Shown here one piece after another: positions 1 to 62,007 of a stretch of 62,007 bases of DNA. The stretch's first letter is position 1. Each line of letters begins with the position of its first letter. The translations under genes were made by a program, and so were the position numbers. This DNA is from Rhodanobacteraceae bacterium (GTDB lineage Bacteria; Acidobacteriota; Terriglobia; Terriglobales; Acidobacteriaceae). The stretch spans positions 1 to 62,007 of the forward strand of contig JANXWZ010000232.1 of NCBI GenBank assembly GCA_025350865.1. Direction: 5' to 3'. The notes under the pieces were generated by a model. The model made no database searches and had not been told where the DNA came from. It worked only from the letters and a program-made list of their open reading frames with translations.

Positions 1-741
1 CCGCACCTTCTAGCACTGCTGATCGCGCTCGTTGTGCTTGCCCCGCTCGCTGTCGCCCGCTCGCTCCGCGCCTCGCCACACGCAGCCCTGACCCTGGCCT
101 TCTACGCGGCGTCACTTGCCATGATCCCTGCAGCTCTGGGCCGTTGCGATCCCATCCATGCGTTCTTCGATGGCCTCGGACTCTACCTGCTGGCCTTGAC
201 GACTTTGAACTCCGTCACGCCGCACTGGCGTCGAGCTGTCGTCGTCCTCGCTGCACTGTTGGTTGCGTTCACGCAGGCTAAGAGCTTCCAACTCTACCGC
301 GACCAGCTGAGGCAGCTGCGATCCAGCGAAACCCACCAGTACGCTGACCTCGACATCGCCGCCCTTCGCAACACCATTGGCAACGCACAAATCTCCGCGC
401 CGTTACTCGCCCCGCAGCGCGTCATCGACGACCTCAACCGCACGGGCCAGTACGTGCCCAGCTACTTCTGCGGTTGGGTCGGCGTTTGGGACAACGAAAC
501 CGAAACCCGCAAAATAAGCGACATGCGCCGCGCCCGCTTCACCCTTGTATCCATGACCGATCCCGTTGGACCCGATCCGAAACGCGACCGCGAGATCGCC
601 CTCGCCATGCGTCTCGGATTTGCTGGCCATCCACCGCGACCGCAGCACTATCGCCTGCTGCTCCTCGGCCCTGAGCTGCATGCGCACTGGATTCTCCGCA
701 GCCAGTTCAGCGATTATTTGTTGTACGAGCGTCGCGAATAA
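1..741 (+). CDS. C-terminal part of a membrane protein of unknown function (5' end outside window)
   Basis: The reading frame is open from the first base and ends with TAA at 739-741, so the true start lies upstream. About 80 N-terminal residues are hydrophobic and look like the last membrane segments of a polytopic protein. They are followed by a soluble tail of roughly 150 residues with no motif I recognise. The layout (membrane helices, then a soluble C-terminal domain) resembles GT-C glycosyltransferases such as the one at 34379-35881, but the DE and HPP motifs that would show this would be in the missing part. The next gene is convergent, 58 bp away. Confidence 0.6.
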   Translation, partial: PHLLALLIALVVLAPLAVARSLRASPHAALTLAFYAASLAMIPAALGRCDPIHAFFDGLGLYLLALTTLNSVTPHWRRAVVVLAALLVAFTQAKSFQLYRDQLRQLRSSETHQYADLDIAALRNTIGNAQISAPLLAPQRVIDDLNRTGQYVPSYFCGWVGVWDNETETRKISDMRRARFTLVSMTDPVGPDPKRDREIALAMRLGFAGHPPRPQHYRLLLLGPELHAHWILRSQFSDYLLYERRE

Positions 742-799
742 TTTGTAACCGTTTCAGTCTCTCGTGAGACATTTACTGTTACATAATTGTTGGCTTCAT

Positions 800-1858
800 C
801 TAAACACCTGGCGAATCCTTACGCGTAAACGTATATCCGTCGCGGAATTTGAACTCTCCACCAACAGGCCGCGTCTCCTTCACCCAGGTGAACAGGTTGC
901 GCCGCAGGGTCACCGTAATTCGTACATCCACTGGCTTGTCATTCTCTTTTCCCGGCCCGGTCAGGACCAGCGTCCCGCGATTCAGCTTGGCAAATTCGTC
1001 CAGCCCCGCAACGCTGTACTGCTCGCTGCTATGGTCGCGATCGGAGGTCACTGACGCACTCTTTTCCCCGATCAAAAACGCCAGCGTCGAAGCTTCCTTC
1101 ACCGTCTTGGTCGGTCCATCGTCATAGGTATACGCCAGCGCCACCGACGTACCATCCGCCGACGGGGTCATGCTCAGCCACGTTGGCAGAAAGACCCTCT
1201 CGTTGCTCTGGAAGTCGCGGTACTCCAACTGCCCAACCCACTCTCCAGCCATGTTCTGGTTGAGGTTTTTCGACCCGCCGGTGGACGCCGGCAGATACTT
1301 GGGAGGGATCGTGAGACCGGGCCGCTCGGCCTCCCAATAGATCGTGACTATCCAATACCGATTCCCGTCCTTCAATATCTGGAACGAGTTGATGCCGCGA
1401 GCGAACGGCGCCTCATCCGCCGCAAGATGTCGCGACTCATAAGTCGAAAAGACATGCGCGATATCGTCGAACTGCTCCACAATATTGTGGGTCGAGCGCT
1501 CGAAGAACCCGCTCACCTGCAGCGTCTTGCTGGATCGCGCCGCGTAGTCTTCCACCGACAGCTCCGTCACATCGGCTGATGTCCCGGTCGCTCGCGTCGG
1601 AATCAGTCGCGCCCCCGGCACAAACAACGACTTGAACCGCTCCCAGTCGCGCGGCTGACCGGCTGGACCGGAGATGGTGTCATAGACCGCAGCCAGAATG
1701 TGCTCAATCGAGTCCACATCCGCTGCCTTCGCCTTGGGCCACTCTGTATGAGAGGCGATTGCGGTCGCTGGCGGCGTTGGGGGAGCAGCAGTCTGCGCCA
1801 TGGCCGGTGCAGAGGCGATGACGGCAACAACGAACACACGAAGCATCTTCATGGTCAT
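800..1858 (-). CDS. Exported two-domain protein, N-terminal SnoaL/NTF2-like
   Basis: A signal peptide (Met-rich start, hydrophobic core, AMAQ cleavage region near residue 21) leads into a region of about 150 residues that looks like an NTF2/SnoaL fold. It is recognisable by the DWERFKSLFVPGARL segment and a late strand with YWIVTIYWEAER. The second half (residues 190-350) is a separate beta-rich domain ending in TFTRKD, of unknown role. It is probably periplasmic. ATG at 1858 follows an AGGA by three bases; ATG at 1852 is an equally possible start. It lies 24 bp downstream of the oxidoreductase gene on the same strand, so the two may be co-transcribed. Substrate and function are unknown. Confidence 0.7.
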   Translation of the reverse strand: MTMKMLRVFVVAVIASAPAMAQTAAPPTPPATAIASHTEWPKAKAADVDSIEHILAAVYDTISGPAGQPRDWERFKSLFVPGARLIPTRATGTSADVTELSVEDYAARSSKTLQVSGFFERSTHNIVEQFDDIAHVFSTYESRHLAADEAPFARGINSFQILKDGNRYWIVTIYWEAERPGLTIPPKYLPASTGGSKNLNQNMAGEWVGQLEYRDFQSNERVFLPTWLSMTPSADGTSVALAYTYDDGPTKTVKEASTLAFLIGEKSASVTSDRDHSSEQYSVAGLDEFAKLNRGTLVLTGPGKENDKPVDVRITVTLRRNLFTWVKETRPVGGEFKFRDGYTFTRKDSPGV

Positions 1859-1882
1859 AATCCTTGGGGACGCCGCTCCAGA

Positions 1883-2521
1883 CTACCAGCTGATGTAGAT
1901 GGCCTTTCGGGACCATTGTTCGGATCCGAGCTGGGCGAACATGAAGTCCGCCACATCCTCGCGGGAGATCGTGAAGGACCAGGGCGGCAGCGCGTCGGGG
2001 TCAACCCGCACCTTGCCGCGGCGCGCCAGGTTGTTGAGCATTGGCGGCATCGGCATGGTCCAGTCGAGCGTGCTCTTTGCGAGCGCGGCGTACTGGTAGC
2101 GCTGCGCGATGACAGGCCATTTCAGCAGCGTCTTATAGACAATGTTTTCGACAATCCACTTCTGAATGCCGAGCTGCTTATCCATTGCCGTATCCAGCGC
2201 TCCGGCCGAGCCAAGGACGATGATGCGGCTGATATTGACGTTTTCCATCGCCTGCACGATCAGCGGGATTGCCCTCTCCAGCGTATGGTCCTCCCCCCGC
2301 GACCGAGCCCCCAGCGCCGACAACACCGCATCCGCCCCTACCAGCGTTTCGGCAATCGCGGCTGTCTCGAAAGCATCCCCCTGCACCATGCGCACCTTGC
2401 CCGAATACGGAAACGACCCCGGGGTCCGAAGCAGCGCAGACACCTGATGGCCGGCCGCCAGGCATCGCTCGGTCAACAATCGTCCAGTTGCCCCACTCGC
2501 TCCAAAGATCGCAATGTTCAT
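1883..2521 (-). CDS. NAD(P)-binding oxidoreductase / atypical short-chain dehydrogenase
   Basis: The protein starts with a Rossmann nucleotide-binding motif, MNIAIFGASGATGRLLTERC (GxxGxxG at residues 7-13). It continues with the NmrA/SDR-a5-like order: VQGDAFE near residue 55, a VLSALGAR strand, then VLGSAGALD. The length of 212 residues fits the short NAD(P)H-binding family. I place the start at 2521 because GGAGAAG sits about 9 bp upstream and the protein then begins directly with the first beta strand; a start at 2536 adds five residues. The substrate is unknown. It probably heads a two-gene unit with the exported protein at 800-1858. Confidence 0.8.
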   Translation of the reverse strand: MNIAIFGASGATGRLLTERCLAAGHQVSALLRTPGSFPYSGKVRMVQGDAFETAAIAETLVGADAVLSALGARSRGEDHTLERAIPLIVQAMENVNISRIIVLGSAGALDTAMDKQLGIQKWIVENIVYKTLLKWPVIAQRYQYAALAKSTLDWTMPMPPMLNNLARRGKVRVDPDALPPWSFTISREDVADFMFAQLGSEQWSRKAIYISW

Positions 2522-3054
2522 GCCTGACTTCTCCATTCCAATTCCATCCCGATTATCCTCTCAATCGGCGCACACATGTTCATATCTGGAACGTAAGAAG
2601 CCCTTTATTTCGATGGAGTTGCACCAGACTTACACGTTGCGGCCGGGCGTTCTGCGCCACGCTCGAAATCGCCTTGTGCAGAAGTGGGAGAACGCGGTGG
2701 TCTCTCCCTCACGCGTCCCCTGCAATCCGCATCATTCGAGGTGGCCGAGCGCCTTTTCTAAATCACGTCCACGACGCAAGTCCATCACCTCAAACCGCTT
2801 CCATCTGAAATCCACATTTCAAGCGACAACGAGTACTACTTCTTTCTTTTGTCACTCTTTCATAGTTCTTCTTAGTACCCCTCGCAGCCCCGCATCCAGT
2901 CACACGCTCAGCCTGATCTACCTGTCCCCGCTTCGCACAAATTGTTCTTGCTTTCCCACAGACATTTTGTATCGCATGAAGTGGTGCCGAGAACCTAGAA
3001 TCAGGAGGTCTGGCCGGAAACTTTGATTCGAGCGCCATCGACAGGAGACGCCCC
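2522..3054. other. 533-bp divergent gap upstream of dnaN, no gene seen
   Basis: The gap separates the minus-strand oxidoreductase from plus-strand dnaN and must hold promoters for both. Short open frames here have no family features. It has a pyrimidine-rich stretch at about 2820-2880 and a six-base inverted pair GTACTA/TAGTAC around it. I found no clear DnaA-box cluster, tRNA or repeat, and no promoter good enough to call. Confidence 0.5.
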
Positions 3055-4269
3055 TTGAGCACAATGACCGAAGATCCCGAGACCAACACCACCGCCGCGA
3101 CCGCCGTCCCCTCTGGCAACCTCGAGATCACCGTGTCGCGCGCTGAGCTCCTCCGCGAGCTCACCGCTGCGCAGTCGGTCGTCGAGCGCAAGACCACCAT
3201 CCCGATCCTCTCAAATTTCCTCTTCGAAGCCACTATCGACGCCGACTCCAACGGCGGCACCGCCGGTCGCCTCACCATCACCGCGACCGACCTCGACCAG
3301 TCTCTCAAGACCAGCTGCGCGGCCCGCGTCAAGAAGCCCGGCGCCTGCACCATCCCGGCCCGCAAGCTGTATGACTACATCCGCCTGCTGCCCGAGGGCG
3401 ACATCTCCATCAAGTTGATGGACAACCACTGGGTGCAGATCCGCGCCGGCCGCTCCAACACCAAGATGGTCGGCATGGCCCGCGCCAACTTCCCCCAAGT
3501 GGCGGAGTTCCCCACCGTCGGTGCCTACAAGCTGCAGGTCGCCAGCCTCAAAAACATGGTCTCCAAAACCATCTTCGCCATCTCGAACGAGGAGTCGCGC
3601 TACACGCTGAACGGCGCGCTGCTCGTCCTCAAGGCTGAGTCCATGGCCATGGTCGCCACCGACGGCCACCGACTCGCCCACGTCGAAAAGCTCGGTGAGA
3701 ACATCGAAGGCATCACTGGCGAGAAGAAGACCCTTATCCCACGCAAGGCGCTCTCAGAGCTGTCGGGACTGCTCTCCACGACCGAGTCCGAGACGATGGA
3801 GTTTGCCGACGACGATTCCACCCTCTTCTTCAAGGTTGGCGGCCGCGTCCTGACCAGCCGTAAGCTCACCGGCCAGTTCCCCAACTACGAGGCAGTTCTG
3901 CCGCGCGATAACAACAAGTTTGTCATCGTGCGCTCGGAAGACCTGATGGGCTGCATCCAGCGCGTCGCTCAATTTGCCGACGAGCGGTCCGGCGCGATCA
4001 AGATCCGCCTCGAATCGAACGAGCTCAAGCTCTCTTCGCAGTCCACCGACGCCGGCGAATCGGAAGACACCATCGAGACCCCCTATAACTACGACCCGCT
4101 CGTAGTCGGCTTCAACTCGCAGTACCTGATCGACTTCCTGAAGGCTATCGGCACCCAGGGAGAAGTCCGGCTGGAGTTCAAGGACGCCCAGTCCGCCGGC
4201 CAGATGCGCCCCGAAGACGGCAACGAAGACGTAAAGTACCGCTACATCCTGATGCCGATGCGAATCTGA
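3055..4269 (+). CDS. dnaN: DNA polymerase III beta subunit (sliding clamp)
   Basis: DnaN forms the ring clamp that tethers DNA polymerase III to DNA. The protein shows the family hallmarks: LEITVSRAELLRELTAAQSV at the start of domain 1, KTTIPILSNFLFEA, TATDLDQSL, LVATDGHRLA in the middle, and the C-terminal YILMPMRI peptide. It is 404 residues against about 366 in E. coli, mostly because of a Thr/Ala-rich N-terminal tail of about 23 residues before the first strand. The TTG start at 3055 is chosen because AGGAGA lies 6-7 bp upstream; the ATG at 3064 would be about 15 bp from that site. dnaA, recF and gyrB are not adjacent. A strong terminator follows at 4316. Confidence 0.97.
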   Translation: MSTMTEDPETNTTAATAVPSGNLEITVSRAELLRELTAAQSVVERKTTIPILSNFLFEATIDADSNGGTAGRLTITATDLDQSLKTSCAARVKKPGACTIPARKLYDYIRLLPEGDISIKLMDNHWVQIRAGRSNTKMVGMARANFPQVAEFPTVGAYKLQVASLKNMVSKTIFAISNEESRYTLNGALLVLKAESMAMVATDGHRLAHVEKLGENIEGITGEKKTLIPRKALSELSGLLSTTESETMEFADDDSTLFFKVGGRVLTSRKLTGQFPNYEAVLPRDNNKFVIVRSEDLMGCIQRVAQFADERSGAIKIRLESNELKLSSQSTDAGESEDTIETPYNYDPLVVGFNSQYLIDFLKAIGTQGEVRLEFKDAQSAGQMRPEDGNEDVKYRYILMPMRI

Positions 4270-4315
4270 GTGCTTCGCACCGTTTTGGACCGCTTCGCGG
4301 TGAAGGACAACAGCA

Positions 4316-4356
4316 AAGGCTCGGACTCCCAACGGTCCGAGCCTTACTTTTTGTTT
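4316..4356 (+). terminator. Rho-independent terminator of dnaN
   Basis: A perfect 11-bp stem (4316-4326 with 4335-4345, arms AAGGCTCGGAC and GTCCGAGCCTT) encloses an 8-base loop and is followed by ACTTTTTGTTT. It lies 47 bp after the dnaN stop. Confidence 0.9.
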
Positions 4357-4390
4357 GTCATCCCGCAGGGATCCGCGATTGTCTCTTTTC
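4351..4390 (+). repeat. Convergent-gap repeat, copy 1
   Basis: One of four related 40-bp intergenic sequences, core TTTGTCATCCCGNAGGGATC (other copies at 7097, 22964 and 35888). The centre can fold as ATCCC-GNA-GGGAT. This copy starts in the T-rich tail of the dnaN terminator and precedes the convergent GH79 gene. Confidence 0.8.
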
Positions 4391-4414
4391 GGTCTGCTCG
4401 TGCCAGCCAAAACC

Positions 4415-5950
4415 TCACCTGCAAGCGGAATTCCCCGCCCCAGCCACTGTAAAGAAGCTGATACTAGCTGCCGGCAGCGACACCTTCCCGCCCGCCGCCG
4501 AAACGCCAACCAACTTCGGCACATCCCCATTCGCCGCCAGTCCCATAGCCTTCCCATTCAACTCCACCGACCGGCTCATCAACTCCGGCGCGGTCAGCGT
4601 GTACCGCGTCGACTTCCCCGCAATCTCAATCTCCTGCGCCGCCTCCCGGTCAACATTCAAGGCAACAACCGTCACCCCACCCCCCTTCCCCTTCATGCAC
4701 TGCGCATACACGTGCACCTTGGCGGCCTTGGCGCTTCCCGCGTCAAACACCGTCGTCCCCATCGTCCGGTGCCACAGCAGAGCCGCCCAGAAGTTCGGCC
4801 TTGGCATCAGCGTCGCCTCGTCGATCAGCGCGTAGTCGCTCGCCGCCAGTGTGTTGTGCGCAATCACCTGCACCCCTCGCCGCGCCAGGCTGCCCATCTG
4901 GTCGACATAGCGGAAGCTGTCGGTAAATGTCGAAGCCCAGCGATCTCCGCCGCACGCGGTCTGCCCCGTCTCGGTCAGCCAGATTGGCTTGCCAGGCGCG
5001 TACTCATCGTGCAGCTTGGCGTAGAAGGCCTCGACCGTATCGGTCCGCCTCAGCCAGTCTTCGCTCAGCGCCGCGTCCGGCGTCGTCCCCGCTGCCCCCA
5101 GGCGGGAGCATCGCGACGAAACGCTGCCGTAATAGTGGTACGAGAACGCATCCACAGGATTCGGACCGGACGCCGCCATAAGATCCTTGGATGGCAGCAA
5201 CCGTCCCGGCACCACCATGTCTATGCCCTCGCCCACCGATCCCGGTCCGAGCAGGATGGCACGTGGCGCTGCCTCCCGGAAGAATCGCTGAAAGACCAGG
5301 AAGTCCCGCCCATACGCCGTCCCGTCGTAGCCATTCGGAACACCCGCCGCGCTCGCGAACGTAGGCTCATTCATAAACTCAGCCGCTGCAATATTGCCTC
5401 CAAGCGACTTGTCGTACGCCATAAACTTGCGCGCCTCAGCGGGAGTCCACACGCCTGCTGCGTCCCTGGTCCCCGCACTGGTAGCGAAGGAGGTGACGAT
5501 CTTCGCATCCACCGCCCGCGAGAAATCGACCACACCCTTCCACTGTGCCCGCGTCAGCACCCCGCCAAACCCCTCCGGCGTCGCACCCGGCGCGGTCGCG
5601 TCCAAGTCCTGAAAGTACATCGTGTTCTCCCACGTCCCTGGCACCCGCACGTACGCAGGTCCCAGCGCCGCCGCCAGCTTCCGCAGCTTCGGGTTGTAGA
5701 GGTCGATCGGCTTGCGCTGCTCAAACAGCGACGGGTCAATCCCACCCGGCGTCGCCCCCGCCGAAGCCACCGGTGCCGCTGCAGCCGTGCTCGAGTAAGG
5801 CTTCCAGAACCGGCCTCCCGTCACCTCTACCATCTCCACGTTGTACGACTGGAACCGCACGTCCACCGTGCCGATCTTTTTCATCGTGGAAGGATTCTGT
5901 TGCGCCACGGCAGCTACCGTCAGCGCAAACACAGCGATCGGGGCTCTCAT
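4415..5950 (-). CDS. Secreted GH79 family glycoside hydrolase (heparanase / beta-glucuronidase-like)
   Basis: The protein is predicted to cleave glucuronide or related glycosidic bonds outside the cytoplasm. It has a signal peptide (MRAPIAVFALTVAAVAQQ) and a TIM-barrel of clan GH-A. EFMNEP near residue 235 holds the likely acid/base Glu. IWLTETGQTACGG near residue 340 holds the likely nucleophile Glu and is followed by RYVDQMGSLARRGVQVIAHN, which closely follows the order seen in heparanases. The C-terminal 100 residues look like the usual beta-sandwich. It stands alone between dnaN (convergent) and a divergent exported protein. Substrate specificity cannot be read from the sequence. Confidence 0.85.
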   Translation of the reverse strand: MRAPIAVFALTVAAVAQQNPSTMKKIGTVDVRFQSYNVEMVEVTGGRFWKPYSSTAAAAPVASAGATPGGIDPSLFEQRKPIDLYNPKLRKLAAALGPAYVRVPGTWENTMYFQDLDATAPGATPEGFGGVLTRAQWKGVVDFSRAVDAKIVTSFATSAGTRDAAGVWTPAEARKFMAYDKSLGGNIAAAEFMNEPTFASAAGVPNGYDGTAYGRDFLVFQRFFREAAPRAILLGPGSVGEGIDMVVPGRLLPSKDLMAASGPNPVDAFSYHYYGSVSSRCSRLGAAGTTPDAALSEDWLRRTDTVEAFYAKLHDEYAPGKPIWLTETGQTACGGDRWASTFTDSFRYVDQMGSLARRGVQVIAHNTLAASDYALIDEATLMPRPNFWAALLWHRTMGTTVFDAGSAKAAKVHVYAQCMKGKGGGVTVVALNVDREAAQEIEIAGKSTRYTLTAPELMSRSVELNGKAMGLAANGDVPKLVGVSAAGGKVSLPAASISFFTVAGAGNSACR

Positions 5951-6090
5951 CGTCAGGCTCCTACAGGGTTAACATTAATTCATCGTCCGAACTATAGCAT
6001 GGTCAGCAGTCTCCGGGCTGCCGCGTGGTTGGAACTCCGGCGCTGCGCGGGTGGGCAGGCCTAAGCCTCGATTTTGCTATCCTTAACATC

Positions 6091-6582
6091 ATGGTGAAGC
6101 ACCTGCGACTCTTGCTCCTGCCCGCGCTCGCAGCCGGCGCCGCACAGGCCCAATTCATGCCGACTTCCATCTCCGGCAGGTGGCGCATTGTGAAGATTCT
6201 TCCCACCCACAATCCGCAATGCTGGGACGAAGCCCGCGCCAAATCACTCGTCGGCACCACCCTCACCTACAAGGCCGACGCCCTCGTCTGGCGCGGGGGC
6301 GCGGAGCCCATCACCGACGCCCTCTCCCGCACCATCAGCCGACGCAAATTCCTGGATGAATATAAGGTAGACCTGCCGGAGCTAGGGATCGGTACCGCGT
6401 CAGTTACTGAGATCGACCTCCAGCACGAAGACGCCGACATCACCGGCGCCACAACAGAGGTTCCCGGCGACACCATCGTCCTCGCCTCTCCCGGCCGCAT
6501 CGTAGTCAGCGCCTGTGGAGTCTTCTACTCGGCCGTCCGTGTCAGTGCCAAACCCACCGCTAGACCGGCAGCCGGCCGATGA
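6091..6582 (+). CDS. Small exported protein of unknown function
   Basis: It is 163 residues and begins with a clear signal peptide (MVKHLRLLLLPALAAGAAQAQ). The remainder is a beta-rich secreted domain starting SISGRWRIVKILPTH, the sort of opening seen in lipocalin-like or META-like folds, but I do not recognise the family. Start ATG 6091 is chosen because the signal peptide begins there; the frame is open to 6025. Its stop overlaps the start of the next gene by 4 bp (ATGA), so the two are translationally coupled. Confidence 0.7.
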   Translation: MVKHLRLLLLPALAAGAAQAQFMPTSISGRWRIVKILPTHNPQCWDEARAKSLVGTTLTYKADALVWRGGAEPITDALSRTISRRKFLDEYKVDLPELGIGTASVTEIDLQHEDADITGATTEVPGDTIVLASPGRIVVSACGVFYSAVRVSAKPTARPAAGR

Positions 6583-7079
6583 AGCTGGCCCTCGCCCTCG
6601 CCGTCCTGCTGGCCCTCACCGGCTGCCAGTCGGAATTCTTCACCGAACGCGGCACCATGACCAGTTCTGGAAGCTGGCGCGACACCTGGCAGTGGCACCC
6701 CCAGGGTTGCACCCGCGATCCCTTCGACGGAAAGCCGGTCGGCCAGTCCAACAGCATCATGACGCTCCTCTGGGAAAACCCCGGGTTGCGCGACGTTCGC
6801 CTCGCCAATCCAAACCACTCCCCGGACGCTCCGCTCCGGCTCGAAGTCGAACCCGATCCCCGCGCTCCGGGTCACGTGCGAGCCACGCTGCACACCATCG
6901 ATACCGCCGGAATACTCCTGGACGAGAAGGTCTGCTCCACGCTCAAGCTCCACACGCAGGAGCAGCCGGCCGTCCGTGGCTCAGGACGCCCTACACTCTC
7001 CGGCGAGCTCGAGCTCGACTGCCACGCCCATGAGAGAAACATCACAGCCAGCATCAGCTTCCAGCGCTGCGAGTACTAA
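6579..7079 (+). CDS. Small lipoprotein of unknown function
   Basis: It is 166 residues. MKLALALAVLLALTGCQSEF is a type II signal with lipobox LTGC, so the mature protein should be lipid-anchored at Cys15. The rest contains four or more Cys residues (for example CTRDPF and CSTLKL) and SISFQRCEY at the end, but no known motif. Coupled to the preceding exported protein by a 4-bp overlap, it may act with it at the cell surface. Confidence 0.7.
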   Translation: MKLALALAVLLALTGCQSEFFTERGTMTSSGSWRDTWQWHPQGCTRDPFDGKPVGQSNSIMTLLWENPGLRDVRLANPNHSPDAPLRLEVEPDPRAPGHVRATLHTIDTAGILLDEKVCSTLKLHTQEQPAVRGSGRPTLSGELELDCHAHERNITASISFQRCEY

Positions 7080-7096
7080 GGTCTTTTGAACCCTTG

Positions 7097-7136
7097 TTAT
7101 TTGTCATCCCGGAGGGATCTGCGGTTGTTCTTGCAG
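7097..7136 (+). repeat. Convergent-gap repeat, copy 2
   Basis: Same repeat as at 4351: TTTGTCATCCCGGAGGGATC followed by TGCGGTTG. It lies between the lipoprotein stop (7079) and the end of the convergent dehydrogenase gene (7162). The hairpin arms ATCCC/GGGAT pair perfectly here. Confidence 0.8.
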
Positions 7137-7161
7137 TTGCCTATTCCGGCAACACAATCTA

Positions 7162-8553
7162 CTAGCAGCGCACCACATTCGGCCCAGGAAAGTTCCGCGT
7201 CGAGTTTCTGGTGTCGATCACCAGTTGCGACTCCGCCACGATGTTTGCGTAGTCATAGGCGCTGTGGTTGGTCAAAATCACTACGCAATCGTACTGGCCC
7301 AGATCTTCGATTGGCGCGGAATGCATCTTCAAGTCGTATTTGCGACCCGATCCGACGGTAGGGAAGAAGGGGTCGTTATAGGCCACCAGCGCCCCGGCCC
7401 AGCGCAGCATTTTGATCACCGTCAAAGCCGGCGATTCGCGCAGATCGTCCACGTCCCGCTTATACGCGACTCCCAGCACCAGAATCTTCGCGTCGACGAT
7501 CATCTTCCCCCGGCGCTCCAACTCTTTTTCGGCAATGCCGACCACGAACTCTGGCATCGATTCGTTCACTTCGCCGGCCAGCTCGATAAACCGCGTCTCG
7601 CAGTTGAACTGCTTCGCCTTCCACGTCAGATAGAACGGGTCCACCGGAATGCAGTGTCCGCCCACCCCCGGCCCCGGATAAAACGCGTGGAAGCCAAACG
7701 GCTTGGTTGCCGCCGCGTCGATCACCTCCCAGATGTCTATTTCCATCTGCAGGCAAAGCTGCTTCATCTCGTTCACCAGCGCAATATTCACGGAGCGGTA
7801 GATATTCTCCAGCAGCTTCGTCATCTCCGCTGCGGCCGGCGAAGACACCGGAATCGCCCGCGCAAAAATGGTGCTGTAGAGGGCGCACGCCGCAATCGAA
7901 GCAGCGCTATCCACGCCGCCCACGATCTTCGGGATATCGCGCCGCGCGGTGGTCGTGTTGCCTGGATCTTCGCGCTCCGGCGAAAACGCCACCAGCACCC
8001 CGCCAAGCGCCAGCGTTGCCGGGTCGGCATCCTTCTCTGCCCGCAGCACCCGGTGGCCATGCCGCTCGATCGTCTCGACGATGATCTCTTCCGTCGTCCC
8101 TGGATAGGTTGTGCTCTCCAGGATCACCAGCTGGCCCGGCCGCAGGTGCGGCGCCACCGCTTCAATGGTCGACACCACGTAACTCATATCCGGCGTGTGG
8201 TCCGAGTGCAGCGGCGTCGGCACGCAGATCAGGACGGCATCCAGCTTCGCCACCTCGGCAAAGTCTGTCGTCGCGCAAAAGCCTACTGCCTGCGCCGCCT
8301 GGATATGTTCCGGCTCAATGCGGTGGATGTAACTTTGGCCGTTGTTCAGCATCCAGACCTTGCCCTTGTCGATGTCCAGGCCGGTAATCCGGAAGCGCTC
8401 TTCTGCGAACAGCAAAGTCAGAGGCAGCCCGACATAACCCAGGCCCACTATCCCGATCTGAGCTGTCCGATCGGAAATGCGACGCAAAAATTCGTTCAAC
8501 GTCGTAGATGGCATAACTGTAGCTGGCTTAACACTGGTGTCGACAGAAGTCAT
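7162..8553 (-). CDS. wbpA: Nucleotide-sugar dehydrogenase (UDP-N-acetylglucosamine 6-dehydrogenase type)
   Basis: It oxidises the C6 hydroxyl of a UDP-sugar to a uronic acid with two NAD+. The Rossmann motif GLGYVGLPL is at residues 37-45, LESTTYPGTTEE at about 145, the central domain carries KLLENIYRSVNIALVNEM, and the catalytic Cys301 lies in GPGVGGHCIPVDPFYL. The length of 463 and the NNGQSYIHRI segment fit the WbpA group better than UDP-glucose dehydrogenases. It is 13 bp downstream of an epimerase on the same strand, a pairing typical of UDP-GlcNAc(A) to UDP-GalNAc(A) supply for surface polysaccharide. The exact substrate is inferred. Confidence 0.88.
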   Translation of the reverse strand: MTSVDTSVKPATVMPSTTLNEFLRRISDRTAQIGIVGLGYVGLPLTLLFAEERFRITGLDIDKGKVWMLNNGQSYIHRIEPEHIQAAQAVGFCATTDFAEVAKLDAVLICVPTPLHSDHTPDMSYVVSTIEAVAPHLRPGQLVILESTTYPGTTEEIIVETIERHGHRVLRAEKDADPATLALGGVLVAFSPEREDPGNTTTARRDIPKIVGGVDSAASIAACALYSTIFARAIPVSSPAAAEMTKLLENIYRSVNIALVNEMKQLCLQMEIDIWEVIDAAATKPFGFHAFYPGPGVGGHCIPVDPFYLTWKAKQFNCETRFIELAGEVNESMPEFVVGIAEKELERRGKMIVDAKILVLGVAYKRDVDDLRESPALTVIKMLRWAGALVAYNDPFFPTVGSGRKYDLKMHSAPIEDLGQYDCVVILTNHSAYDYANIVAESQLVIDTRNSTRNFPGPNVVRC

Positions 8554-8566
8554 TAATCGAGAGCCC

Positions 8567-9514
8567 TTATCTGGTGGGTTGGGTGCGATACCAGGAAATT
8601 GTCCGAGTCAGGCCTTCGCGAAACCCGACTGCGGGTTCGTAGCCTAACTGGTGCCGTGCTTCGGAAATGTCTGCCAGTGAATCCCGTACGTCACCCGATC
8701 GGGTGGGTCCGTGATTGGCCGGATGCGGAAAGTCCAATAGTTCACGCAGGTAGGAATAGGTTTGATTCAGCGTGTGACGCTCGCCACACGCAACGTTGAA
8801 CACCCGCCCGGCGCAACGTTCCGCAGGCACCGTTGCGGCCAGCAGGTTGGCCTGCACCGCGTTGTCGACGTAGGTAAAGTCGCGGCCCTGTTCGCCGTCG
8901 CCCAGAATCGTCGGCGTCTCGCCGTTCAGCATCTGCGCAATGAACCTCGCCATCACGCCCGAGTAAGGTGAGTTCGGATCCTGCCGCGGGCCAAAGATGT
9001 TGAAATAGCGCAGGCACACTGTCTCCAGCCCGTAGACGCGCCAGTACGACTGCATGTACAGCTCCCCCGTCAGCTTCTGCACCGCGTATGGGGAGATGGG
9101 TTGCGGGGCCATTGTTTCCTTGCGCGGAAAGCCCGGCTGATCGCCATAGGCTGACGACGAAGCCGCATAAACCACACGGGACACTCCGGCCGCACGAGCG
9201 CCTTCCAGCAGGTTAAACGTCCCATTGGTGTTCGCCTCGTGACTTGTGCGGGGGTCCAGCACCGAGCGCGGGACGCTTGGAATGGCCGCTTGATGCAGGA
9301 TCACGTCAATGCCCTCGCACGCCGCGGCGGTTGCTGCTGCATCGCGCACGTCGACAAGTCGGAAGTCGGTCTTGCCTGCGAGCTCATCCAGATTCGTTTG
9401 AAGGCCAGTGGCCAGATTGTCGATGCCACGCACGCTGTGCCCCTGAGCGACAAGCGCATGGGCGAGGTGCGATCCGATAAAACCAGCGACGCCGGTGATG
9501 AGGTAGTTAGCCAA
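8567..9514 (-). CDS. NAD-dependent UDP-sugar 4-epimerase (WbpP/GalE-like SDR)
   Basis: An extended SDR of 315 residues. NAD-binding is GVAGFIG at residues 8-14; the catalytic Tyr and Lys are in SPYAVQK (Y143, K147) with AASSSAYG before it. HQAAIPSVPRSV and RYFNIFGPRQDP are signatures of the WbpP-type epimerases that interconvert UDP-GlcNAc and UDP-GalNAc (or their uronic acids). It is the first gene of a two-gene unit with the dehydrogenase at 7162. A close paralogue sits at 26442-27371 in the same island. Confidence 0.88.
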   Translation of the reverse strand: MANYLITGVAGFIGSHLAHALVAQGHSVRGIDNLATGLQTNLDELAGKTDFRLVDVRDAAATAAACEGIDVILHQAAIPSVPRSVLDPRTSHEANTNGTFNLLEGARAAGVSRVVYAASSSAYGDQPGFPRKETMAPQPISPYAVQKLTGELYMQSYWRVYGLETVCLRYFNIFGPRQDPNSPYSGVMARFIAQMLNGETPTILGDGEQGRDFTYVDNAVQANLLAATVPAERCAGRVFNVACGERHTLNQTYSYLRELLDFPHPANHGPTRSGDVRDSLADISEARHQLGYEPAVGFREGLTRTISWYRTQPTR

Positions 9515-10017
9515 GGGAATTTTGGAGGTCCTGAGAGGAAGATATCAGTGTGAGGTCGGCTCCGCCTCTCTCGATGTATGAACTAAAGTAACACTTAAAG
9601 ATTACTTGGTAACCATTAGTTGTAGACCCCTCGGATTTCGAAGTAACGAGATTTCACAGCGCACCCGTAACGTGTGAAAATGACCCTCATAAATGTCTGA
9701 TAACGCGAATACTTTTTCGACTTAAAGTGCGGATTTCCCCCCAGATTAATAAAAAAAATGTTTCAAACAAGAGGAAATCTCGGTAAGATCATGGCACTGG
9801 AGAAGAAATAGCACGTTCGAGCTAGCTCCCTACCCTGAAGGTGTACGACCTGATTGGTCAGTTGTACACGCGATGAGGTTCCTTAGTTCGAAGCTCGCTA
9901 CGCTTCATCCGAAAGACATTGGGAAGAAGGGGCATAAAGGAATGAAAATGCATTCCACAGCTCCTCGATATAAGTACCGCAAACGAAATACTAGCTAACA
10001 TTCAGGAGCCCTCTTTC
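9515..10017. promoter_or_regulatory. 503-bp divergent regulatory region / leader of the PEP-CTERM gene
   Basis: No gene is seen. The stretch 9560-9790 is AT-rich compared with its neighbours and includes a run of eight A. Downstream are possible RNA structures: GTGTAC (9841-9846) pairs with GTACAC (9864-9869), enclosing GACC/GGTC (9847-9850 and 9856-9859), with a 4-base bulge. A second hairpin is built from GAAGC/GCTTC with flanking TTCG/CGAA at about 9888-9915. No riboswitch class matches by eye and no sigma-54 TGGCAC-N5-TTGC site is complete. Confidence 0.45.
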
Positions 10018-10575
10018 ATGAAGACCCTTCTCAAAGTTCTTACCTTCGGCGCGATGCTCGCTGCATCCGCCCAACTGGCTCACGCCAGCCCCATGCCGCC
10101 GAATGGCAGCACGCTACGTATCTGCTGCCACGGCATCGTCACCGTCGTTGGATCAGGTCCTACGCTCGGTCTGTCTTACAACAACCCCGAATCGCTCAAG
10201 GGCGGCTCAGGTGGACTTCAGGTCTTCACCTCCGCAGTGATGTCTACCACGTTTGTCTTCTCGGGTATCCATCCAGGGGCTGGTGAGCTGCTCTTCACCT
10301 CGACCGCGCTCGGCAACACGCTCCAGTTTTACGTGACAGGATATACGCTGTCAGGTAAGAATCTCATTTTCACCGGATACGTCAGCCTCAATGGCGTTGC
10401 GGGTTCCAACGCAACGATGACCAACATCCTCGGCAACCCCGGCCCTACCGGCGGCAACTACTACGAGGGCAATCTCGTCACGACGCCTGAACCCAGCAGC
10501 CTCATGCTGCTCGGCACAGGTCTGGCGAGTGCGGCTGGCCTCATGCTTCGCCGGCGTAAAATCGTCCAGGCGTAG
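10018..10575 (+). CDS. PEP-CTERM sorting-domain protein
   Basis: It is 185 residues with an N-terminal signal peptide (MKTLLKVLTFGAMLAASAQLAHA) and a C-terminal sorting tag. TTPEPSSLMLLGTG gives the PEP motif, then comes a hydrophobic helix and RRRKIVQA, the basic end. Such proteins are recognised and processed by exosortase; the enzyme is encoded at 18917. The middle is a small secreted Gly/Ser/Thr-rich beta domain of unknown role. A 'caggagccc' ribosome site lies about 9 bp before ATG. It is preceded by an unusually long leader and followed by a terminator shared with the convergent EPS operon. Confidence 0.9.
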   Translation: MKTLLKVLTFGAMLAASAQLAHASPMPPNGSTLRICCHGIVTVVGSGPTLGLSYNNPESLKGGSGGLQVFTSAVMSTTFVFSGIHPGAGELLFTSTALGNTLQFYVTGYTLSGKNLIFTGYVSLNGVAGSNATMTNILGNPGPTGGNYYEGNLVTTPEPSSLMLLGTGLASAAGLMLRRRKIVQA

Positions 10576-10594
10576 CCAACAAGTTTTACCAAGA

Positions 10595-10627
10595 GGGAGC
10601 CTTGCGAAAGCGGGGCTCCTTTTTTTG
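10595..10627 (+). terminator. Rho-independent terminator of the PEP-CTERM gene
   Basis: The GGAGCC/GGCTCC stem (10596-10601 with 10614-10619) has an inner GC-GAAA-GC cap and is followed directly by seven T. It lies between the PEP-CTERM stop and the end of the convergent GT2 gene. Confidence 0.88.
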
Positions 10628-10648
10628 GTGTTTCGCAATTTGCAGCAG

Positions 10649-11806
10649 TTAGTCAGCCGAGGTCGGCGACCAGATCCGCCACAATGGGCCGCGCGTAAAC
10701 AGGAACGTATACAGTCCGACCACGGCGGCGGCATTCAGCACCAGGAGTGCGCTCGCGGGTGCGGCGATACGTTGCAGCACGGGGACCCGCCTGCGGATGG
10801 CAACTGCCGCCATCCCCCAGAACAAAATCTGTGCGATGGCGAATATGGCCATGATCGGGGAGGTGCGGCCCAGCCACGCAGTGCTGATCAGCAGCAGCAC
10901 AAAGAAGTACGGCACTGCCAGCCGCATCAGCTTATGCGAGACAAGCTGGAACAGCACACGGTTTGCCGGGGTCAGAAGCCACGGGGCTTCGGCGATCAAC
11001 TGAAAATTCCCAGCCAACGTCCGGACCTTTCTGGAAAACTCACCTGTCGCCTTAGCCGGCCAGCGGTCCGACACGATTGCTTTCCGGTCGAGAACGCTTC
11101 GATACCCCTGGCGAATGATGGCCAGCGGCTGGTACATATCGTCCAGGATCAGCCCGGCTGGAGCCGGAGTCGCCAGCGACCGCCGTATCGCGTAGAAGCC
11201 ACCGTACACGCCGACAGGCGAGTCGACTGCGGCTTCACAGTTCCGGATCCATTGTTCGTATCGCCAGTAGAGACCACTCACAGCCGATGCCGTCGCATCG
11301 TGCCCCTCCTGGCTGAGGATCAACTCGCCGGCCACGCAGCCCACGCTGGGATCAGCGAAGTTGGCCAGCAGCGATGCCAGCGCGCCGCTGCCAACCCGTG
11401 GCCGAATATCTACAAACAGCAGAATCTCGCCCTGAGCCTCTGCAATGCCGCGATTCAGCGCGACCACTTTACCGCCCTGTGTGGCGTGGATAAAGACACG
11501 TAGCCTTGGGTCTGACGTCTGCCTTAAAATCTCCGCCGTCGCGTCGGTCGAGCCGTCCGAGACTACGATCACCTCACGGACCAGGTTTGGCTCCAGTGCC
11601 AGCAGATGGCGGAGCTGGTCGGGCAGCATCGCTGCGCCGTTATGCACGGCCATCACCACCGATATCGGTGCAGGGCTGATTTCGAGCGGCCAGGGGGCGC
11701 GCTTCCATTGCCGAGAACCGACACGAGCGGCAGAAGCAATCAGAATCGGATAGCCCGCGTAGGTGTAAGCAATCGTAGCGAGCGAGATCCAGAAGACCGA
11801 AATCAC
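10649..11806 (-). CDS. Membrane-bound family 2 glycosyltransferase
   Basis: It adds a sugar from a nucleotide donor to a growing lipid-linked glycan at the inner membrane. One N-terminal membrane segment (residues 2-25) precedes a GT-A domain: PISVVMAVHNGA, then EVIVVSDGSTDAT at about residue 80. The metal-binding region reads ILLFVDIRPRVG, with D-x-R in place of the classical DxD. The C-terminal 100 residues hold three to four membrane helices. It is the last gene of the seven-gene EPS operon and overlaps the preceding gene by 4 bp. Acceptor and donor are unknown. Confidence 0.87.
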   Translation of the reverse strand: MISVFWISLATIAYTYAGYPILIASAARVGSRQWKRAPWPLEISPAPISVVMAVHNGAAMLPDQLRHLLALEPNLVREVIVVSDGSTDATAEILRQTSDPRLRVFIHATQGGKVVALNRGIAEAQGEILLFVDIRPRVGSGALASLLANFADPSVGCVAGELILSQEGHDATASAVSGLYWRYEQWIRNCEAAVDSPVGVYGGFYAIRRSLATPAPAGLILDDMYQPLAIIRQGYRSVLDRKAIVSDRWPAKATGEFSRKVRTLAGNFQLIAEAPWLLTPANRVLFQLVSHKLMRLAVPYFFVLLLISTAWLGRTSPIMAIFAIAQILFWGMAAVAIRRRVPVLQRIAAPASALLVLNAAAVVGLYTFLFTRGPLWRIWSPTSAD

Positions 11807-13185
11807 TGCGCGCCCCGGCGGCGGAGGATGGTCTTGACCGTTTCAAACATGATGAGCAGGTCAAGGCCCAGCGTCATGTGTTTGATGTAGTAGAGGTCGT
11901 ATTCCAGCTTTTCCCGAGCCTCGGCGAGCGTTGCGCCATAGCCATACCGCACCTGGGCCCAGCCGGTAAGGCCGGGCCGGATCAGGTGCCGCATGTAGTA
12001 GAACGGCAGGTGTTCGGAGAGCATCGGGATAAACTCCGGGCGCTCCGGACGAGGCCCCACAAACCCCATGTCGCCCTTCAGCACGTTCCAAAGCTGCGGA
12101 ACCTCATCGATGCGCGTCTTGCGCATGAACATGCCCACCTTGGTGACACGCGGATCGTTCTTGGTTGCCCACTTGGCCCCACCAGCCTCGGCATCTGTAT
12201 ACATTGTACGAAATTTGACGACTTCAAAGTGTCGCCCGCCGGCTCCCACGCGGGTCTGCTTGAAGAAGATGGGCCCCTTGGACGACAGGCGCACAGCGAG
12301 CACAACGAACGGAAAGATCGGCGCAAACATCAGCAGGCCGAACGAAGCAGCCAGCGTGGAAAGAATCTGCCGGGTGAACTGCTGCGAGGCGCGCAGACGG
12401 AAGCCTTCCGCGTAGAGGAAGCTGCTGGGGCGTAGGCCATCGAGTTGAATCTTGCCTGAGAGCCGTTCCCGGAGCGACCCTGCATCCTCGACGATGATGC
12501 CCTTGAAGCGCAGGTTCAACAATTCCTGAACCGGAAGCTCGCCGCGTTGGCGCTCCATCGCGATGATGATCCGATTCACCGGATTGGCCGACTGTCCGAT
12601 TCGGGCCAGTTCCGAAATCCAAACCTTTTTACGATCTCCCGGCTCGGCCAGGTCCACCTCCTGCCAGTCGACCACTTCCATGCCCAGGTCGCCGCGTGAC
12701 CCGATTGCATCCACCACTGAGCGTGCAAAGTCTCCCGCCCCCAGAACGTAAACGCGCTCGCGAAAGACCTTCAGGCTCACGATCCAGTCGTACGCCCGAC
12801 GCCACAGGATCAGCACCGGCGTCAGCAGTGCCAGGCCGAGCCCGTAGACATGCCCCGGCCCGATGGACGACTCGGGAAAGAAGAACAGTACCGCTGACAC
12901 GACGAAGCAATCAAACGCCAGGACGAGCAGGATGCGGAAGTAGATGGCTTCCCTCGCGGAAACCAGCTGTGGCTCAAACAGGTCGAAATAGTACGAAAAA
13001 TTGATGCTGATGAACGTCAGAGCCGCGATCTTCAGGTAGCCGTATTCATAGTTCAGAGCCAGCCAGACGTCCGGCCCCAGAACCAGAAATGCAGCCGCGA
13101 AGAAGCAACTTGCGACGATTAGCGCCTCGCAGAGCAGCAACATCACCGTCCGCGTAGGGTAATAAACGTTCAACAAACGAATCAT
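11803..13185 (-). CDS. Initiating sugar-phosphate transferase, exosortase/PEP-CTERM-locus type (EpsB family)
   Basis: It transfers a sugar-1-phosphate to undecaprenyl phosphate to start the repeat unit. Four to five N-terminal helices (MIRLLNVYYPTRTVMLLLCE opening, typical of the PEP-CTERM-associated branch) precede a CoA-binding-like central domain. The bacterial sugar transferase domain follows from about residue 270: SSKGPIFFKQTRVG, VVKFRTMYTDAE, TKVGMFMRKTRIDEVPQLWN, FVGPRPERPEF, and RPGLTGWAQV near 400. The length of 460 is usual. It overlaps the kinase gene upstream and the GT2 gene downstream by 4 bp each. Confidence 0.93.
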   Translation of the reverse strand: MIRLLNVYYPTRTVMLLLCEALIVASCFFAAAFLVLGPDVWLALNYEYGYLKIAALTFISINFSYYFDLFEPQLVSAREAIYFRILLVLAFDCFVVSAVLFFFPESSIGPGHVYGLGLALLTPVLILWRRAYDWIVSLKVFRERVYVLGAGDFARSVVDAIGSRGDLGMEVVDWQEVDLAEPGDRKKVWISELARIGQSANPVNRIIIAMERQRGELPVQELLNLRFKGIIVEDAGSLRERLSGKIQLDGLRPSSFLYAEGFRLRASQQFTRQILSTLAASFGLLMFAPIFPFVVLAVRLSSKGPIFFKQTRVGAGGRHFEVVKFRTMYTDAEAGGAKWATKNDPRVTKVGMFMRKTRIDEVPQLWNVLKGDMGFVGPRPERPEFIPMLSEHLPFYYMRHLIRPGLTGWAQVRYGYGATLAEAREKLEYDLYYIKHMTLGLDLLIMFETVKTILRRRGAQ

Positions 13186-14231
13186 TGCGTAGCTTGCCCT
13201 GTAGGAGTCTTAGGTAGGTCATAGCCATCGTACCCGTAGTACCCGTCGGATTGGGGCGAACGGTCAACGGCATTCAGCACAACCCCAAGAATCTTGGAAG
13301 ATTTCAATTCTCCGAGTGCCCGCTGCGCCGCCTCAAACTTCGTGACGCCGCCCCGTGCCACCATCAGCACGGCATCGCAGGCGCTGGCAAGGTTGACGCC
13401 GTCGGTGACCAGGTTGACGGGTGAGGAATCGACGATAATCCAGTCGAAATACGGCGACGCTTCCTCAATCAGCTTCTTGAAGCGACCGCTGCCGGAAAGG
13501 TCGGCCGCCTTGTCGCCTTCCTCACCGCCACCGATGAAAGTCAGCGAGCCAAGCCCCGCGAACAGCGGCGAACCATCATCGTTCACGGCGGCAGTCTGCA
13601 TAATCTGAGCCAGAGAAGCTTGACCCGCAAGGTACGTGGTTAAGCCTGGCGTTTGCTCACAGCCAAAAAGTGCATGCAGCGAACTGCGCCGCATGTCCCC
13701 GTCGATCAGCAGGACGCGGCTTGCCTTATGACGCGCAAACGATATGGCCAAATTAGCAGCAATAAAGCTCTTGCCTTCGCGCGGAAGAGCGCTGCTGATC
13801 AGAATCGACTTCAACTTGTTCAGATCGCGGAAGCCAAACAAGCGGGTGCGCAGGCTGCGGAACTGCTCCACGGCGTTACCACGCTCTTCCAGAGCCGGCA
13901 GCTTGTCCAGCATGGGCTTCCACACCGTCGACCGAACGGCCTTGATGTCCAGAGGCGCGGTCGGATGGGTAACAGCGGCGACACTGCTATAGGCGGGCTC
14001 GACATACGTGGGCTCGTCATAGGACCGTGGCTCGGTATAGACAGGGTCGGCGACCGGAACGTGGGTTGACGTCTCCGTCGTGGCTGGAAGCTCCTCCACC
14101 GCCAGGGCAGAGGCAGCAGCGGCGGCCCGCTCGATCACGTGGGTGGTTTGCTCGGGAGCCTGTTGCGGCTGGTTCGTCGAGGCGGCTCGTTCCTGCTCGG
14201 CGCGCAAAAGCGCTTCATAAATCTTGCTCAT
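13182..14231 (-). CDS. Tyrosine autokinase of the EPS locus (CpsD/CapB-like BY-kinase)
   Basis: A cytoplasmic ATPase that, with the Wzz-like partner, controls polymer length and export. Walker A is SALPREGKSF near residue 150, Walker A' is LLIDGDMRRSS, and Walker B is IIVDSSPV. The C-terminus has a Tyr cluster (GYYGYDGYD), the expected autophosphorylation tail. Start ATG 14231 is chosen because the protein then begins MSKIYEALLRAEQE, the family opening, and AAGGTGGG lies about 7 bp upstream; a GTG three codons earlier is the alternative. It overlaps genes on both sides, so the operon is translationally coupled. Confidence 0.92.
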   Translation of the reverse strand: MSKIYEALLRAEQERAASTNQPQQAPEQTTHVIERAAAAASALAVEELPATTETSTHVPVADPVYTEPRSYDEPTYVEPAYSSVAAVTHPTAPLDIKAVRSTVWKPMLDKLPALEERGNAVEQFRSLRTRLFGFRDLNKLKSILISSALPREGKSFIAANLAISFARHKASRVLLIDGDMRRSSLHALFGCEQTPGLTTYLAGQASLAQIMQTAAVNDDGSPLFAGLGSLTFIGGGEEGDKAADLSGSGRFKKLIEEASPYFDWIIVDSSPVNLVTDGVNLASACDAVLMVARGGVTKFEAAQRALGELKSSKILGVVLNAVDRSPQSDGYYGYDGYDLPKTPTGQATQ

Positions 14232-15109
14232 CGGTCCCACCTTCCAGATTCGTTGCCGACCGTCAGAAGGCCACCCTGATTCGGGGCAACCGAGAACGGC
14301 TGTGTGTCGAGGTCGAGCTCAAGCGCAACAGACAGAATGACGCTCTCGGGGATTTGCGCCATCTGCTCCACGTAGCCATGGATCAGCGCATGCTCGCACA
14401 CCAGATTGATCACGCGGGGAATCCCGCGGCTGGTCCGATGAATTGCCAGCACGGCCTCGGGGGTAAAAATTGGCGTCGAGGTTCCCGCAATCAGCAGGCG
14501 CTGGGCAATGTAGGCCGCCGTCTGCTCCTCTGTAATTGCCTTTGTCCGGCACCATAGCGAGACGCGCTGGCGCAACTGCCGCAACTCCGGCTGGCGGAGT
14601 TTGTCCTCGAACTCCGGCTGCCCGGAGAGTATGATCTGCACCAGCTTCTCCGACGAAGTCTCAAGATTGGTGAGCAGGCGAATCTCTTCCAGCAGTTCGG
14701 ACGAGAGGTTCTGCGCCTCGTCCACCACAATCACGCAGGTCTCCTGCTGGCGGAAACGCTCGATCAGCCAGCGATTCAGCTGGATCAGCATGCCCGACTT
14801 GGTGCGCGTGGTGGGGGTGATGCCAAAGTCGCTCAGCACAAACTCGAGGAAGTCCAGCACCTCCAGCCGCGGGTTGAAGATGAACGACGTAAACACGCGA
14901 CCCTTGGTAAAGGAGCCCAGCGCCCGCCGCAGCAGGGTTGTCTTGCCTGTCCCCACCTCACCGACCAGCACGATGAAGCCCTTGCGCGCGGAGATGCCGT
15001 ACTCCAGCCCTGCCAGCGCCTCACGCGTGTGCGGCATCATGTACAGGAATCGGGGGTCCGGACTCGTATTGAAGGGATTGCTCTTAAGTTGATAGAAGCT
15101 CTTATACAT
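14228..15109 (-). CDS. ExeA-like AAA ATPase of the PEP-CTERM/EPS locus
   Basis: The opening MYKSFYQLKSNPFNTSPDPR is typical of the ExeA/PEP-CTERM-locus secretion ATPases. Walker A is GEVGTGKTTLLRR near residue 54, Walker B is CVIVVDEAQNLS at about 135, followed by LRLLTNLETSSEKLVQIILSGQ-type sensor sequence and RGIPRVINLVCE in the lid domain. At 293 residues there is no C-terminal peptidoglycan-binding domain, unlike ExeA of type II secretion. It sits two bases after the chain-length gene and overlaps the kinase gene. A role in organising export is inferred from context. Confidence 0.92.
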   Translation of the reverse strand: MYKSFYQLKSNPFNTSPDPRFLYMMPHTREALAGLEYGISARKGFIVLVGEVGTGKTTLLRRALGSFTKGRVFTSFIFNPRLEVLDFLEFVLSDFGITPTTRTKSGMLIQLNRWLIERFRQQETCVIVVDEAQNLSSELLEEIRLLTNLETSSEKLVQIILSGQPEFEDKLRQPELRQLRQRVSLWCRTKAITEEQTAAYIAQRLLIAGTSTPIFTPEAVLAIHRTSRGIPRVINLVCEHALIHGYVEQMAQIPESVILSVALELDLDTQPFSVAPNQGGLLTVGNESGRWDR

Positions 15110-15111
15110 AG

Positions 15112-16719
15112 TTATCCGCGCGCACTGGCAAGGGAGTCTCCGTCGGTTTTGACCGGCGGCGTACGTTTAATGCGGCTGATGATTCGGTCCCACAGCTTGG
15201 GATGAACCACCACCTCATGCTCAATGTCGCCGCTGACCGCGATAATGCCAAGTGTCGGCAGCCGTGTGAAAGCCCAGACGTCGCGCTCGTTGCGCAGCGA
15301 CGTATCCTTATATTCCAGGAATCCGGCAATCGCCAGACTCACAAACAAGCCAAGTCCCAGTCCGCCGCCCGCGAAGATCCACACGTTGGGGAACGACGGA
15401 GTATCCGGCAGGTTGGGCTCGTCCATCACGCGGAACTGCTCGCCCTCCTGGCGACGCTCCAGGTCGGTCGCCATCTTGGAGTGGCTCATCTTGGCATTCA
15501 ATTCGTCATAAAACTTCTGCGCCGTCGTGTAGTCGCGGGTCAGCGATTTGTACTCCTCGGCGACCTGCGGACTCGACTGTACGCGCTCCTGATACATGCC
15601 GAGCTTGCCTTGAATCACCTGCTGCTCCCGACGCTTCTCGGCGATGCCCAACTCAGCTGCGCGCAACTGGGAGCGAAGCTGCTGCACCTGGAGCGATTCT
15701 GTCGGGCGCTGAGCAGGCCGTGTCCCTCCTCCGCCACCCATCGCGACGGGCGCCGAAGCGGCCGGCTGCGCAAGTTCCTTCTTCAGATCAGAGATCTGCC
15801 GCCGAACCGCGACCACGTCGGGGTGGTTGGGCGTGTACTGGTTCAGCAAGTCGTTTTCTTTATCCTGCAGCGAGTTCAGCTGCTTCTGCTTTGCCATCAC
15901 CGCAGGGCTCATGATTTCGGAGATTGGAATCTTCGATTCTTCCGAGCCCAAACCTGGGGTCGGCGCGGTCGATGCCTGGATCTGCGCCAGCATGTTCTCG
16001 GAGAACACCTTATCCTGCTCCATGCGCGAGAGCGACTGCGTTGTCGCCTCCAGCTGGGTATTCAGGCTGTTCAGCATGTTCAGGTTGGTGCCTTCTTCAC
16101 CCGGCAGCTTGCCGAAGTACTGCCGCTGGAATGCGGCCAGCTTCGTATCCTGCTCGTCCAAATTGCGCTTGGCGTCAGCGAGTTGCCCCTTGAGGAAGTC
16201 GGTGGTGCCTTCCGCGGAGGCTTCGCGAGAGCGGAGGTTCTCATTCAGGAACAGCGATGTGATTTCGCCGCACACCAGCTGTGCCGTATGCGGATCGTTC
16301 GCAACAAAGGTGATGAAGAATCCTGGCAGGCCTTTGTTATTGGTAATGGCTGACCGGATCGGCTGGATGTTGATCGCCGTGCGCGTTAGTTCCACGCGCT
16401 CGTCCATCGTGGTGCGCCCGGTGTTGTACAAGCTGTATTTCTCGATGACCGGCTGGATGCGCGAACGGCTCAGGATTTGTTCGCGCATGGAGGAGAGTCG
16501 TTCGTCCAGGCCAGAGGCAATCACCGGCTTCACGTAGTCCTCGGGTACCTTTTGCTCTTCGATCAGGACCAACGTCTGCGACATGTACTTGGGCTGGATA
16601 AATTTCGTCAGGATCGCGCCAAGGATCGGGCAGACGACGGCAAAGCACAGAATCATGACCATCCGACGCTTCAGGATGGACAAGTAGTCGGCAGCTTCAA
16701 GTTTCCGATGACCAAGCAT
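15112..16719 (-). CDS. Polysaccharide chain-length determinant (Wzz/GumC family)
   Basis: An inner-membrane co-polymerase that sets polymer length and partners the tyrosine autokinase. It has an N-terminal Wzz domain with the first membrane helix at residues 18-40, a long periplasmic coiled coil (residues 180-430, with many Gln/Glu/Leu heptads), the MDEPNLPDTPSFPN segment with the Pro-rich motif before the second helix (about 465-485), and a cytoplasmic tail. The length of 535 matches the exosortase-locus version. AAGGAG lies 5 bp before ATG. The barrel gene ends 11 bp upstream and the ATPase gene starts 2 bp downstream. Confidence 0.92.
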   Translation of the reverse strand: MLGHRKLEAADYLSILKRRMVMILCFAVVCPILGAILTKFIQPKYMSQTLVLIEEQKVPEDYVKPVIASGLDERLSSMREQILSRSRIQPVIEKYSLYNTGRTTMDERVELTRTAINIQPIRSAITNNKGLPGFFITFVANDPHTAQLVCGEITSLFLNENLRSREASAEGTTDFLKGQLADAKRNLDEQDTKLAAFQRQYFGKLPGEEGTNLNMLNSLNTQLEATTQSLSRMEQDKVFSENMLAQIQASTAPTPGLGSEESKIPISEIMSPAVMAKQKQLNSLQDKENDLLNQYTPNHPDVVAVRRQISDLKKELAQPAASAPVAMGGGGGTRPAQRPTESLQVQQLRSQLRAAELGIAEKRREQQVIQGKLGMYQERVQSSPQVAEEYKSLTRDYTTAQKFYDELNAKMSHSKMATDLERRQEGEQFRVMDEPNLPDTPSFPNVWIFAGGGLGLGLFVSLAIAGFLEYKDTSLRNERDVWAFTRLPTLGIIAVSGDIEHEVVVHPKLWDRIISRIKRTPPVKTDGDSLASARG

Positions 16720-16730
16720 AATGCTCCTTA

Positions 16731-18017
16731 TTATCGTCCGAGATGGAAGGGGGACGGTGAGTACGTGATTCCGATTCCAAGAACCTGCTGGAGCCCATTC
16801 AGTGGGGTGCCCTTGTAGTTGGTCCCTTGAATCGACTGATGCTGTGCTGTGTAGCTGGCGTAAATGGAAAGCTTTTCGGTAATCGCCCGATTGGCCTGGA
16901 CGCTTCCGACGACTGATTCCGCGTTGATCTGGGACTGCGTGATCAACTGCAACCCGGTGCTGTGCGAGTAGGTTCCCAGGGCGCTCACGTTCAGCGAGCG
17001 CGTGATGCGGCGCGAAATGTTGCCGCTCACGGTGTCGTTGATCGCCCCGAAGGTAAGGCCGGAGCCGCCGTTCGACGAACGCTTGTAGCTGGCTGACATG
17101 GTCAACGCGCTGGCGATGCTGCCGATATAAGTAGCCTGAACGTCCGCGGTGTAGCTTATCGACGCCGGGCGTCCGGTCAGGGTCGACTTGCTGATGATCT
17201 GCGGGCCGCCACCCAGGTCAACCGAAAATCTACGATTCAACTGCTTCTTGTATTGAACGCTGACGCCTTGCGCTTGAAAGGTACCGTTGACGCCGACGTA
17301 GCCGAAGCGGGAGTAGTGGTAGCTTCCGGCCACAGAACTGCGCCCGTCGATCCGGTGGGTCACCGTGCCGCGACCCGAGTAGATGTCCGTCTGGATGCCG
17401 CCGCTGTAGCCCGGAAAGCGCTCCAGCGAATAGCCGCCGGTGATGCTCGCTGTCGTCTTGCCCGTAATGACCCGGGTCACGTCACCGTTCACGGAGTTTT
17501 CAATGCGGGTCGCAAACGGAATCAACACGCCCTGGGTTGGAATGCCCGGGACGGAGGTGCCGAGATCGCCAACCCCAGCGATACCTGAGAGACCGGACGA
17601 AGGCGTCTCCGGCAGATAGCGCAGGGAGTCGCTCAGCCTCAGCTTCCAGCTTCTCGTGTTGTAGGACTGCGAGATCATAAAGTCAGTAAAAAATGCGGAC
17701 GGCTGGCCACCCCCGGTGGTCGCCAGGTAGCCGATTGAGGCGGATAAATCCGTTGGCTTGGTCTTGCTCGGAGTAATCAGCCCCACGTTGCCGGAAAACG
17801 TTGCGGCAGAGACTGTGCCTACGGTGTTGTCGTATCCGAACGTGACTCGCTCGGCGGCGCTCAGCGAGTAATGCAGCGTACCGGCGATCGTGGGGAGCTG
17901 AAATCCCGTGTAGAGCGGAGAGCCGCTGCGAACTGGCACACTTTGTCCTACGGCCAGACGTGCGGCGGGGAGGAAACAACTGCAGCAAAAGAGGAAAAGT
18001 GAGGCAGGTTTTGTCAT
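16731..18017 (-). CDS. Outer-membrane beta-barrel protein of the EPS locus
   Basis: It is 428 residues with a signal peptide (SLFLFCCSCFLPAARLAVGQ) and then regularly alternating polar/hydrophobic strands separated by Gly/Asn/Ser turns, such as TASITGGYSLERF and GRSSVAGSYHYSRFGYVG. This is the pattern of a 14-18-strand porin-like barrel. In exosortase loci a barrel gene next to the Wza-like gene is standard, where it probably helps the polymer cross the outer membrane. The C-terminus ends LGR rather than the usual aromatic residue. ATGA overlap (4 bp) with the export gene. Confidence 0.8.
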   Translation of the reverse strand: MTKPASLFLFCCSCFLPAARLAVGQSVPVRSGSPLYTGFQLPTIAGTLHYSLSAAERVTFGYDNTVGTVSAATFSGNVGLITPSKTKPTDLSASIGYLATTGGGQPSAFFTDFMISQSYNTRSWKLRLSDSLRYLPETPSSGLSGIAGVGDLGTSVPGIPTQGVLIPFATRIENSVNGDVTRVITGKTTASITGGYSLERFPGYSGGIQTDIYSGRGTVTHRIDGRSSVAGSYHYSRFGYVGVNGTFQAQGVSVQYKKQLNRRFSVDLGGGPQIISKSTLTGRPASISYTADVQATYIGSIASALTMSASYKRSSNGGSGLTFGAINDTVSGNISRRITRSLNVSALGTYSHSTGLQLITQSQINAESVVGSVQANRAITEKLSIYASYTAQHQSIQGTNYKGTPLNGLQQVLGIGITYSPSPFHLGR

Positions 18018-18697
18018 GGGACCACGATGGTGTCTCCAGGGGCTAGGACGACCCCCTGCTGATTCCCTTCCTTGAGGGCCTTCTTATAGTCAAACGGAAT
18101 CTTTACCTGCTTGCCCTTTTCCCCGCGCAGAATATAAATCTTCCGCTGGTTCGCATAGGGCGAAAGCCCGCCCGCCGCAGAGATCGCCTGCAGCATCGTC
18201 ATCTCACGCGTCATGGAGACCGGCCCGGACCGGTTGACTTCGCCGATGAAGAAAATCCGCTTGCTGTTCACCGCAGTCACGGTCACGGTCACCGACGGAT
18301 CGTTGATGAATTTCTTCAGGCTGTCTGCGATCTCCGCACCCAGCGCCATCGGAGTCATGCCTGATGCCGGCAGATCGCCTACCAGCGGAAGAGAAATCCG
18401 CCCATCGGGCCTGACCACCAGCGGCCCGGAGATTGTGGGCTCTTTCCAGACGTGCACCATAATCGCGTCGTCGGAGCCGAGCACATAGTTGGGATCGAGA
18501 TCCTGCACCGGCGCAGGTTCGGCTGCGGCGGCCGCCGCGGCCGTCTGTCCAGCGGCCTGCTCTGCCGCTGCCTGACTCAGCGCAGGGGATGGCGAGGTCG
18601 TTGCCGGCGCGACCGGCTTAGGTGTGGGCTCCTGGCTAAATGAACCAACAGAGCAAGAGAGGAAGCAAAGGGACAATAAGGTCAGCAAATATTTCAT
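18014..18697 (-). CDS. Wza-like polysaccharide export protein
   Basis: It carries the polysaccharide biosynthesis/export domain: YVLGSDDAIMVHVWKEPTIS, VRPDGRISLPLVGDLPASG, then a SLBB-type domain with FIGEVNRSGPVSMTREMTMLQAISAAGG, ending in PGDTIVVP. The signal peptide has a possible lipobox (FLSC, Cys15), as expected for an outer-membrane lipoprotein, followed by a Pro/Ala-rich linker. The length of 227 is that of the short exosortase-locus form without the C-terminal helix region of E. coli Wza. It is the first gene of the seven-gene minus-strand operon, and a candidate promoter lies just upstream. Confidence 0.92.
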   Translation of the reverse strand: MKYLLTLLSLCFLSCSVGSFSQEPTPKPVAPATTSPSPALSQAAAEQAAGQTAAAAAAAEPAPVQDLDPNYVLGSDDAIMVHVWKEPTISGPLVVRPDGRISLPLVGDLPASGMTPMALGAEIADSLKKFINDPSVTVTVTAVNSKRIFFIGEVNRSGPVSMTREMTMLQAISAAGGLSPYANQRKIYILRGEKGKQVKIPFDYKKALKEGNQQGVVLAPGDTIVVP

Positions 18698-18711
18698 AGC
18701 GGTTACCTGTC

Positions 18712-18739
18712 ATTCTAGTGCAGGTTACGAACGTGCCAA
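18712..18739 (-). promoter_or_regulatory. Candidate sigma-70 promoter of the EPS operon
   Basis: On the minus strand TTGGCA (18739-18734) and TAGAAT (18717-18712) are 16 bp apart, each with five of six consensus bases. The predicted start at about 18705 would leave only about 8 nt before the ATG at 18697, so transcription may begin slightly differently or the leader may be very short. Confidence 0.45.
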
Positions 18740-18829
18740 AGTTACTCTCGCATGGCTATATTGCTGACGCCATGCCGCTTTTCGGTCATTTCGGTTGGCC
18801 AGCGTCTATCCTATAAGTAAGTCTATGCG

Positions 18830-18868
18830 GTTCATCGACGAAATCGTGCCGAAATCCAGCCGATGAAC
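18830..18868. promoter_or_regulatory. Inverted repeat between the EPS operon and the exosortase gene
   Basis: GTTCATCG (18830-18837) and CGATGAAC (18861-18868) form a perfect 8-bp inverted pair with a 23-bp spacer. Inside are two CGAAATC copies 11 bp apart (18839 and 18850). The site lies about 50 bp before the exosortase start, with a TATGAT -10-like hexamer following at 18875. It could be a regulator binding site. No regulator gene is nearby. Confidence 0.4.
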
Positions 18869-18916
18869 ATCCTTTATGATATACGCGGTTGAGGCCTTGA
18901 GGTATGTACCCAGCTC

Positions 18917-19879
18917 ATGCGGAATTCTGAAACAGTGAGCCAAACGGAAATGTTGCGGGCCGAGACAGCCTTACCAGTCGACCAAATCCGAGCTCGCAAT
19001 TGGCTTGGGTCGGATCGGTCGGTGTGGGCTGGCGGCGCTATGCTCCTTGTTCTGATCCTTGCCCTGTACGCCCGGGTCGGCGTCAAGCTGGTTCAGGATT
19101 GGATCAATATTCCCGACTATTCGCATGGTCTGCTCATTCCTTTCTTCGCGGCGTTTCTGGTTTGGGACCAGCGCGCCCTGCTACGGGCCACTCCGCAAAA
19201 GCCCACCTGGGCTGGAATCCCGCTGGTTGTCCTCGGCCTCTTCGTTCTGCTCGTCGGCGTCTTCGGCGCGGACCTGTTTCTCTCCAGAATTTCATTTATT
19301 TTTCTTGCTGCCGGATTGATCTGGACGTTGCTTGGCAGTCTCATGATGCGCCGCAGCATCTTCCTGCTGTTCGTCCTGACGCTGGCCATCCCGTTCCCGA
19401 CCGTACTGTTCAACCACATCACCTTTCCTTTGCAGTTGCTCGCGTCCGAGGTTGCCAGCAACCTCCTGCCGCTCGCCGGCGTCCCCGTTCTACGGGAGGG
19501 AAACGTTATCAATCTGCCGGCGATGCCGCTCGAGGTGGCTGAGGCCTGCAGCGGAATCCGTTCGCTGATGAGTCTCTTTACCGTTGCCGTGATCTTCGGT
19601 TACTTTTTGGAGCGCGGAACGGGCCGCCGAACTCTGCTCGCCTTTGCCAGTGTTCCCATCGCCGTCGCGGCGAACGTCGCCCGCATTGTAGGAACCGGGC
19701 TCTGCGTCCAGTATTGGGATCCTGATAAGGCCCTTGGATTCTTCCACGAATTCTCCGGTTGGCTGATGTTCCTCGTCTCGCTGGCCTGTCTGTACGCCAT
19801 CCACGGCCTCATGCAGCGGGTCGCTCCGGAACGCTTCCCCACCCAGAACTTCCCTGACCAGAGCGTCCAAGCCCAATGA
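18917..19879 (+). CDS. Exosortase (PEP-CTERM protein-sorting transpeptidase)
   Basis: A polytopic inner-membrane cysteine enzyme that cleaves PEP-CTERM tags and attaches proteins to a surface acceptor. There are about eight membrane helices between residues 36 and 298. The conserved catalytic residues are visible: Cys211 in EVAEACSGIRS, Arg256 in ANVARIVG and His277 in FFHEFSGW. The length of 320 fits an exosortase that does not carry the fused EpsI domain. The start is uncertain: ATG 18917 has only a distant GAGG, and GTG 18935 is possible. Its stop overlaps the EpsI start by 4 bp. Confidence 0.95.
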   Translation: MRNSETVSQTEMLRAETALPVDQIRARNWLGSDRSVWAGGAMLLVLILALYARVGVKLVQDWINIPDYSHGLLIPFFAAFLVWDQRALLRATPQKPTWAGIPLVVLGLFVLLVGVFGADLFLSRISFIFLAAGLIWTLLGSLMMRRSIFLLFVLTLAIPFPTVLFNHITFPLQLLASEVASNLLPLAGVPVLREGNVINLPAMPLEVAEACSGIRSLMSLFTVAVIFGYFLERGTGRRTLLAFASVPIAVAANVARIVGTGLCVQYWDPDKALGFFHEFSGWLMFLVSLACLYAIHGLMQRVAPERFPTQNFPDQSVQAQ

Positions 19880-20571
19880 GAAACCCACGTTACTGGACCG
19901 TCGTTGCCCTCCTCCTGCTGTCCGTCGCAGTGTTGTACCGGCGCGGCGATGGAGATAACGGGCCCACGAGCACTCCGCTGGCGGAGTTTCCGGTGGCCAT
20001 GGGAAACCTCATTTCAGTCACCACACCCATCGATCCGGAAGCCCTGGCGATTCTGGGGAAGGGTTTTTTTCTGAATCGCATCTATACGCCGCCCCGGATG
20101 GAAGAGCCGAGTTCTGCGCCGCCCCGGTTGGAAGACGCCAGCACCCGCAAGTCGGGACCGCCAGTCGGCCTCTTTATTGCCTATTTCCCCACCCAGCGCA
20201 CCGGGCAGTCTATCCACTCGCCGCAGAATTGCCTCCCCGGTTCCGGTTGGTCGTTTGAATCCTCCGGCACGACGCAACTCACCGATGCCAGCGGCAAGTC
20301 CAGTCAGGTTGCCGATTACATCATCGTCAACGGAGACCACCGCGCCGAAGTCCTGTACTGGTACCAGTCCCACGGCCGGGCCATTGCCAACGATTACAAG
20401 GCCAAGCTCTACATGCTCATCGATTCCATTCGCTACGGCCGCAGCGACGCCGCTCTGGTCCGTATCGTCACTCCAATTGAAGCCAACGAGAATCGCGACG
20501 CCGCTCATCTCCGCGCCGTCGCGTTCGCCAAAGATTTGATTCCAATGTTGCCCGCGTATATTCCCAACTGA
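19876..20571 (+). CDS. epsI: EpsI family exosortase-associated protein
   Basis: It is 231 residues. One N-terminal membrane anchor (residues 7-20) is followed by a periplasmic domain typical of EpsI (DUF3485). Recognisable segments are GLFIAYFPTQRTGQSIHSPQ with the conserved HSPxNCLPG..GW motif, YIIVNGDHRAEVLYWYQSHGR, and a C-terminal RIVTPI segment. EpsI is encoded with exosortase in EPS loci, and its precise role is not settled. It starts inside the exosortase stop codon (ATGA), so production of the two is coupled. Confidence 0.93.
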   Translation: MRNPRYWTVVALLLLSVAVLYRRGDGDNGPTSTPLAEFPVAMGNLISVTTPIDPEALAILGKGFFLNRIYTPPRMEEPSSAPPRLEDASTRKSGPPVGLFIAYFPTQRTGQSIHSPQNCLPGSGWSFESSGTTQLTDASGKSSQVADYIIVNGDHRAEVLYWYQSHGRAIANDYKAKLYMLIDSIRYGRSDAALVRIVTPIEANENRDAAHLRAVAFAKDLIPMLPAYIPN

Positions 20572-20648
20572 ATGCATCCCACGTCATTGCAAGCTTAAGT
20601 GCCGCAAGAGGCCCCAAATTGAACCACTTCACCATCGAGGAACCACGT

Positions 20649-22943
20649 ATGGCTAGCCTTGTTCATCCGCGTCTTACCACCCTTGCGGTGCTTGGACTAT
20701 CGCTCTCGCTCGTCTTCACTGCGGGCTGCAACCGCGATCCCAACGTCCGCCGGCAGAAGTACCTCGACAGCGGCAAGCGCTACGAGAAGGAAGGCAAGGA
20801 CCGCGAGGCCATCATCCAGATTTCGAACGCCCTCAAGGTCGATCACGGATTCGCCGACGCGCACTATGAACTCGGTGTCGTCTACCTCAGAATGGGTGCC
20901 ATCGCCGCTTCCTACACGGAGATGCTGCGGACGGTCGATCTCGACCCGACCAACACCAAAGCGCGCCTTCAGGTGGGAAACATGCAGCTTGCCGCCGGCC
21001 TGCCGGATCGGGCAATGGATCAAGTCAATGCGGTTCTTGCTGTCGACCGCAACAACGCCGACGCCTATTCCCTCGCCGCAAATATCGCCTCCCAGAAGAG
21101 CCAGCCGGCCGAGGCCATGAAGCAGATTCAGCGTGCGCTCGACATCCGTCCGGATAAATCCGAGTACCACACCACGCTGGCAATGCTCCAGGCCAAGGAC
21201 CCGGCCATGATTCCGGCGGCGAAGGACGAGCTGCGCAAGGCTATTTCGCTCGACAATACCAACGTCACAGCCCACCTTGCGCTCGCTTCGATGCTCGAAA
21301 GGACCGGCGAGGTGGAGGCCGCGCTCGTCGAGGTGCAGGCCGCAGTCAAGGTCGCGCCCAAGAATCTGCAGGCGCGCCAGGATCTCGCCGAGGTGTACAT
21401 GCGCCTGGGCAAGCGGCCCCAGGCCGAGCAGGCGCTGCGTCAGGCGGCAGACGACCTCGCCGATACGCCGCAAGGAGCGTCCGTCCTCAGCGACTTCTAC
21501 ATCCGCCGCGGAGAAATCGGTGCCGCCGAAAGCGCCTACGCCGACCTCGTCGGGAAGAACCCGAAGAGCTTCGAGCTGCGCTACGCCTACGCCCGGATCC
21601 TCACCATCGAGCATAAGGACGACAAGGCAGCCAAGATTGCCGCCGATCTCGACAAGGAGAACCCCAACAGTCCGGAGGTCGCAGTCCTGAATGCCGCGCT
21701 GTTGTTGAACGACGGCAAGTCCAAGGAGGCCTTCGACCTGCTGGAGAAGGCGACCAAGATCTCGCCCGACCACCTCCAGCTGCTGATCGCCTTCGCCCGC
21801 GTGGCGCAGATGATGGGCGACTCCGTCAACGCCGAGTTGAGTCTGCGCGACGCTGCGAAGCTGTCGCCCGGTAATATCGATGTCCAGATCGGACTCGCTG
21901 AGATAGCCAACCGCAAGGGCGACAACAGCCTGCTCGGGCAGGTAGCCGAGCAGACCATCGAAAGCAATCCCGACTTCACCGATGCCTACCTCTGGCGCGG
22001 CACGGCCGAGGCCAACGAACGGCAGTTCGAGAAGGCCGAGAAGGACTTCAAGGATGTTCTGAATCGCGAACCGAAGAACGTCGCCGCACTCAGCGAACTG
22101 GGCGAAATATCGATGGTGCAGAAGCGTTTCCCGGAGGGCGTCGACTATCTCGAACGCGCACTAGACGCCAATCCCAAGGCAACTGAGGCGCTCAAACTGC
22201 TCGTTCAGTATTACTTCTCCATCAAGGCTCCAGACAAGGCGATCGCTCGCGTCAAGAAGCAGATTGAACTCGCCCCAAACAGTGTTCCGCTGATCAACCT
22301 GCTGGCTACAGTGGACTTTGAAGTGCGCGACTTCACCGCCGCGCGCGACGCCGCCAAGCAGGCGCTCGCGATCACCCCGGACGACGAAGCGGCGGTGCAG
22401 CTATATGCCCAGTCGCTCAGCGCCCTTGGAGACACCGATGGCGCCATCAACAGCTGGGCGGGCTACATCAAGGCTCACCCGGGCGACGGCAAAGCCACCT
22501 CCATGGTCGGGCAGCTCTACGAGCAAAAGGGCGATGCCCAGAAGGCCATCGGGTACTACTGGAAGGCGCTCGCGCTCGAACCCGGCCAGGTCCTCGCCTC
22601 CAACAACCTCGCTTACCTGATGGTCGAGAACAATCAGAGCCTTGACATGGCGCTTCGGCTGGCTCAGGACGCTCGCAGCGGCAATCCGAACTCGCCGAGC
22701 ACCGCCGACACCCTGGCCTGGGTCTACTTCGCACGCGGCCGCTACCTGTCCGCGCGCGATCTGTTGGAAGAGGCCGTCAAGGCCGATCCCACCAACGCCG
22801 ACGCCCAGTACCACCTCGGCATGACCTATCGGAAGCTGGGTGACAAAGCTAACGCCGCGCTGCATCTGAAGCGCGCAACGATCCTGGCTCCGTCGTCGAA
22901 ATCCGGCAAAGACGCCGCAGATGCTCTGGCCCACCCAGCCTAA
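20649..22943 (+). CDS. TPR-repeat lipoprotein of the exosortase locus (PrsT-like)
   Basis: It is 764 residues. A type II signal peptide with lipobox TAGC (Cys about 24) is followed by some 18-20 tetratricopeptide repeats covering almost the whole protein; examples of the repeat are YEKEGKDREAIIQISNALKV and AHYELGVVYLRMGAIAASY. This resembles the very long TPR lipoproteins of PEP-CTERM/EPS loci, thought to scaffold synthesis or export machinery. ATG 20649 is chosen because GAGGAA lies 7 bp upstream and the signal peptide begins there. It is 77 bp downstream of epsI on the same strand. Confidence 0.88.
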   Translation: MASLVHPRLTTLAVLGLSLSLVFTAGCNRDPNVRRQKYLDSGKRYEKEGKDREAIIQISNALKVDHGFADAHYELGVVYLRMGAIAASYTEMLRTVDLDPTNTKARLQVGNMQLAAGLPDRAMDQVNAVLAVDRNNADAYSLAANIASQKSQPAEAMKQIQRALDIRPDKSEYHTTLAMLQAKDPAMIPAAKDELRKAISLDNTNVTAHLALASMLERTGEVEAALVEVQAAVKVAPKNLQARQDLAEVYMRLGKRPQAEQALRQAADDLADTPQGASVLSDFYIRRGEIGAAESAYADLVGKNPKSFELRYAYARILTIEHKDDKAAKIAADLDKENPNSPEVAVLNAALLLNDGKSKEAFDLLEKATKISPDHLQLLIAFARVAQMMGDSVNAELSLRDAAKLSPGNIDVQIGLAEIANRKGDNSLLGQVAEQTIESNPDFTDAYLWRGTAEANERQFEKAEKDFKDVLNREPKNVAALSELGEISMVQKRFPEGVDYLERALDANPKATEALKLLVQYYFSIKAPDKAIARVKKQIELAPNSVPLINLLATVDFEVRDFTAARDAAKQALAITPDDEAAVQLYAQSLSALGDTDGAINSWAGYIKAHPGDGKATSMVGQLYEQKGDAQKAIGYYWKALALEPGQVLASNNLAYLMVENNQSLDMALRLAQDARSGNPNSPSTADTLAWVYFARGRYLSARDLLEEAVKADPTNADAQYHLGMTYRKLGDKANAALHLKRATILAPSSKSGKDAADALAHPA

Positions 22944-22963
22944 GAATCGCCGCAGACTCCCTT

Positions 22964-23003
22964 CTGTTTGTCATCCTGAAGGGATCTGCGGTTGCCTTTG
23001 CCG
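22964..23003 (+). repeat. Convergent-gap repeat, copy 3
   Basis: TTTGTCATCCTGAAGGGATC, then TGCGGTTG. It lies between the TPR lipoprotein stop (22943) and the end of the convergent GT4 gene (23014). The C-to-T change in the left arm still pairs with GGGAT through a G-U pair. Confidence 0.8.
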
Positions 23004-23013
23004 GCGGCCCTGC

Positions 23014-24081
23014 TCATCGCCGCCGGCTGTAAATCTCCATGTAAGCCGCATCCATACGTTCCAGCGTGAACTCCGCCCGGTAGCTCTCCGCCGCCTTGCG
23101 CGAGAGCTCCGAGCGCAACGCAGCGTCTGTTGCGAGTTTAACGATCGCCTCCGCCATGGCCTCGAAATCCCCCACCGGCGCGAGCAGTCCGCCGCCCGAA
23201 AGCCTCACCACCTCGGCCATGCCGCCTACGTCCGTCGTGACCGCAGGAACACCGACGGACATCGCCTGCAGCAGCGACATCGGCAGGCCCTCCGAAACGG
23301 ATGACATGGCGAACGCATCTGCCGCAGCGAAGAACTGGGCGGTGTCCAATCGCTGGCCCCAGAAACGAATGCTGGTCTCGACACCCAACTCCGCGGCCAG
23401 GCTTTCAAGCGCAACGCGCACCGGCCCATCCCCAACCACCCAGAACTCAAGCCCTGGAACCTGTCTCACCGCAATCGCAACCGCACGGATCAACGTTTGA
23501 AGATTTTTCACCGCAGCCAGCCGCCCCACAAACACCAGCGTGAAACCCCGCTTGCCCAGCGCGTCAAACGGCACCCGCTCCACCGCTGTCGCTCCGTTGT
23601 AGACGCGCACAATCTTTTCGCGATGGGCCATCGGCGCCCCCCGCAGGTTGTTGCAGGTCACCTCGCAGATGCCCGCGATCGAGTCGCAGAACGCAGCCAT
23701 CACGCCATACTTGATCTCCTCCGCCCGGTTGTACGGCGGAGCCACCAGGCTGTGTCGCGTCGACACCACCGACCTTGCCCCTGCCAATCTTGCCGGCAAG
23801 GCCGCCTGGATCGTCGGAGCCACGTTGTGGGTGTGAACCACATCGGGCCGGAGCGCTCGGAAATGTTGGAAGTACCGCCACATCGTCGTGGTTGGGTGGG
23901 CCTCGCCCGGAACATACACGGCGATGCCTTCGCCCCGTAACATCTCACCCACCGGCCCCAACCGCGAGTAGGCGCAGACCGACACCTCATGGCCGTTCGC
24001 ACGCTGCATCCGGCAGAGTTGCGCGACCAGAACCTCCGCCCCCCCCATATCCAGACTGTAGACAACGTGAACGATCTTCAT
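23014..24081 (-). CDS. Family 4 glycosyltransferase
   Basis: It is 355 residues with a GT-B fold. The N-terminus MKIVHVVYSLDMGGAEVLVA is the usual acceptor-side opening. The C-terminal donor domain shows LVFVGRLAAVKNLQTLI near residue 195 and the E-x7-E region FAMSSVSEGLPMSLLQAMSVG near 265, followed by VTTDVGGMAEVV. It should add a hexose-type sugar from a nucleotide donor on the cytoplasmic face of the membrane, within EPS assembly. It is transcribed alone, divergent from the 24228 gene. Confidence 0.9.
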   Translation of the reverse strand: MKIVHVVYSLDMGGAEVLVAQLCRMQRANGHEVSVCAYSRLGPVGEMLRGEGIAVYVPGEAHPTTTMWRYFQHFRALRPDVVHTHNVAPTIQAALPARLAGARSVVSTRHSLVAPPYNRAEEIKYGVMAAFCDSIAGICEVTCNNLRGAPMAHREKIVRVYNGATAVERVPFDALGKRGFTLVFVGRLAAVKNLQTLIRAVAIAVRQVPGLEFWVVGDGPVRVALESLAAELGVETSIRFWGQRLDTAQFFAAADAFAMSSVSEGLPMSLLQAMSVGVPAVTTDVGGMAEVVRLSGGGLLAPVGDFEAMAEAIVKLATDAALRSELSRKAAESYRAEFTLERMDAAYMEIYSRRR

Positions 24082-24227
24082 CGGCGGTTGAAGGCGAGTT
24101 TCCGTGTTCGATTCCCAGATGTCAATGGACCTTTAGGGTAACAGTGCCAGCCTGCACATACATTAGAATCGGAGATGATGCCGCTGAGCCCTCGAGATGA
24201 TACTGAAGGGCGCTCCTTAGGATTGAC

Positions 24228-25274
24228 GTGAAGTTACCCAGGCAAGCCGATCTTTGGTTCCCCTCGTATTTGCGTGACCGCGCGGCCAGGCTGACGGTCG
24301 GTGCGCCTAGGCGTCTCTGGGTCGCCCTCACTGACCACTACGAGCCGATGGGCAGTAACGTCTCCCTCGACACAGGTCTTGCCCGGGTGGCCGCGTGGGA
24401 AGATCGCTGGCCCGCGATCGCCGCTGCCGCACCCAAAGATTCGCAGGGCAAAGCCCCGGTCTTCACGGCCTTCTACCCGCAGGAGGAGTACCAGCGCGAC
24501 ATCCTCAACCGCATTACCGCGCTTACCGTCGACGGCACGCTCGACGTCGAGGTTCATCTCCATCACGACAACGACACCGCCGCGAACTTTCACGAAAAGG
24601 TGACGACGTTCATCGCGCAGCTACGTAACGACCACGGCCTCCTCCATGATCACAACGGCCGCACGATGTTCGGCTTCATCCACGGCAACTGGGCGCTGGA
24701 TAACTCCCGTCCCGACGGCCGCTGGTGCGGCGTCAAGGGCGAGCTCCAACTGCTGCGCGACCTCGGCTGCTACGCCGACTTCACCATGCCGTCGGTGCCG
24801 TCGCGTACCCAGTCCCGCATCATCAACCAGATCTACTGGACCACGGGCGATCCTGAAAAGCCACGGGGTTTCGATAGTGGCGTACAAGCTACGGTTGGCG
24901 GCGGGAAGCAGGGCGATCTACTGATGATCAACGGCCCGCTTGGCCTGCGCTATCGCGGTCGTCTGATGCCCCGCATGGAGACGGGCGAGCTCTCGGTTTA
25001 CGATCCGCCGACGCCCTACCGCGTCGAGCGCTGGATTTCGCTCGCGCCGCGCCTGGGTGACGACGTCTTTCTCAAGCTGTATGGTCACAGCGCACGGGAG
25101 GATAATGCAGGTGCGCTGCTTGGCACCGGCGCTAACCCCGGAAAACTAGCACCGATGTTCCAGTGGATCCATGAAGCCGCCCAGCGCAAGAGTATTGAGC
25201 TGCACTGGGTCAGCGCATTCAACATGTTCAAGGCTGTCGACGGCCTGATACACCAAGGATTGCCCCCATGCTGA
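24228..25274 (+). CDS. Conserved protein, possibly polysaccharide deacetylase-like
   Basis: It is 348 residues, without signal peptide or membrane helices. Two His/Asp-rich segments recall the metal-binding motifs of NodB-type (CE4) enzymes: RLWVALTDHYEP near residue 30 and DVEVHLHHDNDTAANF near 110. A further conserved-looking block is FGFIHGNWALDNSRPDG at about 150, then LGCYADFTMPSVPSRTQ. A canonical TFDD motif is absent, so the enzymatic assignment is a guess. GTG 24228 has AGGA 7 bp upstream. Its last 7 bp overlap the following GT4 gene, which places it in glycan synthesis or modification. Confidence 0.5.
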   Translation: MKLPRQADLWFPSYLRDRAARLTVGAPRRLWVALTDHYEPMGSNVSLDTGLARVAAWEDRWPAIAAAAPKDSQGKAPVFTAFYPQEEYQRDILNRITALTVDGTLDVEVHLHHDNDTAANFHEKVTTFIAQLRNDHGLLHDHNGRTMFGFIHGNWALDNSRPDGRWCGVKGELQLLRDLGCYADFTMPSVPSRTQSRIINQIYWTTGDPEKPRGFDSGVQATVGGGKQGDLLMINGPLGLRYRGRLMPRMETGELSVYDPPTPYRVERWISLAPRLGDDVFLKLYGHSAREDNAGALLGTGANPGKLAPMFQWIHEAAQRKSIELHWVSAFNMFKAVDGLIHQGLPPC

Positions 25275-26422
25275 AGGTCGCGGTCATCACGAATTACTTC
25301 CCCATCTCCACCCATCCGTGGAACGGGCACTCGGCGTACCAGACGCTGCGGCTGCTGGCCCGCATGTGCGACGTGCATGTGTTTTACCCGGAAGCGGTGT
25401 ACCCAAAGCTGATGCAGCCCGCCAACCCCAAAGGCAGTTTTGACCGCAGCTGGAATCCGCCGGACGTCAAGGTGACTTACATCCCTTACCCGGCGGTTCC
25501 GGTGCTTACGCGCCCCTTGAATGGCTTCATCAGCGCCTCCCGCCTCCGGCCATTCGTCGCGGCCTACGACCCCGACATTGTCCTCAACTACACCGTCTAT
25601 CCCTACGGTATGGCTGCGGTCCGGATTGCCCGTTCGCTCGGTATCCCGGCGGTCCTCACGGCGATCGGCTCCGACCTAAACCGTATGTCCGACCCCATCT
25701 GCGAGATGCTCACGCGCTGGACCCTGCGCAAGGCGGACTTCGTCACCACCGTCAGCCACAATCTCTGCACCACCGCGCGTCGCATTGGAGCGCCGCCGGG
25801 CAGCACACGCACCAAACTCAACGGCTGCGATACCTCCGTCTTCTTTCCGCGCGACCGCCAGCAATCCCGCACCGAACTCGGCCTCAGCCAGACCGCCAAG
25901 ATCATCGTCTACGTCGGCCGTCTCGATCTCCGCAAAGGCCTGATGGAGTTGGTGGAAGCCACCGCGAAGCTGCGAGCCACGCAGCCCGATTTGAAGTGCT
26001 ACATCATCGGCGACGGAGCCGACCGTGGAGCGATCGATTCAGCCATCGCCCGTCACAACCTTGGCGAAGTCATTACCATTGTGCCGTCGTGCGTCTCGTC
26101 CAAGGTAGCCATCTGGATGGGCGCAGCCGACCTGGTAACCCTGCCCAGCTACAACGAGGGCTGCCCCAACGTGGTCATCGAGGCGGTTAGCGCGGGTCGC
26201 CCCGTCGTCGCGACCAAGGTCGGCGGCATTCCCGAACTGATGAACGAGACCTGTGGCCGGCTGGTCAAGGTACGGGACGTCCCCACTCTCGCCACTGGCC
26301 TTGACGAAGTCCTCAACGCCCAATGGAACGCGCAAGAAATCTCAGCGAAATACAGTCGCAGTTGGCAGGACGTCGCCGACGACCTGCATAAGATTTTTGT
26401 CGAACTAGTCGGTCGCCGCTAG
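25268..26422 (+). CDS. Family 4 glycosyltransferase
   Basis: It is 384 residues with a GT-B fold. MLKVAVITNYFPISTHPWNGHSAYQTLR forms the acceptor domain. The donor domain carries IIVYVGRLDLRKGLMELVEA at about residue 215, then YIIGDGADRGAID, VTLPSYNEGCPNVVIEAVSAG (E-x7-E motif) and VATKVGGIPELM. This branch resembles teichuronic acid/EPS transferases such as TuaC. It overlaps the 24228 gene by 7 bp and is therefore in the same transcript; a convergent epimerase gene ends 20 bp after it. Confidence 0.9.
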   Translation: MLKVAVITNYFPISTHPWNGHSAYQTLRLLARMCDVHVFYPEAVYPKLMQPANPKGSFDRSWNPPDVKVTYIPYPAVPVLTRPLNGFISASRLRPFVAAYDPDIVLNYTVYPYGMAAVRIARSLGIPAVLTAIGSDLNRMSDPICEMLTRWTLRKADFVTTVSHNLCTTARRIGAPPGSTRTKLNGCDTSVFFPRDRQQSRTELGLSQTAKIIVYVGRLDLRKGLMELVEATAKLRATQPDLKCYIIGDGADRGAIDSAIARHNLGEVITIVPSCVSSKVAIWMGAADLVTLPSYNEGCPNVVIEAVSAGRPVVATKVGGIPELMNETCGRLVKVRDVPTLATGLDEVLNAQWNAQEISAKYSRSWQDVADDLHKIFVELVGRR

Positions 26423-26441
26423 CTTTTGCCTTTGCGTCAGC

Positions 26442-27371
26442 TCAACGGTAATAAGCGATTGTCTTCTCCAACCCCTCGCTGAAGCTCGCCACCACTTCGT
26501 AGCCAAAGACAGATTGTGCCTGCGAAATGTCAGCCACCGAGTGCTTGATGTCGCCTTCGCGTTCCGGCTTGAACTCGACCGTGCCGGTGTACCCCGTGAT
26601 CCGCTTCACCTCTTCAAAAGCCTCGAGCAGCGTGATCCGCTGGCCAGTCGCCACATTGAAGACTTTGCCTGCCACCGGCGCGCTGGTCTTGGCCACCGTC
26701 AGGTTCGCGCTCACCACGTTGTCGATGTAGGTGAAGTCGCGGCTGGTGGAGCCGTCGCCGAAGATGGTCGGTGTCTCGCCCTTCGTCATCTGCGAGATGA
26801 AGCGAGCCAGCACGCCCGAGTACTGCGACGTGGGATCCTGCCGCGGTCCAAAGATGTTGAAGTAGCGCAGCGCAACTGTCTCCAGACCGAACACACGCGT
26901 ATAGCTCGCCAGATAATGCTCGCCAGCCAGCTTCTGCACCGCGTAGGGCGAGAGCGGCTCAGGAAGCATTGCCTCGGTCTTCGGTAGCGTGGGGTTCTCC
27001 CCATATGCGGCCGATGACGCCGCATACATCAGCCGCTTGATGCCGGCTTTGCGCGCCGCCTCCAGCACGAAGAGCGTCCCGTTGAGGTTCGGCCCGTTGG
27101 TGCCTATGGGGTCGATGACGGACTTCGGAACTGACGGAATCGCCGCCTGATGGAACACATAATCGATCCCGCGGCACGCATCGTCGATCGCCGTGGCGTC
27201 GAGGATGTCGGCCTCACGCAGGTCGATGCGCGACCGAATTTCATCAAGGTTGGCGAGGTTGCCCGTGCTGAGATTGTCGATCCCACGTACAGTCGCGCCT
27301 TCAGCCAGCAGGCCGCGCGCCAGACTCGAACCGATGAAGCCTGAAATCCCGGTGATCAGAACATTCGCCAT
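26442..27371 (-). CDS. NAD-dependent UDP-sugar 4-epimerase, second paralogue
   Basis: It is 309 residues and an extended SDR very similar to the protein at 8567-9514: MANVLITGISGFIGSSLARG with GxxGxxG at residues 8-14, HQAAIPSVPKSVIDP, SSAAYGENP, catalytic SPYAVQK, and RYFNIFGPRQDP. Both belong to the WbpP-like group. Differences cluster in the middle and C-terminal half, which shape the substrate pocket, so the two may act on different UDP-sugars. It is transcribed alone. Confidence 0.88.
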   Translation of the reverse strand: MANVLITGISGFIGSSLARGLLAEGATVRGIDNLSTGNLANLDEIRSRIDLREADILDATAIDDACRGIDYVFHQAAIPSVPKSVIDPIGTNGPNLNGTLFVLEAARKAGIKRLMYAASSAAYGENPTLPKTEAMLPEPLSPYAVQKLAGEHYLASYTRVFGLETVALRYFNIFGPRQDPTSQYSGVLARFISQMTKGETPTIFGDGSTSRDFTYIDNVVSANLTVAKTSAPVAGKVFNVATGQRITLLEAFEEVKRITGYTGTVEFKPEREGDIKHSVADISQAQSVFGYEVVASFSEGLEKTIAYYR

Positions 27372-27556
27372 GATGGTATGTAGTCCTAAGATTCTTTGTT
27401 CCCAGCGCTTTGCTAACTGATAAGCCTAGCTTCCCACCAGAGGATACAACATGATGCAAAAGCGGAACTCGATCTGCCACTTCTGTGGGGAAGTTGCCAA
27501 TTTGATCGAGTACAGCCCCTTCAGCAAGTAGAATAAAAACGACATACATTACTTCA

Positions 27557-29113
27557 ATGGCCGACAGGGCAAAGACAGCCGCAGGAAAGATCCTGCACAA
27601 TTCGTTCTGGTTCGGTCTGGAGACCGTACTTGAGACGGTCGTTTTTCTCGGAACTTCGATCGCGGTAGCACGATACCTCGGCCCCGAAAAGCTGGGCGAG
27701 TTCACCTACATCAATTTCTTCGTCGCCACCGTCACCCGCACCAGCGGCACCGGTCTCGCAGGCGCGACCCGCAAGTACATGTCCGAGTTCCTCGGCCTTG
27801 ATCGCCCCGGAACCGCCCGCGCCGTCTACCACCTCGCATGGAAGTATCAGTTCCTCGCAGCCTGTTTGATGACCTTGATCGGCCTGCTGAGTATTTACTT
27901 CTGGGGTGCGCCCAGCTACCACTGGATGTCCGCCATCCTGATCGTGTCCATCATCCCCGGCGTTATGTCCTGGGTTCCGGCACAGGCCAATCAGGCTTTT
28001 GAAGACGTTTATGAGAACACCCTCAGTGCCATCGGCTACATCGTCACCTACGCGGTCGTCATTGTGCTTTCGCTGCACTTCCATTGGGACCTTATCGGTA
28101 TCGCCTGCGCCCAGTTGATCGGCCGCACTGTCGAAGTCACGCTCCGCACCATCCCGCTGCACTACCGCCTGAAAAAGATTCCGCTCGACGTCCTTGAGCG
28201 CAGTGTGATTGACCGCATCCGTCAGTTCTGTTTGCAGGCGGTCGGTATCCAGTTGCTGATGTCCGTCGTCTGGGACCGCTCCGAACTCGTCTTCCTCAAA
28301 TACTTCTGCAGCCTTCGCCAGATCGCGTATTACTCGGTCAGCTTCACGCTTGCGAACAATCTGCTCGTCATTCCGCGAACCTTTGGCAGCGCCACCGGAA
28401 TTACGTTGATGGTGGAGTCTGCCCGCGAACCCGGCCGCATCGAAAGCATCGTCCGCAATGCCTGCCGCTACCTGCTGCTGGTCGTCTTCCCGGTTCACCT
28501 CGGGGCCGCTGCCATCGCCGCTCAGGCTCTCGGCTTTGCGTACGGAGTCCGCTATAGCGAGGCCATCCCGGTTGTCATCGTGGCCTCAATTCTGTCTATT
28601 CCACGGGCCTTCCAGGAGCTTGCCGAGGTTCTGCTGAAAGCCGCCGACCGCCAGAAGGAAATCCTCATCTGGTTCTCCATCACCGGCGTGCTCAATGTTG
28701 GGCTGGACTACTGGCTCATCCCGCATCACTGGGCGGTCGGTGCAGCGTGGGGCAACGGACTCGCCCAGACCTTCGGGATCGTCGCCATCTGGCAACAAGC
28801 GCGACGCTTCTATTCGTTCAAGTTCCCCGTTGAGTCTGCGATTCGGCTGCTGATTGCCGGCACCGGCATGGGAGTCATCGCCTACTACGTCGCGAACGCG
28901 CTGCCCGCACCCTATGGCCTGTTCGCCTCGATTGTCGCCGCTGCCGTCAGTTATATTTTGCTGGTAAAGCTCACACGCGGACTGCTTCCTTCGGACCGCG
29001 GTCGCCTCACCATGATGAGCGCCCGGATGCCGCCAGTTCTACGCAGCCCATTCCTGTGGCTGGTCCACTTCATCACCCCGGCTCCCGAGCTCGTCCCTTC
29101 CGCAAAGGCCTAG
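27557..29113 (+). CDS. Wzx-type polysaccharide flippase
   Basis: It is 518 residues with about 12-14 membrane helices spread along the chain (for example FLAACLMTLIGLLSIYFWG and LLLVVFPVHLGAAAIAAQALG). The opening ILHNSFWFGLETVLETVVFLGTSIAVARYLGPEKLGEF is the standard MATE/MOP-superfamily Wzx start. It should flip the lipid-linked repeat unit to the periplasmic face. It stands in front of the convergent 29131 gene and is the only flippase in the island. Confidence 0.9.
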   Translation: MADRAKTAAGKILHNSFWFGLETVLETVVFLGTSIAVARYLGPEKLGEFTYINFFVATVTRTSGTGLAGATRKYMSEFLGLDRPGTARAVYHLAWKYQFLAACLMTLIGLLSIYFWGAPSYHWMSAILIVSIIPGVMSWVPAQANQAFEDVYENTLSAIGYIVTYAVVIVLSLHFHWDLIGIACAQLIGRTVEVTLRTIPLHYRLKKIPLDVLERSVIDRIRQFCLQAVGIQLLMSVVWDRSELVFLKYFCSLRQIAYYSVSFTLANNLLVIPRTFGSATGITLMVESAREPGRIESIVRNACRYLLLVVFPVHLGAAAIAAQALGFAYGVRYSEAIPVVIVASILSIPRAFQELAEVLLKAADRQKEILIWFSITGVLNVGLDYWLIPHHWAVGAAWGNGLAQTFGIVAIWQQARRFYSFKFPVESAIRLLIAGTGMGVIAYYVANALPAPYGLFASIVAAAVSYILLVKLTRGLLPSDRGRLTMMSARMPPVLRSPFLWLVHFITPAPELVPSAKA

Positions 29114-29130
29114 CGACTGGAAACGCGCCC

Positions 29131-30234
29131 TTAGCGACCGGCCGCTTTCACCTGTGCCGAGTCCGGGCTTACCTGCAAGCCCGACTCATCCACCGCCTCA
29201 AAGTCTTCGGCCTTCATGGCGCCCAGTTGATGCAGGTCGCTATCGTCCCAGCGCTTGTCGGAGACGCCGCTGATGAACATTGCGCTGCCGTTGTCGGCCA
29301 TAAACATGCCGTACTTCTTCAGCGCCTTCATGATCACCTGATTTTCCTTCGAGTACTTCGAGACATCGAAGTCTGCCCGCAGCCGAAAGCGCGCGCCCAT
29401 CGGCACCAGCTTCAGATCAGGATTGTGTGAGGCTTTGTGCCTTCCCGGCCAGATGAATTTGCTCTGCGTCTTAGGGACAGTGAACCGCAGTGCGTGGTTG
29501 ATCTCCCCGGCCATCACCTCGTCATAGCGCACCAGTCCGGGCAGAATCGGCAGTCCTGCCGCGTCGGCGCTGGTTTTGTTCTCGGCGCGCAACGCATTGC
29601 TGTTCAGGTCCATGATGATCCCCGACCCGGCGGTCCACGTGCCGTCCCCAACCGGATGCGCGTCGTAGATCTCATACAAAGTGCAGCGCCGTTCGTCCAC
29701 CATCAGCATGTGCCGGTCGCCCTTGGACAGCGGGCCGTTCTCGATGGGCGCATCCGGCGGTATCGGATACTTGCCCAGGTCGCTGTCTTCCGCGTAGTCA
29801 AACGTAATCCTGGCCGGCCGGGTGTCCGGAGGAATCAGCGTATACGGAATGCCCGTATCCAGATTCGAGCCGAAGTCGGGATGAACAGCGTGCAGCGGCC
29901 CGATCGAGTCGATATAGTCCTGCGCCCGCTTATCTTTAGGCAGCCGGTCAATCGGCGTATTCCATACGTTGTCCGCCGGAAACACCTGGCAGATCCCGAT
30001 GTGCGGAACATCGGACCGCGACACATCCACACCTGCCCTTACGATGGATTCGTGCAGACCCTGCTCGTACGGCGGGGTATGTTTCCGAACCTCATAGCCT
30101 AGAAAGATAACCGCAACGCCGCATGCGAACACTGTGCGCGTCTTCTTCGATCCGCGCACGAACATCACCAGCGCAATCAGCCCCGCCACTCCAGCAACGC
30201 CCAACTCAGCCAGCAGTCTCAAATGCAGATGCAT
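29131..30234 (-). CDS. Conserved membrane-anchored protein of unknown function in the EPS island
   Basis: It is 367 residues. ATG 30234 is chosen because two N-terminal membrane helices follow immediately (LLAELGVAGVAGLIALVMFV and TVFACGVAVIFLGYEV); the frame is open to 30288. The rest is a large extracytoplasmic domain beginning ICQVFPADNVWNTPIDRLP and HPDFGSNLDTGIPYTLIP, then DRHMLMVDERRCTLYEIYDA and TAGSGIIMDL. I know of similar secreted proteins only as uncharacterised; the start of the domain (NVWNTPI ... HPDFG) looks like a conserved signature. A role in glycan handling at the cell surface is suggested only by its neighbours. Confidence 0.7.
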   Translation of the reverse strand: MHLHLRLLAELGVAGVAGLIALVMFVRGSKKTRTVFACGVAVIFLGYEVRKHTPPYEQGLHESIVRAGVDVSRSDVPHIGICQVFPADNVWNTPIDRLPKDKRAQDYIDSIGPLHAVHPDFGSNLDTGIPYTLIPPDTRPARITFDYAEDSDLGKYPIPPDAPIENGPLSKGDRHMLMVDERRCTLYEIYDAHPVGDGTWTAGSGIIMDLNSNALRAENKTSADAAGLPILPGLVRYDEVMAGEINHALRFTVPKTQSKFIWPGRHKASHNPDLKLVPMGARFRLRADFDVSKYSKENQVIMKALKKYGMFMADNGSAMFISGVSDKRWDDSDLHQLGAMKAEDFEAVDESGLQVSPDSAQVKAAGR

Positions 30235-30359
30235 CGTATCGTCCTCATCGCCATCGTAACTTCCCCGGGGCGTCGGTGGCAGTCCCACTCTCGCATGATT
30301 GCGCTTCCATATCCCTGCCGGTATCCTGACCCTACCACTGCGGAAAGTCCCTTCTCATT

Positions 30360-31373
30360 ATGCGCAAGAACAATTTCGATATCGTCCGGCTCGTTCTTGC
30401 GTCTGTCGTCGTGCTGGTCCACACCTACGACCTGAGCCTGGCAAAGCAGCTGGAGTTCCTGCCCCACATCCTCAACTCCCGCATCGCCGTCGAAGGTTTC
30501 TTCGCCATCTCCGGCTTCCTTATCTTCGCCAGCTACGACCGCTGCAAATCGCTTGGGGAGTACTACCAGAACCGCGCATGGCGCATCCTGCCGGGCTACT
30601 GGGTTTCGACACTCTTCTGCCTCGCCATCGCCTTCTCCATGGGCAGCTTCCACGTCGGTAAGTGGCTAGTTGCCAACCTAACATTTGCCAACTTCATCGA
30701 GCCAAATATCCCCGGCGTCTTCAGCCATAATCCCGACAACCAGGCCATGAACGGCGCGCTCTGGACCATCAAGATCGAGCTGATGTTCTACGTCGCCGTC
30801 CCGCCCATCGTGTGGGTCTGCCGCCGCATCAACCGCGACCTCGTCCTCTGGACTTTACTGATCGCCTCGATCATCTTTCGCATCATCTTTTTCACGAACG
30901 AGAAGTGGTCGATCCAGCTGCCCGGCCAGCTCTCCTTCTTCCTCGTCGGCACCCTCGTCTACTACCATCTGGACTGGTTCAAACGGAATGGCCTCGTCCT
31001 GATGACCGGGGCGGCCGCAGCCTATGGACTGCACCTCTGGACGGGCTGGTTCTTCCTGCGGCCGTTCGCCATCGCCGGCCTCACCATGGGTGCGTGCCAA
31101 CTCCTGCCGCACATCGAAGGCCCCACAAAATTCGGCGACTTCTCCTACGGAACCTACATCCTGCACTATCCCATCGTGCAGTTGGTCGTTGCCGCCGGAG
31201 TCTTCAACGTGCATCCATGGCTGGGTATGATTGGGACGCTGCTGCTGGTCACCTGCGCCGCGTTGCTCTCATGGTTCTTCATCGAGAAGCCTTCGCTGGC
31301 GCACAGCAAATCCCGCCGGCTGCGTCAGGCCGCACTCCACCAGACGACAAACTACCCCGCCGCCGTTCCGTAA
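30360..31373 (+). CDS. Acyltransferase 3 family protein (glycan O-acyl modification)
   Basis: It is 337 residues with about ten membrane helices. The family signature is at the N-terminus: FDIVRLVLASVVVLVHTYDL with Arg10 and the conserved His21, then AVEGFFAISGFLIF. GALWTIKIELMFYVAVPP near residue 140 and WFFIEKP at the end complete the AT3 pattern. Such proteins add acetyl or other acyl groups to exported polysaccharides. It is divergent from the 29131 gene and convergent with the polymerase/ligase gene. Confidence 0.92.
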   Translation: MRKNNFDIVRLVLASVVVLVHTYDLSLAKQLEFLPHILNSRIAVEGFFAISGFLIFASYDRCKSLGEYYQNRAWRILPGYWVSTLFCLAIAFSMGSFHVGKWLVANLTFANFIEPNIPGVFSHNPDNQAMNGALWTIKIELMFYVAVPPIVWVCRRINRDLVLWTLLIASIIFRIIFFTNEKWSIQLPGQLSFFLVGTLVYYHLDWFKRNGLVLMTGAAAAYGLHLWTGWFFLRPFAIAGLTMGACQLLPHIEGPTKFGDFSYGTYILHYPIVQLVVAAGVFNVHPWLGMIGTLLLVTCAALLSWFFIEKPSLAHSKSRRLRQAALHQTTNYPAAVP

Positions 31374-31436
31374 ACCGTTTCGATACTCTGGATTTGGGAT
31401 TAGTGGGGCTTCAGCCCTGGCGCGTGCTGAGCCGCC

Positions 31437-32963
31437 CTACTTCGGCATCAGGTGATCGAACCGGACCATCAGTTCGATGATCACGAGCAGCGCGAGAACC
31501 GTCCAGAACGTGTATTTCGCCACTACGCCGGTCGCCAGCGGTGGTGGCACAATGCCGCGGTCGAGGGCCATCTTGTACACAGCGGCGCCCATCCCGGCGT
31601 TGACGTACAGGCACATCGTGTAAGCGCGCGAGAGGAACCATCCTGCCGTCAGGAATCCCGCAAAGCTGATGACCACGAGGGCCGACATGCGCCGGACCTC
31701 GTCGTCTGCCGCCTGCTTCTCTTCCGGCGTCTCGATCACCGCAAACTGGTCAGGCGGACCGAAGTCCGGCTCCGCTCCGGTGCTCGGTTCCGCAGGGAGG
31801 CTGAACGGCATCGACCCTCCCGCGAACTGGCTGCTCCCACCCATCATCGCAACGGCACCATTTGCCCCGGCCGGAGCCAGTGTCGCGTCGGTCAGGCTTG
31901 CCACGCCCTGCAGGAACGGCTGCTTTGCATGCATTTTCTCCAGTTTCTTCGCGCGATCCTTGGCCTCCTGATTCGGATCCTTGGCACCTTCCCACGCATT
32001 GCGGAGAGTGACGAACATCATCATCACCCAGCAATAGACGCCGATCAGGCCAAGCTCCGCCGCGCAGACCACGAACGTGTTGTGAGCCGTAATCTCGTTA
32101 AAGTCAGAGAACCGGTTAAACCCAACTCCGAAGAACGGATGCCGCCGAATCAGCATCAGGCCAGTGCCCCACGCAGATAGCCGATCCTCACCCGCCGACA
32201 CATCGCGCCCACCCGAAAACCCAGCCGCCGACAGAACGACGAACAGCCCCACGCCAATCGCGACCGCTGGCACGATTCCGATCTTTTTCCGCCCCGCCAC
32301 AATGCACACTGCCATCAACGCGACCATCGAACCGCGCGAGTGGCACAGGAACATTCCGTAAAACAGCATCGCGCTGGGGATGTACACCAGCAACAGATTC
32401 AACAGGCTACTGCCCTTCTTCCAGAACAAGAACATGAAAGGAATCAGCGAGACCATGAACTGCGCAAAATCGTTCGGATCGCCCAGGAACGACAATCCAC
32501 GAATGCGGATAACGGTCGTTCCCAGCTCTTCGTTCACCAGCTGGGTCAGGATGTAATACGTCCTGTGCTTGCCGGCCAGAATATCCATCTGTCCCTGATA
32601 CACGATGTACATCGCCGCGCAGAACAGCGTAAAGGCCAGCACCTGCAGGTGCCACTTCTTCTTGCAGTTCATCACGATCAGGAAGAAGGCCATGACCTCC
32701 GGGACGAACTCCAGAAGCGCGATCGGTGCGCCACCCAGCCAGTGGTTGAAGATCATCGAACCGGCCACAGCTCCGCAAAGCCCGATGATTGCCCAGGTCT
32801 GCGTCAGGCTCATCACCCCTGAACCGACTGCGTTTGGTATGGAGAAGATCAGCGCCAGAACCACAATCACAATTTCGACGTGGTAGTGCGCCAGATCGCC
32901 GAAGATGGTCTGCGGCGCCAGGTAAGCCGTAATCAGGTACAGGACGGTAAAGAAAAATCCCAT
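31437..32963 (-). CDS. O-antigen ligase / Wzy-like polymerase family protein
   Basis: It is 508 residues with ten or more membrane helices. The Wzy_C signature is present: FLCHSRGSMVALMAV near residue 215, then DRLSAWGTGLMLIRRHPFFGVGFNRF and AHNTFVVCAAELGLIGV at about 270-320, with the periplasmic loop Arg and His residues typical of the family. In exosortase loci this family is annotated as a putative polymerase or O-glycosylation ligase. A long cytoplasmic or periplasmic loop of about 100 residues rich in Ala/Gly/Pro (residues 345-450) splits the last helices and is unusual. Confidence 0.88.
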   Translation of the reverse strand: MGFFFTVLYLITAYLAPQTIFGDLAHYHVEIVIVVLALIFSIPNAVGSGVMSLTQTWAIIGLCGAVAGSMIFNHWLGGAPIALLEFVPEVMAFFLIVMNCKKKWHLQVLAFTLFCAAMYIVYQGQMDILAGKHRTYYILTQLVNEELGTTVIRIRGLSFLGDPNDFAQFMVSLIPFMFLFWKKGSSLLNLLLVYIPSAMLFYGMFLCHSRGSMVALMAVCIVAGRKKIGIVPAVAIGVGLFVVLSAAGFSGGRDVSAGEDRLSAWGTGLMLIRRHPFFGVGFNRFSDFNEITAHNTFVVCAAELGLIGVYCWVMMMFVTLRNAWEGAKDPNQEAKDRAKKLEKMHAKQPFLQGVASLTDATLAPAGANGAVAMMGGSSQFAGGSMPFSLPAEPSTGAEPDFGPPDQFAVIETPEEKQAADDEVRRMSALVVISFAGFLTAGWFLSRAYTMCLYVNAGMGAAVYKMALDRGIVPPPLATGVVAKYTFWTVLALLVIIELMVRFDHLMPK

Positions 32964-32992
32964 ATGCGTGGCGGCGCGACGTTCGGCCTGTC

Positions 32993-33007
32993 TCCGATGA
33001 TATCGGA
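32993..33007. promoter_or_regulatory. Palindrome in the ligase/ATP-grasp divergent promoter region
   Basis: TCCGAT-GAT-ATCGGA is a perfect 6-3-6 palindrome, 30 bp before the polymerase start and about 90 bp before the ATP-grasp start. It could be an operator for the divergent pair; only one copy was seen. Confidence 0.3.
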
Positions 33008-33099
33008 TTCAACGATAAATGCCGTGAGTTCCCCTCCGCCACTACCGCAGAAGTTGCACGGTAAGATCATGGAAGCAACCCGCTGGAGGCCTTCAGGAC

Positions 33100-34356
33100 A
33101 TGAACCCGTTGCTCGCCGAACAGGACTGGCCGCCCGTTGTCGTCGCCAGCGTCTTCCAAACCGGCCTCAACCTGATGCGCGACCTCCTCCGCCACGGCGT
33201 CCGCACTGTCGGCATCGATTGCCACCCGGGGCACGAGGGCTTCATCTCCCGCTACGGCCAATCCTACCTCTGCCCCAACCCCGACACCCACCCCGCCGAG
33301 TGGGTCGCTTTCATGGTCGACCTCGCCCGCACGCTCGGCACCCGCCCGGTCATCATTCCCGCCGCCGACCAGTTCGTCTCCGCCATCGCTACCCACGCCG
33401 AGGTCCTCCGCCAGCACTACATCTTTTCCATGGAGTCGGTCGCCGTCCAAGCCGCGCTCGCCACCAAAGAGCAGCAGTACGCTTTGGCCCGCGAGCACGG
33501 ACTGCCCATTCCGAGCACCGCCTACATCCAGTCCCGCGCCCAGATGGAAGCGTTCGTCGCCGACGCCCGCTTTCCCTGCCTCCTCAAGCCCCGCCACCAG
33601 CGCGAATGGGAATCCCTCCCCCCGGGCAACCGCCTGCGCGGACGCAAGCTGGTCACTTCGAGCTCCCCTGCGGAAATGCTCGCCCACTATGCCCTTGCCG
33701 AACCCTTCCGCCCCGAAGCCATCGCGCAGGAGATCATCGAGGGCGGCGACGACACCAAGTCTTGCTACCTCTCCGTGTACGGCGCGGGTAGCCGCCTGCT
33801 CGGCAGCTGCGTGGTCAAGGAGTTCCGTGCCTACCCCGTCTCCTACGGCAGCGGCTCGCTCGTCGAACCCGTCATCGACCCCGAAATCCACGCCCTGTGC
33901 GACCACTTCCTCCGCGCCATCGGCTACGTCGGCATCTGCGAGATCGAGGTCAAGCGCGACGTTCGCGATGGCAAGGTGATGCTGATCGAAGCCAATCCCC
34001 GCTTCAGCGGTACGGGCGACGCCGCGCTCTACACCGGCATCGAGATCGGCTGGCTGCACTACCTCGACCTCATCGGGCCCGTTTCCGGGATAGCCCCCGA
34101 ACCGACGCGGCCCATGCGCTTCGGCTTCAAACACGTCACCCTCCGCCGCGATATTCCTTCCTTCGAGGGCTACCTCCAGCGCGGCGTCCTCACCTGGGGA
34201 GACATCTTCCATTCGCTCCAGGGCCCGCTTGAATTCTTCGACTTCGACCTCCACGACCTGCAACCAACCCTTCTCACCCTCAAAGGATGTATCCGCGTCC
34301 TCGGCGGCCTGCTCCTCCGCAACCTCGGCCTCCGCCCCCGGCTCCCGCTCGACTAG
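33100..34356 (+). CDS. ATP-grasp domain protein
   Basis: It is 418 residues, cytoplasmic. The N-terminal PreATP-grasp part reads PVVVASVFQTGLNLMRDLLRHGV and IIPAADQFVSAIATH; the ATP-grasp fold follows with CLLKPRHQREWESLP (Lys-binding strand), AIAQEIIEGGDDTKSCY, and CEIEVKRDVRDGKVMLIEANPRFSGTGD with the metal-binding Glu/Asn motif. Such enzymes join a carboxylate to an amine or thiol. In surface-glycan loci they may attach amino acids to sugars, but the substrate here is unknown. GGAGG lies about 10 bp before ATG. It is followed by the GT-C gene on the same strand. Confidence 0.85.
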   Translation: MNPLLAEQDWPPVVVASVFQTGLNLMRDLLRHGVRTVGIDCHPGHEGFISRYGQSYLCPNPDTHPAEWVAFMVDLARTLGTRPVIIPAADQFVSAIATHAEVLRQHYIFSMESVAVQAALATKEQQYALAREHGLPIPSTAYIQSRAQMEAFVADARFPCLLKPRHQREWESLPPGNRLRGRKLVTSSSPAEMLAHYALAEPFRPEAIAQEIIEGGDDTKSCYLSVYGAGSRLLGSCVVKEFRAYPVSYGSGSLVEPVIDPEIHALCDHFLRAIGYVGICEIEVKRDVRDGKVMLIEANPRFSGTGDAALYTGIEIGWLHYLDLIGPVSGIAPEPTRPMRFGFKHVTLRRDIPSFEGYLQRGVLTWGDIFHSLQGPLEFFDFDLHDLQPTLLTLKGCIRVLGGLLLRNLGLRPRLPLD

Positions 34357-34378
34357 CCCCCGCAGTTACAATCCATCC

Positions 34379-35881
34379 ATGGCCCTCAACCGTCGCGCAT
34401 TCCTCTCGCTCAGCGTGCCCGACTGCGTTGTGCTCGCGGCCTACCTGACGGTCCTTTGCCTCGGCATCTCCCACTACATCCCGTGGGAGGATGAGGGCCG
34501 AGCGTGGATCGACGCCCGCTTCTTCGGCCTTTTCACCCTCGTCTTCCATGTCCTGCGCTTCGAGGGCCATCCGCCCATCTGGTACCTGATCCTCTGGCCT
34601 TTGGCCCACCTTCATCTGCCCTTCCACTTCATCAACTGGATCTCCGCCGCCTGCGGCCTCGCCGGGGTTTACTTCCTCCTGCGCTTCAGCCCGTTCCCCT
34701 TGGTCATCCGTTCCCTCCTGCCCTTCGGCTTTATCCTCGCCTATCAATATGCCGTTGTCGCGCGCAGCTACTGTCTCTTCCCGCTCTTCAGCTTCATGAT
34801 CGCCCACGAGTACCGCCAGCCGATCCGCCGTCCTCTCCGCATGGCCGTCGCCCTGGCACTGCTTTCGAACCTCAGCGTCCACGGAACCATCATCGCCGTC
34901 GTCTTCGGCTACTCCTACGCATGGGATCTCTACCGCGAGCGTCGCCTCCTCGCGGCGCCGTCGTGGACCCTCAATCAGGCTCGGCAGGGAGCCACCGTCT
35001 TCGTCGCCTCGCTGGCTTTCGTGCTGATCGTTCTCTGGCCGTCCCGCGACCTGAAGGCTCCCGTCTCGCCGGAGCTCGGCCGCGTCATCCAAAAGATCGC
35101 CCCCGCCGCCTACCATCCCAACACCCACCCCGCTAAACTTCTGCAGACCCAAGCCGCACCGCAATTCGTCCACACGGGTCCACCCCAGCTCAACCTCGGC
35201 ATGGGCTCCCTCAAGGTCCGCGCCCGGCTCTGGAACGTCTTCATCTACCCCATCGCCACCTTTGCCCCGCTCGCAATCCTGCTTCAGGCCCTCGTCTTTG
35301 CCCTGGTCTGGCGGCGCGGCAAGCTCCCTCTCATCGCCGCCCCCCTCCTGCTCGGAGCCTTCATCGTCCAGGTCTACTTCAAGCTCTGGCACACCGGCCT
35401 GGTCTGGGTCGCGCTGATCATGCTCCTCTGGGCTGTCTGGGACGAGACCGAAACCCTCCGCCCCACTCTTCAAACATGCACCGCCGCTATCTTCGCGCTC
35501 GTCTGCCTGCTCCAGATCCCCGGCACTGTCGCCGCCTTACGCTTCGAGCGCACCCACCCCACCTACCCGGCCAAAGCCGCAGCCGACTTCCTCAAAACCC
35601 TGCCCCCAAACGTCCGCATCGACGCCTTCGACCACGGCTTCACCCTGCTCCCCTACTTCGACACGTTCCCCTTCGTCCGCCAGACCGAGGTGCTCGACGT
35701 CCCCACCGCGCTTGCCGACCATCCCGACGTCATCCTCTACCGCGACTCCACCGCCACCCCCGACCAACTCGCCCAGCTTGCCCAGGCCGGTTATCGAGAG
35801 ACGCACAACTTTTGCGGCACACCCTTCTTCCCCAACCAGCCGCTCTCGGCGCTATGTCTCGTGGTGCTGGAGAAGCCTTAG
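34379..35881 (+). CDS. GT-C type membrane glycosyltransferase (PMT/GT39-like)
   Basis: It is 500 residues with about ten membrane helices. HYIPWEDEGRAWIDAR near residue 30 carries the acidic DE pair expected in the first periplasmic loop of GT-C enzymes, and RFEGHPPIWYLILWPL the family's HPP segment. The tail from residue 395 is a soluble domain. It should use a polyprenyl-phosphate sugar on the periplasmic side. ATG 34379 is chosen because the first helix follows directly; the frame is open to 34229, inside the ATP-grasp gene, but that extension is low-complexity Ser/Thr. It lies 22 bp after the ATP-grasp stop and is probably co-transcribed. Confidence 0.8.
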   Translation: MALNRRAFLSLSVPDCVVLAAYLTVLCLGISHYIPWEDEGRAWIDARFFGLFTLVFHVLRFEGHPPIWYLILWPLAHLHLPFHFINWISAACGLAGVYFLLRFSPFPLVIRSLLPFGFILAYQYAVVARSYCLFPLFSFMIAHEYRQPIRRPLRMAVALALLSNLSVHGTIIAVVFGYSYAWDLYRERRLLAAPSWTLNQARQGATVFVASLAFVLIVLWPSRDLKAPVSPELGRVIQKIAPAAYHPNTHPAKLLQTQAAPQFVHTGPPQLNLGMGSLKVRARLWNVFIYPIATFAPLAILLQALVFALVWRRGKLPLIAAPLLLGAFIVQVYFKLWHTGLVWVALIMLLWAVWDETETLRPTLQTCTAAIFALVCLLQIPGTVAALRFERTHPTYPAKAAADFLKTLPPNVRIDAFDHGFTLLPYFDTFPFVRQTEVLDVPTALADHPDVILYRDSTATPDQLAQLAQAGYRETHNFCGTPFFPNQPLSALCLVVLEKP

Positions 35882-35887
35882 TTTTCG

Positions 35888-35927
35888 TTGTTTGTCATTC
35901 CGAAGGGATTTGCTTCTGTCTTTCGCT
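35888..35927 (+). repeat. Convergent-gap repeat, copy 4
   Basis: TTTGTCATTCCGAAGGGATT followed by TGCTTCTG, the most divergent copy. It starts 7 bp after the GT-C stop and ends 20 bp before the end of the convergent deacetylase gene. The changed left arm ATTCC still pairs with GGGAT using one G-U pair. Confidence 0.75.
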
Positions 35928-35946
35928 CTCAGGACAACTGCGCCGC

Positions 35947-36963
35947 CTACACCACACCCTTGCCCAGCGTCGCATACGTTGAGTGCCGCAGCCGGAAGAT
36001 ATGTTGCCCTTCCATCTCCACCGCCTCCCGCAACACGTCCAGTGGATTGATCTGATCCGGGAGATTCACGCCCGAGTAGAACGAGAACGCCGTCGAATAG
36101 TCGGTCGCACGCAGCGCCGCAAACGTCTCCTCGGAGAACGAGCTCCGTTTGCCCCGCGGATAGGCCAGCGTATCGATCCTCCCGCCAAGCTCCGCTTCAA
36201 GGATCTGCCGCGAAGTTCTCAGTTCCTCCACCTGCTTGTCGTAAGGCAGCCGCCCCAGAATCTCGTGCGTGTGGGTGTGAGAGCCGAAACACATCCCCGC
36301 CGCCTGCATCTCGCGTGCCTCGTCCCAATTTAGAAAACACCGCTCAGCATGGTCACCCGGCCGCGCAATTCCCGTCGCCTTCGAAATCTCGTTCAGGAAT
36401 CGTTCCGTATCCACGCTGGCCGCCCGCTTAAACACCCGCAACACTGCCACCACGGTCGCCAGCCGATCTCCTGTCGCCAGATCGTATTCGATCCGTTTCG
36501 GGTACGTCAGCGTTAGCCGCGTACTCGGAGCCAGCTTCACCATGTACGCAATCTCATCCCACCACGGCAGCGTATGGGATCCCACGAACGTCGTCGGCAG
36601 AAAGAACGTCGCCGAGACACCGTGGCGACGCAATACCGGAAACGCCTCCAGATAGTTGTCGTGGTATCCATCGTCGAACGTAATCAGCACCGCAGTGTTC
36701 GTCGGCTTCGTCCTGCCATGCACGATGTCCAGGGCATCCGGCAGGTTCACGATCGGGAACCGCCGCTTCAGCCACGTTACCTGCCAGTCCAGCTCATCAG
36801 CCGTGCAGGAGAAAGTTCCCGAGTCATACGGCGTCAGCCGAGGATCACCCACGCGATGGTAGTTCAGGATCAGCAGGGATGCTCGCCCCGGGATCGACTC
36901 CAGAATGCGCGTGACCCCGGTGTAGGTCGCAAACGTCGCGAACATTTGCTTCTTACTGGTCAT
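35947..36963 (-). CDS. Polysaccharide deacetylase (NodB / CE4 family)
   Basis: It is 338 residues. It has the CE4 motifs: LLILNYHRVGD near residue 32, catalytic and metal-binding Asp in AVLITFDDGYHDNY (D97, D98), and the His-rich motif CFGSHTHTHEILGRL near 228, followed by LAYPRGKRSSFSEE. It removes N-acetyl or O-acetyl groups from a glycan; in exosortase EPS loci a deacetylase of this kind is a common member. There is no clear signal peptide, so it may act in the cytoplasm or on lipid-linked intermediates. It is the last gene of the EPS island. Confidence 0.92.
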   Translation of the reverse strand: MTSKKQMFATFATYTGVTRILESIPGRASLLILNYHRVGDPRLTPYDSGTFSCTADELDWQVTWLKRRFPIVNLPDALDIVHGRTKPTNTAVLITFDDGYHDNYLEAFPVLRRHGVSATFFLPTTFVGSHTLPWWDEIAYMVKLAPSTRLTLTYPKRIEYDLATGDRLATVVAVLRVFKRAASVDTERFLNEISKATGIARPGDHAERCFLNWDEAREMQAAGMCFGSHTHTHEILGRLPYDKQVEELRTSRQILEAELGGRIDTLAYPRGKRSSFSEETFAALRATDYSTAFSFYSGVNLPDQINPLDVLREAVEMEGQHIFRLRHSTYATLGKGVV

Positions 36964-37089
36964 GGTATCTACCCAAGTGAATCAAACTCTTAGCGAAAGA
37001 GCAACCCGCCCACCGATTTTCGCGAAATGTTCATGGCCTCCCTTTTGATAAGCCCAACGCTTGCCGATAAGGAAGCTACAGGAGACCCA

Positions 37090-37251
37090 ATGAATATTGC
37101 CGCAATCGCACCTGCCCAACACACAACCGCCCCCGTCGCCGCGCCCCCGGCTCCTCCAACTCCAGCAGCGACCCCCAAAACCGATTCGGTCACACTCAGT
37201 CCGGCCAGCCGCGCAGCCAGCGCCCCCGACGGCGACCACGACGCAAGCTGA
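37090..37251 (+). CDS. Small Ala/Pro/Thr-rich protein (53 residues)
   Basis: It begins MNIAAIAPAQHTTAPVAAPP, is low in complexity, and ends with KTDSVTLSPASRAASAPDGD. The D-S/T-V-x-L-S-P-x-A/S-R pattern recurs at the ends or starts of several small bacterial proteins. A good ribosome site (AGGAGA, 5-6 bp before ATG) supports real translation. It has no signal peptide or helix. It is followed by a perfect 17-bp hairpin that may end the transcript. Function unknown. Confidence 0.5.
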   Translation: MNIAAIAPAQHTTAPVAAPPAPPTPAATPKTDSVTLSPASRAASAPDGDHDAS

Positions 37252-37272
37252 AAACTACACGTTTAACGCAAC

Positions 37273-37314
37273 GATGGGAGTGTCGCGAAAGAATTCCTTC
37301 GCGACACTCCCATC
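37273..37314. terminator. Perfect 17-bp inverted repeat between convergent genes
   Basis: The arms GATGGGAGTGTCGCGAA (37273-37289) and TTCGCGACACTCCCATC (37298-37314) are exactly complementary around an 8-base loop AGAATTCC. No T-tract follows on either side. Placed between the small 37090 gene and the end of the aldehyde dehydrogenase gene, it most likely serves as a two-way terminator or transcript stabiliser. Confidence 0.65.
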
Positions 37315-37327
37315 TCGGGTTGCAGCC

Positions 37328-38869
37328 TTAGAGCTTGATGGTGACAGCCTTCACTTCGGTGTAGTTGTTCAGCACCTCGGCGCCCATCTCGCGGCCCCAT
37401 CCCGACTGCTTGTATCCGCCAAACGGCAGCGCCGCGTCGAAGACGTTGTGGCAGTTGATCCACACCGTCCCGGCCTTGATGCGGCGCGCCATCTTGTGGG
37501 CCGCGGACAGGTCCTTGGTCCACACGCTCGCCGCCAGACCATAGATCGTGTCGTTCGCCTGCATCGCCAGCTTGTCCAGGTCGGCATCCGTCGAGAACTT
37601 CTGCGCCACCACCACCGGCCCGAAGATCTCCTCATCCACCACCTTCATACCCGGCCGCACCTCAGACAACACCGTCGGCTGCACAAAATAACCGCGATCC
37701 GAGTGGCGCCCGCCGCCCGCGCCAAACTTTGCGCCCTGCTCCCGTCCGCTCTTCAGGAACCCGGTCACGCGGTCAAACTGCTCCTCGCTCACCAGCGGAC
37801 CGCACTCAGTCAGCGGGTCCAGCCCCGCGCCCATCTTGATCTTCCCGGCGATCGAGCTCATGCCCTCCACCACCTGGTCGAAGACGCTCTCGTGTGCGAA
37901 CAACCTTGACCCAGCGCAGCAGCACTGGCCTTGATTGAAGAAGATTGCCGAAGCCGCACCGGCGATGGCCGCGTCCATATCCGCATCCGGGAAGATGATC
38001 GCGGGGCTCTTGCCGCCCAGCTCCAGCGTCACCTTCTTCAGGTTGCCGGTGGCCGCCTTCGCAATCAGCTTTCCGACCTCGGTAGAGCCAGTAAACGCGA
38101 CCTTGTCGACCAGATCGTGCGCCGCCAGCGGGGCGCCGCAAGGCTCGCCGAACCCCGTCAGGATATTCACCACGCCATTCGGGAAGCCCGCTTCCGTAAT
38201 CAACTGGGCCAGCCGCAACCCGGTAAGCGGAGTCTGCTCGGCCAGCTTCATCACCACCGTACAGCCGGTCGCCAGCGCCGGACCAAGCTTCCAAGCCGCC
38301 ATCAGCAGCGGAAAGTTCCACGGAATAATCTGCGCCACCACGCCGATCGGCTCGCGGACGGTGTAGCTCAGGAAGTCCGGCCCGGCCGAGAGCGGAATCG
38401 TCGACCCCATGGTCTTGGTCGCCCAGCCCGCCATGTAACGGAACAAGTCAACAGCCAGCGGCACATCCGCCACCCGAGCCACCGAGACCGGCTTGCCGTT
38501 ATCCAGCGACTCCAGCTCCGCAAACTCGTCCGTATGCTTCTCTAAGAGGTCCGCCAACTTCCAGAGAAGTTGGCCTCTTCCAGACGGGCTCATCGTATGC
38601 CACGGGCCGGAATCGAACGCCCGCCGCGCCGCATGGACAGCCTTGTCCACATCCTGCGAGTCGCCTTCCGGCACCTCGCAGATCACCTCGCCGTTGGCCG
38701 GGTTGAAGACCGGAAATGTCTTGCCGGAGGTCGACGCCACGAACTGCCCATCAATCAGCATCTGGTGGCGCGAGTTGGCAAACGCTGCTGCTGCTACACC
38801 CAAACGGGGGTCAAGCCCGGGGTTATCGCTCGGATGAAGGTCTGCGGGGGGAGCTGCGAAAGTAGCCAT
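37328..38869 (-). CDS. NAD(P)-dependent aldehyde dehydrogenase
   Basis: It is 513 residues and oxidises an aldehyde to the acid. Landmarks are PWNFPLLMAAWKLGPALA (residues 183-200, the catalytic Asn169-equivalent region), VAFTGSTEVGKLI in the cofactor-binding Rossmann fold, the general-base Glu283 in VTLELGGKSP, and nucleophile Cys317 in FFNQGQCCCAGSR. The sequence is closest in style to the ALDH1/ALDH2 group (phenylacetaldehyde, retinal or betaine aldehyde enzymes). The substrate cannot be set from sequence. It is transcribed alone and divergent from greB. Confidence 0.93.
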   Translation of the reverse strand: MATFAAPPADLHPSDNPGLDPRLGVAAAAFANSRHQMLIDGQFVASTSGKTFPVFNPANGEVICEVPEGDSQDVDKAVHAARRAFDSGPWHTMSPSGRGQLLWKLADLLEKHTDEFAELESLDNGKPVSVARVADVPLAVDLFRYMAGWATKTMGSTIPLSAGPDFLSYTVREPIGVVAQIIPWNFPLLMAAWKLGPALATGCTVVMKLAEQTPLTGLRLAQLITEAGFPNGVVNILTGFGEPCGAPLAAHDLVDKVAFTGSTEVGKLIAKAATGNLKKVTLELGGKSPAIIFPDADMDAAIAGAASAIFFNQGQCCCAGSRLFAHESVFDQVVEGMSSIAGKIKMGAGLDPLTECGPLVSEEQFDRVTGFLKSGREQGAKFGAGGGRHSDRGYFVQPTVLSEVRPGMKVVDEEIFGPVVVAQKFSTDADLDKLAMQANDTIYGLAASVWTKDLSAAHKMARRIKAGTVWINCHNVFDAALPFGGYKQSGWGREMGAEVLNNYTEVKAVTIKL

Positions 38870-39000
38870 GTGCGTATCCTCTTAGGGGGTTGGAGTGGCC
38901 TGCGCAAGAAGGCGCAGAAATTTCAAGTCAGGCCGCCAGCCGCTAAGCCTGAGGCCGGAACGATAGCACCGTCAGCGTAAATTTGTCGAAGGGGGTCAGG

Positions 39001-39612
39001 ATGGCGCAGGGGTTTACGAGAAGACCGAAAAGAGTGGAGCCCACGCCGGACCACGGCACCAACTACATCACTCCAGGCGGGATCGAACGCCTGAAAGCCG
39101 AGCGGCATTTCTTGGTCACGAAGGATCGTCCGGCCGTGGTGGAGGTAGTGGCGTGGGCTGCCAGCAACGGAGACCGCAGTGAGAACGCCGACTACCAATA
39201 CAGCAAGCGACGACTGCGCCAGATCGATGGCCGCGTCCGCTTCCTGACCAAGCGAATCGAAGCCGCCGAAGTAGTAGACCCCGAAGCTCCAAGAACCGGC
39301 CAGCGCGCGACGCGTGCGTTCTTCGGAGCCACCGTGCGCTACGCGACAGCCGCGGGGGAAGAGCGAGAGGTAAGCATCGTCGGCGAAGATGAGGTCAATC
39401 TCGACCGCGGGCACATCAGTTGGGCCTCACCCCTGGGCCGCGCACTGATGAAATCGGCAGAGGACGACGAAGTAGTTCTGCACGCGCCAGGCGGCACAGA
39501 AACCCTTACGGTGTTGGAAGTGCGGTACGAGCGCATCGAGGTAGAACCGTTCCAGGTGCCACCAGAGTCCAGCGTGTCGAATGGGCAGCCGGGGAAAGGT
39601 GAATCCTATTGA
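39001..39612 (+). CDS. greB: Transcription elongation factor GreB
   Basis: It binds RNA polymerase and stimulates cleavage of backtracked transcripts. NYITPGGIERLKAERHFLV opens the N-terminal coiled coil; the tip region GDRSENADYQYSKRRLRQID carries the two acidic residues (D and E in DRSENADY) that act in the polymerase channel. The C-terminal FKBP-like domain ends with the GISWASPLGRALM-like segment at residues 140-155. Start ATG 39001 has AGGGGGT about 6 bp upstream; a TTG at 38983 is a less likely start. 203 residues, longer than E. coli GreB by about 45 because of both tails. Confidence 0.93.
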   Translation: MAQGFTRRPKRVEPTPDHGTNYITPGGIERLKAERHFLVTKDRPAVVEVVAWAASNGDRSENADYQYSKRRLRQIDGRVRFLTKRIEAAEVVDPEAPRTGQRATRAFFGATVRYATAAGEEREVSIVGEDEVNLDRGHISWASPLGRALMKSAEDDEVVLHAPGGTETLTVLEVRYERIEVEPFQVPPESSVSNGQPGKGESY

Positions 39613-39845
39613 AAGCTCTCAGGGTTCGTTACAGATATTGACTATGGTCCCAGATCTCGGTATCAACGGAAACGTAGAACGCACCGCAACTATAGAGCAG
39701 ATAACTTTCAATGCCTGCAAGCCCGTCCTGTTCGCAGAATTCTAGGTAATCGCACAACAGGCGATTTAAACCTCAACGGCTATCCAGAGCCTTGAACGAG
39801 GTCGGATGACCTCAGAGCGAGATTAGCGGCCGGCCGGGTCGCCGA
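39613..39845. other. Non-coding stretch after greB
   Basis: No gene, terminator or repeat is seen in these 233 bases. Together with the degraded gene that follows (39846-40259) it makes about 650 bp without an intact gene. Confidence 0.5.
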
Positions 39846-40259
39846 TTAAACGCCATTCGCGAATTTCTCCTGTCGTTTCGCAACGATCCGTGGCATCACG
39901 ATGCGGTCGGTTTTGGGAAGTGGCAACCGCTGATGAGCACTCCCGCCAATTCCTGGCCAAACCATTCCATCTTCGCCTGGGGCGTCGTCCTCAGCGAAGT
40001 AGACGAATCGAAATAGTCTGGCGATTTTGTGAGGAAACTCAGCTCGCAAACTGTCTTGCGCGCCCCTCGCTATGACGGGCGCAACAACAAAGATTTTCTT
40101 CGGGTGCTTGCGCTCTATGGTGTCTAGCAACGCATGCCGTACGACGCAGGACGTAGCAATGATTAAGCTGATATATCTGCATTTCTGGGTGGTTTCATCA
40201 TACGACTTTGTTGCTAACCTGACCGTCGGCAGTTTGTTGGTGCGGAGTGATCGCCGAAA
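39846..40259 (-). pseudogene. C-terminal remnant of an unidentified protein
   Basis: The frame is open for 137 codons between a stop at 40260-40262 and TAA at 39846, but it has no good start codon. The last about 100 codons read like a real globular protein: ISLIIATSCVVRHALLD, KKIFVVAPVIARGAQDSL, FRFVYFAEDDAPGEDG and MVWPGIGG. The first about 30 codons look random. I take it as the decayed end of a larger gene whose 5' part is lost. The family is not one I can name. Confidence 0.5.
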
Positions 40260-40694
40260 TTACGGTTGACCACTTGTCTGCGCGAACCCATACTGCATGG
40301 CTGCTTTCAAAACGTCGATGTTGATATCGGCTAGTCTTTTGGACTTGATGCAATACCCCGTCACGCTGGCTTTGCCAAGAGCCCGCCCGAAGGTTTCGGC
40401 CAGATACTCCTTGTCGTCGATCCCCATGATGTAGACGGAGATCCCGGTGGTGTTGGCGCTGATACCTACTTGATAGAAATCCCTGGTGCTTCCATTGGCA
40501 TACCGGGTCGTCCTCGAACCATATCCAATGTTTGGATTGGTAACGATTTTTCCTGTCTCGTCCTTGCCATCTAGAAACCACAATTTGGCTGCCGGCATCA
40601 TCGCCAGTAGGATGCCGTGTAGCTCCTGCATGTCGCTGCGTTTCGGTTCTGGCTGAGCAGCAAGGTACTGCTTGATTTCAGCTTGTACCGTCAC
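40260..40694 (-). CDS. DUF1801 domain protein
   Basis: It is 144 residues and cytoplasmic. The pattern matches the DUF1801/YdhG-like fold: MPAAKLWFLDG, then NPNIGYG, FYQVGISANTTGISVYIMG, and FGRALGKASVTGYCIKSKRLADI, which follows the usual G(K)xS(x)CI.FK.L.DI motif. The function of the family is not known. Its stop overlaps the end of the remnant at 39846-40259, and the upstream cupin gene ends 7 bp before its start, so cupin and DUF1801 genes can share a transcript. Confidence 0.8.
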   Translation of the reverse strand: MTVQAEIKQYLAAQPEPKRSDMQELHGILLAMMPAAKLWFLDGKDETGKIVTNPNIGYGSRTTRYANGSTRDFYQVGISANTTGISVYIMGIDDKEYLAETFGRALGKASVTGYCIKSKRLADINIDVLKAAMQYGFAQTSGQP

Positions 40695-40701
40695 GTTGAC
40701 C

Positions 40702-41082
40702 TCACTTTTCCTTCTGCAACTCCACCACCATCACCTCAATCGGCTTGGTCCCGCCGTTCACGTCCGAGTGGACGGAGCCTGGCTCATTCGCCGGCAGCCA
40801 GTAGGCCTTGCCTGTCTCCCAGACGTGCGGCTCGGATTTGCCGTCGGGCGTAACGATGTTCACCGTGCCGCCGGTCAGCGCGATGATCACCCGCGGATGG
40901 TCGTGGTGATGCATCGCGAGCGGCTGGTTGGGCTCGATGCGCGTTTTCCAGACCTTCGCCTGCGGATTCTCGAACTGCGGAAACCGCTCGCTGACCGGAG
41001 CTTTGGGTGAAACCTGCGAGATGACTACGCTGGTGGTGAAAGCCAATGCTATGGCTGCGGCGTGGTGAATGAAGCTGCGCAT
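40702..41082 (-). CDS. Exported cupin-domain protein
   Basis: It is 126 residues. A signal peptide (residues 1-23) leads into a single small beta-barrel. Cupin motif 1 is MHHHDHPRVIIALTGG with the metal-binding His residues near 60, and motif 2 is LPANEPGSVHSDVNGG. It probably binds a metal and a small ligand in the periplasm. AAGGA lies about 8 bp before ATG. It is divergent from a MarR-type regulator gene, and a perfect palindrome lies between them, so regulation by that protein is likely. Confidence 0.82.
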   Translation of the reverse strand: MRSFIHHAAAIALAFTTSVVISQVSPKAPVSERFPQFENPQAKVWKTRIEPNQPLAMHHHDHPRVIIALTGGTVNIVTPDGKSEPHVWETGKAYWLPANEPGSVHSDVNGGTKPIEVMVVELQKEK

Positions 41083-41122
41083 AGGTTTTTCCTTTGCAGG
41101 TAGTATATCGGAACGGGCAAAT

Positions 41123-41143
41123 ATACATCGTGATACGATGTAT
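41123..41143. promoter_or_regulatory. Palindromic operator between cupin and marR-type genes
   Basis: ATACATCGT-GAT-ACGATGTAT is a perfect 9-3-9 palindrome that ends 5 bp before the regulator's start codon and 40 bp before the cupin start. Size and symmetry suit a MarR dimer. Binding here would block translation-start-proximal transcription of the regulator and probably the cupin promoter. Confidence 0.75.
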
Positions 41144-41148
41144 TAGGA

Positions 41149-41577
41149 ATGAAGCCACGATCTGAAAACTCCGAGCGCGACGATATTCAGGTTCTGGCAG
41201 AGTTTCGTCGTGAGATTCGACGCTTTCTGCAATTCAGCGAACAAGCTGCAGGTGCGGCGGGTCTCCAACCGCAGCAACACCAGCTTCTTCTGCAGATTGC
41301 TGGAGCTCCTGAAGGCACACTGGTCACGATCGGCTTTATCGCCGAGGTGATGAGCCTGCGTCACCATACCGTGGTCGAGCTCAGCAAACGGTGTGAACTG
41401 GCGGGCCTCGTACGGCGAACGCACGACCCGCGTGACCGCAGATGCGTGGTGCTGGAGCTGACCTCCCAAGGGCAACGCGCCCTTCGCCAGCTTTCCGATG
41501 TCCACGCCAAACAGTTGCGCGAGCTTGCGCCTAGCCTGATCCAGGCACTTACGCGGTTGCGCGAATCAAAACCCTAA
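41149..41577 (+). CDS. MarR family transcriptional regulator
   Basis: It is 142 residues with a winged helix-turn-helix. The order is an N-terminal helix (FRREIRRFLQFSEQAA), LQPQQHQLLLQIAGAP, the recognition helix region MSLRHHTVVELSKRCELAGLV, the wing RRTHDPRDRRCVVLELTSQG (the D-x-R-D-x-R signature) and a C-terminal dimerisation helix. Such proteins usually repress a divergent gene and themselves and release DNA on binding a small ligand or on oxidation. There is one Cys in the recognition helix region. ATG 41149 has only a very close AGGA. Confidence 0.92.
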   Translation: MKPRSENSERDDIQVLAEFRREIRRFLQFSEQAAGAAGLQPQQHQLLLQIAGAPEGTLVTIGFIAEVMSLRHHTVVELSKRCELAGLVRRTHDPRDRRCVVLELTSQGQRALRQLSDVHAKQLRELAPSLIQALTRLRESKP

Positions 41578-41620
41578 CAACAGCGGGCCGATAGACCGTC
41601 CGGGTGAAAGAAGGCATTGT

Positions 41621-43234
41621 TTGCAGTCAGAGCCATCCATCCTCAGAGATTTCACAGTCGATCGACGTGTCTGGTTACTCTCCAGCGTTTCCATTGGTAT
41701 CGGTATTGGGGCGACTGTCCTGGCCGTGCTCCTTCTGCGTTGCATCGCGATCTCGACGAACATCTTTTACTACCATCGCTTCAGTGCTGCCGCTGTCTCT
41801 CCGTCGGGTAGCCCACTTGGACACTGGGTGGTTGTGGTCCCGGTGGTGGGAGGACTGATCGTTGGACTTATGGCCAGGTTTGGTTCCGACAAGATACGAG
41901 GTCATGGGATACCGGAAGCAATCGAAGCGATTCTGATTCACAGAGCCCGTGTCGATCCCAAAATTGCCGTGCTGAAACCCCTGTCGGCCGCAGTTGCGAT
42001 TGGATCGGGCGGGCCCTTTGGCGCAGAAGGTCCCATCATCATGACGGGGGGCGCGCTCGGATCGATCATCGGTCAATGGCTGCATGTGACCGACGCAGAA
42101 CGAACGACACTTCTGGTCGCAGGTGCGGCGGCGGGTATGTCGGCAACGTTTTCGACGCCCGTCGCCGCGATCCTGCTGGCGGTCGAACTCCTGCTGTTTG
42201 AATGGCGCCCTCGCAGCTTGATTCCAGTGGCCATTGCAAGCGCGACAGCGGCGCTGCTCCGCGTGTATTGGCTTGGCGCAGGACCGCTCTTTCAGATGCC
42301 TGTGCTACCCGAGACCCTGCATGCGTCGTTTGCAATCGGAGCTCTGGTTCTGGGCGCGTTCCTCGGCATCATCTCGGCTGGAATGAGCCGCATGATGTAT
42401 GCCTTCGAGGATCTCTTTGAGCGCATTCCTCTCCACTGGATGTGGTGGCCCGCCATTGGCGGTGTGGGTATTGGCGTGGGAGGACTCTTTTTCCCACGCG
42501 GCCTGGGAGTCGGGTACGACAACATCGCGGAGCTCTTGCGGGGAAACGCGCCCCTCAAGCTCATCGTAGGAATTCTAATCGCCAAATCCCTCATGTGGGC
42601 ATTTTCGCTAGGTTCAGGAACCTCCGGTGGAGTCCTCGCGCCGCTCCTCATGATCGGCGGAGCAGTCGGCGCGATGGCGGGTCATCTGGCTCACACCTCG
42701 GCGGAGACCCAGGCGCTCTGGGTCTTGATCGGCATGGGTTCAATGCTTGCCGGATCACTTGGCGTACCGCTTACTGCGATTCTGTTCAGCCTGGAGGTCA
42801 CTCACTGTCTCCCTGCCTTGCTTCCTCTGGCGGTGGCCTGCATTGCCTCCTACCTTGTGACGGCGCTCGTGATGCCGCGCTCGATTTTGACGGAAAAGCT
42901 GAGTCGCCGAGGCTATCATCTGACTCGCGAGTATGGTGTCGACCCGCTGGAACTGGTGCTGGTACGAGAGGTCATGTCGCCGCTGGCCGGAGAAGCTGAA
43001 ACGTCGCCGGCCTTGGGAGCGTTTGCTTATGCAGACACCACCACGCGAGATGCGGCAGAGATGATGGCCTCCGAAGGGGTGGAGGTCATGCCCGTTGTCG
43101 ACCGGACCAACGGGCAAGTCTGTGGGCAGTTGTCGCTAAAGGATTTGCTGCGAGGCAGAGAACGATCCTCTGACCGTGAAAACGAGCGACTCCGGCTCTT
43201 TGGGAAGCCAGCCGAAGCTGGTGGCCACAATTAA
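41621..43234 (+). CDS. ClC family chloride channel/transporter with C-terminal CBS region
   Basis: It is 537 residues with 10-12 membrane helices, and moves chloride (or exchanges it for protons) across the inner membrane. The selectivity-filter motifs are recognisable: GHGIPEA in place of GSGIP, GGPFGAEGPIIMTGG holding the gating Glu (GxEGP), and GTSGGVLAPLLMIGG. A cytoplasmic tail of about 100 residues begins VREVMSPL and contains one clear CBS motif (VEVMPVVDRTNGQVCGQLS). The TTG start at 41621 is preceded by GAAGG at about 7 bp. It lies 43 bp after the MarR-type gene on the same strand. Confidence 0.9.
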   Translation: MQSEPSILRDFTVDRRVWLLSSVSIGIGIGATVLAVLLLRCIAISTNIFYYHRFSAAAVSPSGSPLGHWVVVVPVVGGLIVGLMARFGSDKIRGHGIPEAIEAILIHRARVDPKIAVLKPLSAAVAIGSGGPFGAEGPIIMTGGALGSIIGQWLHVTDAERTTLLVAGAAAGMSATFSTPVAAILLAVELLLFEWRPRSLIPVAIASATAALLRVYWLGAGPLFQMPVLPETLHASFAIGALVLGAFLGIISAGMSRMMYAFEDLFERIPLHWMWWPAIGGVGIGVGGLFFPRGLGVGYDNIAELLRGNAPLKLIVGILIAKSLMWAFSLGSGTSGGVLAPLLMIGGAVGAMAGHLAHTSAETQALWVLIGMGSMLAGSLGVPLTAILFSLEVTHCLPALLPLAVACIASYLVTALVMPRSILTEKLSRRGYHLTREYGVDPLELVLVREVMSPLAGEAETSPALGAFAYADTTTRDAAEMMASEGVEVMPVVDRTNGQVCGQLSLKDLLRGRERSSDRENERLRLFGKPAEAGGHN

Positions 43235-43285
43235 TGGAGAAAGACCATCGCCCGAGATATTCCTTTCGGCGAGCCGACCCCCACA

Positions 43286-44710
43286 TCAGGCCGGCTGGGG
43301 TGGCGGTGCGGCTGCCTTGGCAAGGTCGGTGCCACCCCGGTACCAATCCACCTTGCGCGTCACCACCATCACCGCGGCCAGCACCGCAAACAGCATCAGC
43401 GACCCGAGAATCAGCGCGTTGTCCTCGCTGATCAGCAGGCCGTAGACGGCGGCGTACAGCGTCGTCAGCATTGTGCCAAACCCGAGCCCGCGCGTGAGGC
43501 TACGCAGCACATAGCTCAGGTAAAACGTCAGCAGACCGATGCACGCCGCGCTCGCCAGCGTGTAGGCCAGCGCAAACGCCATGTGCTCGGAGAAGCTGAT
43601 CAGCAGCAGAAAGAAGATCGCCAGCCCGAACCCGACCAGTAAGTACTGCACCGGGTGGATCGGCAACTGTTTCATCATCTCGAACAAGAAGAAGCCGCCG
43701 AAGGTGAGGACGACGAAGAGAATGCCGTACTTCGTCGCGCGATCGCTCAGCTTGTAAGGGTCAATCGGCGTCAGCAGGCTAACGTTCATCGAGTCGAGAT
43801 TCTCGCCGCCCGCGATGATCTGTTGCTGGGTTGCGGCGGCAAGTGACGAGAGGCTCCACGTGGCGTGAAATCCCTTGGCGGTGACGTCGGGGCTGCGCGG
43901 CAGAAAGCGTCCGGCAAACAGTGGCGCCGGCCAGGTGGAATCGAGCGTGATCTCATTGCTGTCGGCCACCGGGGCCAGGCTCAGCTTTTGGGTTCCGGCT
44001 ACCTTCATCGTCATTTCGACGTCGTAGTGTGTTGCCTTGCCGCGCTGTGCGCCGACCAGCCGCACCCGCAGGTTTGGTTGCCACTGGTGAGCCGGTGCCG
44101 CAGAAGCCATCTTCGCCATGCGGTAGGAGCCGGAGCTGAGGCTTCCGCTATCTTGCGGCTCGGGCGACAGCTCTTCCACCGCACCGCTGATCAGCCCGCC
44201 CTGGGTCATGGTCATCACCACGCCGTTCACCCGCACCACCGGCGTTCCGACGATGCCGCGTACATCCGTGAGCTGAAACGCAAGGTACGGCTCGCCGTAT
44301 GTAACGCTTCCGGGAATGTCCGACGCAGGGACATTGATCGCTCCTGTCAGAGTAACGTCGGTCGTATAAACCGCAGCCCGGTATAGTCCGTGGCGACGCT
44401 CCGACGGATCGATAACACCTTTCATCGCCAGCCTGGCGGGAAAGGTAAGCTCACTTCCGTCATGCGTTACGGTCGTGACCTCGGTCTTCTTGTCTTGATC
44501 GGTCACAGCCTTATCGATCTGCCGGTAGGGCTGAATCAGCACCGGCCCGACCAGGGTTTGCGGCCCGGCGTAGCTTTCAGCTATGCTCTGCACGGCTTCG
44601 TTGCGATATTGCTCGCGCTCAGTAATTACCGATCCCACGAGGAGCAGACCGATACAGACCACAAACATCAGCACAACGATGACAACGCCCTTCAGTCCCA
44701 TTCGGTTCAT
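43286..44710 (-). CDS. creD: Inner membrane protein CreD (cell envelope integrity)
   Basis: It is 474 residues. The first helix (GVVIVVLMFVVCIGLLLVG), the conserved ITEREQYRNEAVQSI segment, and a large periplasmic domain with GPVLIQPYR and WPAPLFAGRFLPR are followed by six to seven C-terminal helices containing HPVQYLLVGFGLAIFFLLLI. In proteobacteria CreD is controlled by CreBC; here it follows a winged-helix regulator gene instead. AGGAGA lies 8 bp upstream of ATG and a 23-bp operator-like site lies 17 bp upstream. Confidence 0.93.
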   Translation of the reverse strand: MNRMGLKGVVIVVLMFVVCIGLLLVGSVITEREQYRNEAVQSIAESYAGPQTLVGPVLIQPYRQIDKAVTDQDKKTEVTTVTHDGSELTFPARLAMKGVIDPSERRHGLYRAAVYTTDVTLTGAINVPASDIPGSVTYGEPYLAFQLTDVRGIVGTPVVRVNGVVMTMTQGGLISGAVEELSPEPQDSGSLSSGSYRMAKMASAAPAHQWQPNLRVRLVGAQRGKATHYDVEMTMKVAGTQKLSLAPVADSNEITLDSTWPAPLFAGRFLPRSPDVTAKGFHATWSLSSLAAATQQQIIAGGENLDSMNVSLLTPIDPYKLSDRATKYGILFVVLTFGGFFLFEMMKQLPIHPVQYLLVGFGLAIFFLLLISFSEHMAFALAYTLASAACIGLLTFYLSYVLRSLTRGLGFGTMLTTLYAAVYGLLISEDNALILGSLMLFAVLAAVMVVTRKVDWYRGGTDLAKAAAPPPQPA

Positions 44711-44726
44711 CTTCTATCTCCTATGA

Positions 44727-44749
44727 ATTCACTTTCTATTGCAAAGTAA
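44727..44749. promoter_or_regulatory. creD operator-like site, copy A
   Basis: ATTCACTTT-N5-GCAAAGTAA, an imperfect dyad (ACTTT-N7-AAAGT), lies 17 bp before the creD start. The same 9+9 flanking bases with the same 5-bp spacing occur at 45761. It is probably bound by the regulator encoded at 44765-45151. Confidence 0.65.
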
Positions 44750-44764
44750 GTTTTAAAAAAAAGG

Positions 44765-45151
44765 TCAAACCTCCGACGGCGTCAGGCCGCGGAGGATTGT
44801 GGCGGAGTCTTCCTTGCTCACTTTCGCCGCGTCTTTCACCACCTGCTCCAGCGTGGAAAGGTATTCCAGATAGCGCATGCGACCGGCGGAGTTGATGCGG
44901 CAGATCGTCTGCGGCCGGTTCTGGTCGTAGCCCTTCACGATTTCCACCATGCCTTCGGTCTCCAGCACCTTCAGGTGCCGGCTCAGGTTGCCATCGGTCA
45001 GTGAACACAGCCGCTTCAGATCGTTGAAGATGACCCCTTTCGGGTTAGTGATCAGCGAGGTCAACACGCTCAGGCGGGCGCGCTCATGGATCACGCGATC
45101 GAGACCTTCGTAGGCGAAACGGCCTTCGCTGGCGGGAACCTTAGTCTTCAT
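44765..45151 (-). CDS. Winged-helix transcriptional regulator (HTH_27 type)
   Basis: It is 128 residues. After a short tail, DRVIHERARLSVLTSLITN, FNDLKRLCSLTDGNLSRHLK and LETEGMVEIVKGY make a compact winged helix, followed by a dimer helix. This small group is usually encoded with a membrane protein and acts as a local repressor. ATG 45151 is chosen because GGAGG lies about 7 bp upstream; the frame continues to 45217 without support. It overlaps the end of the upstream membrane-protein gene by 11 bp. creD starts 54 bp downstream. Confidence 0.85.
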   Translation of the reverse strand: MKTKVPASEGRFAYEGLDRVIHERARLSVLTSLITNPKGVIFNDLKRLCSLTDGNLSRHLKVLETEGMVEIVKGYDQNRPQTICRINSAGRMRYLEYLSTLEQVVKDAAKVSKEDSATILRGLTPSEV

Positions 45152-45755
45152 CGCTGTCCTCCCGGCTGGAGAAGAACAGGATGCCCGCCACCAGCAACTG
45201 GCCGATGCCAAAGGCAAGCCCCATCGTCCAAGGTTCGAAGGCGCGCTTGCCGTCGAGCGTCAGGCAGACCAGACCGGTGAGCATGTACCAGGCTCCCGCA
45301 ACCGCCATCGGGCGTGGCAGAAATCGGCACGACGAGAAGACCCCAAGGCTGAAGATTACCTGCCAAAGCCCGGGAAGAATCCAGAGTACGGACGCCGCGT
45401 AATGGACGAGAACGTAGGTGATCAGGAACCCGGCACCGGCCGCGGGGAGGAACTGCTCGACCGCCATGCGGATCATCTCGTCCGACAGGCCGGAGTGAAT
45501 GCGACGGGTTCGGGTATACATTTGTGCGCCGGTCAGCGCGGCTGAAACAATGGCCGTCGTCAGCCAGATTCGCAGGTAGACCCACAGGTGGTCGGCAGGG
45601 TTTGGAAGCCAATGCGACTGCGCGGCGGCGGCCAGCATCGCGATGGCACTGGTCGCGGCCAGCGTAGCTGGACCGTAGCCGCGAAACTGCGTGGACTGCG
45701 CCACCTGCCGCCGGATGCTGCTGATGTCACCTAACGCTTTGTGAAGTTCGCTCAT
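45141..45755 (-). CDS. Membrane protein of unknown function, creD operon
   Basis: It is 204 residues with about five membrane helices (for example GPATLAATSAIAMLAAAA, LWVYLRIWLTTAIVSAALTG, GAGFLITYVLVHYAASVLWI and the C-terminal MGLAFGIGQLLVAGILFF). The N-terminus MSELHKALGDISSIRRQVAQ is cytoplasmic and helical. No family function is known to me. It is the first gene of the unit membrane protein, regulator, creD. A 23-bp operator-like site lies 5 bp before its start codon, so it should be tightly controlled by the regulator next door. Confidence 0.75.
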   Translation of the reverse strand: MSELHKALGDISSIRRQVAQSTQFRGYGPATLAATSAIAMLAAAAQSHWLPNPADHLWVYLRIWLTTAIVSAALTGAQMYTRTRRIHSGLSDEMIRMAVEQFLPAAGAGFLITYVLVHYAASVLWILPGLWQVIFSLGVFSSCRFLPRPMAVAGAWYMLTGLVCLTLDGKRAFEPWTMGLAFGIGQLLVAGILFFSSREDSDED

Positions 45756-45760
45756 GAGAG

Positions 45761-45783
45761 ATTCACTTTACAACGCAAAGTAA
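45761..45783. promoter_or_regulatory. creD operator-like site, copy B
   Basis: ATTCACTTT-N5-GCAAAGTAA, identical to copy A at 44727 except for the five central bases. It lies directly upstream of the operon's first gene and would cover its ribosome-binding region and promoter start. Confidence 0.65.
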
Positions 45784-45884
45784 AACAGGGGAGAAGGCGA
45801 ATGTCAAATGGTTTCGGCATCTGCTCCCGGCCGATAACCGGCGATCTACATCAGATTGCAATAAAAAGGCCTCATATTGGAAAG

Positions 45885-48572
45885 ATGCAACGACTTCGAT
45901 TCAGTGTGATTGCCCTGTGCCTCGGCGCGGGATTGATTGGGGCTGCGACGCGCGGCACAGCGCAGCCGACTGGTGCAGCATCCACTGCAGTTCGCGCGAC
46001 GTTGCCGAACGGCCGTCAGATTCGTCCGGAGGGAAGCTGGATTCCGGTAGCGCCTTTTCCGTTTGCGATTGCGGTTCGCCCGGATGGCGATGAGATTGCC
46101 GTTCCGTCGATCGGCTTTCCCTTTGCGCTCAATCTGATCGCCCATCCGAATGACTCAATACCCGTCGTAAAGACCCGGCCGGAGGGCCGCGAGAAGTCCA
46201 AGGCTATAGAAGCGCATGCCGGGCTTGCCTACTCGCCAGACGGCAAGCTGTTGTATCTTGCGTCTGGCGATTCTGGCAAGGTCGCCATCTGGAGCGAGGA
46301 GGGCGGCTGGCACCCGGCGGGTTCGATTGCTCTCGACGGTGTGGTCGCCGGCAAGGACTACCAACGAAGCTTTGCGGCGACTCTACTGTGTTCCCGCAAC
46401 GGTAAGTGGCTCTACGCGCTGGATCAGGGAAACTGGCGCGTGGTGGTGTTGAACGCCGCAACGGGACAGCGGGTCGCGTCGATCGACACCGGGGCGTACC
46501 CGTTTGGCCTGGCGCTCTCTCCGGAGGAGACAAGGCTCTACGTCACTAACACGGGCTTGTTCGAGTACAGCAACATTCGCGGGGCGTCGCGAGCCACCGC
46601 ATCCTCCGCGGGTCTTCACTTTCCGCCATTTGCCTATCCAAGCGCAGCTGCCAGAAGCGGTGCGACGGTGGAAGGCAAGCAGGTGGGCGGGTTGGGCGAT
46701 GAGAATTCAGAGCGCGGAAGCTCGCTCTGGACCTACGACCTATCCGCCGACGGATTGCCGAAACTGGCGGCGAAATTGCGCCTCGGAGAGCGGATCGCCG
46801 GTCGACTCATCGGCGGAGCCGCTCCGACCGGAGTGGTGGCCGATGGCGACGCAGTCTATGTGTCGCTCGCGCATCAGGATTCCATCGTGCGCATATCCGC
46901 CGACGGCGCAAGGCAGACCGGCGAGGTCCCGTTGACACCCTTTACCGGCCTACGCTTTCTAGATGCGCAAGGCAATCCGCTGCGTGGTGTGATGCCTAGC
47001 GGCCTGGCTCTGCGCGATGGACGGCTGTATGTCGCGGAGTCGGGTATCAATGCGGTTGCGGTGGTCGAAACCGCAAGCATGAAGGTGGTTGAGCACATCC
47101 CCGCCGGCTGGAATCCATCCAGTGTCGCGCTGTCGCCGGACGGCAAGACGCTTTACATCGTGAATACGAAGGGCAAGGGCACCGGCGCGAACGGGGGTCA
47201 CGCCCATGACGCCAAACTGCCCAGCTACATTGGCTCGCTGGAGTACGGCAGCGTTGGCGTCGTGCATCTGGACGCGCTTACCTCAGCCGATCGCCTGACC
47301 GAAGCGGTTGTCGCCACGAACCTTACCGCGAACACGAGCGGCTTGAAGCTCCCGAGGTTGAAGCATTGTTTCCTGATCATTCGGGAGAATCGCACCTTCG
47401 ACGAGATCCTGGGCGACCTTGCCGGGGCCAATGGCGACCCTACCCTAGCCCGGTACGGGATGGCGGGCTGGGCCGAGGAAGAGAAGGCGGCGACAGGCCT
47501 CAACGTGACTCCGAACCTGCATGCGTTGGCCAGGCAGTTTGCGACCAGCGATAACTTCTATGTCGACGGTGACGTTTCTGCCGACGGGCATCGCTGGATC
47601 GTGGGCATCAACCCGACTCCGTTCTTCAATACCGCCTGGACGTCTAAATACGGTGGCCGGCGCGAGAGTTCAGCGGAGGCCAGCCAGCCCGGGCGGCGCG
47701 CGATGTTTGGTGGAGCCGACGCACCGATGCCGGAAGATGAGCCGCAGTTCGGATCGCTGTGGGAGCATATCGCAAATGCCGGTCTCGGCATTCTGAACTA
47801 TGGCGAAGGGCTTGAAGTAGAGGGCAATGATGAGGTGGAAGGGATCGAGCCGGAGGGCCAGCGCCTGCTGCTGAACTCGCCCGTACCGAAGCCGGTGTTT
47901 GAATCGACCGACCGTCGTTTTCCCACCTTCAATCTTGGTATTCCAGATCAGGTGCGCGTGGCGGAATTTGAACGCGATCTGAAAGCGAGAATGGCCAAAG
48001 GTAAGCTGCCGGGACTGATCGTCATTCGCCTGCCGGGAGATCATACTTCGAAGATCCGCCCCGCAGATGGATATCCGTATCGCGCATCGTTCGTCGCCGA
48101 TAACGACCTGGCAACGGGCCTCATCATCGAGTTCCTGTCGCACACCGACTTGTGGCGTGACTCGGCCGTATTTGTAACCGAAGATGACGCACAAGGCGGC
48201 GTTGATCACGTGGACGCCCACCGCAGCGTGTTGATGGTTGCCAGCCCGTGGACCAAACCGGGCGTCATCTCGCATGTCCACACCAGCATGGGCAGCATCA
48301 CGCGCACCATCGATGAGCTGCTCGGCGTCGGCGCCATGAACCTTGAAGATGCGCTCGCCAGCGAAATGCTCGATGTGTTCGACACCCAGCCTCGCCTAAA
48401 CCCTTTTACGGCCCCGCCGTCTGATCCCAGGGTCTTCGATCCTGCCAAGGCGAAGGTCGCACATCCAAAGTCGAAGGTTGAGGCAGCCGCCTTACGTCGC
48501 ATGGACGACCCAGCTGAGATTGGTCCACTGGTGGAGTCTTCGGCGCGTCGTAGCAGTTCGTCAAAGAATTAG
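45885..48572 (+). CDS. Exported beta-propeller / phosphoesterase (phospholipase C-like) fusion
   Basis: It is 895 residues. A signal peptide (MQRLRFSVIALCLGAGLIGA) leads to a YncE-like seven-bladed propeller up to about residue 480; blade motifs are AYSPDGKLLYLASGDSG, ALSPEETRLYVTNTG and SVALSPDGKTLYIVNTKG. The second half is a phosphoesterase domain of the alkaline phosphatase superfamily: LKHCFLIIRENRTFDEILGD (ENRTFD motif), NFYVDGDVSADGHRW, then VFVTEDDAQGGVDHVDAHR with metal-binding Asp/His. It probably hydrolyses phosphodiesters in the periplasm. ATG 45885 is taken because the signal peptide starts there. Confidence 0.88.
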   Translation: MQRLRFSVIALCLGAGLIGAATRGTAQPTGAASTAVRATLPNGRQIRPEGSWIPVAPFPFAIAVRPDGDEIAVPSIGFPFALNLIAHPNDSIPVVKTRPEGREKSKAIEAHAGLAYSPDGKLLYLASGDSGKVAIWSEEGGWHPAGSIALDGVVAGKDYQRSFAATLLCSRNGKWLYALDQGNWRVVVLNAATGQRVASIDTGAYPFGLALSPEETRLYVTNTGLFEYSNIRGASRATASSAGLHFPPFAYPSAAARSGATVEGKQVGGLGDENSERGSSLWTYDLSADGLPKLAAKLRLGERIAGRLIGGAAPTGVVADGDAVYVSLAHQDSIVRISADGARQTGEVPLTPFTGLRFLDAQGNPLRGVMPSGLALRDGRLYVAESGINAVAVVETASMKVVEHIPAGWNPSSVALSPDGKTLYIVNTKGKGTGANGGHAHDAKLPSYIGSLEYGSVGVVHLDALTSADRLTEAVVATNLTANTSGLKLPRLKHCFLIIRENRTFDEILGDLAGANGDPTLARYGMAGWAEEEKAATGLNVTPNLHALARQFATSDNFYVDGDVSADGHRWIVGINPTPFFNTAWTSKYGGRRESSAEASQPGRRAMFGGADAPMPEDEPQFGSLWEHIANAGLGILNYGEGLEVEGNDEVEGIEPEGQRLLLNSPVPKPVFESTDRRFPTFNLGIPDQVRVAEFERDLKARMAKGKLPGLIVIRLPGDHTSKIRPADGYPYRASFVADNDLATGLIIEFLSHTDLWRDSAVFVTEDDAQGGVDHVDAHRSVLMVASPWTKPGVISHVHTSMGSITRTIDELLGVGAMNLEDALASEMLDVFDTQPRLNPFTAPPSDPRVFDPAKAKVAHPKSKVEAAALRRMDDPAEIGPLVESSARRSSSSKN

Positions 48573-48813
48573 TCCGCGGCTTTTTGGCTTATCAATACCC
48601 TTAGCTACCTCAGTGAGTTCGCTTGCCAACGTTGCTGATTTTTATCTGACCGTTGATAGTCCCGCAACATTCAGGCCGTAATTTGGGCCTTGACTCACAA
48701 GCACTCACGTCCAATTGAAATTCTGCCTGTCGTAGAGGGTGATCTCCCCCGGATGCCATCCATCGGCGTCAACGCACCCTCCTGCGTCAGGAATAAACCT
48801 AAGGAGCGCTCCT
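48573..48813. other. 241-bp gap before the TonB-receptor gene
   Basis: It holds no gene. It should contain the receptor's promoter and leader; an AAGGAGCGCTCCT stretch just before the start at 48814 contains the ribosome site inside a small palindrome (AGGAGCGCTCCT), which could partly hide it. Confidence 0.45.
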
Positions 48814-51800
48814 ATGCAACGCAACAAGCAATTATCTCTTCGCACCTGCTGCCAGGCAGCAATCGTAATGCTCGCATTCTTATTCTGCGTAGTCACTGCA
48901 ATCCCTTGCGCATCGGCGCAGTCCGTTCAGGGAACCATTCTGGGCAGCGTTCGGGACCCGCAGGGCGCAGTCGTTCCCGGCGCCACCGTGACGATGACCA
49001 GCGAGACCGAAGGTGTCACCCGCACTACGACGACTAACGCCGCTGGCGATTTCATCTTCGTAGACGCCAAAGCCGGGGAGTACACGGTGGATGTAGTGCG
49101 CGATGGATTCGACCGCGCCACAACGTCGCATGTCGCGCTCGCATCGCGCCAGGATCTTCGCCTTAACGTCGCGCTGAAGATCGGTAACATCCAGCAGGAC
49201 ATCGTCGTCTCCGGCGAGGCAGTATCGGCAATCGAGACCGAAACTGCATCGATCAGCGCAGTCTACAACCGGGAGAATGTAGCTGACCTCCCCGTAAATA
49301 ACCGCGCCGGTGCCAGCGGTACCAGCGCCCTCAACATCATCGGCACACTGCCGGGCGTTCAGGCAGACCACGGCGCATTCTCACTGCAGGGCGGCCTGCC
49401 CTTCCAGACCGAAGTTACCGTCGATGGCATCACGATCCAGAGCGCGACCGGCAACAGCCCGATCGCCGATGCCTTCCCTTCCACCGAATCAATCTCGGAA
49501 GTCCGCGCAGATGGTGCGTTGAACAGCGCCGAGTTCGGTCAGCCCGGCGAAGTCACGATCACCACCAAGGGTGGCGGCAACAAGCTTCGTGGCGGCATCT
49601 TCTGGTACCACCAGAACCGCGCCTTCAACGCGATTCCGTACACCTTTCCCATCACAACCACCAAGCCGAAGCTGATCGGCAACACGTTCGGTGCCAGCGT
49701 AGGCGGTCCCGTTTCCATCCCGCACCTCTACGATGGCCGCAATAAGACCTTCTTCTTCGGGGCATACGAAGGCTGGCGCTTCCCGTCGCAGACGACCCAG
49801 TTCTTCAAGGTGCCGAGCACCCTGATGAAGAAGGGCGACTTCTCCCGGTTCACCTCTCCGGGCTTCACCAAGCTGACCAATCCATTCACTGGCGGCTCCT
49901 ACGGAACGACGATCCCGACGGTCAACGCTTCAGCCGCATCACTCCTGAGTCTGTACCCGGATCCGAACATCGGCGACCCCGCAGCATTTACCGACGACGG
50001 TGTCTCCAACTACCAGGCCAATCGCGACACCAGCGCTCACTCGGACCAGTTCGACATCCGCGGCGACAAGTATTTCGGATCGAATCAGAAGGTCCTCGTT
50101 TGGGGCCGCTTCACGTGGAAGAACTTCCCGCGCAACAGCACCGAGCCCTTGCTTGTTCCGTCGGCTCAGAATACGAATCAATCGCGAGTGCTGAAGCTGA
50201 GCGCCAGCTACACCATCACGCCGCGCCTCATCAACGAAGCTGGCTTCGGTTACACGCTGTATACGTCGGGCCAGACGAACGCCTTCGACGGCGCGGCCTT
50301 TACCAACAAGCTTGGACTTACGGGCTTGCAGAACCTCTTCTACAACGGCCTGCCTGAGCTGGACTTCGGCAGCATCAGCAGCTTGAATGCAGACCGCCTC
50401 AGCTCGACCAGCCAGTCCAACACCTTCGTCTACACGGACAACCTGAGCTGGACCAGGGGTAACCACCAGGTTCGGTTCGGACTGGATATTCGTTCGCTCG
50501 AAGCTGTCACGCCGCTCGGCTTCAACGGTTCCGACAACTACGGCACCTTCGGCTTCAACACATCGAAGAGCGCCGGGCTGTTCACCGGGGTCGACTTCGC
50601 CGACTTCCTTATCGGGATTCCGTACCAGACGTTCTACGATGTCGTCCAGCAGGATAACGACGGCAAGAGCGCCTACTATAACTTCTTTGGCCAGGACCAG
50701 TGGAAAATCAGCAAGAGCCTGACCCTCAGCTATGGTCTCCGCTATGAGCTGCACCCCGGCTACTACGATCCCAACGGCGACATCGGCAACTTCGACCCCT
50801 CCTACGGCAAGTCCGGTGCAGCGATCTATCCCGACGGCAAGGAGAGCCTGCTGGCCAAAAGCTTTCTTTCGAGCGCGAACGCCTGCGCCCCCTTCGGACT
50901 GAACACCACATCCTCCGCAACCGTAAACGGTGCACCCTGCATGCCGGTGCTGAGCAACAGCGCAGCAGGCTATCCGCGCGGGCTGAAGAGGTACCCGCAC
51001 CTCCGCTTCATGCCGCGCTTCGGCTTCGCCTATCGTCCCTTCCATGACGAGAAGACGGTCGTCCGCGCAGGGTTCGGGATGTACAACATCACCGAGCTTG
51101 GCGGCAGCTTCTACTCGCTCACCGGAACGCTGCAGGCGCAGACCTCGCAGTACACCAACACCCTGAACACGACCACGCATGCGATCGGTTACCAGTGGCC
51201 AGTGATCTACTCCGGCGCCGGCAACGGCGGCTGCAGCAACTGCTACGGCACCTCGTACTTCGGTACTGCGAACAGCACAGTCTGGAAGACGCCTTACACC
51301 GAACAGTGGACGATGAGCGTCGACCATGACTTTGGCAGCGGTTACGCCGCACGCGTGTCGTATATCGGCTCGAACGGTCGTCAGCTCGTGTGGGCGCCGG
51401 ACGAGAACTCGCTTCCGTTCTCATCGACAGTCTCGGCAAACAACGCGCCGCTGAGCGCACGCCTGTTCCCCAACTGGGGTCGCATCAACACCCGCGCAAC
51501 GGGTGCCAACTCTACCTACAACTCGCTGCAGATCGAAGCGAATCACCGCTTCCAGCGCGGGTTGCAGTTCAACAGCGCATACACGTTCGCCAAGGGTCTC
51601 TCCGACAATCAGGGACCCAACAATACGGGCTTTGCCGGCGAGACGGGCGGCGGCCGCGCGACCTCCATCCTGCAGCGCTCGGCTGACTTCGGCAACGTGA
51701 CGGGTACCCGCCGCCACCGCTGGAGCACCACCATGATCTACGACCTGCCCCTGGGCCGCGGACGCCAGTTCGGCGCCGACATGCCGCGCGCCCTCGACCT

Positions 51801-52377
51801 GCTGGTCGGCGGATGGCGTGTCTCGAACGTCTTCCTGTGGCAGTCCGGCCCATACCAGACGCCGTACTTCCCCAGCGGACAGGGCGACCCGTCCGGAACC
51901 GGTTCGGGCCTGAACGGCTCAAAGGCTGGCTTTGACGGCGGCCACCGCACCCAGCACGTCGACGTGGTTCAGGGTGTCAACCAGACACCCGCCAACCGCA
52001 CTCGCCTCAACTGGGTCACTTCGGCTGCGTTTACCTGCCCCGGCTACCCCAAGTGGCAGCCCGGCACATCCTGCACCACCGGCAGCGGCTCCGGCCCGGC
52101 TCCCTTACCGATCGGACGCTTCGGCAATGCTCCGGTGGGTTCGGTCATCGGCGCGGGAACCGTCAATCTGTCAACGGGAGTCAGCAAATCGTTCCCGATC
52201 ACAGAGGGCATCCGCTTCCGCGTCGAAGGCACCTTCACCAACGTCCTCAACCACACCAACCTCGGCGATCCGAACCTGAACATCACCTCCACGACGTTTG
52301 GCCGCATCAGCGGAACGATCTCCGCCGACAATGGCGGAGCGCGTACCGGTCAGGTTTCGGCACGCATCGACTTCTAA
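48814..52377 (+). CDS. TonB-dependent receptor with N-terminal carboxypeptidase-regulatory-like domain (Oar-like)
   Basis: It is 1187 residues. A signal peptide (residues 1-35) precedes a CarboxypepD_reg-like beta-sandwich (GTILGSVRDPQGAVVPGATV, then AGDFIFVDAKAGEYTVDV), a plug domain with EVTVDGITIQSATGN, and a 22-strand barrel region ending in GQVSARIDF with the C-terminal Phe. Proteins of this type are abundant in Acidobacteria and are thought to import oligosaccharides or other large substrates. ATG 48814 has AAGGAG about 8 bp upstream. A strong terminator follows at 52401. Substrate unknown. Confidence 0.92.
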   Translation: MQRNKQLSLRTCCQAAIVMLAFLFCVVTAIPCASAQSVQGTILGSVRDPQGAVVPGATVTMTSETEGVTRTTTTNAAGDFIFVDAKAGEYTVDVVRDGFDRATTSHVALASRQDLRLNVALKIGNIQQDIVVSGEAVSAIETETASISAVYNRENVADLPVNNRAGASGTSALNIIGTLPGVQADHGAFSLQGGLPFQTEVTVDGITIQSATGNSPIADAFPSTESISEVRADGALNSAEFGQPGEVTITTKGGGNKLRGGIFWYHQNRAFNAIPYTFPITTTKPKLIGNTFGASVGGPVSIPHLYDGRNKTFFFGAYEGWRFPSQTTQFFKVPSTLMKKGDFSRFTSPGFTKLTNPFTGGSYGTTIPTVNASAASLLSLYPDPNIGDPAAFTDDGVSNYQANRDTSAHSDQFDIRGDKYFGSNQKVLVWGRFTWKNFPRNSTEPLLVPSAQNTNQSRVLKLSASYTITPRLINEAGFGYTLYTSGQTNAFDGAAFTNKLGLTGLQNLFYNGLPELDFGSISSLNADRLSSTSQSNTFVYTDNLSWTRGNHQVRFGLDIRSLEAVTPLGFNGSDNYGTFGFNTSKSAGLFTGVDFADFLIGIPYQTFYDVVQQDNDGKSAYYNFFGQDQWKISKSLTLSYGLRYELHPGYYDPNGDIGNFDPSYGKSGAAIYPDGKESLLAKSFLSSANACAPFGLNTTSSATVNGAPCMPVLSNSAAGYPRGLKRYPHLRFMPRFGFAYRPFHDEKTVVRAGFGMYNITELGGSFYSLTGTLQAQTSQYTNTLNTTTHAIGYQWPVIYSGAGNGGCSNCYGTSYFGTANSTVWKTPYTEQWTMSVDHDFGSGYAARVSYIGSNGRQLVWAPDENSLPFSSTVSANNAPLSARLFPNWGRINTRATGANSTYNSLQIEANHRFQRGLQFNSAYTFAKGLSDNQGPNNTGFAGETGGGRATSILQRSADFGNVTGTRRHRWSTTMIYDLPLGRGRQFGADMPRALDLLVGGWRVSNVFLWQSGPYQTPYFPSGQGDPSGTGSGLNGSKAGFDGGHRTQHVDVVQGVNQTPANRTRLNWVTSAAFTCPGYPKWQPGTSCTTGSGSGPAPLPIGRFGNAPVGSVIGAGTVNLSTGVSKSFPITEGIRFRVEGTFTNVLNHTNLGDPNLNITSTTFGRISGTISADNGGARTGQVSARIDF

Positions 52378-52400
52378 ACCAACAACCGACTGGAACAAAT

Positions 52401-52436
52401 CCGAACCCCCGCACAACTGCGGGGGTTCGGTTTGTT
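52401..52436 (+). terminator. Rho-independent terminator of the TonB-receptor gene
   Basis: A perfect 13-bp stem (CCGAACCCCCGCA at 52401-52413 and TGCGGGGGTTCGG at 52418-52430) has a 4-base loop and is followed by TTTGTT. Confidence 0.92.
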
Positions 52437-52496
52437 AAAAGCACAACCAGTATCATTGCAATAGCGGGTCGGAGTCGGCCCTGAAGCGAGATAAAT

Positions 52497-54005
52497 TTGA
52501 CCAGCAAGAAGTCCCCGTCGGAAGACGCACCGGATCAACCGCAATCCCGCCGCAATCGGGGAAAGACCGTCCGTCGCAGTCTTGTCGAAGCAAGCGCCGC
52601 ACAGGATGCGGCGCTCCTCGCCCGCGAGCTGCGTACCTCGCAGACTCAGACAGAGCTCGCTGTCTTAGTCGTGGTCGAGTTCACCGGCGAACTCCGCAAG
52701 CGCAAGCAGATTACGGCAGCCGCTCGACTCGCCCGCACCGCAGCCGCAGTCGTTGCCGGAGAAGAAGACTTCAGCGAGCCAGCCGCCACCCTCGACTTCG
52801 ACGCGGGCCGCGCAGAGTTCGAGGAACTAGCTCGCTCAGCCGGTGCGACTATCGCGGCCACGCTCGTCCAGCGCCGCCAGAAGCCCGACCCATCCAGCCT
52901 CGTTGGCCAGGGCAAGCTCGAAGAGATCGTAGCGGCCGTCGCCTCCACCAACGCGTCGCTGGTCCTGTTCGACCACGACCTCACCCCCTCCCAGTTGCGT
53001 AACATCGAAGCCCGACTTCCTTGCCACGTTATCGACCGTTCGCAGCTCATTCTCGATATCTTCGCCCGCCACGCCCGCACCCGCGAAGGCCAGCTTCAGG
53101 TCGAGCTCGCCCAGCTGGAATACCAACTGCCTCGCCTCGCCGGACGCGGTCGAGCCATGTCACAGCTCGGCGGCGGCATCGGGACGCGCGGCCCGGGCGA
53201 AACCCAGCTCGAAACCGATCGCCGCAAGATCAACGTGCGCATTGACCACATCAAGACCCAGCTCGACGCCGTCCGCCGCATCCGCCGCCAGCAGCGGCAG
53301 CGTCGCGAGGCAGTCCCGGTGCCGGTGGTCGCACTCGTCGGCTACACCAACGCGGGCAAGAGCACGCTCTTCAACGCGCTTACCGAGGCTGGCGTGCTCG
53401 AATCCGCCCGCATGTTCGCCACCCTCGACCCCAAACTCCGGCAGCTGCAGCTACCCTCCCGCCGCAAGATCCTGCTCTCCGACACCGTCGGCTTCATCCG
53501 CAACCTACCTCACACGCTGGTGACCAGCTTCCGCGCCACACTCGAAGAGGTCGAGCGAGCCGAAGTCCTGATCCACGTCCAGGACGCCGCCAACCCCATC
53601 CGCGAAGAGCAGAAGCTGCAGGTGGAAAAGGTCTTGGCCGAGCTTTCCGTCTCGACCAAACCCGTCATCCAGGTGCTGAACAAGATCGATCTCGTCCCGC
53701 CGCAGGAACTGGCGCACCTCTCCACCGATCGCGAAGCCATTCCAGTCTCATCGCTGCAACGTACGGGCCTCGAACAACTCCTGACCGCCATCGACGCCGC
53801 GCTGGTAGCCGACCCGCTGATCGAAGGCAGCTTTCGCCTGCCGCAATCGGAAGGGTCCATCCTGGCCTCGCTCGAAGGCGGCGCGATTATCGAAGAGAAG
53901 CACTTCGAAGGCAACCTCGTGTTTCTCCGGGTGCGTGGACCAGCATCGCTTCTTGATCGCTACCGCCGTTTTCGGGAGAAACGCGAGACTTTCAAGGAAA
54001 CGTAG
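52497..54005 (+). CDS. hflX: GTPase HflX (ribosome-associated)
   Basis: It is 502 residues. HflX binds and rescues or splits stalled ribosomes. The N-terminal domain has [14 protein letters not shown] near residue 131 and [18 protein letters not shown]; a coiled coil with [19 protein letters not shown] (residues 225-243) precedes the G domain: G1 GYTNAGKS at 282-289, G2/G3 with MFATLDP and LLSDTVGFI, and G4 VLNKIDLV. It starts with TTG at 52497. An N-terminal basic tail of about 30 residues is extra compared with E. coli. It is separated from the receptor gene by a terminator. Confidence 0.95.
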
Positions 54006-54191
54006 CGTGGTCAGGCCAAACTCGCGGGCAAACGTGATATGGCGGAACAGGTTAGTTTCAGGGGAGCACAATGCCTCTTGCGTAGGCCGAACATAGGTAC
54101 AGATCTTCTTTCCTGCCGGTATGTTGGTAAACAGAAGAGCGTTTGTCGGTACCTAGCGTCATAAAACTCCCCGCGCTCCACACGGCGTCAA

Positions 54192-54998
54192 TCAACTCTT
54201 CGGCTTCAAGAGCGCCGACGCCAGCAACTTGCCGACGAGATCGGTCAGGCGTTGAAGATGTGGAATTGCTGAGCGTGCGACGGTTACGCCATCCTGACCA
54301 TCATGGCCAGATTCTGCCAGAAACAAAACGTTCGTCAGGCTTTGGAGCGGATTGTTGATTTGGTGGGCCAGGTCGTTTGCCAAACTCAAGGCCGCCGAAG
54401 CCGCGACTTGCTCCAATAGTCTTTGTTGCTGGCGTTGATGTCTAACCGCGATTGCGGCAAAGTCAGCGAGCCCCTGCACAGTCTCGTAGTCGTACCCATC
54501 GAACGCGTCGGCTTCTCCGTGTGCCACAACCCAGATCGTGCCGCGCATGTCTTCCACTTGCCAGGGGATGAGCAGTCCATCAGTCACGACATCTGCTGAA
54601 ACCCCAAGGATATCGAAGAAGGCCTGCCCTACTCGGAATTGCTGGGGCGCATCGCGTTCAAGGCAGATAGCGCATGGGGCAAAATCGTAGGGCAACTTTG
54701 CATTGCGAAACGGCACATACTTACCACTTGTCGCGGCCCAATGGAACGTGGGGGGATCATTGCCGGCCTCTGCGATACTTACACCTGCGCTATCGGCCCG
54801 GCAGAGTTCTCTGGCAACGTCCACTAGTTCCTGGAGTATGCGCTCGGGCTGCTCCGCAAAGACACGAGCCAGGCGTCTCATCCCTTCTTCACGATCGACA
54901 CCGTCACGGTTATGGCGCGAGTGATCAGCAAACACTGCATTTCCCTGGAGCGCAACGATCTCAACCCCGGGAGCGGCTTGTATGTTTACGAAGGACAT
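54192..54998 (-). CDS. GAF-domain protein with histidine-kinase dimerisation domain but no ATPase domain
   Basis: It is 268 residues. A GAF-like domain covers about residues 40-195 (ELCRADSAGVSIAEAG, PYDFAPCAICLERDAP, DGLLIPWQVEDMRGTIWVV), then a coiled linker, then ALSLANDLAHQINNPLQSLTNV, which is the HisKA H-box with a phospho-acceptor His and N-P-L. The protein ends after the second helix, and only 186 bp separate it from hflX, so there is no room for a kinase ATPase domain. ATG 54998 is the likeliest start; a TTG at 55061 adds 21 residues. No response regulator is adjacent. Confidence 0.75.
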   Translation of the reverse strand: MSFVNIQAAPGVEIVALQGNAVFADHSRHNRDGVDREEGMRRLARVFAEQPERILQELVDVARELCRADSAGVSIAEAGNDPPTFHWAATSGKYVPFRNAKLPYDFAPCAICLERDAPQQFRVGQAFFDILGVSADVVTDGLLIPWQVEDMRGTIWVVAHGEADAFDGYDYETVQGLADFAAIAVRHQRQQQRLLEQVAASAALSLANDLAHQINNPLQSLTNVLFLAESGHDGQDGVTVARSAIPHLQRLTDLVGKLLASALLKPKS

Positions 54999-55325
54999 GA
55001 TATGTAGGGTAATCCCTGGGATCAACAATACTCCCAGTTGCTTCGCTGATCGCTTAAACAAGGAAAGCCTAAACCACCCAGCTCTTTCTGCGAAATGGTG
55101 CTATTAAAAAGTGCAAACGCCCCCAAGACCCGATTAGTCCACATAAGTCGGCTTGTCGGTAGCAACGCAAGTAGAACGCAGCTATCGGCGACTTCACTGG
55201 AACGAATTCCAAAGTTTCCCCAACGTGATCGAACGGTCGCCAATTGCTCCGCCGGGCCCCGTAACTTGGACGATCCGAACGCGCGGCAATTCAAAGATGA
55301 AGGCTGTCGGATCGTCAGCGATTCA
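54999..55325. other. Gap between GAF protein and hipA remnant
   Basis: These 327 bases hold no convincing gene, repeat or RNA. Part of the gap may belong to the 5' end of the GAF gene if it starts at 55061. Confidence 0.4.
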
Positions 55326-55910
55326 CTACCCGGCCTGAAGACTTTTCGCTCCCACAGCCCATTCTTCCAACATTCGAGCGCCAACCTCGGCGAACTCGGG
55401 TCGCTCTTCGGCATACTGCTGAATTGCCTTACCGGTATCGGCGAGCGCGTCGGCAACTCTCTCGAATATTTGCCGAATATCATGCCCTGAGGCCAGCGAC
55501 CGGCCGTTTGCAAACCGTACCAGTTCCTTTGCCGTCGGCCACTCCGTCGACCCGTTCAACGTCAAGGCCATCTTGTCCGCGCGCAGGTAGGCCGTCGTCG
55601 TCACCAGGTCGAAGGCCGGTGCGAGGTGTGCCGATCCCAGAACCTCGTCGTACACCACGCCGAAGTTCTTCAAGTGGGCGTCGCCGTTGCGGATCGCGCA
55701 GTTGAAGACGATCAGCTTGAAGAGTTGCAGGCTCTCCGCGTTGACGTCCGGCGAGTTGGCAAACTGCTGAAAACGCCGCATCACGCGAGTCTCATAACTG
55801 CCCATGTACTTCTGATCTGTGCGCCGCGCGTTCAGCACACAGAAGTCCTCGAACCCGCGATACGTTCCGTCGGCATGCAGGTCGAATCGCTCTATGCTAA
55901 ATATTGGCTG
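55326..55910 (-). pseudogene. hipA: HipA-like kinase, N-terminally truncated
   Basis: The open frame codes for the C-terminal half of HipA: SIERFDLHADGTYRGFEDFC, VLNARRTDQKYMGSYE, then the catalytic loop FNCAIRNGDAHLKNFGVVYD (D of NGDAHLKN) and LAPAFDLVTTTAY, the DFG-equivalent. It begins directly after an in-frame TAA at 55911-55913, and only 28 bp remain to the end of mutS2. The N-terminal domain and the ATP-binding loop with its regulatory Ser are missing, as is a hipB gene. A short protein from GTG 55838 could be made but would lack ATP binding. I read it as a dead toxin-antitoxin remnant. Confidence 0.75.
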
Positions 55911-55941
55911 TTATGCCTAATGTTTTAGGCAAATCGGATGC

Positions 55942-58419
55942 TCACTGTCGCAACTCCACCAGCGTAGCTCCCTGCCCGCCCTCATTTTGGCCAGCCTCCG
56001 CGAAGGTGGCGACGTGAGGGTGGGATTTGAGGAATTCGCGTAGTGTGCGACGCAGCACGCCCATCCCAGTGCCGTGGACGATGCGTACACGCGGAAGACC
56101 GGCGAGGAAGGCGCGGTCGATGTACTTCTCCACCTCGTCTTCGGCTTCGGCGGCGGTGCGGCCAATTACGTTGATCTCGGATGGCGTGTAGTCGAGGTCG
56201 GCGTTGGTGCGGACTGTGACGCCTCCGCGGCGGCGGGCGGCTTCGAGCGGCGTGGCTACCTTGACGGTCTCAATCTCGACGATGTCGGCGCGGGTGACGC
56301 GCATCTTCATCTGGCCCATCGAGACCTCGAACGCAGTCGGAACGCCGACGCTGCTGGGGTCGAGCAGGCGTTCCACCCGCGCTTGCCGTCCCATCGATTT
56401 CAGCAGCACCAAATCGCCGACCTTGATCGCCTTGGCAGGCTTCGGGAGGCTCGGCCGGGCGTTCGGGTCGCCCTTGTCGGCGCCCGTAGTGTGGGCCAGG
56501 ACGGTGGACGAGAACTGCTCGGAAAACTCGCGCCGGACGCGGGACATGCGCAGCGCCGAGTCGCGCGCGATCTTACGGGCAACGGTCTTGTCCTCGATGT
56601 CCTTCACGGATTCACGCAGTTGCGCCTCGAAGTCCTCCAGCAACTGGTTCAACTTCGATTCCAGTTCGCGTGTGCGCTGCTTCTGCTCGTTGCGCCCCTC
56701 GCTTTCAATCCTGGCCCGCTCTGCCGCGACCTCTTCCAACCGGCGCTTCAACGACACCCGCTCGCCCGTCGCTGCCGAAAGCTGCTCGTGCAGCGAATCC
56801 AGAAACTGCCCGATGTCTACCTGTTGCGTGGTCAGTTGGGCGCGGGCGGCGGTGATGATCTCCGCCTGCATGCCAAGGCGTTCCGCGATGTTCAACCCGG
56901 CCGACGCTCCCGGTACGCCGAGCTTCAGCTCATAGGTTGGCGCGAGCGTCTGCTGGTTGAAGCCAACGGCCGCATTCAGCACTCCAGGCCGCGACGCCGC
57001 GTAGACCTTCAACGACGTGAGGTGCGTGGTGATACAGGTCCAGCAGTGCAGTTCGAGGAAGTGCGCGGCCACGGCAACCGCCAGCGCAGCGCCCTCTTCC
57101 GGGTCTGTCGCGGAGCCCAGTTCGTCCAGCAGGACCAGCGACGATTCGTCGGCGTGGCGCGAGATGTGGTTCACGTTGACCACGTGCGCGGAGAAGCTCG
57201 ACAGGTTGCGCTCGATCGACTGCGCGTCGCCGATATCCGCATAGATGGCGGTGAAAAGCGGAAACGCAGCTTCCTCTGCAGGTACCGGAAGGCCAGCCTG
57301 AGCCATCAGCGCAAGCAGCCCGGTCGTCTTCAGCGAGACGGTCTTGCCCCCGGTATTCGGGCCGGAGATGATGAGCTGGCGCGCGTCGGATTCCAGCGCG
57401 AGCGTGAGCGCCACTGGTTTCGCATTTTCGCCGCGCATTCGGAGTTCGAGCAATGGATGGCGGGCATTCTTCAGCGACAGTTTGTCGCCAAACGTAGGCG
57501 TTGCGCAGTCGAGCTCAATGGAAAACCGCGCCCGAACGAAGTGCGATTCCACCTCGGCGAGAATCTCCGCACCAAGTGTGATCGCGACAGTGTGGCTGGC
57601 GAGCCCGGTCGTCAGCGAGACAAGAATCCGGTGGATTTCGCTTTGCTCTTCATCCAGCAGCCGGACGAGCTCATTATTCTGCTCGATCGTCTCCATCGGC
57701 TCCACAAAGACGGTCTGGCCGGACGAAGAAGATCCGTGGATGACGCCGGGAACCTTGCGTTTGAACTCGGCCTTGATCGGAATGACGAAGCGTTCGCCGC
57801 GCACCGTGATGATGTCTTCCTGCGTGCTGCCGTCCTCGCGCAGAGCCCGCGCGGCTCGTCGCAGGCTAGCTTCGATGGCTCGATGCTGGGCTTCCATGGC
57901 GCGGCGGATGCGGCGAAGCTCGGGGCTGGCGTCGTCTGAGATGGAGCCGTCGGCTTCGATCTTGCCGCGCAGCGAGCGCAGCAGCGGGGCCAGGTCGTGG
58001 GGAAGCAGAGGCTCTGTCAGTGCGCGAATTCCGGAGCCGAGGCGGCGTGCTGATTCGACCGTAGTGAGGTGGTTACGCCAGGCCGCGATCCGCTCGACGA
58101 CGTTCAGTAGCGCAAGAATCTCCAGCGGTTCGAGCGCCGAACCGGGGATTCTGGCCTTGTCGAGCAGCGGCGCGGGATCGAACAGGCCGTGGAAGTCGAA
58201 CGACCCGCCGCCGTTCAGGAAGCCGCGCATGTCGGCGGTGCGGGTCTGCTGCGAGGTGATCCAGGAGATATCGGTGCAGGGTTCGAGCGCGAGCGTGAAG
58301 GCTCGGCCGAGCGGGCTGACGGCCTTGGCGGCAATGTGCTCGCGGAGGCGCGGCCATTCGAGCGCGATGGCGCTGGATTCTGCAAGCGGGGAGGGGACGA
58401 TTGGAAGCAGCGAAGTCAC
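55942..58419 (-). CDS. mutS2: Endonuclease MutS2
   Basis: It is 825 residues. MutS2 suppresses recombination and, in some bacteria, splits collided ribosomes. After the lever/core domains (DIITVRGERFVIPIKAEFKR, GVIHGSSSSGQTVFVEP) comes the ATPase: Walker A ISGPNTGGKTVSLKT around residue 350, SSFSAHVVNVNHI, and Walker B SSLVLLDELGSATDPEEGAAL. A coiled coil follows (about 530-620), then a KOW-like linker and the C-terminal Smr nuclease domain (INVIGRTAAEA, IVHGTGMGVLRRTLREFL). The usual LDLRG of Smr reads NVIGR here. No mutL-like neighbour. Confidence 0.94.
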   Translation of the reverse strand: MTSLLPIVPSPLAESSAIALEWPRLREHIAAKAVSPLGRAFTLALEPCTDISWITSQQTRTADMRGFLNGGGSFDFHGLFDPAPLLDKARIPGSALEPLEILALLNVVERIAAWRNHLTTVESARRLGSGIRALTEPLLPHDLAPLLRSLRGKIEADGSISDDASPELRRIRRAMEAQHRAIEASLRRAARALREDGSTQEDIITVRGERFVIPIKAEFKRKVPGVIHGSSSSGQTVFVEPMETIEQNNELVRLLDEEQSEIHRILVSLTTGLASHTVAITLGAEILAEVESHFVRARFSIELDCATPTFGDKLSLKNARHPLLELRMRGENAKPVALTLALESDARQLIISGPNTGGKTVSLKTTGLLALMAQAGLPVPAEEAAFPLFTAIYADIGDAQSIERNLSSFSAHVVNVNHISRHADESSLVLLDELGSATDPEEGAALAVAVAAHFLELHCWTCITTHLTSLKVYAASRPGVLNAAVGFNQQTLAPTYELKLGVPGASAGLNIAERLGMQAEIITAARAQLTTQQVDIGQFLDSLHEQLSAATGERVSLKRRLEEVAAERARIESEGRNEQKQRTRELESKLNQLLEDFEAQLRESVKDIEDKTVARKIARDSALRMSRVRREFSEQFSSTVLAHTTGADKGDPNARPSLPKPAKAIKVGDLVLLKSMGRQARVERLLDPSSVGVPTAFEVSMGQMKMRVTRADIVEIETVKVATPLEAARRRGGVTVRTNADLDYTPSEINVIGRTAAEAEDEVEKYIDRAFLAGLPRVRIVHGTGMGVLRRTLREFLKSHPHVATFAEAGQNEGGQGATLVELRQ

Positions 58420-58465
58420 CTCTCGATGGTATCCCCCGGCGATGGTAAGAGTTCAAATTTGACAT

Positions 58466-58840
58466 ATGCGAATAATCCACCACCATTTGGTTGTGAATAG
58501 TTTGGATACAACATTTGCGGCTCTGTCTGATCCGACCCGGCGGGCGATGATTGAACGCCTCTCGCGCGGCCCAGCCTCGGTGCACGGGTTGACCGAGCCG
58601 TTTGCACTCTCGCAGCAGATGATTTCAAAACACATCGCGTACCTGGTGCGGGCGCGGATTGTGGTGAAAACCAAGCGTGGACGAGAAAGTGTGTGCACGC
58701 TACGGCCAGAGGCGATCAAGACGGTCAGCGAATGGGCCTTCTCGTATCGCCGCTTCTGGGAAGGGAGTTTCGACAAGCTGGATGCGGTAGTCAATCAAAT
58801 GAAAAACACGGAGGCAACAAATGACCAGACAAACAGGTAA
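58466..58840 (+). CDS. ArsR-family transcriptional regulator
   Basis: It is 124 residues with a winged helix: LDTTFAALSDPTRRAMIERL, SVHGLTEPFALSQQMISKHI and LVRARIVVKTKRGRES are the standard helices and wing of the ArsR branch that is paired with AHSA1-domain proteins. No metal-binding Cys cluster is present. It overlaps the following AHSA1 gene by 20 bp, so the two are one transcript, and it is divergent from mutS2 with 46 bp between. It probably represses its own operon. Confidence 0.88.
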   Translation: MRIIHHHLVVNSLDTTFAALSDPTRRAMIERLSRGPASVHGLTEPFALSQQMISKHIAYLVRARIVVKTKRGRESVCTLRPEAIKTVSEWAFSYRRFWEGSFDKLDAVVNQMKNTEATNDQTNR

Positions 58841-59330
58841 CGAGACAGAGCGGATGGTTGTGACACGCGTGTTCGATGCTCCACGCAAACTGGTTTGGAA
58901 GGCGTGGACCGACCCGCAATTCGTGATGCAGTGGTGGGGGCCCAAGGGATTTACCTCGCCCGTTTGCAGAATGGATTTCCGCGTGGGAGGGAAGTTCCTC
59001 TGCTGCATGAGAACGCCCGATGGGCAGGACTTCTGGAACGGCGGCGAATACCACGAGATCGTTCCGTACGAGAAGATCGTGCTATCGATGTTCTTTGCCG
59101 ACGCGGAGGGCAACAAGGTGGAGGCCGCGGAGTATGGCATCGAGCATCAGGCCATTGAAGATGCCTGCGACGTGGTCCTCTTTGAGGACCTCGGAAACGG
59201 CCAGACGAAGCTCACCTTTACTGGCAATGAAACCATGGAAAGCGCAAAGGATACCGGGCAACTCGAGGGCTGGTACGAGATACTCGACAAATTCGCCGGA
59301 GTTGTTGCGGGGCTGGTGTCGCAGGCGTAG
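58821..59330 (+). CDS. SRPBCC / AHSA1 domain protein
   Basis: It is 169 residues with a helix-grip fold. The family motifs are RVFDAPRKLVWKAWTDPQFV, QWWGPKGFTSPVCRMDFRVG, NGGEYHEIVPYEKIVLS and a C-terminal helix GWYEILDKFAGVVAG. Such proteins bind hydrophobic ligands; in ArsR-AHSA1 pairs the physiological ligand is generally unknown. It is translationally coupled to the regulator at 58466 by overlap. Confidence 0.88.
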   Translation: MTRQTGNETERMVVTRVFDAPRKLVWKAWTDPQFVMQWWGPKGFTSPVCRMDFRVGGKFLCCMRTPDGQDFWNGGEYHEIVPYEKIVLSMFFADAEGNKVEAAEYGIEHQAIEDACDVVLFEDLGNGQTKLTFTGNETMESAKDTGQLEGWYEILDKFAGVVAGLVSQA

Positions 59331-59506
59331 GCCGATCAGGCCTTGCTCCCGGAGAGTCACACTGCCACCCGATCAGGTCGCGCGCAACCCGCGTGGCCTG
59401 CGCTGGTGGTGTGGTTGACACGTGAGTGCATCGTGCTGACTGAGAGTCATCAAATAGTCGACCGCCTTCTGCAAAGCCCTCCTCTCTGTCAGAATGGTGC
59501 GAGCAC

Positions 59507-62007
59507 ATGCCACTTGACCTCACATCGTTTGCCATCAAATGGCAACAGACCCAACTGACGGAGAAGTCTGCCTATCAGCAGCATTTCCGCGACCTCTGCG
59601 AGGCACTCGGCGTACCCCATCCCACAGAAGAAGACATTGTAGGGACCAACTACACCTTCGAAAAGCACGTCACCAAGGTGGGCGGAGGCTCCGGCTTTGC
59701 CGACGTCTGGAAGCGCGACGCCTTTGCGTGGGAGTACAAGCTGCCCGGTGGGGACCTGAACAAGGCTTACAAGCAGCTAAACGAGTACCACGAAGACCTC
59801 GAAAATCCGCCACTGCTTATCGTCTGCGACTTCAAGCGTTTCGAGGTCCACACCAAGTTCGACAGCCAGCGCTCCCGCGTCTACAAGTTCGACCTTGAAG
59901 AACTCCGCAAGAACCAGCCTGTCCCCACCTCTGCCGTCCTCCCGCAAGACGTTCTCCGTTATGTGTTCGGCGACCGCAACATGCTCCGCCCGGAGGCCGT
60001 CACCGAGCGCGTTACGCGCGACGCCGCAACCGACCTCCTCAAGCTCGCCCAGCAACTGGAGCTCGAACGCGCCACCAGCCCCACCCCGCACACCAAGGAA
60101 GAGATCGCGCACTTCCTTATCCGCATCGTCTTCTGCCTCTTTGCGGATTCCATCGGCCTTATCCCAAACAATGTCTTCCGCAAACTCGTTGACGCGAGCC
60201 ACCGGTCCCGCGTCATGTTCAACACGCAATTGCCGGAGCTGTTCAAGGCGATGAGCAACGACGGCGTCTTTTTTGGCGCGGACATCATCCCCTGGTTCAA
60301 TGGCGGCCTCTTCAACGGCACCGCCACCATCGAGCTCAATAACGCCGATTGCGACATCCTCCGCAAGGCCGCCAGGCATGACTGGTCGCAGATCGAACCA
60401 TCCATCTTCGGCACACTCTTCGAGCGGTCCCTCGATGCCGCCAAGCGCTCCATGATCGGCGCACACTACACCTCGCCCGACGATATCCTCCTGCTCGTCG
60501 AGCCTGTCGTCATGACGCCGCTCCGCCGCGAGTGGGCAGCAACGCAAACGGCCATAGAGGAGGCGCTGTCAGCGGAAGAAGGCCAGCCCCAAACCCAGCG
60601 CCCGACGCGCAATCTCCGCGCCAACCGTCCCGCCAACAAGCTGCTCACAACATGGGCTGAGAGTCTGAGCAAGGTCCGCATCCTCGACCCCGCCTGCGGC
60701 TCCGGCAATTTCCTGTACATCGCCATGAAGCAGTTGCTTGACCTATGGGAAGAAGCCCGCACCTTCGGCCTCAAGCGCGGCCTGCTCCTTCCGGTAGAAT
60801 CCATGCCGACCCCCGCGCAGCTTTACGGCATCGAGATCGACTTCTACGCGCACGAGATCGCCTCTGCCGTGGTTTGGATCGGCCTGCTCCAGTGGAAGCG
60901 AGACCATAGCTACAACGACCAGCCCAAGCCCGTCCTCCACAAGCTCGACAACATCGAGCACGAGAATGCAATTTTGCGTTTTAACGAAGAAGCAAAATCG
61001 AAAGAGTGGCCAAAGGGTCATCCTAGCGAGCCTGAATGGGAAGAAGTCGACTACATCGTTGGCAATCCCCCCTTTCTGGGGGGAAATCGTGTGCGCCAAA
61101 AGTTGGGTGACGCAGACATGGACGCAATTCACTATCTTTACGAAAATCGCGTCCCGGCCGGGGCGGATTTAGTGACTTATTGGTTTGAGCGAGCACGAAC
61201 CGAGATCAAAGCTCATCATCGAACGAGGGTAGGCCTCATCGCCACGCAGGCAATAAGGGGCGGAGTTAACAGGCGTGTACTAGACCGGATCAAAGAAAGT
61301 GGAGACATATTCCTAGCTTGGAGCGACCGCGAGTGGAGGCTTGAAAACGCCGTGGTGCATGTATCAATTGTGGCTTTTGACTCCGGGGAAGAATCAGCGA
61401 GGCTTCTTAATGGAGAAGCGGTCGAAAGTATTAATGCTGATCTGACTAGCCTGCTTGACGTTACAAAGGCTCTTCGTTTGGCTGAAAACCGGAACCTTTG
61501 TCTTCGGGCATTGGAGAAGGGTGGACCGTTTGATATCAGCGACCATGTGGCTCAGCGTCTGCTTCGGCTTCCGGTCAACGTGAATGGGCGACATAATTCA
61601 GACGTACTTCGTAGGTTTTTGAATGCTATCGACATAACCGAACGAGATAGACAGGCATGGTTGATCGATTTCTTCGGAATGACCAGCGAGCAAGCCGCAC
61701 AATATGAGGCCCCATTCCAGCTACTTAAGAAAAACATTGCTGATGAGAGGCTCGCAGCGGAGAGACCGGAGGACTCCGCCAAGCCCAGACAGAATTGGTG
61801 GCTACACCGTCGCAACGCGGCTGATTTGCGGGTAGCGGTAGCCGGGCTGAACCGTTTCATTGTTACGATTGGTCACGGAAAGCACCGAATATTCTCTTGG
61901 CTTCCTGCGGGAAGTATCCCAAGTAACGCCTTATACGCCTTCGCTCGTTCCGATGATTATTTCTTTGGGGTCCTTCATTCTATTACCCACGAGCGATGGA
62001 CTCGTGC
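59507..62007 (+). CDS. MmeI-like type IIG/IIL restriction-modification enzyme (3' end outside window)
   Basis: A single chain that should both methylate and cut DNA. The frame from ATG 59507 is open to the window end (833 codons; MmeI is about 919 residues). The N-terminal nuclease region FADVWKRDAFAWEYKLPGGD gives a D66-E76-x-K78 catalytic site, as in MmeI (D70, E80, K82). A helical linker follows, then the adenine methyltransferase with motif I DPACGSGNF at about 393 and motif IV NPPF at 520-523. The target-recognition domain would follow, from about residue 640. Codons are GC-rich up to about 60960, then clearly AT-richer. There is no separate specificity or nuclease gene nearby. Confidence 0.9.
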   Translation, partial: MPLDLTSFAIKWQQTQLTEKSAYQQHFRDLCEALGVPHPTEEDIVGTNYTFEKHVTKVGGGSGFADVWKRDAFAWEYKLPGGDLNKAYKQLNEYHEDLENPPLLIVCDFKRFEVHTKFDSQRSRVYKFDLEELRKNQPVPTSAVLPQDVLRYVFGDRNMLRPEAVTERVTRDAATDLLKLAQQLELERATSPTPHTKEEIAHFLIRIVFCLFADSIGLIPNNVFRKLVDASHRSRVMFNTQLPELFKAMSNDGVFFGADIIPWFNGGLFNGTATIELNNADCDILRKAARHDWSQIEPSIFGTLFERSLDAAKRSMIGAHYTSPDDILLLVEPVVMTPLRREWAATQTAIEEALSAEEGQPQTQRPTRNLRANRPANKLLTTWAESLSKVRILDPACGSGNFLYIAMKQLLDLWEEARTFGLKRGLLLPVESMPTPAQLYGIEIDFYAHEIASAVVWIGLLQWKRDHSYNDQPKPVLHKLDNIEHENAILRFNEEAKSKEWPKGHPSEPEWEEVDYIVGNPPFLGGNRVRQKLGDADMDAIHYLYENRVPAGADLVTYWFERARTEIKAHHRTRVGLIATQAIRGGVNRRVLDRIKESGDIFLAWSDREWRLENAVVHVSIVAFDSGEESARLLNGEAVESINADLTSLLDVTKALRLAENRNLCLRALEKGGPFDISDHVAQRLLRLPVNVNGRHNSDVLRRFLNAIDITERDRQAWLIDFFGMTSEQAAQYEAPFQLLKKNIADERLAAERPEDSAKPRQNWWLHRRNAADLRVAVAGLNRFIVTIGHGKHRIFSWLPAGSIPSNALYAFARSDDYFFGVLHSITHERWTR

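Follow-up and report, generated by a model that had tools for sequence, protein, structure and literature searches.

The gene at the end of contig C142 from a soil bacterium changes abruptly in base composition in the middle of its reading frame, which raises the question of whether its two parts share one history or whether the downstream part, and with it the DNA target of the encoded restriction-modification enzyme, came from another source. The window referred to throughout is the whole stretch of DNA analysed, i.e., this contig at its full length of 62007 bases; the gene extends from position 59507 to the contig end (Table 1).

Gene and Domain Layout

The reading frame (59507–62005) is open at the contig end and provides 833 residues; the window protein lacks approximately 130 C-terminal residues, and the contig stops before the contact loop that precedes the conserved motif FETFPFP. 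The protein presented Pfam matches to MmeI_N, MmeI_hel, and MmeI_Mtase as well as a PADLOC match to REase_MTase_IIG (E = 2.8e-215), which outscored both DISARM DrmMI (1.2e-53) and BREX PglX (1.9e-7). A PD-(D/E)XK nuclease with the D-X9-EXK pattern of the Type IIL/MmeI family is present at the N-terminus, where D66...E76-Y-K78 corresponds to D70...E80-M-K82 of MmeI (the alignment to MmeI was made with the protein of Granulicella sp. S190), and, as in the MmeI family, one chain combines a helical spacer and a gamma-class methyltransferase with motif I and motif IV (NPPF). The recognition and C-terminal profiles are not reached in the cut window protein. The S190 relative (G029; record NZ_LMUD01000031.1 carries the same gene) encodes a complete enzyme of 968 residues, which matched MmeI_TRD above the cut-off (E = 6.4e-7) and MmeI_C below the cut-off (6e-4). 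Judged by its domains, the product of the window gene is an MmeI-type single-chain restriction-modification enzyme. Typical of the Type IIL/MmeI family are also host protection through methylation of a single strand and cleavage some 20 bases away. A search with the last 149 residues of the S190 enzyme found no match to the missing 3′ end at E ≤ 10 in the 246 contigs of the window genome's assembly, an empty answer that alone shows little. The contig ends at 62007, just past the conserved ARSDDYFFGVLHS stretch (61943–61981) and near a sub-cassette border; together with the missing tail, this might be a sign of mixed alleles in the sample.

Table 1. Features of the window gene, with positions in the 62007-base window.
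Feature	Position	Strand	Basis
MmeI-type (Type IIL/IIG) restriction-modification gene, truncated at its 3′ end by the contig border	59507..62007	+	ORF; PADLOC; Pfam
N-terminal nuclease domain, Pfam MmeI_N, residues 6–185	59522..60061	+	Pfam E = 2.7e-15
Helical spacer, Pfam MmeI_hel, residues 199–269	60101..60313	+	Pfam
Methyltransferase motif I DPACGSGNF, residues 394–402, in the retained part	60686..60712	+	Sequence
Junction: close similarity to the relative stops after codon 483, and GC3 switches after codon 486	60955..60964	+	
Low-GC3 part, very probably of different descent: linker, motif IV, remaining methyltransferase, most of recognition domain	60965..62007	+	
Catalytic motif IV NPPFLGG, residues 520–526; commonest 5′ exchange anchor in relatives	61064..61084	+	Sequence, pair fits
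Conserved ARSDDYFFGVLHS, residues 813–825; some relatives' sub-cassette exchanges end or begin here	61943..61981	+	

Composition Step in the Window Gene and Its Homologues

GC3 falls from 0.81 to 0.50 at a change-point located after codon 486 (support 482–488), with a log-likelihood gain of 44.0 as compared to a maximum of 12.1 across 1000 permutations. Over 44 other genes of the window, which are non-overlapping ORFs picked mechanically, mean GC3 was 0.76 (SD 0.06), and each of the 37 blocks of 348 codons taken from the longer genes had a GC3 of at least 0.66; two short genes were low throughout (170 aa at 0.57 and 268 aa at 0.59). The preliminary description had placed the switch at about position 60960, residue 485, between motifs I and IV, and had reported aga, agg, ata, and tta codons to be commoner downstream. 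All of this agrees with our measurements, which put the switch at 60955–60964 and the motifs within one residue of the positions given there, and which found the four codons at 2 of 483 positions before and 16 of 350 after the change (Fisher p = 4.5e-5).

The same description took the drop in GC3 as a possible mark of exchange, one that would lose its force if close homologues shared it. They do: GC3 declines from 0.78 to 0.55 in one of the two close homologues and from 0.72 to 0.53 in the other, and most of the family behaves likewise. When 398 genomes of the family were searched (E ≤ 1e-30), 56 contained matches; 30 genes were read from the returned loci, and 29 were retained after L060 was dropped as identical to L059, with second copies, fragments, and remoter kin left out. 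In 27 of these 29 genes, GC3 was lower in the cassette, i.e., the internal segment whose borders are described below, than in the upstream part (means of 0.73 upstream, 0.60 in the cassette, and 0.69 in the tail). Because the drop is family-wide, GC3 alone neither dates nor proves the exchange in the window gene. L059 and L060, from two genera (G197 and G294), have identical aligned proteins and the same separated N-terminal piece, which points to recent transfer or contamination.

Plasmid and viral homologues presented the same pattern, with cassette GC3 below upstream GC3 in 21 of 23, and the drop persisted where the upstream part is itself A/T-rich (0.33 to 0.25, 0.37 to 0.29, 0.42 to 0.31, and 0.43 to 0.33). 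Five further genes joined the pooled composition set, in which 53 of 56 genes (one identical copy counted) showed the drop. By the printed values, the tail was higher in GC3 than the cassette in 15 of the 23 plasmid and viral homologues, equal in one, and lower in seven; this set includes some near-duplicates, and several members align poorly in the cassette (16–29% identity). With tails mixed and the set imperfect, a drop confined to the cassette, which is shown for the family, is less sure outside it. One member, L109, adjoins a DISARM drmA gene and does not strictly count as an MmeI enzyme; another, L105 from a Synechococcus elongatus plasmid, presents an extreme step (GC3 of 0.62 upstream, 0.22 in the cassette, and 0.54 in the tail).

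Relaxed codon choice at variable residues was ruled out as a cause, since at columns with a conservation of at least 0.9, GC3 was 0.595 in the cassette as compared to 0.737 in the upstream part and 0.782 in the tail. The amino-acid-normalised, conservation-matched difference in GC3 was positive in 27 of 29 family genes; the drop thus holds at invariant codons in the family and belongs to the DNA segment, not to the variable residues. A common pool of intermediate composition is likewise unsupported, as cassettes lie below upstream parts even where the latter are A/T-rich.

Import of A/T-rich DNA followed by slow amelioration fits the composition data best. A less probable, though still plausible, explanation is that the low GC3 of the cassette arises in place, e.g., because a cassette too divergent to recombine would not be exposed to GC-biased gene conversion, a hypothesis that follows Lassalle et al. 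(PMC4450053, as far as consulted) and that is compatible with exchange. It would account for a drop found in 27/29 family genes and 21/23 plasmid and viral homologues, even at low upstream GC3, and for the drop of 0.19 that L059 and L060 still show despite being identical copies with a fully shared cassette. On the other hand, co-inherited cassettes drop less, which is what one would expect if imported DNA ameliorates: over the 27 genes for which a near relative of the backbone was available (L059/L060 omitted), the mean drop was 0.056 for seven genes with a co-inherited cassette (identity of at least 75%, a cut-off chosen post hoc) and 0.165 for the other 20 (Mann–Whitney p = 0.003; few lineages). 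With L059/L060 included, the rank correlation over 29 genes was −0.36 (p = 0.054).

Divergence from the Closest Relatives

Of the 62 genomes available for the genus, three carry close copies of the gene (E ≤ 1e-60): the window genome, S190, and G011. The G011 copy (L003:1492-3875) is decaying, with approximately the first 170 codons gone and the frame broken in the recognition part.

Between the window and S190, protein identity was 93.3% at residues 1–483 and 45.8% downstream; DNA identity fell from 86.8% to 52.3%, with a break after residue 483 in the two-segment fit (support 482–483), no more than three codons from the GC3 change-point. The break is sharp in the two-segment fit only; in a three-segment fit, support for the 5′ break was wide (381–480). 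Over the whole parts, pS rose from 0.46 to 0.78 (saturated) and pN from 0.035 to 0.405, and between the adjacent 40-codon bins 441–480 and 481–520, pS rose from 0.52 to 0.88 and pN from 0.011 to 0.24; pS is uneven between bins, reaching 0.71 upstream at 81–120 and being 0.60–0.65 in two bins downstream at 641–720. As synonymous sites are saturated, fast protein evolution alone does not account for the step. We therefore consider it very probable that recombination, crossing over at codons 483–486, joined the backbone of the window gene to a downstream segment donated by a diverged allele.

No donor for the downstream part was found above 55% identity among 397 genomes of the order (E ≤ 1e-50), plasmids, and viral contigs; the best candidates reached 55% in the order, 45.5% among the plasmid matches listed, and 49% in viral contigs. 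An 8-residue linker insert, present among the 20 sequences compared only in the window protein, S190, G011, and G310, is kept in the window protein, suggesting that the donor probably belonged to the same subfamily of backbones rather than being far foreign.

The proximity of the contig end, approximately 1.05 kb past the junction, and an assembly of 246 contigs without a match to the expected tail might suggest that the junction is an assembly chimera of two alleles. This is improbable, as the genome contains no second homologue (E ≤ 0.001) from which a chimera could be built, the frame stays open, and mosaics of this kind turn up in other assemblies as well, one partner being from a single-contig genome (G178, L041).

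Family Trees and Mosaics

In quick trees, the upstream part (residues 1–480) placed the three genus members in one clade (support 100), whereas the downstream part (S190 residues 523–838) split the trio and grouped the window gene with L042 of another genus (SH-aLRT 99). Over the 29 genes, the upstream tree required 14 changes of genus label, a number that none of 200 shuffles matched, while the downstream tree required 20, with 77 of 200 shuffles as low. AU tests rejected the window + L042 clade (7e-58) and a six-gene downstream clade (4e-68) on upstream data, and the upstream clade of L042, L052, and L058 on downstream data (8e-5); downstream clades of the window gene with S190 (p = 0.47) or with S190 and G011 (p = 0.21) were not rejected, and the branches concerned are long. 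The case for the window gene thus rests on synonymous divergence and the sharp break, since AU does not reject its own clade downstream; the case for the family rests on trees too, since AU rejects clades across it.

Mosaics include a reciprocal one between L047 and L052 (identity of 57.9% upstream and 71.6% downstream) and the pair L042/L058, with a dS of 0.22 upstream, saturation in the middle, and 0.36 in the tail. These data also bear on an explanation without exchange, in which the recognition part diverged in place under rapid diversifying selection. Recognition domains do evolve fast, and AU does not reject the clades of the window gene with its genus relatives downstream, but selection on protein should not saturate synonymous sites between adjacent bins, and neither the return of L042/L058 to low dS in the tail nor reciprocal mosaics and AU-rejected clades would be expected; we regard this explanation as very unlikely. 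It is about equally hard to believe that the upstream backbone, not the cassette, is the new arrival, as the location of the S190 copy between capsid/protease and integrase genes means that whole genes can move, but the upstream GC3 of 0.81 resembles that of the other window genes and the upstream part clusters by genus, neither of which is true downstream.

An exchange with crossover near codon 483 remains the preferred reading, and the family as a whole presents the pattern of recognition-domain exchange, with a conserved backbone, discordant recognition segments, and junctions at conserved motifs. The earlier suggestion that the downstream part comes from another source is upheld by the identity drop, the synonymous jump, the mosaics, and the discordant trees, but not by composition, which fails as proof; separate phylogenies do give different trees for the two halves across the family, but for the window gene's relatives a shared downstream clade is not rejected (AU). 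The extent of the exchange was misjudged at both ends: a retained "nuclease half" is too narrow, as the spacer and the AdoMet-binding motif I were retained too, and replacement of everything downstream is too wide, as relatives carry a conserved part after FETFPFP.

Cassette Borders and Base Contacts

Breaks were fitted for 21 pairs, of which 14 proved to be mosaic while conserving the upstream part; since members recur between pairs, the pairs are not independent. Numbered on the S190 enzyme, the 5′ break fell at 516–524, in motif IV NPPFLGG, in 8 of the 14 mosaic pairs, at 480–482 in two pairs, both involving the window gene, and at 532, 557, 562, and 629 in the remaining four. Among the 11 mosaic pairs with both tails, the 3′ break fell at 850–858, in FETFPFP, in nine and at 809–811 in two. 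The conserved C-terminus kept by relatives indicates that the exchanged unit is an internal cassette; across the family it is reassorted among backbones most often from NPPFLGG to FETFPFP, although in some cases the exchanged stretch stops, or starts, at the ARDDDYFFGVLHS region. Profiles of finer resolution reveal smaller exchanges: L047 and L066 are mostly 85–100% identical up to approximately residue 780 (75% at 521–540), 41–70% identical at 781–860, and differ again after 900; L037 and L040 differ mainly at approximately 681–800.

In MmeI, motif IV occupies residues 481–484 and the recognition domain 621–825, and base contacts are reported to run from K487, S488, and K489 in the methyltransferase to R810 in the recognition domain (PMC4833311, in the part consulted). 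By hand-counted alignment, MmeI motif IV corresponds to S190 residues 516–519, and the ends of the contact range to 522–524 and approximately 845, with the stretch between them assumed to be colinear; NPPFLGG and FETFPFP therefore enclose the contacts reported in that part of the source within a few residues. The 809–811 break sets the contacts for base pairs 1–3 apart from E806, R808, and R810 and divides those for base pairs 4 and 5. A loop before FETFPFP was present in 52 of 56 sequences, counted by eye with one identical copy included, as an EDR-type (13), REVESGFRY-like (13), GxG(N/D)D-like (21), KSD-like (4), or other (1) form. The EDR and GxGND forms occur in the family and in plasmid genes of other phyla (e.g., Deinococcus, Trichlorobacter, and rhizobia), and the REVESGFRY form is confined to the family and two viral contigs. 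L042 and L058 have their last contact loop in common.

We tentatively raise the possibility that MmeI-type enzymes across phyla share a pool of two exchangeable segments between three anchors (NPPFLGG, ARDDDYFFGVLHS, and FETFPFP), one long and one short. The long segment would carry the contacts for base pairs 1–3 and some of those for base pairs 4 and 5; the short one, occurring as a small number of recurring types (EDR, REVESGFRY, and GVGND), would carry the others, through base pair 6. The pool would be A/T-shifted in its codons relative to any host.

Neighbourhood and Mobility

Upstream of the window gene lie genes that we take to be mutS2, arsR, and an SRPBCC protein gene. The genes read as arsR and SRPBCC were paired in all 12 loci examined, the window's included, and 32 of 62 genomes had a match; no insertion boundary at this site could be fixed in the 12 loci. 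The S190 copy (L029:3872-10177) is flanked by capsid and prohead protease genes on one side and a tyrosine integrase gene on the other, as in a prophage or a capsid-carrying satellite with a defence gene, and on account of this location whole restriction-modification genes may travel on phage-like elements. A remnant in another genus (G304, L070:1-700), located in the vicinity of genes for a cytosine-5 methyltransferase and a gyrase A-like protein, retains 84 N-terminal residues that are 87% identical to the S190 enzyme.

Proposed Mechanism and Significance

The window gene has its backbone (nuclease, spacer, and AdoMet-binding part) in common with two other species of the genus. In the proposed mechanism, as expected for the enzyme family, one recognition module would serve cleavage and methylation alike. 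Homologous recombination at short conserved motifs would replace this module, and the exchange would alter the DNA target of both activities at once; a change of target is suggested because the exchanged segment holds residues aligning with the reported MmeI base contacts. Such exchanges may be favoured by phage-imposed selection. Repeated replacement at the same few places is probably, as far as sequence comparison can tell, how MmeI-type enzymes gain new DNA targets. In a single-chain enzyme, a change in the shared recognition module would alter cutting and protection together, so that exchange would be a safe one-step route to a new target.

Lying on either side of the aligned base contacts, the natural junctions suggest cut points for working chimaeras and could permit piecewise assignment of recognition motifs from sequence. 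In addition, a drop in GC3 within one gene would help to separate A/T-rich import from lack of GC-biased conversion at sub-gene scale.

Comparison with Known Systems

In the portions of open-licence full texts consulted, neither recurrent cassette junctions nor a step in composition was described for MmeI-type enzymes, which is not a claim of absence from print. In the window enzyme, as in MmeI (PDB 5hr4), the nuclease is followed by the spacer and by a gamma-class methyltransferase bearing motifs I and IV, and a recognition domain and a C-terminal domain are predicted to come next, as they do in MmeI (PMC4833311), but sequence identity between the two is low, and the consulted part of that source describes specificity change through substitution of contact residues, not cassette exchange. 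TaqII and TaqIII of Thermus (Type IIC/IIG) are 93.4% identical, differ mostly in the putative recognition domain, and have different targets (PMC5587805); they belong to another enzyme family, however, and the part of that report consulted does not deal with cassette borders or composition. In Helicobacter pylori, recombination reassorts the recognition sequences of Type I, Type IIG (with a separate S subunit), and Type III systems (PMC3983042 and PMC3077401, each in the part consulted), and in Type III systems it occurs at weakly similar DNA encoding conserved methyltransferase motifs (PMC3983042). The exchange proposed here resembles these cases but differs in that it involves a single-chain MmeI-type enzyme, has motif IV, ARDDDYFFGVLHS, and FETFPFP as anchors, and takes place among genera of one family.
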